23,494 nt of DNA from a virus. The translations under genes and the position numbers were made by a program. Positions within the stretch are counted from its first letter, which is position 1; each line of letters opens with the position of its first letter. Under the pieces are notes generated by a model. That model saw only the letters and a program-made list of their open reading frames with translations. It was not told the DNA's origin and made no database searches. The DNA lies in IMG/VR virus record IMGVR_UViG_3300015371_000184, positions 1 through 23,494 of that record; one strand, given 5' to 3'. Of this stretch, positions 1 through 23,494 are shown one piece after another.

Positions 1-1
1 C

Positions 2-448
2 TCGGAGTGGCAAGGCGTTATCCGCCGGGTATGGTCGCTGCTGGCCACCATCGACCACCTGCCGCTGACGTCTCACATCGTGCGGCAGCAGAAGGGCTTC
101 CTGGCGCGCGGCCGGATCCGCAAGTACCTCGATCATAAGACCATCACCCTCAACGTCCCGGCCAAGCGCGAGACGCTGCGGCTGGCGCGTCGGGTTATCG
201 CCATTGCCCACCGCAAGCGGCACGAGGTACGCGCCCACTGGCGCGACGATTGGCGCAACCCGCCGAGCAAGAACTGCAATCCGCATCTGTGGGAGCCGCT
301 GGACGACAACGCCGACCTGATCCGCTGCGCGCTGTGCCTCGGTCGCCAGATCCACATTCGCAAGCACGAGCGCGGCGACGCTTCGCTCGGCTATGTAACC
401 CACGACTATGCCGTCACCCACGAGCTGGAGAAGGAGCCGAAGCTGTGA
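2..448 (+). CDS. Phage protein with C/H-rich zinc-knuckle-like segment, 5' end cut by window
   Basis: The frame is open from the window edge with no stop, so the start lies outside. A GTG at 80 could be an internal start, but the upstream codons also read as plausible protein (tryptophan- and leucine-rich). The product is basic. Its C-terminal half carries a cysteine/histidine cluster (C-N-P-H, then C-A-L-C) followed by an R-G-D-A-S-L-G-Y-V-T-H-D-Y segment. This ending resembles a small conserved phage protein family with a presumed metal-binding knuckle, recalled from memory and not searched. No enzymatic motif is visible. It ends with TGA at 446-448, and the +1 frame directly after the stop continues as plausible protein (see findings). 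Confidence 0.7.
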   Translation, partial: SEWQGVIRRVWSLLATIDHLPLTSHIVRQQKGFLARGRIRKYLDHKTITLNVPAKRETLRLARRVIAIAHRKRHEVRAHWRDDWRNPPSKNCNPHLWEPLDDNADLIRCALCLGRQIHIRKHERGDASLGYVTHDYAVTHELEKEPKL

Positions 449-488
449 AGAAGTCAAGCCGGTCCCCAAGCCAAAGGTTCGCAACGGC

Positions 489-569
489 ATGGAGCTGCGC
501 TGGCATCACGATGGCGTTCACGGCTTCTGGCAGAAGTACCTCAAGACGAAAGGGTGGGTACGCGCATGA
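489..569 (+). CDS. Possible 26-residue micro-protein, or the tail of the preceding gene in the +1 frame
   Basis: The short frame starts M-E-L-R-W-H-H-D-G and ends W-V-R-A with TGA at 567-569, overlapping the ATG at 566 of the next gene (ATGA). Its composition (W, H, F, K mixed) looks more like real protein than a shadow frame. The same frame is open upstream through E-E-V-K-P-V-P-K-P-K back to the stop of the preceding gene, but has no good start codon or ribosome-binding site there. It is therefore either a micro-protein or the product of a +1 frameshift at 446. Confidence 0.3.
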   Translation: MELRWHHDGVHGFWQKYLKTKGWVRA

Positions 570-814
570 GCGATGAAAAGAAAATGAAACTCGCAGACTT
601 GACCGACGAAATGCTCCAAAAGGAAATCGCGTTTGCGGTACTCGCCGCCGCGCCCGATGAATGGATCAAGGCGCTGGATACGGAAGCCCGCCGCCGTGGC
701 TGGAACCATTGTTTCACTTGGAAAAAAATGAAAGCGGCAGGTTTGAAAAGCTACTTCAAGCCGATCAGCGAGAAGGAGGGAATTACTGGTGGTACCGGTA
801 CTAAAAGGAGGTGA
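566..814 (+). CDS. Small hypothetical protein (82 aa)
   Basis: The start is placed at ATG 566 (M-S-D-E-K-K-M-K-L) rather than the upstream GTG at 554, because it makes an ATGA overlap with the preceding short frame and follows a purine-rich GGGTGGG. The product is charged and probably helical, with a run of acidic residues, E-A-R-R-R-G-W and a lysine-rich middle. No known domain is recognised. The stop is followed within a few bases by the start of the next gene, whose Shine-Dalgarno overlaps the end of this one. Confidence 0.65.
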   Translation: MSDEKKMKLADLTDEMLQKEIAFAVLAAAPDEWIKALDTEARRRGWNHCFTWKKMKAAGLKSYFKPISEKEGITGGTGTKRR

Positions 815-819
815 ACCAC

Positions 820-1269
820 ATGGCTAGTCCAAAGACCGTCGCGATCTGTGACAGCTGCTGGGACAAGTACTGGCACGGCAGAGTGCCTTATCGAGTGAGG
901 TCGCGGCCGGAGGAGACCTGCGACTTCTGCAAGCAGACAACGCACTCGGGCATCTATGTCAGGCGCAAGAAGGACGCGCTGCGGATGGGCGAGGCCCTGC
1001 GCATGCCGGAGAGCCCCTGCACCAGCTGCGGCAAGATCCTAGACGCCGCCAACGCCATTAGCGAGGACGGCGCGGGCAAGCCCGACCCCGGCGACGCTAC
1101 CGTATGCCTGATGTGCGGGCATATCATGGTGTTCGACGATAACCTGCGACTGCGCGATCCGACCGCCGCGGAGCAGGAGAACTTCGCGGGTGACAAGCGG
1201 CTGCTCACCATCCAGGAGGCTCGCGGCCGTGTAATGAAGGACAAGACCAATGAGAATCCAGACCGGTGA
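820..1269 (+). CDS. Double zinc-ribbon-like protein (149 aa)
   Basis: The start is ATG 820, seven bases after a near-perfect AAGGAGGTGA Shine-Dalgarno. A GTG at 811 lies inside that site and is rejected. Two cysteine clusters are visible. The first is CDSC (about residue 10) paired with CDFC (about 38). The second is CTSCG (about 70) paired with CLMCGH (about 98). Each half looks like a stand-alone phage zinc-binding protein, so the gene may be a fusion of two. The tail (T-A-A-E-Q-E-N-F) is charged and helical. The likely role is binding nucleic acid or a partner protein, but this is inference. It overlaps the downstream XRE gene by 20 bases. Confidence 0.75.
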   Translation: MASPKTVAICDSCWDKYWHGRVPYRVRSRPEETCDFCKQTTHSGIYVRRKKDALRMGEALRMPESPCTSCGKILDAANAISEDGAGKPDPGDATVCLMCGHIMVFDDNLRLRDPTAAEQENFAGDKRLLTIQEARGRVMKDKTNENPDR

Positions 1270-1438
1270 CGACGTGAAGAAAGCCCGGCTCAAGCTCGGC
1301 CTGTCGCAGATACAATTCGGCGAACGGCTCGGCGTCAGCCGGTTCACCATCATTCGCTACGAGGGCGGCAAGGACGTCCCCAAGCGCTCACGCATGGCGA
1401 TTGAACAACTCATGCTACACAACAGGAGCAAGCAATGA
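1250..1438 (+). CDS. XRE/Cro-type helix-turn-helix DNA-binding protein (62 aa)
   Basis: Nearly the whole protein is one helix-turn-helix domain: V-K-K-A-R-L-K-L-G-L-S-Q (helix 1), Q-F-G-E-R-L-G-V-S (helix 2) and R-F-T-I-I-R-Y-E-G-G (recognition helix, then turn), roughly residues 9-45. This is the size of a minimal phage Cro or antitoxin-like regulator. The start ATG 1250 lies inside the end of the preceding gene, so it is probably translated by coupling. The stop overlaps the next start (ATGA at 1435). The target operator is unknown. It lies in the middle of the early operon, so it probably adjusts early expression and is not a classical divergent repressor. Confidence 0.85.
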   Translation: MRIQTGDDVKKARLKLGLSQIQFGERLGVSRFTIIRYEGGKDVPKRSRMAIEQLMLHNRSKQ

Positions 1439-1638
1439 CCAGGTTCTCTAAGCTAGACGCAACCGGTCGCGAGACCGACGTTCGTTTCGTCGACCAGCGC
1501 GATATGCTCAAGTGCCCGCACGTCATCATCGCGGCCGAGCACTATCGCGCCGACGGCTCCTGCCGCTGCAACGACCCCGAGCACAAGGAGATGAAGGAGT
1601 GGGGCTACAAGTGGAAGGACGGAAGATGGCAAGCATAG
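1435..1638 (+). CDS. Small conserved-type phage protein (67 aa)
   Basis: The start ATG 1435 shares an ATGA with the preceding stop and follows an AGGAGCAAGC ribosome-binding site. The product has a C-R-C-N-D-P-E-H cysteine/histidine patch in the middle and ends W-G-Y-K-W-K-D-G-R-W-Q, a compact aromatic and basic tail common in small phage proteins. A single metal site using the central C, C, H and the upstream C-P-H is possible. No function can be assigned. Confidence 0.7.
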   Translation: MTRFSKLDATGRETDVRFVDQRDMLKCPHVIIAAEHYRADGSCRCNDPEHKEMKEWGYKWKDGRWQA

Positions 1639-1678
1639 GAGAGCCGACGCAGGCGGCGCTGCCCGAGGCAGAAAAAGA

Positions 1679-1708
1679 TTGACAACCGAGCCGCGCCACA
1701 CATCTACA
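1679..1708 (+). promoter_or_regulatory. Weak candidate sigma70-type promoter
   Basis: A perfect TTGACA is at 1679-1684, and 18 bases on is TCTACA (1703-1708), matching only three of six -10 positions. It lies in one of the few gaps of the early operon, upstream of the gene at 1726. The weak -10 keeps confidence low. Confidence 0.22.
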
Positions 1709-1725
1709 TCACGAAGGGACCTGTC

Positions 1726-2034
1726 ATGACCTGCTACATCCGAGTTGTCGAGTTCGCCAATGGGGCGCACTGCCCGATTGCCGGTCAGTACCTCAAGTCG
1801 TTCGACTTCGAGGCCTACCGCGGCCGTGGCTACGGCACCTTCACTGAGAAGCTGGACGAGGCCAAGGCGTTCGACGACAAGGGGCTGGCCCTGCAGTTCT
1901 GGCGCACGCGGTCGCGTACCGTGCCGACGCGCCCGGACGGCAAGCCCAACCGGCCGTTCACCTCGACTACCATAGTCATCATCGACAAGGACGAAATCGA
2001 AAGGGAGCAAGCCTATGACACACGACCCCACTGA
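1726..2034 (+). CDS. Small hypothetical protein (102 aa)
   Basis: The ATG at 1726 follows a GAAGGGACC site. The protein opens M-T-C-Y-I-R-V-V-E-F, then has a region rich in aromatic and charged residues (F-D-F-E-A-Y-R-G-R-G-Y-G). Its C-terminal half contains a predicted strand (T-T-I-V-I-I-D) and an acidic tail. It looks like a compact alpha/beta protein with no recognised catalytic motif. It overlaps the next gene by 20 bases in a different frame. Confidence 0.7.
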   Translation: MTCYIRVVEFANGAHCPIAGQYLKSFDFEAYRGRGYGTFTEKLDEAKAFDDKGLALQFWRTRSRTVPTRPDGKPNRPFTSTTIVIIDKDEIEREQAYDTRPH

Positions 2035-2257
2035 GAATATCCGCCGCGAAATGCTCGCGAACGGCCAACCCCAGCGCGACCTGCTGGAAGCTACCGAGCG
2101 CTGGACCACCGACGAGCTGACCCGCGACTTTGACGTGCTGGGCTTCCTTGCCCCGTTCGTCATGGTGCGGCGCCGGGCCGACGGGATCGTTGGCTCTCTG
2201 GAATTCACCCACAGCCCGCGCGTGTACTTTAATTTTAGGCCGGACCAGAAGGCGTGA
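2015..2257 (+). CDS. Small conserved-type phage protein (80 aa)
   Basis: The start at ATG 2015 follows AAAGGGAGCAAG. The N-terminal half is helical and charged (I-R-R-E-M-L-A-N-G-Q-P, then W-T-T-D-E-L-T-R-D-F-D-V). The second half is a beta-rich stretch (F-V-M-V-R-R-R-A-D-G-I-V-G-S-L-E-F) ending in a aromatic strand. Similar short proteins are frequent in early regions of phages of GC-rich proteobacteria (recalled, not searched). Function unknown. Confidence 0.75.
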   Translation: MTHDPTENIRREMLANGQPQRDLLEATERWTTDELTRDFDVLGFLAPFVMVRRRADGIVGSLEFTHSPRVYFNFRPDQKA

Positions 2258-2280
2258 GCCATGTACCCAGAGGAGCGGGC

Positions 2281-2481
2281 GTGAGACGTGATCTTCAGCG
2301 GGGCGACATCATAGAGGTTCGGCAGTATGAACTACGTGGCATCGTCGCTCACGAGAAATGGCTTAGAGCGCAAATCACCGAGATTAGGGATGACGGAGTA
2401 ATCAGCGTTCGCTTTGTCAAAAATCCTGAGCGGCTAATGATGCTCCATCCTCGCGATAGAAATCATATCTGGCGGTCATGA
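2281..2481 (+). CDS. Small beta-rich protein (66 aa), SH3/KOW-like in character
   Basis: GTG 2281 is preferred over GTG 2254 because it follows GAGGAGCGGGC. A seven-codon frame (2261-2284) ends in a GTGA overlap at this start. The protein (R-R-D-L-Q-R-G-D-I-I-E-V-R) has alternating strands with K-W-L-R-A-Q-I-T-E-I and V-I-S-V-R-F-V, resembling a small SH3-like barrel. Base composition is slightly more AT-rich than its neighbours, which may mark a separate origin. Function unknown. Confidence 0.65.
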   Translation: MRRDLQRGDIIEVRQYELRGIVAHEKWLRAQITEIRDDGVISVRFVKNPERLMMLHPRDRNHIWRS

Positions 2482-2509
2482 TGATTGCCTGGTTTGGAGG
2501 GAGGAAGCA

Positions 2510-2848
2510 GTGACGACCAAGCGCGCCAAGCGCAAGATCAGGCGACGGATCGAAAACGACGCCTACGCCGAGACTGCCCGGTTCTGGCGCAACCAGCGCT
2601 CGGCCGACAGGATGCTGTACGACAAGCCGGTCGACCGGCAGGCGGCGCGCATGTTTCGCAAGCTCACGCCCAAGAAGGGCAGGACCCTGAGCGAGGACGA
2701 GATCTTCGACCGTTCGCTGAAGATGATCGACCACCTGGACTGGCTGATTAACAACGAGAAGATCACCGCGCGCGAATACGGCGACGCGATGCTCGAATTG
2801 GGCAAGTGGTCGGCGGGCAAGCGGGCCGAACTGGAGAAACAAAAATGA
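2510..2848 (+). CDS. Basic helical phage protein (112 aa)
   Basis: The start is GTG 2510 after a strong GGGAGGAAGC site. The N-terminus is extremely basic (K-R-A-K-R-K-I-R-R-R-I) and the rest is helical with alternating charges (R-S-L-K-M-I-D-H-L-D-W-L-I-N-N-E-K), which suggests nucleic-acid binding. A ten-codon frame at 2481-2513 bridges the previous stop and this start by overlaps, which suggests coupled translation. The stop shares ATGA with the next gene. No family recognised. Confidence 0.75.
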   Translation: MTTKRAKRKIRRRIENDAYAETARFWRNQRSADRMLYDKPVDRQAARMFRKLTPKKGRTLSEDEIFDRSLKMIDHLDWLINNEKITAREYGDAMLELGKWSAGKRAELEKQK

Positions 2849-3165
2849 CCATGATCTGGGAGTTGATGGATCCGGGCTTGACGGCCGAAGCGCTTGGTCT
2901 GCTGCCGAGCATGTTAGATCCGAGTGACCCACGGCGGGCGCGGGAGCAATTCCACGAACGCTATCAGCACGGCGGCGGGTGGCAGCCTTTCCAAGGTCAC
3001 ACGCTGGTGCTCGACGCCGACAACTCGCTCCGCTACCCCGGCGACCCGCCGCTGCGCCTGCTGGCGCGCACGGCGCTGCGCGAGGAGCGGATCTTCCTGC
3101 ACGAGTACAGCTGGGTGACCATCGTCCAGCCCGACGGCTCGTACGAAACTGCACGTATGGATTGA
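2845..3165 (+). CDS. Conserved-type phage protein (106 aa), W-E-L-M-D family
   Basis: ATG 2845 makes an ATGA overlap with the preceding stop and is preferred to an in-frame start at 2806. The product opens M-T-M-I-W-E-L-M-D, then L-T-A-E-A-L-G-L-L-P, H-G-G-G-W, and a C-terminal beta region (L-R-Y-P-G-D-P-P-L, W-V-T-I-V-Q-P-D-G). This reads like a widespread early phage protein of unknown function that I recall from other phage genomes. No catalytic residues are obvious. Confidence 0.8.
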   Translation: MTMIWELMDPGLTAEALGLLPSMLDPSDPRRAREQFHERYQHGGGWQPFQGHTLVLDADNSLRYPGDPPLRLLARTALREERIFLHEYSWVTIVQPDGSYETARMD

Positions 3166-3167
3166 CC

Positions 3168-3458
3168 ATGCACTGGTTGTGGACAGTGTGGCACGTCCGG
3201 TTGCGTCGGTTCTTCGACCGCTTCGCACCACCGTGCTCGACCTGCAAGGAAGAGGCCGACACCATGCGCGAGTTAGCGGCAGAAGGCTACGCGCCTGCGC
3301 AGCGCTGGTTAACCCGCAGGCACAGGTGCGGCCACGCCAAGTACATGCTCACGTCACGCCCATGGTGGCATCTGTGCTGCAACGGCGACGCTGGCGGCTG
3401 GCGCACGGACGTGTGCGACTACCTCGAACATAAGTGGAGATACGCCGGTGACCGCTAA
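3168..3458 (+). CDS. Cysteine/histidine-rich small protein (96 aa)
   Basis: The start is ATG 3168, two bases after the preceding stop. The N-terminus is aromatic and basic (H-W-L-W-T-V-W-H-V-R-L). Cysteines occur as C-S-T-C (about 23-26), C-G-H (about 54-56), C-C (about 70) and C (about 82), so one or two metal sites are possible. The first helix could be membrane-associated but carries arginines. Function unknown. It overlaps the next gene by 11 bases. Confidence 0.65.
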   Translation: MHWLWTVWHVRLRRFFDRFAPPCSTCKEEADTMRELAAEGYAPAQRWLTRRHRCGHAKYMLTSRPWWHLCCNGDAGGWRTDVCDYLEHKWRYAGDR

Positions 3459-3717
3459 GCAGCTCAAGCCAGCGCTCGCCGCGCTCTGGGGTGCTGACGT
3501 GCACATACTCCGCCTGATGGCCGAGGAGATGGACCGTATAACCGGCCGCTTCAACCTGGAGAAGACCACCTGCACGTGCGGCGAGTCCGAGCGCTACCTC
3601 GACATGAAGCAGCGAGTCCTCTCCGAGCGCGCTCGTGGAATCGCCGAGCGCCTGCGCAACCTGGCCGACGACGTCGAGCGGCGCGCCCCAGAATTCATTC
3701 AACCAAGGAGCGAGTGA
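3448..3717 (+). CDS. Helical small protein (89 aa)
   Basis: It starts at GTG 3448 within the end of the preceding gene (site GGAGATACGCC). The product is helical throughout (M-A-E-E-M-D-R-I-T-G-R-F, R-A-R-G-I-A-E-R-L-R-N-L-A) with a short C-T-C-G motif in the middle. Function unknown. The stop shares a base with the start of the 41-residue membrane peptide that follows. Confidence 0.7.
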   Translation: MTAKQLKPALAALWGADVHILRLMAEEMDRITGRFNLEKTTCTCGESERYLDMKQRVLSERARGIAERLRNLADDVERRAPEFIQPRSE

Positions 3718-3842
3718 TGCCTAGCACCCAGCTGGAACGACTGCGCCGCGAGAACGTCAAGCTCTGGTGCGCGCTGGTACTCACAGTGATCATGGGCACT
3801 GGCTACTATCTCGTCGTAATGTTCCGTATGTACTGCAACTGA
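3717..3842 (+). CDS. Single-span membrane peptide (41 aa)
   Basis: ATG 3717 overlaps the previous stop (TGATG) and follows AAGGAGCGAG. Residues 1-16 are hydrophilic and basic. Residues 17-36 form one hydrophobic helix (L-W-C-A-L-V-L-T-V-I-M-G-T-G-Y-Y-L-V-V), and the tail ends M-Y-C-N. This is a typical small phage membrane peptide; such peptides can act in lysis control, superinfection exclusion or host membrane remodelling, but nothing here decides which. Confidence 0.65.
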   Translation: MPSTQLERLRRENVKLWCALVLTVIMGTGYYLVVMFRMYCN

Positions 3843-3854
3843 AAGGGCAAAGCC

Positions 3855-4346
3855 ATGGGACTCGACATGTACCTCACCGGCCAGAAATTCTTCTGGGACT
3901 TTGACGACAAGGACAAGCGCTACGAGGACGGCTTGCGCATCAAGTCGCTCGACCTCGAACTCGGTTATTGGCGCAAGCACCCAAACCTGCATGGCTACAT
4001 CGTGCAATCGTTCGCAGAAGGCAAAGACAAGTGCCAGGAGATCCACCTGTCGGCCATCGACCTGCGCAACATTATCTCAGCGGTGAAGGAGCGCAGGCTG
4101 CCGCCCACCGAGGGCTTCTTCTTCGGCCAGTCCATGGGCGACGACGCTGAAATGAAGCGCGACCTGGAGATCCTGGAACGGGCGCTGGCTTGGGTCGAGG
4201 TCGCCGACAGTCGCACGCAGGACGAGCCGCGCCTGGAGGAGGAGGGCACACCGCTGGGCGGTTTTGGCATGACCCTGCACGCAGTCAAAATCCCCAAGAC
4301 CCTGCCGAAGGAAAGCCGCAAGGTCATCTATCAAGCCAGCTGGTGA
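3855..4346 (+). CDS. Conserved phage protein of unknown function (163 aa), M-G-L-D-M-Y-L family
   Basis: The ATG at 3855 follows GAAAGGGCAAAGCC. The product opens M-G-L-D-M-Y-L-T-G and contains L-E-L-G-Y-W-R-K-H-P-N-L-H-G-Y-I-V-Q, then C-Q-E-I-H-L and G-F-F-F-G. These are hallmark strings of a protein family widespread in phages and bacteria whose members carry no confirmed function. An acidic segment (about 130-150) links to a short C-terminal part. No known active site is identified. It stands alone between two blocks of tiny genes. Confidence 0.85.
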   Translation: MGLDMYLTGQKFFWDFDDKDKRYEDGLRIKSLDLELGYWRKHPNLHGYIVQSFAEGKDKCQEIHLSAIDLRNIISAVKERRLPPTEGFFFGQSMGDDAEMKRDLEILERALAWVEVADSRTQDEPRLEEEGTPLGGFGMTLHAVKIPKTLPKESRKVIYQASW

Positions 4347-4376
4347 CGCGCCATTGAAACGCCAAGGAGCGGATTA

Positions 4377-4475
4377 GTGACTGAGGAGGAGCGCGCGGTG
4401 TGGCTGGCCTTCAAGATCGACATGGTTTTGTTTGTCGTTGCGCTCGGGGTCTTTCTATGGATGGCATCGCGATGA
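4377..4475 (+). CDS. Single-span membrane peptide (32 aa)
   Basis: The start is GTG 4377 after AAGGAGCGG. The sequence begins M-T-E-E-E-R-A-V-W-L and continues as one hydrophobic helix (M-V-L-F-V-V-A-L-G-V-F-L-W-M) before the end. It shares an ATGA overlap with the next gene at 4472. The good ribosome-binding site and coupled neighbour argue that it is translated. Role unknown. Confidence 0.6.
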   Translation: MTEEERAVWLAFKIDMVLFVVALGVFLWMASR

Positions 4476-4603
4476 GTCCGCAATCGCGCGGTGTTGTCCT
4501 CCAAGCTGGGCCGGAGGTCACCGAGGTGAAATTGGACAATGGTCAGGTTCGATGTTATCCGAACGAACACCTGCGCCGGGTCGCGGAGGACCTACGGCAA
4601 TGA
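4472..4603 (+). CDS. Small hypothetical protein (43 aa)
   Basis: ATG 4472 makes an ATGA overlap with the preceding membrane peptide. The product (M-S-P-Q-S-R-G-V-V-L-Q) contains alternating strands (V-T-E-V-K-L-D-N-G-Q-V-R-C-Y-P) and a short C-terminal helix, so a tiny beta-rich fold is likely. Its stop overlaps the next start as ATGA at 4600. It lies between two membrane peptides in a coupled trio. Confidence 0.55.
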   Translation: MSPQSRGVVLQAGPEVTEVKLDNGQVRCYPNEHLRRVAEDLRQ

Positions 4604-4683
4604 AGGTTGAGTCATTGGTCGGGTTGGGGCTTATCGTCGCCAACCTGATCGCCTGGGGCTCTATTCTGGCCCGGCTATTCTGA
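4600..4683 (+). CDS. Single-span membrane peptide (27 aa)
   Basis: ATG 4600 overlaps the previous stop by ATGA. Almost the whole peptide is one hydrophobic helix (L-V-G-L-G-L-I-V-A-N-L-I-A-W-G-S-I-L-A) with a short basic end. It is the third member of a coupled tiny-gene trio. It could be a membrane-active phage peptide, but no specific role is shown. Confidence 0.5.
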   Translation: MKVESLVGLGLIVANLIAWGSILARLF

Positions 4684-4696
4684 AGGGAGTGAGGTT

Positions 4697-5398
4697 ATGG
4701 AAAGGATCGAATACCGTACGGTCGACAAGTCGCAATGGCCGCGTGGCGAGTGGGACGACGAGCCCGACAAGATCCAGTGGGCCGACGAGATCACCGGCTT
4801 GCCGTGCTTGGCCGTGCGCGGCCCGGTCGGCTCGTGGTGCGGCTACGTCGGCGTCGCCCCCGGGCATCCCTTGTACGGGGTGGCCTACAACGGCTGCACG
4901 CAGACGCCCGCCTGCGGCACTAACTACTGCGATCACAGCCCGGAGACGCTGGTCAGCGTCCATGGCGGCATCACGTTCACAGACCGCTGTTCCGACGCGA
5001 GCCGAGAGCGGTGGCAGAGCATGCGCGCGGAGCTGCCGAAGACGCGCAAGACGGCGGCGCAATATCCGCGCGGCGACGCTGCCCGCTGGCTCAAGAATTG
5101 GGAGCCGTTGCTGAACGACTACGAGGCGTGGCGGGCGCAGCAACGCGCCACCAGCATCTGCCATACCCCCGGCGCAGGCGAGTCGGACGACGTGTGGTGG
5201 CTGGGGTTTGACTGTGCCCATGCTGGGGACTTGTCACCGCAGATGGTGGCATACTTGTCACCGCGGATGCCGTCGCTGCATAGGGAGGAAGTGTATCGCA
5301 ACGTGGCGTATGTTACCGAGCAATGCGCCGAGTTGGCGGCACAGCTGATCGGCTTGGCCACCAAGCCGCGGCTATTCCCTGAACTGGATCTCGAATGA
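4697..5398 (+). CDS. Conserved phage protein of unknown function (233 aa), D-E-P-D-K-x-Q-W family
   Basis: The ATG at 4697 follows GAAGGGAGTGAGG. Recognisable strings are W-D-D-E-P-D-K-I-Q-W near the N-terminus, G-S-W-C-G-Y-V-G-V, V-H-G-G-I-T-F, and near the C-terminus V-W-W-L-G-F-D-C-A-H-A-G-D, followed by Y-R-N-V-A-Y-V. These mark a family I recall as very common in phages and prophages of proteobacteria and actinobacteria. The two well-conserved cysteine/histidine/aspartate patches could form a metal site or active site, but no biochemical function is established that I can state. An insert with C-T-Q-T-P-A-C-G-T-N-Y-C adds extra cysteines. Confidence 0.85.
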   Translation: MERIEYRTVDKSQWPRGEWDDEPDKIQWADEITGLPCLAVRGPVGSWCGYVGVAPGHPLYGVAYNGCTQTPACGTNYCDHSPETLVSVHGGITFTDRCSDASRERWQSMRAELPKTRKTAAQYPRGDAARWLKNWEPLLNDYEAWRAQQRATSICHTPGAGESDDVWWLGFDCAHAGDLSPQMVAYLSPRMPSLHREEVYRNVAYVTEQCAELAAQLIGLATKPRLFPELDLE

Positions 5399-5751
5399 AC
5401 CGCTTCGAACGACTCATTTACAAGCCGTTCTTCAGCACCTGGCGGCGGGAGGCCATCACCTTCGGCTGCCTGGTTGCGTTCAACGTCGGCATGGCCCTGG
5501 TGAATCCCCAGATGGCGCCCATCAGCTGGCTCGCCGCGGGCTTCGCGCTGTACCCGCTCGCGACCGTGCTAGCCGACCGCGTCTTGGGCCTACACAGCAC
5601 GCCCAAGCTGTCCCATGCCGAGCGCGCCGAAATTGAGCGCGAGATTTGGGATACCCTACTCAAGGTGAGGCGCGAGGCGGTCGAGGCGGGTCTGTTCCCG
5701 CCGGGCAGCATCGACATCGAGCTGCAGAGGCCCAAGGAACGGAAGCACTAA
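5395..5751 (+). CDS. Two-span membrane protein (118 aa)
   Basis: The start shares ATGA with the previous stop. Two hydrophobic segments are visible, about residues 18-36 (A-I-T-F-G-C-L-V-A-F-N-V-G) and 44-62 (W-L-A-A-G-F-A-L-Y-P-L-A-T-V-L), followed by a charged, probably cytoplasmic helical tail (A-E-I-E-R-E-I-W). It is not close to the late lysis cassette, so a holin role is less likely than an early membrane function. The next start overlaps its stop. Confidence 0.7.
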   Translation: MNRFERLIYKPFFSTWRREAITFGCLVAFNVGMALVNPQMAPISWLAAGFALYPLATVLADRVLGLHSTPKLSHAERAEIEREIWDTLLKVRREAVEAGLFPPGSIDIELQRPKERKH

Positions 5752-6482
5752 TGAAACGCGGTGGTGGGGTACTCAAAGGCGGGCGGTTCGAGCGCGACAC
5801 CTGCAAGAAGCTGTCGATGTGGGTGAGCGGCGGCAATGGCGACGTGTTCTGGCGCACGGCGGGCAGCGGCGGCCGGTCCACCATGGCGGCGCGCCGGGGC
5901 GAGGACGTACGCCAGGCGGGCGACGTCTGCGCGGTCAGCCACGAGGGTTACGCCTTCTGCGCCACCTGGTACCTCGAACTCAAGCACTACCGCGACCTCA
6001 ATATCGAGAGCTTCTTCTTCAAAGGCCGCGGCCTCTTGGCGAAGTTCTGGAAGCGAGCCAAGTCTGAAGCCCAGCGGCGCGAGCGTCAACCGATGCTGAT
6101 CGCCAAGCAGAACAACCTGCCGACGTTGGTGTTGCTAACGCACGCGAGACCCGGGGTGGTGTCGCGTGCCGTCAGCAATCGCGAGCGCTGCGCCGTGTAT
6201 CTATTAGCCGACATGCTTGCCACCGACCCCTGGTACTGGACCCATGCTCTTGATCACCGCCGACCTGCACCTGAACGCCAATCCCCGCGACGAGTACCGG
6301 CACGAGTTCCAGAAGGAGCTGCGGGCCATGGTGCGCAAGTACAAGCCCGCGGGCGTCGCGCTGCTGGGCGATCTGACGGACTTCAAGGACGAGCACCCGG
6401 CGGTCCTGGTCAACCGCATAGTCGACCACCTCTACCGCCTAGCCCAGCTGGCCCCGGTGGTCGTCCTCCGCGGCAACCATGA
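5751..6482 (+). CDS. PD-(D/E)XK-type endonuclease with a long C-terminal overlap
   Basis: The ATG at 5751 overlaps the previous stop. Residues 1-165 look like a resolvase-type PD-(D/E)XK nuclease: F-E-R-D (E14) in the first helix, W-R-T-A-G-S-G-G-R, G-D-V (D58), then E-L-K (E76, K78) in the core, and I-A-K-Q-N-N-L-P-T later. Such enzymes cleave DNA (branched DNA or host DNA) with metal ions. It sits directly before the SbcD/SbcC-type genes, which suggests a recombination or DNA-degradation module. After about residue 165 the sequence turns into R/P/G/A-rich text and runs 239 bases into the SbcD-type gene. That tail looks like a shadow of the overlapping gene, so the natural end may be near 6250 and the present end may reflect a lost stop or a frameshift. 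Confidence 0.75.
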   Translation: MKRGGGVLKGGRFERDTCKKLSMWVSGGNGDVFWRTAGSGGRSTMAARRGEDVRQAGDVCAVSHEGYAFCATWYLELKHYRDLNIESFFFKGRGLLAKFWKRAKSEAQRRERQPMLIAKQNNLPTLVLLTHARPGVVSRAVSNRERCAVYLLADMLATDPWYWTHALDHRRPAPERQSPRRVPARVPEGAAGHGAQVQARGRRAAGRSDGLQGRAPGGPGQPHSRPPLPPSPAGPGGRPPRQP

Positions 6483-7236
6483 TATGGCTGGGGAACCGGC
6501 TTTCTTCGCCTTTGCGGGCCGCAGTGAGGGGATTTGGTGGGTTGGGGCTCCCACCATGCCCGGCGAGCTGGAAAACGCACCCACGGCGCTCCTAGAGGCT
6601 CTGGGAAAGGCCCTGTTCCTGCCCCACAGCCATGACCCCCGCCGGGAATGGGCCGATCTGCCCAAGTGGGCCCGGTGGATCTTCGCTCACCAGACCTTCG
6701 CCGGGGCCCGGAACGAACGCGGCACCGTCCTGGACGGCGCCCCGCCGAGCCTCATACCCAAGGGCGCCCGGGTCGTGTCCGGCGACGTGCACGTGCCGCA
6801 GGACGGCCTGGTCACTTATGTCGGCGCCCCGTACACCATCGACTTCGGCGACGACTACGCGCCGCGGGTGCTGCTACTGCAGAATGACAAGCTCACCTCG
6901 CTACCCTGCACCGGCCCGCAGAAGCGCCTTATCATCTTCAAGCACGGCAACACCATCCACAACGCCAAGCCCGGCGACATCGTCAAGATCCAGGTCCAGC
7001 TCGACCGCGGCGACTACGCGCGCTGGGGCGAGATCAAGGACAAGGCGGCGAGCTGGGCGCAGAAGCTGGAGCTGAACGTGCACATGATTCAGCCGGTGGT
7101 CGCCGCCGCGGCGCGTATGTCTAGCAAGCGGCCACGCAGCGAGCCGAAATCTGACCGGGAGCTGGTCGAGAACTACGCCAAGGCAGCCAAGCTCGACGAG
7201 CTGACCGTCAAGGTGGGAATGAACCTATTGGGGTGA
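6244..7236 (+). CDS. Mre11/SbcD-type metallophosphoesterase nuclease subunit (330 aa)
   Basis: The start is ATG 6244 (M-L-L-I-T-A-D-L-H-L); an in-frame TTG at 6217 would only add a P/G-rich leader. Calcineurin-like motifs appear in order: D7-x-H9, G-D-L-T-D (D43), G-N-H-D (N78, H79), A-H-Q (H149) and G-D-V-H (H183), the last replacing the usual G-H-x-H. The family binds two Mn ions and cuts DNA ends with its Rad50/SbcC partner; in phage T4 the equivalent pair is gp47/gp46. The matching ATPase lies at 8735, separated by seven small genes. The C-terminal 100 residues are helical and basic and would contact DNA or the ATPase coiled-coil base (inference). Confidence 0.88.
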   Translation: MLLITADLHLNANPRDEYRHEFQKELRAMVRKYKPAGVALLGDLTDFKDEHPAVLVNRIVDHLYRLAQLAPVVVLRGNHDMAGEPAFFAFAGRSEGIWWVGAPTMPGELENAPTALLEALGKALFLPHSHDPRREWADLPKWARWIFAHQTFAGARNERGTVLDGAPPSLIPKGARVVSGDVHVPQDGLVTYVGAPYTIDFGDDYAPRVLLLQNDKLTSLPCTGPQKRLIIFKHGNTIHNAKPGDIVKIQVQLDRGDYARWGEIKDKAASWAQKLELNVHMIQPVVAAAARMSSKRPRSEPKSDRELVENYAKAAKLDELTVKVGMNLLG

Positions 7237-7242
7237 TGGGCG

Positions 7243-7317
7243 ATGGCAACAGCGCTCGCTGCGGGCCCGAGGCTCTCAAGGGACCCGCTACAAATCCGGG
7301 TAACGAGAGAGCAGTGA
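7243..7317 (+). CDS. Possible 24-residue peptide
   Basis: A short frame starts at ATG 7243 after GGGGTGATGGG and ends at 7317 (ending R-V-T-R-E-Q). It fills most of the 114-base gap between the SbcD-type gene and the gene at 7351. There is no further support, and the other open frame here (7236-7415) is proline- and glycine-rich and overlaps a better gene. Confidence 0.25.
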   Translation: MATALAAGPRLSRDPLQIRVTREQ

Positions 7318-7350
7318 ACCCGGCACCCCAACCCTTAGCTGGAGGCGGCA

Positions 7351-7500
7351 GTGGACATAAAACTAATCCTAGAAAACCAGTTGATGATCCTGCTCATGCT
7401 GTCGCGCCACCATGACGACGGCATGTACCCGCCCGGACTGGAGGACCAGATCAAGCACACACGCGAGCGGATCAAGAACTGGGGGCAGCGTCCGGCATGA
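7351..7500 (+). CDS. Small helical protein (49 aa)
   Basis: The start is GTG 7351 after CTGGAGGCGGCA. The product begins with an amphipathic hydrophobic helix (I-K-L-I-L-E-N-Q-L-M-I-L-L-M-L), then H-H-D-D-G-M-Y-P-P-G-L-E-D-Q-I and a basic helix. It lacks a true membrane span and could form a small helical hairpin. It overlaps the next start by ATGA at 7497. No family recognised. Confidence 0.6.
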   Translation: MDIKLILENQLMILLMLSRHHDDGMYPPGLEDQIKHTRERIKNWGQRPA

Positions 7501-7664
7501 CCGTATCGGTGAAGCGCACCTGGAAGGTCGGCGACGTCGAGCACTCGGCCGAATTCACCGCGCCCGATGAGAAGGCGCTGCATCTCCTGCTCTACGAGTT
7601 CGGGCTGATAGCGGCCATGTTCGAGGAAATCACTAAGACCGAATACAAAGAAAGCGACGAATGA
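7497..7664 (+). CDS. Small hypothetical protein (55 aa)
   Basis: ATG 7497 shares ATGA with the previous stop. It begins with a beta hairpin (V-S-V-K-R-T-W-K-V-G-D, then H-S-A-E-F-T-A) and continues as a helix (D-E-K-A-L-H-L-L-L-Y-E-F-G-L-I-A). The acidic tail overlaps the next gene as ATGA at 7661. Too short for the longer-frame criterion but well placed in the coupled run. Confidence 0.6.
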   Translation: MTVSVKRTWKVGDVEHSAEFTAPDEKALHLLLYEFGLIAAMFEEITKTEYKESDE

Positions 7665-7909
7665 AGTACCGGCCACATCGCGGTGGGCTTGCGGAATCGA
7701 TGGACGAAGTGGTAGAGGTCCGGGACTTGGCCGACTTGGTCGCGCACATGCGCCGGTCGGTCGAGGACTGGTACCCACCCGACGAACTGCCAACTGTCGA
7801 GAACACCAAGATCGAGCCCTACTGCTTCGACGAACGCATCGGCTGGGATACGCATATCGTGCTCGTGCGCGGGCAGGCGTGGGGCTTTACTAATGGACCG
7901 CTACCATGA
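7661..7909 (+). CDS. Small conserved-type phage protein (82 aa)
   Basis: ATG 7661 overlaps the preceding stop. The product opens M-K-Y-R-P-H-R-G-G-L-A-E-S-M. This resembles a short family often seen in early phage operons, with a helical start and a beta-strand end (W-D-T-H-I-V-L-V-R-G-Q-A-W-G-F-T-N-G-P). No known catalytic motif. The stop overlaps the next start. Confidence 0.75.
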   Translation: MKYRPHRGGLAESMDEVVEVRDLADLVAHMRRSVEDWYPPDELPTVENTKIEPYCFDERIGWDTHIVLVRGQAWGFTNGPLP

Positions 7910-8109
7910 CTGAGCTGAGAGTCGACCCCAACCGCCGCGACATGGGCACCGGCATCTTCGTCCGCGCCAAGAACGGTGACAGCTGGGTTAGCGCGGACGT
8001 GAGCACGCTGGACACGGCGAGCCTGCTGACCTGGCTGCGCTCGCGCGGCGGCAGCAACCTCTTTGCCGAGAACACGGTGCTGCTGTTGTTGGGGCACACC
8101 CATGATTAA
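7906..8109 (+). CDS. Small phage protein (67 aa)
   Basis: The start at 7906 shares ATGA with the previous stop. The central segment reads as beta strands then helix (G-T-G-I-F-V-R-A-K-N-G-D-S-W, then S-L-L-T-W-L-R-S-R-G-G) and the end is hydrophobic (V-L-L-L-L-G-H-T-H-D). Similar small proteins occur in other phages (recalled). It overlaps the next gene by 8 bases. Confidence 0.7.
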   Translation: MTELRVDPNRRDMGTGIFVRAKNGDSWVSADVSTLDTASLLTWLRSRGGSNLFAENTVLLLLGHTHD

Positions 8110-8428
8110 GCTCGCGCTGTGCATCGTCGCTTGGTTGCTGGTGCTGGAGCTGGCGCAGGCCGCCGAGCCATGCGCCGTCGCCCCGGGCGAACCGCGCTCG
8201 GAGTGGCACTATCGGACCCAGGTGCCCGGCTTCGCCAAGGGCGCCAAGGGCGACCGCTGCTGGTATCTTGGGCCTGCAATGAAGCCGCGTTCCGAACTTT
8301 TCTGGGATCTCACCGCACCCGACCGCTCCGTTCCTGCACATCCGATCCACTCCGCACCAACCCTTGACGAAAGGTTTCATACGCCGTGGAAGTGGACCGA
8401 TCCCTCCGGCTGGTCGCATCAGGAATGA
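8102..8428 (+). CDS. Secreted/periplasmic small protein (108 aa)
   Basis: ATG 8102 begins a Sec-type signal peptide: basic start (M-I-K), hydrophobic core (C-I-V-A-W-L-L-V-L-E-L) and an A-Q-A-A cleavage region near residue 23. The mature part has two cysteines (E-P-C-A and D-R-C-W-Y) that could form a disulfide, then a proline- and tryptophan-rich tail. The D-R-C-W-Y-L-G string resembles a small secreted protein type seen in phages and rhizobia (recalled). A role outside the cytoplasm, perhaps against superinfection or in the host envelope, is inference. Confidence 0.7.
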   Translation: MIKLALCIVAWLLVLELAQAAEPCAVAPGEPRSEWHYRTQVPGFAKGAKGDRCWYLGPAMKPRSELFWDLTAPDRSVPAHPIHSAPTLDERFHTPWKWTDPSGWSHQE

Positions 8429-8432
8429 CCGA

Positions 8433-8738
8433 ATGAATCGTATCCTTGAACTGCGCGAGAGGTGCTTGAAGCGGCTGCCGCCGAATGTGTTGAGCAAGTA
8501 TCGTCAGACCGAGCTGGATGCGTTCTTTCTGGTTATTGCGCTATGCGGCGAGGTCGGCGAGCTGGCCAACTTATTCAAGAAAATGCGGCGCGGCGACCCG
8601 ATCAAGATGGAGGCAATCGTCGACGAGATGGCGGACATCCGCGTCTACCTCGAATTGTTGGCCAAGCTGCATGGCGTCGACCTGGAGGATGCAGTCGAAG
8701 CGAAGCTAGAGAAGATTGTGGAGCGCTACCGGGAATGA
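8433..8738 (+). CDS. MazG-like nucleotide pyrophosphohydrolase (101 aa)
   Basis: ATG 8433 starts four bases after the preceding stop. The protein is all-helical with the family's metal-binding motifs: G-E-V-G-E-L (about residues 37-42) with the following K-K-M-R-R, then D-E-M-A-D-I (about 67-72). Members hydrolyse NTPs or dNTPs to the monophosphate; phage copies are thought to tune nucleotide pools or lower (p)ppGpp. At 101 residues it is a single-domain form. Its stop overlaps the start of the SbcC-type ATPase (ATGA at 8735), so the two are co-translated. Confidence 0.88.
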   Translation: MNRILELRERCLKRLPPNVLSKYRQTELDAFFLVIALCGEVGELANLFKKMRRGDPIKMEAIVDEMADIRVYLELLAKLHGVDLEDAVEAKLEKIVERYRE

Positions 8739-10453
8739 ACCTGGAATTTATCGAGCTGCGGCTGCAGGGCTTCAAGCAGTTTATCAAGCCCGTGATCTTC
8801 GCGCTGTCGGCGTCCGGCGGCGGGTTGGTGCTCATGCGCGGCCGCAACGAGGTCGAGCCTGCGCTCGGCGCCAATGACGTAGGCAAGTCGTCGCTGTTCG
8901 ACGCCCTGACCTGGTGCCTGTTCGGTCGCACCGTCGACAATCTACACAGCACCGACCTGCGCTCGTGGCAGGAGGCGCCGCCGCTGCAGGTCGAGGTCAC
9001 CGTGGCCATCGCCGCCGCCAACGGCGACGGCAGCAAGGTGCACAAGATCGCCCGCGGCAGGCGGCTGACGCTCGACGGCGCGCCGGTCGGCCAGGACCAG
9101 ATAACCCGGCTGCTGCGGCTGAACTTCGACGTATTCGCCAACACCGTATTGCTCGGCCAGGGGCGGCCGCTGTTCTTCGACCTAGAGCCGCGCAACAAGA
9201 TGGAGCTGTTCTCGGCGGCGCTGGAGCTGGAGCGCTGGGAGGTGCGCTCGGAGGCGGCGGCCTGGGAAGTCGAGACCATGGAGAAGAAGCTGCAGCGCGA
9301 GAAGGAAACGCAGGGCAGCATCAAGGCTACCCTGGAACAGGCGCAGAAGCTGCTGGAGGACACCAAGCGGAGGTCGCAGGAGTGGGAGACGCAGCGGAAG
9401 GAGCGGATCGCCAAGAACCGCCAGGCTGCGGAGGAGCTGGAGAAGCAGCTGGAGCCATTGCGGCGCCAGCGCGACGACGCCGATCTGGCCTACGACGGCG
9501 CCGAGACCGAGTACAAGGCGCAGGCCCGCGCCGTGGCCGACCTGGAGAAGCTGGTCACCGTGACCACGACGAGCTACGCGCGCGCGGAGGCGGCGGCGAA
9601 GAAGTGCCCGACCTGCGGCCAGCCGATCAAGGCCGACGTGCCAGCCAAGTACAAGGCGGCGAAGGAGAGCGCCGAGAGTGACCTGGCACATGCGCGCAAG
9701 TACGCGCAGACATTCCGCACCAAAGCCGACGCTGCCAGCGCGACGCTGCACCGGCTCAACCCCAGAGTAACCGAGCTGGAGACCAAGCTCCGCGGGCTAA
9801 CCAACAGCCACCTGGAGCACGAGGACGAAGAGAACCCACACCGCCCGCAGGTCGGCGAGCTGCAACGTTGCGTGCAGCAGCACGAGGCCAACCTCGCTAT
9901 AACCGAAGAGGTCGTCGGCAAGGTCTTGGCGCAGATCGCACGCACCAAGGTGTGGGTGAAAGGCTTCAAGGACATTCGGCTGGCTATTGTCGAGGACGTG
10001 CTGCAAGAGCTACAGCTAGCCACCAACGCGCTGCTGCCGGAGAGCGGGCTGCAGGACTGGGAGGTGCACTATGGGATCGAGCAAGAGACCAAGTCAGGCA
10101 CCATCCGGCGCGGGCTCACCGTGACCGTGTTATCGCCGTACAACGACCAGCCGGTGCGTTGGGAGAGCTGGGGCGGCGGCGTCGGCCAGCGGCTGCGGCT
10201 CATTGGCGCCCTGGCGCTGTCCGAGGTGCTGCTGCGCCATGCAGGGGTGGGCACCAACCTGGAGATCCTCGACGAGCCGACCCAGTACTTCTCGCCGAAG
10301 GGGGTCGAGTACATGTGCGAATTCCTGGCGTCGCGCGCGCGGACGCTGGACAAGAACATCGTTCTGGTCGACCATCACGCGGTCGAGAGCGCGCAGTTCA
10401 GCGGCGTAGTCACGGTGGTGAAGACCGCGGCCGGGTCCATGGTGGAGGGTTAG
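8735..10453 (+). CDS. Rad50/SbcC-type ATPase with zinc hook (572 aa)
   Basis: The start is ATG 8735, in an ATGA overlap with the MazG-like gene; an in-frame upstream extension to 8462 is a shadow. Walker A is G-A-N-D-V-G-K-S-S (45-53), the Q-loop-like region is near 140 (L-L-G-Q-G-R), and a coiled-coil arm runs from 165 to 285. The zinc hook is C-P-T-C-G-Q (C291, C294), and a second coiled coil runs 300-400. An ABC signature-like stretch is G-G-G-V-G-Q-R (480-486), Walker B is I-L-D-E-P-T (511-516), and D-H-H (546-548) is near the end. The arms are short, as in phage T4 gp46. It partners the nuclease at 6244 for DNA-end processing in recombination, replication or host DNA breakdown (known of the family). 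Confidence 0.92.
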   Translation: MNLEFIELRLQGFKQFIKPVIFALSASGGGLVLMRGRNEVEPALGANDVGKSSLFDALTWCLFGRTVDNLHSTDLRSWQEAPPLQVEVTVAIAAANGDGSKVHKIARGRRLTLDGAPVGQDQITRLLRLNFDVFANTVLLGQGRPLFFDLEPRNKMELFSAALELERWEVRSEAAAWEVETMEKKLQREKETQGSIKATLEQAQKLLEDTKRRSQEWETQRKERIAKNRQAAEELEKQLEPLRRQRDDADLAYDGAETEYKAQARAVADLEKLVTVTTTSYARAEAAAKKCPTCGQPIKADVPAKYKAAKESAESDLAHARKYAQTFRTKADAASATLHRLNPRVTELETKLRGLTNSHLEHEDEENPHRPQVGELQRCVQQHEANLAITEEVVGKVLAQIARTKVWVKGFKDIRLAIVEDVLQELQLATNALLPESGLQDWEVHYGIEQETKSGTIRRGLTVTVLSPYNDQPVRWESWGGGVGQRLRLIGALALSEVLLRHAGVGTNLEILDEPTQYFSPKGVEYMCEFLASRARTLDKNIVLVDHHAVESAQFSGVVTVVKTAAGSMVEG

Positions 10454-10458
10454 AAACG

Positions 10459-10487
10459 AAAAAGGCCGGACGGTTTCCCGCCCGGCC
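10459..10487 (-). terminator. Strong hairpin terminator for the minus-strand late transcript
   Basis: A ten-base-pair stem (GGCCGGGCGG pairing with CCGTCCGGCC, one G-U) closes on a GAAA tetraloop and is followed by TTTTT when read on the minus strand. On the plus strand the same repeat has an A-C mismatch and no T run, so its best direction is minus. It also lies six bases after the stop of the SbcC-type gene and may act weakly in both directions. Confidence 0.75.
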
Positions 10488-10497
10488 TGGTATGGTG

Positions 10498-10537
10498 TTT
10501 CCTGCGGTGACCGTGAGTCTGACAACGCCGCAGGGAA
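10498..10537. repeat. Inverted repeat in the 10454-10614 gap
   Basis: CCTGCGG at 10501-10507 pairs with CCGCAGG at 10528-10534, and the stem extends to ten pairs with one G-U. A second seven-base inverted repeat, GGTGCCG (10543-10549) and CGGCACC (10589-10595), lies further on. No clear -35/-10 pair is seen in this gap. These may be the leader of the gene at 10621 or operator-like sites. Confidence 0.35.
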
Positions 10538-10620
10538 GTGTGGGTGCCGGTGGTTCGGGTGCTTTCCGTTCCTTTCAACTCGGGTCATCGGCACCTCTCT
10601 CTCACAGAAAGGAAATGCCA

Positions 10621-11112
10621 ATGATAATGCTCCCTAAAAAGCAAGACGGACCGTTGTTGCCGCACGCGCCGCAGTTACCGGCGCGCGACCGTGAGCTGCA
10701 CCCGCAGGCGGTGCAGGCTATCAGCGCGTACTCGACCGCCCTGGAGACCGTCGAGCAACTAACCGCGGACCTGAAGAAGATGTCGAACGACCTGGTGATT
10801 GAGCGGCGCCACAACGCCTCGCTGCGCGCGGCGCTGACCAAGCTGCAGGAGGACCGTGACTACTACTACCGCTACGCTGCGGAGCTGCGCACGTCGCTCG
10901 GCAATATCACCATGATAATGATGCAGGCCGAGAAGAAGGCGCAGGAGATGGCGAATCGGCCGCCGCCGCAGGTGGTCGAGGAAGAGGAACTGATTGCAGA
11001 CAAGGATCTGAAGGAGGTCGTCAGTAGCTTGGAAGCCGAAATCTCCGGAATTAACGTAGGGCACGTCCGGAATTCAACTGTCGCCCCCACCAACCACCCG
11101 CCGCGCCAGTGA
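10621..11112 (+). CDS. Coiled-coil protein of unknown function (163 aa)
   Basis: The start is ATG 10621, well spaced after AGAAAGGAA; an in-frame ATG at 10615 is too close to that site. After a proline-rich leader (residues 1-25) the protein is a long heptad-rich helix (about 28-110: V-E-Q-L-T-A-D-L-K-K-M, A-L-T-K-L-Q-E-D-R), then an acidic linker and a loose tail. No family recognised. It has its own leader after the early terminator-like repeat, and its end overlaps the convergent gene at 11074 by 39 bases. The minus-strand terminator at 10459 lies beyond its start, so late transcription would run antisense through it. Confidence 0.7.
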   Translation: MIMLPKKQDGPLLPHAPQLPARDRELHPQAVQAISAYSTALETVEQLTADLKKMSNDLVIERRHNASLRAALTKLQEDRDYYYRYAAELRTSLGNITMIMMQAEKKAQEMANRPPPQVVEEEELIADKDLKEVVSSLEAEISGINVGHVRNSTVAPTNHPPRQ

Positions 11113-11340
11113 CGTTTGGACTGGCGTAAAAGCGGGCAGAGGGGGTTGCGGCGGCGTGAGAGGAGCTTCCGCCGCCGCAATCTTCACCCACCGCGCGTCG
11201 TACAGCTGACGCAACCGGCGAGCCGTTACTGCCGTCTTGTCGAACGGGTCGTCGACCGCGAGGCGCTTCCCACCCATCGTCATTTCACGATTGACTAGGA
11301 AGTCGCGCTCACGGTCAAAGGTCTCTCGGAACGTGCGCAT
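11074..11340 (-). CDS. Small head-associated phage protein (88 aa)
   Basis: The ATG at 11340 follows GATGGAGGCTTGAGCT. The core string D-D-P-F-D-K-T-A-V-T-A-R-R-L-R-Q-L-Y is one I recall from small proteins encoded next to phage capsid genes; their exact role is not established. The C-terminus is proline-rich (about residues 59-72) and then basic. It is the last gene of the minus-strand head block, 57 bases after the capsid gene, and its 3' end overlaps the convergent plus-strand gene. Confidence 0.75.
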   Translation of the reverse strand: MRTFRETFDRERDFLVNREMTMGGKRLAVDDPFDKTAVTARRLRQLYDARWVKIAAAEAPLTPPQPPLPAFTPVQTSLARRVVGGGDS

Positions 11341-11397
11341 AGCTCAAGCCTCCATCACTTTGATTGTTGCCATTTCTTACGGGAGTTGAGGGCTGGC

Positions 11398-12408
11398 TTA
11401 GAGCTGGCTGCCCGGAGAGACGGCCTGGTAGAAGAACACGCCGAGGTCCTGGGAGACCTGGGCGAGATCCCACGCCATGCGATTCTGGAAGTAATCGCTG
11501 TGGGCACGGTCGTCGCGGCCGCGCTGCATGACGCCACCAATCGCGTTGGTGGATCCGGGGATCAGTCCCGTCCACGCGAAGTTGGCGATAGCAGTCGGCG
11601 AGTCGAGGCCGGGGTTCGGGTCGATGTAGCACAGCAACATGCTGTTCTTGTCAGTGATGTAGCTGAAAGCGTCAGCCGCACCTTCCGTCGCGCTGTTGTA
11701 GATGCTGCGCGCGACGAACACGTTGTCGACTTCGAACAGTGATGCAAGCATGTCCTCGTCGGCGACCCCGATCTGCGTATATTTGATGCGGTCGGCGACG
11801 TCGGCGTGACTACGCAAAACTTTCTTCACATTCGCGCCAAGCACAAGTGTATTGGGCATATAGCCCGTCTTCTCGTGCATCACGTCTTTCCAGTGGTCGA
11901 TGTCCTGGATCGGCGTCGAGCCAGGGTCATTGAACTGGTGCAGCTGGTTGGCGCCGGGGCCAGAAGCGACGCCGGTGACCTCGGTGGTCCACTTGCCGGT
12001 GCCGAAGAACTTCTGCGCCCATATGCGATCCTGCTTCAGGAGCTGCTTCATGGTGAGCAGGGTCGTGGCAGTCTCGTCCAGCTTGATGGGGTCGTCGACG
12101 TTGGCACGCTGCCGGTCGTCAATGACGTGCTCCAAGCCGTACTCGGTCGCGATATAGCTCCCGGACGAAACCTTGTATCCGACTTGCACCGGACGCCCAC
12201 CCAAAGCTCTGGGCTGGGCCTCGTCTCGCCAGAAGTAACCGCGGTCGTAGACCACGTAGGTGTCGGTCTGTTTCAGAACCGAAATGACGCTCGCTGCGCG
12301 CTGCGCAACGAAGTTACGCCGGTCCTGAACGAACTGAACCGAGAAGTCAGTGAGGTACCGGTCGACGTGAAGGGTACCTTGAATAAATTCCTGGCCAGCT
12401 ACGGGCAT
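11398..12408 (-). CDS. Major capsid protein (336 aa)
   Basis: The ATG at 12408 follows AAAGGAAAAATTCC. The protein has the layout of HK97-fold capsid proteins of the E-like class: an N-arm (F-I-Q-G-T-L-H-V-D-R-Y-L-T), the P-domain spine, T-G-Y-M-P-N-T-L-V-L-G-A-N-V (about 190-203), and a C-terminal beta region with W-T-G-L-I-P-G. No long N-terminal delta domain is present, which fits a separate scaffold gene upstream. Position after scaffold and decoration genes supports the call. It builds the icosahedral shell. Confidence 0.85.
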   Translation of the reverse strand: MPVAGQEFIQGTLHVDRYLTDFSVQFVQDRRNFVAQRAASVISVLKQTDTYVVYDRGYFWRDEAQPRALGGRPVQVGYKVSSGSYIATEYGLEHVIDDRQRANVDDPIKLDETATTLLTMKQLLKQDRIWAQKFFGTGKWTTEVTGVASGPGANQLHQFNDPGSTPIQDIDHWKDVMHEKTGYMPNTLVLGANVKKVLRSHADVADRIKYTQIGVADEDMLASLFEVDNVFVARSIYNSATEGAADAFSYITDKNSMLLCYIDPNPGLDSPTAIANFAWTGLIPGSTNAIGGVMQRGRDDRAHSDYFQNRMAWDLAQVSQDLGVFFYQAVSPGSQL

Positions 12409-12455
12409 GGAATTTTTCCTTTCCCATGTTGAGTGATGACAGAGCTAACGGGGTA

Positions 12456-12827
12456 TTACCCGCGCTCCATCAACACTGAGATGATTGTGCCCGCGGCGCC
12501 GCCGGTGAGAGCGGTTCCGGCACCGACGCCAGAGACGTAGGTGATAGCGAGCCCGTTAGCGTCGGAGCTAAGACGCGCCCCGGCGGCGACGGCGACGGCG
12601 CCGACCAACACCTTGGCGATACCGCTGACCTGCACGGTCACCGGCTTGCCGACAGTGGTCGAGCCCGCCTCTTCGGTAACGACACCGAGCACGGTGTCGT
12701 TCGCCCCAGCCAGCACCACCTGATTGTCGGTGGTGTCGGACTTGACGAAGTAGTGCAGCTTTCCAGTCAGGTCGGCGCCCTGCCCTAGGGCAATGACGTC
12801 CGTCCCGTCCATACGAGCGTATGCCAT
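12456..12827 (-). CDS. Capsid decoration (cement)-like protein (123 aa)
   Basis: The ATG at 12827 follows AAAAGGAGATTCACGAA. The protein is beta-rich and low in charge, with G-K-L-H-Y-F-V-K, V-V-L-A-G-A-N-D-T-V-L-G-V-V-T and V-Q-V-S-G-I-A-K-V-L-V-G strings, then a glycine/alanine-rich end. This pattern fits small proteins that bind the outside of the expanded capsid and stabilise it. Its place between scaffold and major capsid genes is the usual one. The exact family cannot be fixed without a profile search. Confidence 0.75.
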   Translation of the reverse strand: MAYARMDGTDVIALGQGADLTGKLHYFVKSDTTDNQVVLAGANDTVLGVVTEEAGSTTVGKPVTVQVSGIAKVLVGAVAVAAGARLSSDANGLAITYVSGVGAGTALTGGAAGTIISVLMERG

Positions 12828-12857
12828 TTCGTGAATCTCCTTTTCATGGCATGATGG

Positions 12858-12878
12858 AAGGCCGCGGAGTGCGGCCTT
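12858..12878 (-). other. Intergenic hairpin between scaffold and decoration genes
   Basis: AAGGCCGC and GCGGCCTT form a perfect eight-pair stem with a five-base loop. No T run follows on the minus strand, so it is more likely an RNA-stability or processing hairpin than a terminator. It lies in the 64-base gap before the decoration gene's ribosome-binding site. Confidence 0.5.
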
Positions 12879-12891
12879 AAGCTCAGGCGAG

Positions 12892-13740
12892 TTAGTTGCC
12901 TTGGTAGGCCTTGAACTCGTCCGGGTACTGCAGCCGCGCCTTGGTCATCGCGTCACTGCGTGACATGTTCTTGTTGGCTGCCTGGATCTCGTCGATCCGC
13001 TTCTTGAAGTCGGTCGCACCGCGGCGCGCTTTCTCGATCTCGTCCGGGGAGGTGCCGCGACCGACCGACTCGAAGGCCTTGCCAGCCAGCTTCTCTGACT
13101 GGGTGAAGACCGCCTCGAAGGCCTTGCGCAGCGGCTCTTCCAGCGCGTCCATGACCTTGAGCATGTTGGCCCGCTCTTGGGTCGTACCCGGGACGTGCGC
13201 GTAGAGATCGTCCGCCCGCTTGGTCAGCTCGGCCATTTCACGGGCATCGCGCTCCTTGCGAATGTCCGCCTCGGCCTGCGCCAACTTCGTCGACGTCGCC
13301 TTCAGGATGGCGAACTGCGCGTCGCCGACCACCGACTTACGGATCTCGTGGCCTTCGAGCGTGCAGACTTCGTCCTTGGACTTCTTCAGGTCCATGTCGC
13401 GGCGCCGTTCGGCGACCGACTTGGCCATGAACGCCTTCTTGGCCGCGGCGTCCGCGTCCTTGCAGAACTCCTTCTCGTCCACCGTCATGGTGGCGTCGAG
13501 CTTGAGCGCTTCGTTCTCGGCCTTGGCTTCGTCCAGTTGCTTCTGGACTTCGGCCAGCGCCTTCTTGGTCTCCTGCGCCTCTTCCTCTTCGTCGTCCGCA
13601 GACACGAAGGGAGGCGGCTTCTTGGCCTTGTCCAATTCCCCCTTCGCCTCGATTGCGGCGTTGAGGGTCTTGGTCAGCTCCTCAACCTGCTTTTCCAGGT
13701 TGGCGATGGTGACGTCTTCGTCTTTCTCGTTCTCAGCCAT
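12892..13740 (-). CDS. Scaffold-like head assembly protein (282 aa)
   Basis: The ATG at 13740 follows TAGGAGAGCC. The protein is highly charged and helical: a leucine-zipper-like N-terminus (I-A-N-L-E-K-Q-V-E-E-L-T-K-T-L), an acidic stretch (D-D-E-E-E-E-A), a second coiled coil (A-L-A-E-V-Q-K-Q-L-D-E-A-K), and A-A-A-K-K-A-F-M-A-K-S-V-A-E-R, a string typical of phage scaffold or protease C-terminal regions. The C-terminus is basic and would bind the capsid protein. Scaffolds guide shell assembly and are then removed, here presumably by the XkdF-type protease domain encoded upstream. The leader carries an unusual alternative hairpin. Confidence 0.8.
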   Translation of the reverse strand: MAENEKDEDVTIANLEKQVEELTKTLNAAIEAKGELDKAKKPPPFVSADDEEEEAQETKKALAEVQKQLDEAKAENEALKLDATMTVDEKEFCKDADAAAKKAFMAKSVAERRRDMDLKKSKDEVCTLEGHEIRKSVVGDAQFAILKATSTKLAQAEADIRKERDAREMAELTKRADDLYAHVPGTTQERANMLKVMDALEEPLRKAFEAVFTQSEKLAGKAFESVGRGTSPDEIEKARRGATDFKKRIDEIQAANKNMSRSDAMTKARLQYPDEFKAYQGN

Positions 13741-13755
13741 TGGATGGCTCTCCTA

Positions 13756-13800
13756 TCGGCAGGCAAAAAGATTCCCGCGACGGGACCCTGCCGAGTCCCG
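13756..13800 (-). promoter_or_regulatory. Attenuator-like leader with alternative hairpins ahead of the scaffold gene
   Basis: Read on the minus strand, four segments compete. CGGGAC (13800-13795) can pair with GTCCCG (13786-13781). The same GTCCCG can instead pair with CGGGA (13777-13773), a hairpin followed by ATCTTTTT, a terminator-like end. TCGGCAGG (13794-13787) can pair with CCTGCCGA (13763-13756), which ends one base before the ribosome-binding site. The first and second pairings exclude each other. This is seen directly in the sequence; a regulatory role is inference. Confidence 0.45.
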
Positions 13801-13830
13801 CTTTGGCCTGGTTCGAAGAGTGAGAGAGGG

Positions 13831-14274
13831 CTAGAGCTTGGCGTACGCAGCGATGGCTTCGCGCAGCTCGTCGACCTTGGACTTGAGCACTAGCAGCGGC
13901 GGAATACGCCGCGGCAGCGACTTGGACACGTTCCAGCTGTCCGGCAGCAGGGAGGTCGCGCCCAACGCACGAGCGCGGGCGATAATGTGCCGCCGGGTGG
14001 CGTCCGGGTTCTTCGCCCGTCCTATCGCCTGGATGGCGTTAGACAGGTCCTTGGTATTGGCTATCGGGTAGCCGCCGCCGGACATGGCCTGGCCGCGGTC
14101 GGCCATACGCTGGCGCTGCTCAGCAGTGAATTGCCGCTTATAGAATTCTTCGTTGTCGTCCGGCTCGTCGTCAGCCCTTTTCATTATCATCATTCTTGCG
14201 TGCTCTTGGCACGGGTTGTCCACGCAGCTGATCTCGTGGAGCTTTAGCTTGCGGAGGATTCGTCGCTTCGGCAT
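13831..14274 (-). CDS. DUF6582-like head-region protein (147 aa)
   Basis: The ATG at 14274 follows GAAGGAGACGAAG. Two known-looking pieces are visible: L-H-E-I-S-C-V-D-N-P (about 12-21), a phrase typical of the ends of XkdF-like phage proteases and related head proteins, and Y-P-I-A-N-T-K-D-L-S-N-A-I-Q-A-I-G-R (about 70-87) with H-I-I-A-R-A-R-A-L-G-A, the core of the DUF6582 type. No catalytic site. It sits between the protease fusion and the scaffold, so it probably took over a part usually fused to the protease (inference). A 65-residue gene overlaps its start by 104 bases. Confidence 0.75.
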   Translation of the reverse strand: MPKRRILRKLKLHEISCVDNPCQEHARMMIMKRADDEPDDNEEFYKRQFTAEQRQRMADRGQAMSGGGYPIANTKDLSNAIQAIGRAKNPDATRRHIIARARALGATSLLPDSWNVSKSLPRRIPPLLVLKSKVDELREAIAAYAKL

Positions 14275-14368
14275 CTTCGTCTCCTTCGGTCGGGTGCCCG
14301 GTCCACGGATTCTCCTTGTCGAAGGCGAGCACGCGGTGCAGCCATTGCGTTGCTGGTGATTCAGCCAT
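14171..14368 (-). CDS. Possible small overlapping protein (65 aa)
   Basis: Its ATG at 14368 overlaps the stop of the protease fusion (TAATG), so it would be translated by coupling. The first half (A-T-Q-W-L-H-R-V-L-A-F-D-K-E-N-P-W-T-G-H) looks like real protein. The second half, which overlaps the next gene, is P/A/D/E-rich. It would explain the 94-base gap between the fusion stop and the next start. It has no recognised family. Confidence 0.45.
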   Translation of the reverse strand: MAESPATQWLHRVLAFDKENPWTGHPTEGDEDAEATNPPQAKAPRDQLRGQPVPRARKNDDNEKG

Positions 14369-16296
14369 TAGATTTTCACCTTCTTCGGGAAGTTGTTGGC
14401 GATATAGCCGTTGGCCATTCCCAGCGCCTGGGAGCCGTCGTTCGCCGCGCCGATCACCCGCCGCAGCGCCCCCTCGCGCACGTCGCCTGCGGCGTAGACC
14501 CCCGGCATACTAGTCTCCAGCGCGGCCCGCCCAGGACCGCCGACCTTGATGAAGCCCTTCTCGTCGCGGTCGAGGCTGCTTGCCCAGCTGGTGTTCGGCC
14601 TGGAGCCTATGGCATAGAGCACGCCGCGCGCCGGGATGGTGCCGCCACTTTTCAGCACCGCACCGGTCATACGCTTGTTCTGGTCGGTCTTGATCTCGGT
14701 GATAGCGTCACGCAGGACCCTGATCCGCGGGTGGTTCTCGACCTGGTCCCGCAGGTACTTGGACATGTCGTCGATGCCGCTGCGCGCGACCAACGTCACG
14801 CGGTTCGATCCGGCTGCGTCAATGGCTGCTTGCCCGGCCGAATTGGCGCCGCCGACGACAATGGCGTCGCCGCTGCCAACCCGCGCCTTCAGCGCGTCGG
14901 AGGAGCCGTACACAACGTCGGGGGAATCCGCGCCGGGAATGTTGATGTGGTTGAATTGCACGCCACCGGCAGCGATTACCGAGCGCGTCTGCACGCTGGA
15001 GCCGTCGTCGAAGCTCACGGTCTTCAATCCGGTCTTGGCATCGTAGGAGAGCCCCGTCACCCGCTTATCGAATTGCAAGTCGGCGCCCACGCGCTGCGCC
15101 TGTAGCGCGCTTTCCTTCGCCAGCGTCTCGCCCTTCACCCCGGCGGGAAAACCCATCAGGTTCTCGATGCGCGAGGAGGCGCCCGCCTGGCCGCCGGGTT
15201 TGTGCTCGGCCTCGACCACCATGGTGTTGAGACCTTCGGTGCCGCCGTAAATGCCCGCCGACAGCCCCGCTGGTCCCGCACCGATCACGACCACGTCGCG
15301 TATGGGGCCGGGCGTGCCGGTCACGCCTTCGTGCAGGCGTTCCGCGTGCATCTGGTCATTGATGCGCACCTGTTCATTGATTAGCTTGCTCACCACTCGG
15401 TCGGTCGGCGGCAGGCCCTGGTACTGGAACAGCTGGCGGTCGAGATAGGCCCAACGCTTGGTCATCCGGTCGCCTTTGGTCTGGTCGCCCTTGCCCTCGT
15501 AGGCGAAGCGGCCGTGCTCGCGCAGCTGGTCCTCACGGTACTTCTCGAAATGCTCGACGTCCTCGACCTCGACCCGGCGCCCGCCAATGGAGAAGCCGCG
15601 GTAGACGCCGGTGCGAAACTTCTCCAGGATCTCCGGGTTGGTCGGCTTCATGGCGATCATTAGCCCGGTCACCCGGGTGTTGATGCCCATAGCCTTGGCA
15701 ATGTCGGAGGTGAGCGGGAAGGCGAAGACGATGGTGCCCTGTTCGTCGCCGTTGTGCATGTCCTTGGCGACCCGGCTGTTCTGCATGAAGTCGGTGGCGC
15801 ACTCCAGCATGGACACTTCCGGGATATGCTCCGGCACAGAGCTGCCGTCCGGGTCGCGATTGAGGTCGTAATAGTCCTGGCCGTTCTTGGTGCAGACGAT
15901 AGCCCAGCCGAACACCAGCCCGAGCGAGTCGTCGACCTTGAATAGCGCGACGTCGAACTCGCCCTTCTGCACGTCGTCCATCATCGGGCAGTCGGCACCC
16001 AGCTCCACCGCGTGATCGTGGATCTGCTGCAGCATGGTCTGGTCACTCTTGGAGTGGCGCGCCCCGATCTTGGCGAACTCCTCCTGGGTGATCATGGCGG
16101 CGTGCTTCTGCGACTTCCACTGCTCGATCTGGTCCTTCAATCCCGTGAGCTGGCCGCTGACGTCGTCCAAGCGCTTGCCATAGTAGGCGGCGAGCGCCAT
16201 GCGAATGCGCTCAGCCTTCGACTTGCCGCGGAAGCGCTTGTCGTCGCTGTTCACGAAGTCGTCGATGTAATCAGCGGCGCTGCCACCAAGAGGCAT
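14368..16296 (-). CDS. XkdF-like prohead protease fused to a cysteine-free thioredoxin-reductase-like flavoprotein (642 aa)
   Basis: The ATG at 16296 follows GCGAGGTACTCC. Residues 1-95 are helical and include G-A-R-H-S-K-S-D, a string seen in phage head proteins. Residues 110-245 fit the XkdF-like serine protease domain: V-F-G-W-A-I-V, D-M-H-N-G (likely catalytic H181), and G-F-S-I-G-G (likely S236). After a charged linker, residues 333-636 form a full two-domain pyridine-nucleotide reductase: FAD site G-A-G-P-A-G (339-344), G-G-Q-A-G, NAD(P)H site V-G-G-A-N-S-A-G-Q-A-A (481-491), Y-A-I-G-S-R-P-N-T (561-569) and the second FAD contact Y-A-A-G-D-V (601-606). No cysteine occurs after C166, so the CxxC of true thioredoxin reductases is absent. 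The frame is uninterrupted across both parts. The protease part should mature the prohead; the reductase role is unknown. Confidence 0.88.
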   Translation of the reverse strand: MPLGGSAADYIDDFVNSDDKRFRGKSKAERIRMALAAYYGKRLDDVSGQLTGLKDQIEQWKSQKHAAMITQEEFAKIGARHSKSDQTMLQQIHDHAVELGADCPMMDDVQKGEFDVALFKVDDSLGLVFGWAIVCTKNGQDYYDLNRDPDGSSVPEHIPEVSMLECATDFMQNSRVAKDMHNGDEQGTIVFAFPLTSDIAKAMGINTRVTGLMIAMKPTNPEILEKFRTGVYRGFSIGGRRVEVEDVEHFEKYREDQLREHGRFAYEGKGDQTKGDRMTKRWAYLDRQLFQYQGLPPTDRVVSKLINEQVRINDQMHAERLHEGVTGTPGPIRDVVVIGAGPAGLSAGIYGGTEGLNTMVVEAEHKPGGQAGASSRIENLMGFPAGVKGETLAKESALQAQRVGADLQFDKRVTGLSYDAKTGLKTVSFDDGSSVQTRSVIAAGGVQFNHINIPGADSPDVVYGSSDALKARVGSGDAIVVGGANSAGQAAIDAAGSNRVTLVARSGIDDMSKYLRDQVENHPRIRVLRDAITEIKTDQNKRMTGAVLKSGGTIPARGVLYAIGSRPNTSWASSLDRDEKGFIKVGGPGRAALETSMPGVYAAGDVREGALRRVIGAANDGSQALGMANGYIANNFPKKVKI

Positions 16297-16313
16297 GGAG
16301 TACCTCGCACGGC

Positions 16314-16344
16314 AAAAGCCCGGCCAGCAAGCGCCAGCCGGGCT
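16314..16344 (-). terminator. Hairpin with T run before the protease fusion gene
   Basis: AGCCCGGC and GCCGGGCT form an eight-pair stem with a 12-base loop, and TTT follows on the minus strand. It sits in the 100-base gap before the fusion gene, just upstream of its ribosome-binding site. It could partially terminate late transcripts and so set the ratio of lysis to head transcripts, or stabilise the downstream message. Confidence 0.5.
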
Positions 16345-16396
16345 AAGGAGTTTGGTAAAGGTTTAGGCTAGTTTAGATGCGCAACCGGCTCACGCG

Positions 16397-16726
16397 TCAC
16401 GTTGCCGGAGTGTTCGCCATCACCGCACCCGCGAGGGCGTCGGCGCTGGCCTTGAGCTTAGCAGCGAGGTCGTTGATTGCCGCTGGGTCGGAAGCGTTCT
16501 GTTGGATCAAGGTGGCCAGATTCTGAATCAGAGCAACCGCGCTCTGCTCGGCATCGGTGTTGGCGCTGACCTGCGTGGTGAGGGCAGCAATCGCGTCGTC
16601 CATAGCAGCCATGTCCGTCTCCATTCTGTTCAAGGTAGGTAGGAGTTTGGTCACCTTCCTATCTAAACCAGACAACGTCGAGGTGATCCAGTTCAACGTT
16701 GCCTGATCGACCCAGAGGAACGGCAT
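16397..16726 (-). CDS. Small helical phage protein (109 aa)
   Basis: The ATG at 16726 follows GCGGGAGGTGCCCT. The whole protein is a helical, alanine-rich repeat: L-T-T-Q-V-S-A-N-T-D-A-E-Q-S-A, then I-Q-N-L-A-T-L-I-Q-Q and L-K-A-S-A-D-A-L-A-G-A-V. This pattern is common in short phage proteins near tail or lysis genes that form coiled coils. Function unknown. A hairpin lies upstream (16749-16773). Confidence 0.75.
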   Translation of the reverse strand: MPFLWVDQATLNWITSTLSGLDRKVTKLLPTLNRMETDMAAMDDAIAALTTQVSANTDAEQSAVALIQNLATLIQQNASDPAAINDLAAKLKASADALAGAVMANTPAT

Positions 16727-16748
16727 AGGGCACCTCCCGCTTGACCGA

Positions 16749-16773
16749 CCCCTGACGCTAATACATACAGGGG
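16749..16773 (-). other. Intergenic hairpin before the 109-residue gene
   Basis: CCCCTG and CAGGGG form a six-pair stem with a 13-base loop in the 84-base gap after the permuted papain-like gene. No T run is adjacent. It is one of several hairpins at gene junctions of the late strand. Confidence 0.35.
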
Positions 16774-16810
16774 CATGAATCGAAGGGTTTTTCTCACAGG
16801 CGAGGTACGG

Positions 16811-17476
16811 CTAGGTCTCGTTTGGCCCGAGCACGAGTCCGGGCACCGGATGCCAAAACGTATCGCGATTGACGAAGCGGGGATCCATGAGCAGCACCAG
16901 GATCAGGTCGGTCGGGCTGACCCTGTTGCGCGGCCATATCAGTTGCTTGGTCCCCCAGAACCCGCCCACCTCCATCGCCCACACGCACAGCTCGGCGCAG
17001 AACCAATGCTCTTCGAGCCGCCAGTCGCGCTGGCCAGGAAAGCTGTCGTTGACGAAGTCGCGCAGTCCTGAGTTATCGAAACCCTTATTTAGTTGCGTCG
17101 CAGCCATGCGACGAATGTCGTCGGCGCGCGGCGTCTCCAGGATCATCTGCCGCCGGTAGGCGAACTGCTGGTAGTCGAACGGCCGCTGCGCCACCCCGCG
17201 CGGATTGCCGTGAATGAATGGCGAGTTGGGGCTGTCCGAGGCGCCGAGCAGGCTGCCATCCTTCAGCAGCATGTCGACGTGGCTGAACGGGCTGTGGTTG
17301 GCCCGGCGGATCAAGCCTGAGGCCCAGTTCTTATTGAACGCCATGCTGATCGGCCAGCGCTTGCAAAACCCCGGCGTACGCTTGCGCCAGTCCGGCGCCG
17401 CCGTCGAGAACTGCAGAACCAGCTTGTCCTCGCGCGGGCGCGCGAGTAGTTCGTCGATGGTCGGGCTGTCAGGCAC
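16811..17476 (-). CDS. Permuted papain-like (YiiX/NlpC-P60-type) peptidase (221 aa)
   Basis: The start is GTG 17476, overlapping the previous stop by eight bases; no better start is seen. The order of catalytic residues is permuted as in YiiX/YebB-type enzymes: S-P-F-S-H-V-D-M (H66) first, then H-W-F-C-A-E-L-C (C160). A-S-D-S-P-N-S-P and S-P-T-D-L follow the usual layout. Related enzymes cut peptide or amide bonds, often in cell-wall or lipid-linked substrates. Lying directly behind the peptidoglycan-binding gene, it may help lysis or entry. The substrate is not shown by sequence. Confidence 0.72.
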   Translation of the reverse strand: MPDSPTIDELLARPREDKLVLQFSTAAPDWRKRTPGFCKRWPISMAFNKNWASGLIRRANHSPFSHVDMLLKDGSLLGASDSPNSPFIHGNPRGVAQRPFDYQQFAYRRQMILETPRADDIRRMAATQLNKGFDNSGLRDFVNDSFPGQRDWRLEEHWFCAELCVWAMEVGGFWGTKQLIWPRNRVSPTDLILVLLMDPRFVNRDTFWHPVPGLVLGPNET

Positions 17477-17849
17477 TGAGCTTGTCCACTTCGCGCTTGA
17501 TCGCGGCCGAGGTCATTGTTCCGGCCCAACCGTCGGCGTCGAGCCCATGCTTCTGCTGGAATTGTCTAACCGCCTCCTTGGTCTTGGGCCCGTAGTCGCC
17601 GTCCACGTCGACCTTGTAGCCGAGCTTATTGAGCGACTGCTGCAGCCACTTCACGTCGTAGGCGGGCGCCTGCTGCAGCGGGATCCCCAGCAGCGGGGCG
17701 AAGTCGGTGTACAAGCTGGTGAGCAACGGCATCAGCTCCGGCAGCTGCTTCTGCAGCTCCTTGTAGATGGGCTCGGCCAGCTGCACGGCGCGTTGAATGT
17801 CATTGCGCCGGTGGAGTGCCTTGAAGGCAATTCCGACAATGTCGACCAT
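17469..17849 (-). CDS. Peptidoglycan-binding domain protein (126 aa)
   Basis: ATG 17849 shares ATGA with the lipoprotein stop; an upstream frame to 18116 is arginine-rich shadow. Residues 1-60 are helical (I-Y-K-E-L-Q-K-Q-L-P-E-L). Residues 64-120 form a PG_binding_1 three-helix domain: V-K-W-L-Q-Q-S-L-N-K-L-G-Y, D-G-D-Y-G-P-K-T-K-E-A-V-R-Q-F-Q-Q and D-G-W-A-G. There is no catalytic domain, so it would act as an adaptor that brings partners to the wall or needs the neighbouring peptidase. Confidence 0.82.
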   Translation of the reverse strand: MVDIVGIAFKALHRRNDIQRAVQLAEPIYKELQKQLPELMPLLTSLYTDFAPLLGIPLQQAPAYDVKWLQQSLNKLGYKVDVDGDYGPKTKEAVRQFQQKHGLDADGWAGTMTSAAIKREVDKLSA

Positions 17850-18157
17850 CACTGCACCTGATAGTGAATGGGCACGCCGTTGACCTCGACCACGCCGCCG
17901 GTGGGCGGCTTCTCGCCGGGCGCGAGCGATTTGAGCTGGCCGGAACGCTGGGCCTGGATGGCGTCGCATACCTGCTTGCCGAAGGCGGCGACGTCTGCCG
18001 GATTGACCGCGACCAAGGCGGCAGCAATATCGGCGGCGACGACGATGGCGCCGCAGTTCGAGGCGATCCAGTCGACCACCGCCTGCGGCGTGATCGTGGT
18101 CGTTCCCGGTGTGCAAGCCGCAGCCAGCAGCACCAAGGCAAAGATGGCTTTGCGCAT
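17849..18157 (-). CDS. Small lipoprotein (102 aa)
   Basis: The ATG at 18157 follows AGAGGATAGCC. The N-terminus is a lipoprotein signal: M-R-K, hydrophobic A-I-F-A-L-V-L-L, and lipobox A-A-A-C (C15). The mature chain is helical (V-V-D-W-I-A-S-N-C-G-A) with a proline- and glycine-rich end. Its place between holin-like and peptidoglycan-binding genes suggests an outer-membrane role, possibly as a spanin subunit, but it lacks the short proline-rich form of classical Rz1, and no inner-membrane partner is seen. A general phage lipoprotein is equally possible. Confidence 0.7.
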   Translation of the reverse strand: MRKAIFALVLLAAACTPGTTTITPQAVVDWIASNCGAIVVAADIAAALVAVNPADVAAFGKQVCDAIQAQRSGQLKSLAPGEKPPTGGVVEVNGVPIHYQVQ

Positions 18158-18159
18158 GG

Positions 18160-18399
18160 CTATCCTCTTCGAGCGCTTTGGGGTGTGACAGTGGAGTTGA
18201 AGTAGGTCTTCAGCACGATGGTGAGCGCGCCGATAATCGCTTGGATCGCCACCACGATGTAGGCTTGCAGCTCGGCTGAGAGGTCGACCTTACCGCCGGT
18301 GAAGATCACCAGCGCCGAAGCTATGACGCCGACGACCTGCGCCCAGTTGATCTTCGACCACCACGTGGACTGCACCGGAACGGTGACTTCGTCGGCCAT
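18160..18399 (-). CDS. Holin-like membrane protein (79 aa)
   Basis: The ATG at 18399 follows TAGGGAGGATAGC; the longer in-frame opening to 18585 is a shadow of the peptidase gene. Two hydrophobic helices (residues about 20-35, A-Q-V-V-G-V-I-A-S-A-L-V-I-F, and 47-64, Y-I-V-V-A-I-Q-A-I-I-G-A-L-T-I-V-L) are joined by a short polar turn, with a polar N-terminus and basic tail. That matches class II holins, which open the inner membrane at lysis time. Its place next to wall-cutting enzymes supports this. Confidence 0.72.
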   Translation of the reverse strand: MADEVTVPVQSTWWSKINWAQVVGVIASALVIFTGGKVDLSAELQAYIVVAIQAIIGALTIVLKTYFNSTVTPQSARRG

Positions 18400-18410
18400 T
18401 GCTATCCTCC

Positions 18411-19193
18411 CTAGGTGATCCCTCGCAGAACCCAGAAGTCGTCGCACAGCCCTGGATGCGTGAGGTAGGCGTAGGGCATCCAGAAGTGTCCGCCGTCGCC
18501 CCAATCCTTGCTCCAGCTGTTGAACACGCGCGTTGCGCCGGTTTGATCGAGCACCACCTTGTCGTCCTGGTAGCCGTCGATCCACACCGCGTGGCCGCCG
18601 ACCACGCCGCCGTACGGCATCGGCATGAGCCCGTTGCGGGCCATCTCGGCGGCCTCGAAGTTCTCGTAGACAGTGAAGCCGAAGATCACCGGCCAGCCGC
18701 GCACGATGGCTTGCTTGACCTGGCGCAGCCGCACGGTACCGTCGCCCCAGATACGCGCGTAGTCCTTCAGCACATCGCTGCGGGCTTCGTTGAAGGCCTC
18801 ACGCGAGGGCGGCGTCACCCAGTCCTTGTCGTCGTAGGGGCACGCCGCCCAGGACGCGATACCAAACTTCTTGATGCCTTTCACAACGTCGCGGATCTCG
18901 GCGCCGCTGTCGTCGCCGCTGGTACCTTCGAGCACCCGTGCGTTCCAGTAGGCAAAGCGCGGCGACATGAGCAGCGACAGGTCCTGCTTGCTGGCGGCGC
19001 GCAGGTAGTCGCAGGCCTTGGCCGAGGACCAGCCGGTGCAGCTGCCCTGCTCGCCCTGGTCGCCGATTGACGGCAGGAAGCTCTGGCTGAGGAAGGCCTG
19101 CGGCGGCAGCCGCGAGACCATGGGCACGAACTTGTGGTCGCGCCAGTCCGGCTTGTCTGGCTTCCACCCGTAGCGCTTGACCGTCTGCGTCAT
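18411..19193 (-). CDS. C1 (papain-type) cysteine peptidase (260 aa)
   Basis: ATG 19193 shares ATGA with the M15 gene's stop. The full papain tetrad is visible: Q46 and C52 in D-Q-G-E-Q-G-S-C-T-G-W, H201 in G-G-H-A-V, and N225 in F-N-S-W-S-K-D-W-G. The protein has a short N-terminal segment (about 40 residues) and no signal peptide or long inhibitory propeptide. C1 peptidases cleave proteins, not peptidoglycan, so the target is probably a host envelope or phage protein. Being co-translated with the M15 wall enzyme and next to a holin suggests release through the holin at lysis, or a virion role. Confidence 0.88.
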   Translation of the reverse strand: MTQTVKRYGWKPDKPDWRDHKFVPMVSRLPPQAFLSQSFLPSIGDQGEQGSCTGWSSAKACDYLRAASKQDLSLLMSPRFAYWNARVLEGTSGDDSGAEIRDVVKGIKKFGIASWAACPYDDKDWVTPPSREAFNEARSDVLKDYARIWGDGTVRLRQVKQAIVRGWPVIFGFTVYENFEAAEMARNGLMPMPYGGVVGGHAVWIDGYQDDKVVLDQTGATRVFNSWSKDWGDGGHFWMPYAYLTHPGLCDDFWVLRGIT

Positions 19194-20233
19194 ACCACGA
19201 ACTCCCAGTCGACCCGGCCCATGCCGGATATGCCAACCGCGCGCGCGAGCGCGGGCGAGAGGTCGATCCCAGCGTGGTTGGTGCGCCGTCCGCGGTGGTC
19301 GGTGCCGGTCTCGGCCTGTGGTCGGTTGTTGAATTGCCAGTAGGGATCGTCAGTATTCCACGGCCCGACGTCTTCGATGCTGGCGACCGACCAGGATCCG
19401 GTCTTCGGGTTGGTGACCTTGACCTTGGGACGCACGCCCGCGAAGTGCCAAGGCAACGCCACCACCGGCTCGGCGTCGCCGATGGTGTGACCGTCATAGG
19501 CGCTCTTCTCGCGCCCCGCATCGACGCTGCCGCCGAACACGCTGGCGGTGACGTTGCCGATCTTGTAGCCGGGGCTCCACTCGGGGACGACGACCGGCGC
19601 CTGCGGCGGGTGCAGCAGCAGCGCCTGCCAGGTGTAGCGGCCGACCACCCCGTCGACGAACAGGTGCGCCGCCTTCTGGAACGCCTTGACCGAGCGGGTG
19701 GTGGCCGGGCCGAAGTCGCCGTCCTGCGCGATGCCGAGCAGCTTCTGCAGGTATTTGACGTCGGCACCGGTCGAGCCCTCACGCAGCACCGGCTTGTCGT
19801 CCACCGGCGTGGCCGACGGGTCGGGCGGCGGCAGGGTGGCCAGGATCCAGGGCAGATCGCTGTCGTAGTGCGAGGCATCAGCTCTGACCGAGATGTGCAC
19901 ATGCTTGTCGTGTGGGTTGATGCCGTGGTACGGGCGCCACTTCCCCGACACCGTCGGGTTCCAGATGCGGCTATTCGATATGACGTACTTCAGCCGCACG
20001 TCATGATTCATTTTGAGCATGTCGGCGAAGGCATAGGAATCGAAGCCGCCGTGCGGATCGTGCGTCAGGTCGAGCGCGCAGACCACACCCGCCTTGTTGG
20101 GGTTGTGGTCCGACAGCCGGGACGAATGCGCCTCGTCGCCGATGGTGCCGTCGTCCAAGCGCGAGCGCTCGGGCGCCAGCTTGTCCACTTGCGCGCGCAG
20201 AACTTCTAGGCTCTTCGCTAAACGCCAGGTCAT
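19190..20233 (-). CDS. Three-domain endolysin-type protein: M15-like peptidase, PG-binding, double-psi barrel (347 aa)
   Basis: The ATG at 20233 overlaps the preceding stop. Residues 1-135 resemble M15 zinc peptidases of phages: S-D-H-N-P (H43), C-A-L-D-L-T-H-D (D55), and H-V-H-I-S-V (H111, H113), with K-Y-V-I-S-N-S-R-I-W between. Residues 148-206 form a PG_binding_1 domain (G-A-D-V-K-Y-L-Q-K-L-L-G). Residues 222-346 look like an RlpA-type double-psi beta barrel (V-A-S-I-E-D-V-G-P-W, G-I-D-L-S-P-A-L-A-R-A-V-G). M15 enzymes cut peptide cross-links; RlpA-type barrels cut glycan strands when their acidic residue is present. The combination is unusual and predicts bifunctional wall degradation. 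Confidence 0.83.
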   Translation of the reverse strand: MTWRLAKSLEVLRAQVDKLAPERSRLDDGTIGDEAHSSRLSDHNPNKAGVVCALDLTHDPHGGFDSYAFADMLKMNHDVRLKYVISNSRIWNPTVSGKWRPYHGINPHDKHVHISVRADASHYDSDLPWILATLPPPDPSATPVDDKPVLREGSTGADVKYLQKLLGIAQDGDFGPATTRSVKAFQKAAHLFVDGVVGRYTWQALLLHPPQAPVVVPEWSPGYKIGNVTASVFGGSVDAGREKSAYDGHTIGDAEPVVALPWHFAGVRPKVKVTNPKTGSWSVASIEDVGPWNTDDPYWQFNNRPQAETGTDHRGRRTNHAGIDLSPALARAVGISGMGRVDWEFVV

Positions 20234-21285
20234 GGGATCAGCACCCCGAACTTGGCAGCATTAAAACCGGATCCGGTCCAGGCGACGCTGGTGGCCGGGT
20301 CACGGTTGAAGATGCGGCGGTTGTTTTGATAGGACGCGGGGACGGCGAGCGGGCCGCTGTCGCTGACCGTGGCGCCGGAGCGGCAGCGGGTCTTGAACTG
20401 CATGCCGCCGGGGCCGTTGTTCTTCGCTCGGGTGACGAGCTGCACGGCTCGGATCGAGCCCGGCGAGAACGCCAGGTCCTCGTAGTCGTATTCGTCGGCG
20501 TGGCCGGACACGTTGTCCGAGTTGTAGTCGGTGTCATCGTTGGCGGAAACCTCGTCGACGTTGGCGTAGTTATTAGAGCCGGTCGAGCGCGTGAACTGCA
20601 CGGCGCTGTCGCCGTTGGGACGGAAGACGTCGATCACGCTCTGACCCAGCGGCTGGTCGGTGGGGAGCGGTGACTCGTTGACGCCGTTGTCGAAGAAGTA
20701 GATGTCGCTGATGGTCAGCGTGTTGTTGGCTGAGGATGTGCCGCCTACGACGATGTTAACCTGGGTGTCGCCCGCGCCGCCTCCGAATGACATGTTCCAC
20801 TGCTGGATGGTGTCGACCCAGCATTTTTGCGCCGAGCTGCCATAGGACCCCATGTACACTTCGACGTAGTGCCAATTTCCATCGCAAACGTTTAGGCTGC
20901 CGACGGTCCCGGCGGTTTGCGAGAAGTTGAATCCTATCGCCAACGCCCCAGTCGTGTGGATCGAAAGGATGGAAGAAGTGCTGGCAAAATTACTGCCAAA
21001 GGTATTATTGAACTGGCCGATCAGGAACCAGGTGTTGGTGGTGGGTGCAGCTGTGCATTTGAGCCAGAAGCCCATGCCGACGATGCCACTAGCTATTTGC
21101 GAGAACAGATTTGAAGGAATGGCCAGCTTGCCGTTGGCGGTCGACACCAGCTGGATCGCGCCGCCGCCGGTACGCCCGGCCGTCGCATTCCAGGTCCAGC
21201 CGACGCGAGTGAGACCCGTCCAGTTGCGGTCGAGGTCGCTGGATGCGCTGTACGAGTTGAAGCTGTCGGCGAAGAAGACGCCCAT
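20230..21285 (-). CDS. Tail-type surface protein with concanavalin-like fold (351 aa)
   Basis: ATG 21285 follows GAGGAGAACGAG; the longer frame to 21312 is rejected. Residues 5-215 resemble a jelly-roll (LamG/concanavalin-like) domain: F-A-D-S-F-N-S-Y, F-W-L-K-C, G-N-W-H-Y-V-E-V and G-V-N-E-S-P-L. Residues 215-351 form a second part found in many phage tail proteins, with R-P-N-G-D-S-A-V-Q-F-T and D-Y-E-D-L-A-F-S-P-G. It most likely sits on the tail or fibre and binds a host glycan (inference). It is co-translated with the M15 gene. Confidence 0.75.
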   Translation of the reverse strand: MGVFFADSFNSYSASSDLDRNWTGLTRVGWTWNATAGRTGGGAIQLVSTANGKLAIPSNLFSQIASGIVGMGFWLKCTAAPTTNTWFLIGQFNNTFGSNFASTSSILSIHTTGALAIGFNFSQTAGTVGSLNVCDGNWHYVEVYMGSYGSSAQKCWVDTIQQWNMSFGGGAGDTQVNIVVGGTSSANNTLTISDIYFFDNGVNESPLPTDQPLGQSVIDVFRPNGDSAVQFTRSTGSNNYANVDEVSANDDTDYNSDNVSGHADEYDYEDLAFSPGSIRAVQLVTRAKNNGPGGMQFKTRCRSGATVSDSGPLAVPASYQNNRRIFNRDPATSVAWTGSGFNAAKFGVLIP

Positions 21286-21295
21286 CTCGTTCTCC

Positions 21296-23494
21296 TCATT
21301 GCACCGTCGCACTGACCGTCAACGACCCAGCGCCAGCGAAGCTGGCGGTCGTGTACGGTCTGATGACCTCGACGTATTGCTGGGTAATACGCATACTCTG
21401 CGCCGCCGGGTCACCGGAGCTGATGGTTTCTGCGTACTGCTGGGTGGCGCGCAGCGACTGCGCCGCCGGGTTGCCGGAGCTGATGACCTCGGCGTATTGC
21501 TGGGTGATCCAGAGCGCTTCGACCTTCATCGCGCCCGCGCCGACGAACGGGTTGAGGTGGGCGTTGTAGCTGACCACGTCGACGATCATGTTGCCCGCGC
21601 CGGTCAAGCGGGCGAAGGGCTCGGCGAGCACCAGGATGCCCTCGCCCGCCAGGGTCGCCGTGTTCAGGAACTGAGCGTCGACCGTCAGGCTGGTGTAGGG
21701 GTTGGTCGGCCGGGTGAAATTCGCGGTCCAGGCAGCGCTGCCTTTGAGGATGCGGATCTCGTCGATCCAGCCGTTCAAGCCGTTTGCATTATTCTTGTCG
21801 AAACCGAACGCTGGGCGATTAGAACCGACCGTGCAGCTGGAGCTGTCGATGTAGGTCGAGCCCTCCTGCGTCCCATCCAAGAACAAGCGGGTATTGCCGG
21901 AGGCGCGCGTGAGCGCGACGTGATACCAGCGGCCGGTCACCAGCGTGGTGGTACCAGCAATCTGCGTGGCGCTGTTGAAGAAATAGAACAGGACGTTGCT
22001 GCTAGCCACCGCGACTATCGGGTAGGAGCCCTCAGTCGCGGCGGGCCGGAAGTCGAACAACGTTTGCTGCACGCCAGTTGCGTTCAGCCGCACCCAGAGA
22101 TCGACGCTGAAATCACCGGTGCCGAAAGTGAAGTCGGCACCACCGTCCAGCGTTATGGCGTCGCCAGTGCCGTCGAACACCGCCGACGACACACCGAACT
22201 TCATCTGCGCCGTGGTCAGCTGGGCGTTGCCGACCGCAGTGGCGACGTGAGTAGTGGTACTGCTGTTGGTGAATGTCGTCGAGCCGTTGGTGCCGTCGAG
22301 ATGCAGCAGCAGCTGCTCGTTCGAGACGTTGCCACGCAGCGTCGCGGCTATTGGACGCAGCGCCGTGGCGTTGACCGTCTGGGCCCCAGCGCCCGCCAGC
22401 CGCGCCGCCAGGAACTTGCCGCCGGAGAAAGCCTCAAGCAGGTTGCCATAGGGCGCCGTCGGCGGCGTGAAGTTGGCAGTCCAAGCCGCCCGGCCTTTGA
22501 TGACCCGAACTTCGTCCATCCAGCCGTCAATGGTGACGAGCTGGGAATTGGAAAAGCCGCTGCCGCCAATCGCCGGGCGCGCCGCCGGGTTTGCGTAGTT
22601 CTGAACGGTGACGCTGGTCGAACCCTCTTGCGTGCCGTTGATGAACAGGCGCGTGCTGCCGAAGGCGCGGGTGACCGCGACGTGGTACCATTGGCCGGTT
22701 GCTACGGTCGTCGTGCCTGCGCAGAGATCAACGCCGTTCGAATAGAAGTTTATCTTGCCAGCGGTGGTGACGTAGATAACCGGCTGAATAGCTTGGGCAC
22801 CAACCGCACGAGAATCGTACAGTACGAACCCGTTGGTTAGCACCAGCGTGTTGAAGTACACCCAGAAGTCGACGGTGAAGTCGCCGGTGCCGAACGCGAA
22901 GTCGGCGCTGCCGTCCAGCTCTAGCCGTTGACCCGCAACGGTAGTGAACCGCATCGACGCCGGGCCGAACTGGCTGTTGCCGGTGCTGATGGCAGCAGTA
23001 CCCTGGATCGTAACCGTATGCGGTATCGGGCTGTCGTCGACGACCGTGGTCGAGCCGTTCGGGGCGTTGAAGTGCAGCAGCAGGTTGGTTTGCTCGCCGC
23101 CGGAGAGCGTCGCCGAGATGTTCGTGATCGTGGCAGTAGCAGTTACCTGCGCGCCCGCGCCTGCGAGCGTGGCCGTGGCGAACTGCGCCTTCGGCAGAAC
23201 CGCTAGCCCAGCCTTCACCTCGATAATGAAGCCGTGCCAGTTGGCGTTGGTGATGGTGACCGAGACTGCGTCGCTGGTTGAGCCCGCGACGCGCTGGTAA
23301 CCGACCCGGTCCGAGCCATTGCTGTCGTTGAACTGAGCGACGCTGGTGTAGTTGGTCGGCGTCGCAATGACCTGGCTGCCCTGGGTCAGCAGGACCGCGA
23401 ACGCCATGCTGTTCGAGCCGGTCGTGGTGATTGCCGGGACGCTGAGCGTCGTGCCAGTACCGCTGTTGGCGCTTATAGCTCCAATGGGCGAGAG
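21296..23494 (-). CDS. Large LamG-repeat tail/fibre-type protein, 5' end cut by window (at least 732 aa)
   Basis: The frame is open to the window edge beyond the ATG at 23407, and the added 29 codons read as real beta-rich protein, so the start lies outside. Two LamG-like jelly rolls (about 23092-22442 and 22321-21689) each contain F-G-T-G-D-F-x-V-D, W-Y-H-V-A and a final W-x-D-E-x-R-x-x-K-G motif. Between and after them are short A-G-A-G-x-x-x-V-x-A segments and three T-Q-Q-Y repeats at the end. Such proteins bind sugars or host surface and often belong to tail fibres or virion decorations. Confidence 0.8.
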   Translation of the reverse strand, partial: LSPIGAISANSGTGTTLSVPAITTTGSNSMAFAVLLTQGSQVIATPTNYTSVAQFNDSNGSDRVGYQRVAGSTSDAVSVTITNANWHGFIIEVKAGLAVLPKAQFATATLAGAGAQVTATATITNISATLSGGEQTNLLLHFNAPNGSTTVVDDSPIPHTVTIQGTAAISTGNSQFGPASMRFTTVAGQRLELDGSADFAFGTGDFTVDFWVYFNTLVLTNGFVLYDSRAVGAQAIQPVIYVTTAGKINFYSNGVDLCAGTTTVATGQWYHVAVTRAFGSTRLFINGTQEGSTSVTVQNYANPAARPAIGGSGFSNSQLVTIDGWMDEVRVIKGRAAWTANFTPPTAPYGNLLEAFSGGKFLAARLAGAGAQTVNATALRPIAATLRGNVSNEQLLLHLDGTNGSTTFTNSSTTTHVATAVGNAQLTTAQMKFGVSSAVFDGTGDAITLDGGADFTFGTGDFSVDLWVRLNATGVQQTLFDFRPAATEGSYPIVAVASSNVLFYFFNSATQIAGTTTLVTGRWYHVALTRASGNTRLFLDGTQEGSTYIDSSSCTVGSNRPAFGFDKNNANGLNGWIDEIRILKGSAAWTANFTRPTNPYTSLTVDAQFLNTATLAGEGILVLAEPFARLTGAGNMIVDVVSYNAHLNPFVGAGAMKVEALWITQQYAEVISSGNPAAQSLRATQQYAETISSGDPAAQSMRITQQYVEVIRPYTTASFAGAGSLTVSATVQ
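21361..21509 (-). repeat. 60-base direct repeats in the C-terminal end of the LamG protein
   Basis: Blocks starting at 21361, 21421 and 21481 share GCTGATG and GTA-TGCTGGGT at identical spacing, an exact 60-base period; the third is only half length. They encode T-Q-Q-Y-x-E-x-I-S-S-G-x-P-A-A-Q. The exact period suggests recent tandem duplication. Confidence 0.75.
21689..23092 (-). repeat. Duplicated LamG-domain coding unit
   Basis: Two roughly 630-650 base units (23092-22442 and 22321-21689) encode the two jelly-roll domains with matching motif order and many identical short strings (E-G-S-T, A-A-W-T-A-N-F-T). They diverge at base level, so this is an older internal duplication than the 60-base repeats. 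Confidence 0.7.

Follow-up and report, generated by a model that had tools for sequence, protein, structure and literature searches.

A single phage gene was found to encode both an XkdF-like head maturation protease and a reductase fold complete with its FAD and NAD(P)H sites in one protein. The gene is located on the minus strand at 16296-14368 of the window, i.e. of the whole stretch of DNA analysed, which is an entire IMG/VR virus record of 23.5 kb, linear and probably a fragment. Inspection of the ORF gave 642 amino acids without internal stop, from an ATG at 16296 to a TAA at 14370-14368; the first-pass annotation had read the same uninterrupted frame without stating the strand. We consider it fairly probable that the fusion is a cargo-carrying head maturation protease, which would bring an NAD(P)H flavoenzyme into the head and then into the next host.

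No stop or frameshift, named in that annotation as an argument against the fusion, was found between residues 245 and 330. The codon score is 0.41 for the protease, 0.43 for the linker and 0.30 for the reductase, compared with 0.03-0.41 for the other genes of the window. GC3 is 0.90, 0.85 and 0.85, respectively, and GC by codon position (0.64/0.43/0.87) matches the other genes of this phage. Since protease, linker and reductase all resemble phage genes both in codon usage and in the GC content of each codon position, a hidden frameshift at residues 245-330 is unlikely. The protein contains three cysteines, at positions 103, 135 and 166; residues 249-642 are free of them.

The N-terminal region (residues 1-105; 15982..16296, minus strand) is helical in the model and contains the short modules DFVNSDDKRFRGKSKAERIRMALAAYYGKR and ARHSKSDQTMLQQIHDHAVELGA. 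The first module is also present at the C-terminal end of the protease gene of the closest relative, L010. Hence, these modules are shuffled among head genes. In L010 a TAA at 5673-5675 interrupts the frame within the shared GKSKA/RIQMALGAYYGKK module; the N-terminal module of the window therefore corresponds to a truncated C-terminal copy there.

The protease half and the head module

According to profiles, relatives and the structural model, residues 106-248 (15553..15981, minus strand) are an XkdF-like head maturation protease of predicted activity. Pfam PF14550 matched the window protein weakly, with 17.5 bits under a cut-off of 24 bits, and matched 77 of the 80 direct relatives at E<=0.01 (best 1.3e-24). 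Residues 116-248 share 35-70% identity with stand-alone protease genes of head modules. A serine protease of this type with H181 (15754-15756) and S236 (15589-15591) had been proposed beforehand, and the relatives bear this out. Both residues are among the few invariant ones in sets of 8, 52 and 80 sequences; together with D144 (15865-15867), G130 and G239 they are conserved in 80/80 relatives. AlphaFold predicted a confident alpha/beta domain at residues 116-240 of the fusion protein, and this fold matches XkdF models in BFVD (E to 5e-13). The Foldseek search of the 335-residue N-terminal model was clear against BFVD and uninformative against the PDB, because the helices of the model dominate there.

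The protease half is encoded in a head operon, upstream of scaffold and major capsid protein. A 147-aa head gene (13831..14274, minus strand) has the N-terminus KLHEISCVDNPCQEHARM, a DUF6582-like middle and a match to the head maturation protease profile phrog_80 (E 6e-7); N-terminus and middle of its product are both found again in head genes of L010. It is followed on the same strand by a 282-aa scaffold-like protein (12892..13740), assigned by position, acidic/coiled composition and its homologue in L010 (9416-10300), by a 123-aa protein annotated for capsid decoration or scaffolding (12456..12827; phrog_673, E 1.2e-15) and by the major capsid protein (11398..12408; phrog_1005 major head protein, E 6e-78; PF03864). 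The same order of head genes, with a stand-alone protease gene, occurs in RDJL, Rhizobium, Erythrobacter, 9NA and Vibrio phages. The loci of the RDJL/Rhizobium/9NA type resemble the window in scaffold, decoration protein and MCP-E downstream of the protease and in the invariant H181 and S236 of their PF14550 (Peptidase_S78_2) proteases, which reach 35-66% identity. In contrast to the window protein, these proteases end at about residue 248, lack a reductase and have any extra domains at the N-terminus. Just upstream of the fusion gene, inspection revealed a GC-rich hairpin followed by TTTT (16314..16343, minus strand), with a 12-nt loop outside the limits of the scan. The fusion gene may therefore open a new (head) transcription unit. 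On the plus strand of the window, ORF translations were assigned by inspection to a pair of SbcD-like phosphoesterase and SbcC-like ATPase (6217-7236 and 8462-10453), alongside a MazG-like ORF (8364-8738); their transcription runs toward the head module.

The first-pass annotation had suggested a search for the same fusion in other phages. Among 125 distinct strong relatives of the protease, 124 have a closed 3' end, and none of the 124 carries the reductase. Two of them extend more than 20 aa beyond residue 248, one with a 44-aa tail and one as a scaffold fusion. Furthermore, no thioredoxin reductase (TrxR) was detected near the first 80 protease loci examined, or near 8 prophage-type protease loci in genomes, and the 110-kb record of the closest protease relative is devoid of reductases. 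The exact pairing of protease and reductase is thus known from one contig.

Additions at the other end of the protease are frequent: 50 of 117 relatives have N-terminal extensions of at least 80 aa, and within 142 distinct proteases Acb1 was found in 11 and a ParB-like domain in 15. Extra enzymes are thus common in the XkdF-like protease family; what sets the window apart is the end to which the enzyme is attached and the kind of cargo. The anti-CBASS nuclease Acb1 (PF23474) stands N-terminal to the protease in L010 (4272-5672) and L011 (977-2185), and also in L017, L024, L043, L045, L051, L063, L155, L175 and L194; these phages may deliver Acb1 in their heads. The ParB-like (DGHHR) domain lies N-terminal to the protease in L004, L022, L037, L038, L056, L067, L119, L127, L136, L138, L142, L195, L198, L200 and L202. 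PHROG lists phrog_1530 as 'DNA methyltransferase', which is probably a misnomer, because the C-terminal part of this profile is the XkdF protease. Two further loci, L085 (3771-6500) and L086 (3984-6713), encode XkdF proteases of 910 aa with about 360 extra C-terminal residues, which are RelA/SpoT-like by eye and gave no Pfam match. Long head-module proteins in L010 (6793-9345) and on the flanks of L085 and L086 are segmented by peptide repeats (such as GNPNHDPKTGKF / NPYHDELGRFA), which are candidate processing or packaging signals.

The reductase half and its head-linked relatives

Residues 333-636 (14389..15300, minus strand) form a cysteine-free, thioredoxin-reductase-like FAD/NAD(P)H flavoenzyme according to profiles, model and motifs. 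Pyr_redox_2 (PF07992) covers residues 334-621 (E 1.4e-31), and the model, of high confidence, has solved thioredoxin reductases as its closest matches (E 2.5e-27). Of the two approaches recommended with the first reading for both halves, structure prediction gave an XkdF-like fold and a reductase fold, and the profile search gave a clear match for the reductase and a match below the cut-off for the protease. The dinucleotide-binding motif for FAD, GAGPAG (339-344; 15265..15282), the FAD-contact motifs GGQA (368-371; 15184..15195) and GDVR (604-607; 14476..14487) and the NAD(P)H-binding motif GGANSAGQA (482-490; 14827..14853), all on the minus strand, are present, and the cofactor residues invariant across the reductase family are retained in the window.

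Hence, the initial description as a thioredoxin-reductase-like module holds for the fold, the FAD contacts and the NAD(P)H site; the redox function of that family does not follow, as the domain is devoid of cysteines and thus has no CxxC. The CxxC is likewise lacking in the phage and bacterial kin compared, with L094, an outgroup-like sequence from a phage record, as the single CxxC protein. A thioredoxin reductase proper was rejected for the window: besides the missing CxxC, the TIGR01292 score is 136 bits against an equivalog cut-off of 343. TrxB (TIGR01292) shares the fold and the FAD/NAD(P)H sites with the window reductase and differs from it by its redox CxxC. The closest bacterial kin are 'TrxR-like' oxidoreductases with a cyclic-nucleotide domain, at about 40% identity (up to about 42%). 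Like the window reductase, bacterial cysteine-less TrxR-like FAD oxidoreductases, plasmid examples included, combine FAD/NAD(P)H motifs with the lack of CxxC; in contrast to them, the window reductase has no cyclic-nucleotide-binding domain and groups in a distinct phage clade characterised by an N-terminal hairpin. An origin from a defence system was also rejected, as PADLOC gave a weak, generic desaturase match alone.

When IMG/VR was scanned with a single sequence as query, be it the entire protein, its reductase or its linker, no relative was detected; profile scans were needed to obtain the phage relatives of the reductase. Protease and reductase domains were aligned separately, since a joint MAFFT alignment displaced the reductase rows. 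The phage relatives are of two kinds, solo genes and head-linked ones. The tree unites the window reductase with 11 others in one clade (100/99.9) and separates them from 19 solo phage and bacterial sequences. The 11 other members all belong to uncultivated phages. Solo genes of about 315 aa, CxxC-less and thioredoxin-reductase-like, were observed in phage contigs (L096-L116), mostly outside head modules; their neighbours are mostly ParB, endonuclease and integrase-type genes. Solo phage reductases as the nearest phage kin were rejected, because they mostly have non-structural genes around them and fall outside the clade in the tree. The PHROG name of their profile, 'ribonucleotide reductase large subunit', is apparently a mislabel.

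Within the clade the reductase is linked to differing carriers. A Phage_portal_3 protein runs on into the reductase in L210/L256 (E 2e-102) and L255 (E 4e-78), and a portal-like protein of 2126 aa (L248; Phage_portal_3, E 1e-8) has the reductase at its end. Portal_Mu, Phage_Mu_F and reductase share one frame of 1998 aa in L251/L252, and a weak MuF-like match (E 4e-4) precedes the reductase in L253. The module is joined in one polypeptide with the anti-CBASS Acb1 in L216/L260 (E 5e-44) and with an ADP-ribosyltransferase in L247 (E 8e-15), the latter flanked by capsid and protease genes. In other members the reductase is a separate gene: in L246 it overlaps the 3' end of a portal gene, downstream of a terminase, in L250 it overlaps the gene of an XkdF protease (PF14550, E 6e-22), and in L254 it follows and adjoins a Phage_portal gene. 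The portal gene of L246 (2855-5215) is itself fused to an ADP-ribosyltransferase (PF03496, E 3e-13), with the reductase gene right after it. Hairpin and reductase thus recur as a module carried on head proteins of unrelated families, and the cofactor motifs are retained in the 11 clade relatives on these carriers. A 93-aa query (hairpin and start of the reductase) gave no match in 50,697 phage records, and a profile of the hairpin module found none in 385 genomes of the bacterial class of the host of L117; the module is therefore so far known solely from uncultivated viruses.

Protease and reductase of the window are connected by a junction at residues 249-269 (LREHGRFAYEGKG; 15490..15552, minus strand), where the protease genes of the relatives end. 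By eye it is like the 'HPR..G.F.xGGG' peptides standing ahead of the reductase module in other phages (L246-L260). A helical hairpin at residues 270-325 (15322..15489, minus strand) was recognized from alignment A11 and from the helices of the model. Against a profile of 10 others the copy of the window, at residues 270-317, reaches a weak score of 4 bits, collinear, compared with 2.5 bits at best in 1,000 shuffles, which weakly suggests a hairpin common to the window and the virion-linked reductase clade. Downstream of the reductase a 65-aa ORF (14171..14368, minus strand) is coupled to the stop of the fusion by TAATG. It begins with QWLHRVLAFDKENPWTGHPTEG, which matches the tail peptide 'LDKxNPWxGQTxE'. 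This peptide was found 3' of the reductase in 7/11 clade loci and in 0/21 solo reductase loci; the counts are supporting only, because the regular expression was composed with the window in view.

Proposed cargo function and alternative roles

From these comparisons we infer packaging, cleavage, injection, catalysis and purpose of the reductase module. The XkdF-like part would bind within the prohead at assembly and the C-terminal hairpin and flavoenzyme would be taken into the head. The module would survive maturation, either still attached or cut free near the linker (249-269), where cleavage is plausible, and would enter the next host together with the DNA on ejection. In the cytoplasm of that host, hydride would pass from host NAD(P)H to FAD and on to a non-disulfide acceptor. 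This route is deduced from the family chemistry: as the enzyme has no cysteines, the electrons should reach an acceptor other than a disulfide of its own, with a small molecule, a flavodoxin/ferredoxin-like partner or O2 as candidates. Right at the onset of infection, the enzyme could thereby adjust the redox state of the host or weaken one of its defences.

Cargo is the simplest account, because what the loci have in common is a link of the module to portal or MuF, which are built in, or to the protease, which enters the prohead. It is strengthened by the frequent position of the module beside domains already argued to be injected effectors. Packaging and delivery, as first suggested for the window, thus gain strong comparative support from the portal, MuF-like and multi-effector proteins and are still to be read as a deduction from sequence. 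In many cases, head proteases are broken down or do not remain in the mature capsid, as established for HK97-type systems; for this reason, carriage on a head protease does not guarantee ejection.

The main rival is a late-expressed cytoplasmic enzyme, which we regard as unlikely. The reductase would arise as a free protein, either by internal initiation at M278 or by proteolytic cleavage ahead of assembly, the fusion would serve co-expression only, and the unpackaged enzyme would support redox balance, nucleotide or cofactor supply in the infected cell. It is possible that initiation at M278 would release hairpin and reductase alone: sequence inspection showed a candidate internal start there (15463..15477, minus strand) with a Shine-Dalgarno-like AAAGG 7 nt ahead of the ATG. 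Also in favour of the rival, most of the 21 solo phage reductases are found in accessory, non-head neighbourhoods. However, the window reductase falls in the head-linked clade and not with the solo ones, and in L210/L256, L248, L251, L253 and L255 the module is part of virion-bound portal or MuF proteins, with no separate cytoplasmic form evident.

Less probable still is an inactive or structural use, in which the reductase fold would serve the prohead core for dimerisation or to fill space and would catalyse nothing. The window reductase deviates at 13 of the 72 alignment columns conserved to at least 88% in solo relatives, so it may have lost activity, and it formed a long branch in the first tree. 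Nevertheless, every FAD and NAD(P)H motif residue is retained, in the 11 relatives as well, and all 124 protease relatives with closed 3' end assemble heads without the reductase.

A role in head maturation, which the first-pass annotation had also considered, found no support; it could be a redox step, e.g. on capsid disulfides or cross-links. Position in the head operon and the physical link to the protease would fit such a step; a domain without CxxC or any cysteine, however, allows no thioredoxin-type disulfide exchange, and the relatives have the same head module without the reductase. As all protease relatives lack it and redox cysteines are absent, an assembly role is very improbable. 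Hardly credible is a chimera assembled from a phage contig and a bacterial gene: the fusion rests on a single contig, but the frame is unbroken, the best relatives are in phage head modules, the phage-like codon usage across protease, linker and reductase makes a misassembled bacterial insert unlikely, and two in-frame breakpoints would be needed because the tail peptide continues downstream in the coupled ORF.

Relation to known head-linked effectors

Effectors fused to MuF, to portal and to the serine peptidase that processes the capsid have been named before (PMC9503650), and 2H/Acb1-type, ART and Nudix domains on MuF, portal or capsid-processing peptidase are taken as packaged and injected (PMC5512222, PMC9503650). 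The window agrees with what defines a head-fused effector, as an enzymatic domain is fused to a virion-component domain beside head genes. With polyvalent or head-fused effectors (P1 DdrB, MuF-ART, portal-2H; PMC5512222, PMC9503650) it shares an enzyme on a virion protein within the head module, with Acb1, ParB-like and ART domains among its relatives; it differs in its cargo, a flavoenzyme. MuF polymorphic toxins (PMC5576092) likewise combine a head-protein carrier with a C-terminal enzyme. In contrast to these, the carrier in the window is a protease, and no MuF match, toxin fold or immunity gene was identified.

The pairing had been called unexpected for a head module. This does not apply to the principle, since fusions of effectors with head proteins are published and Acb1 and ParB-like additions are common; it does apply to the reductase. 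Thioredoxin-reductase-like or other flavoenzyme cargo is not mentioned in the main text of PMC5512222 or PMC9503650, and no description of a head-fused flavin reductase was found in the open-access literature. Thus, enzymes on head proteins, the protease included, are a known theme, and a cysteine-free NAD(P)H flavoenzyme as cargo looks new.

The targets of known injected phage effectors are nucleic acids, nucleotides, proteins (through ADP-ribosylation) or the cell wall. Our judgement is evenly balanced on the broader proposal that phages of several lineages eject a so far unreported cysteine-free flavoenzyme on portal, MuF-like, protease and multi-effector carriers, which would act on host redox, probably as counter-defence. 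On that reading, the enzyme would act in the first minutes of infection, beside Acb1 and ADP-ribosyltransferases. A flavin redox enzyme on several unrelated head proteins points to an undescribed redox step at the start of infection, for which the reductase clade supplies direct candidates for testing. The head protease, like MuF and portal, would offer a general site for attaching cargo destined for injection (Acb1, ParB-like, reductase), and this may be useful in finding more anti-defence genes.
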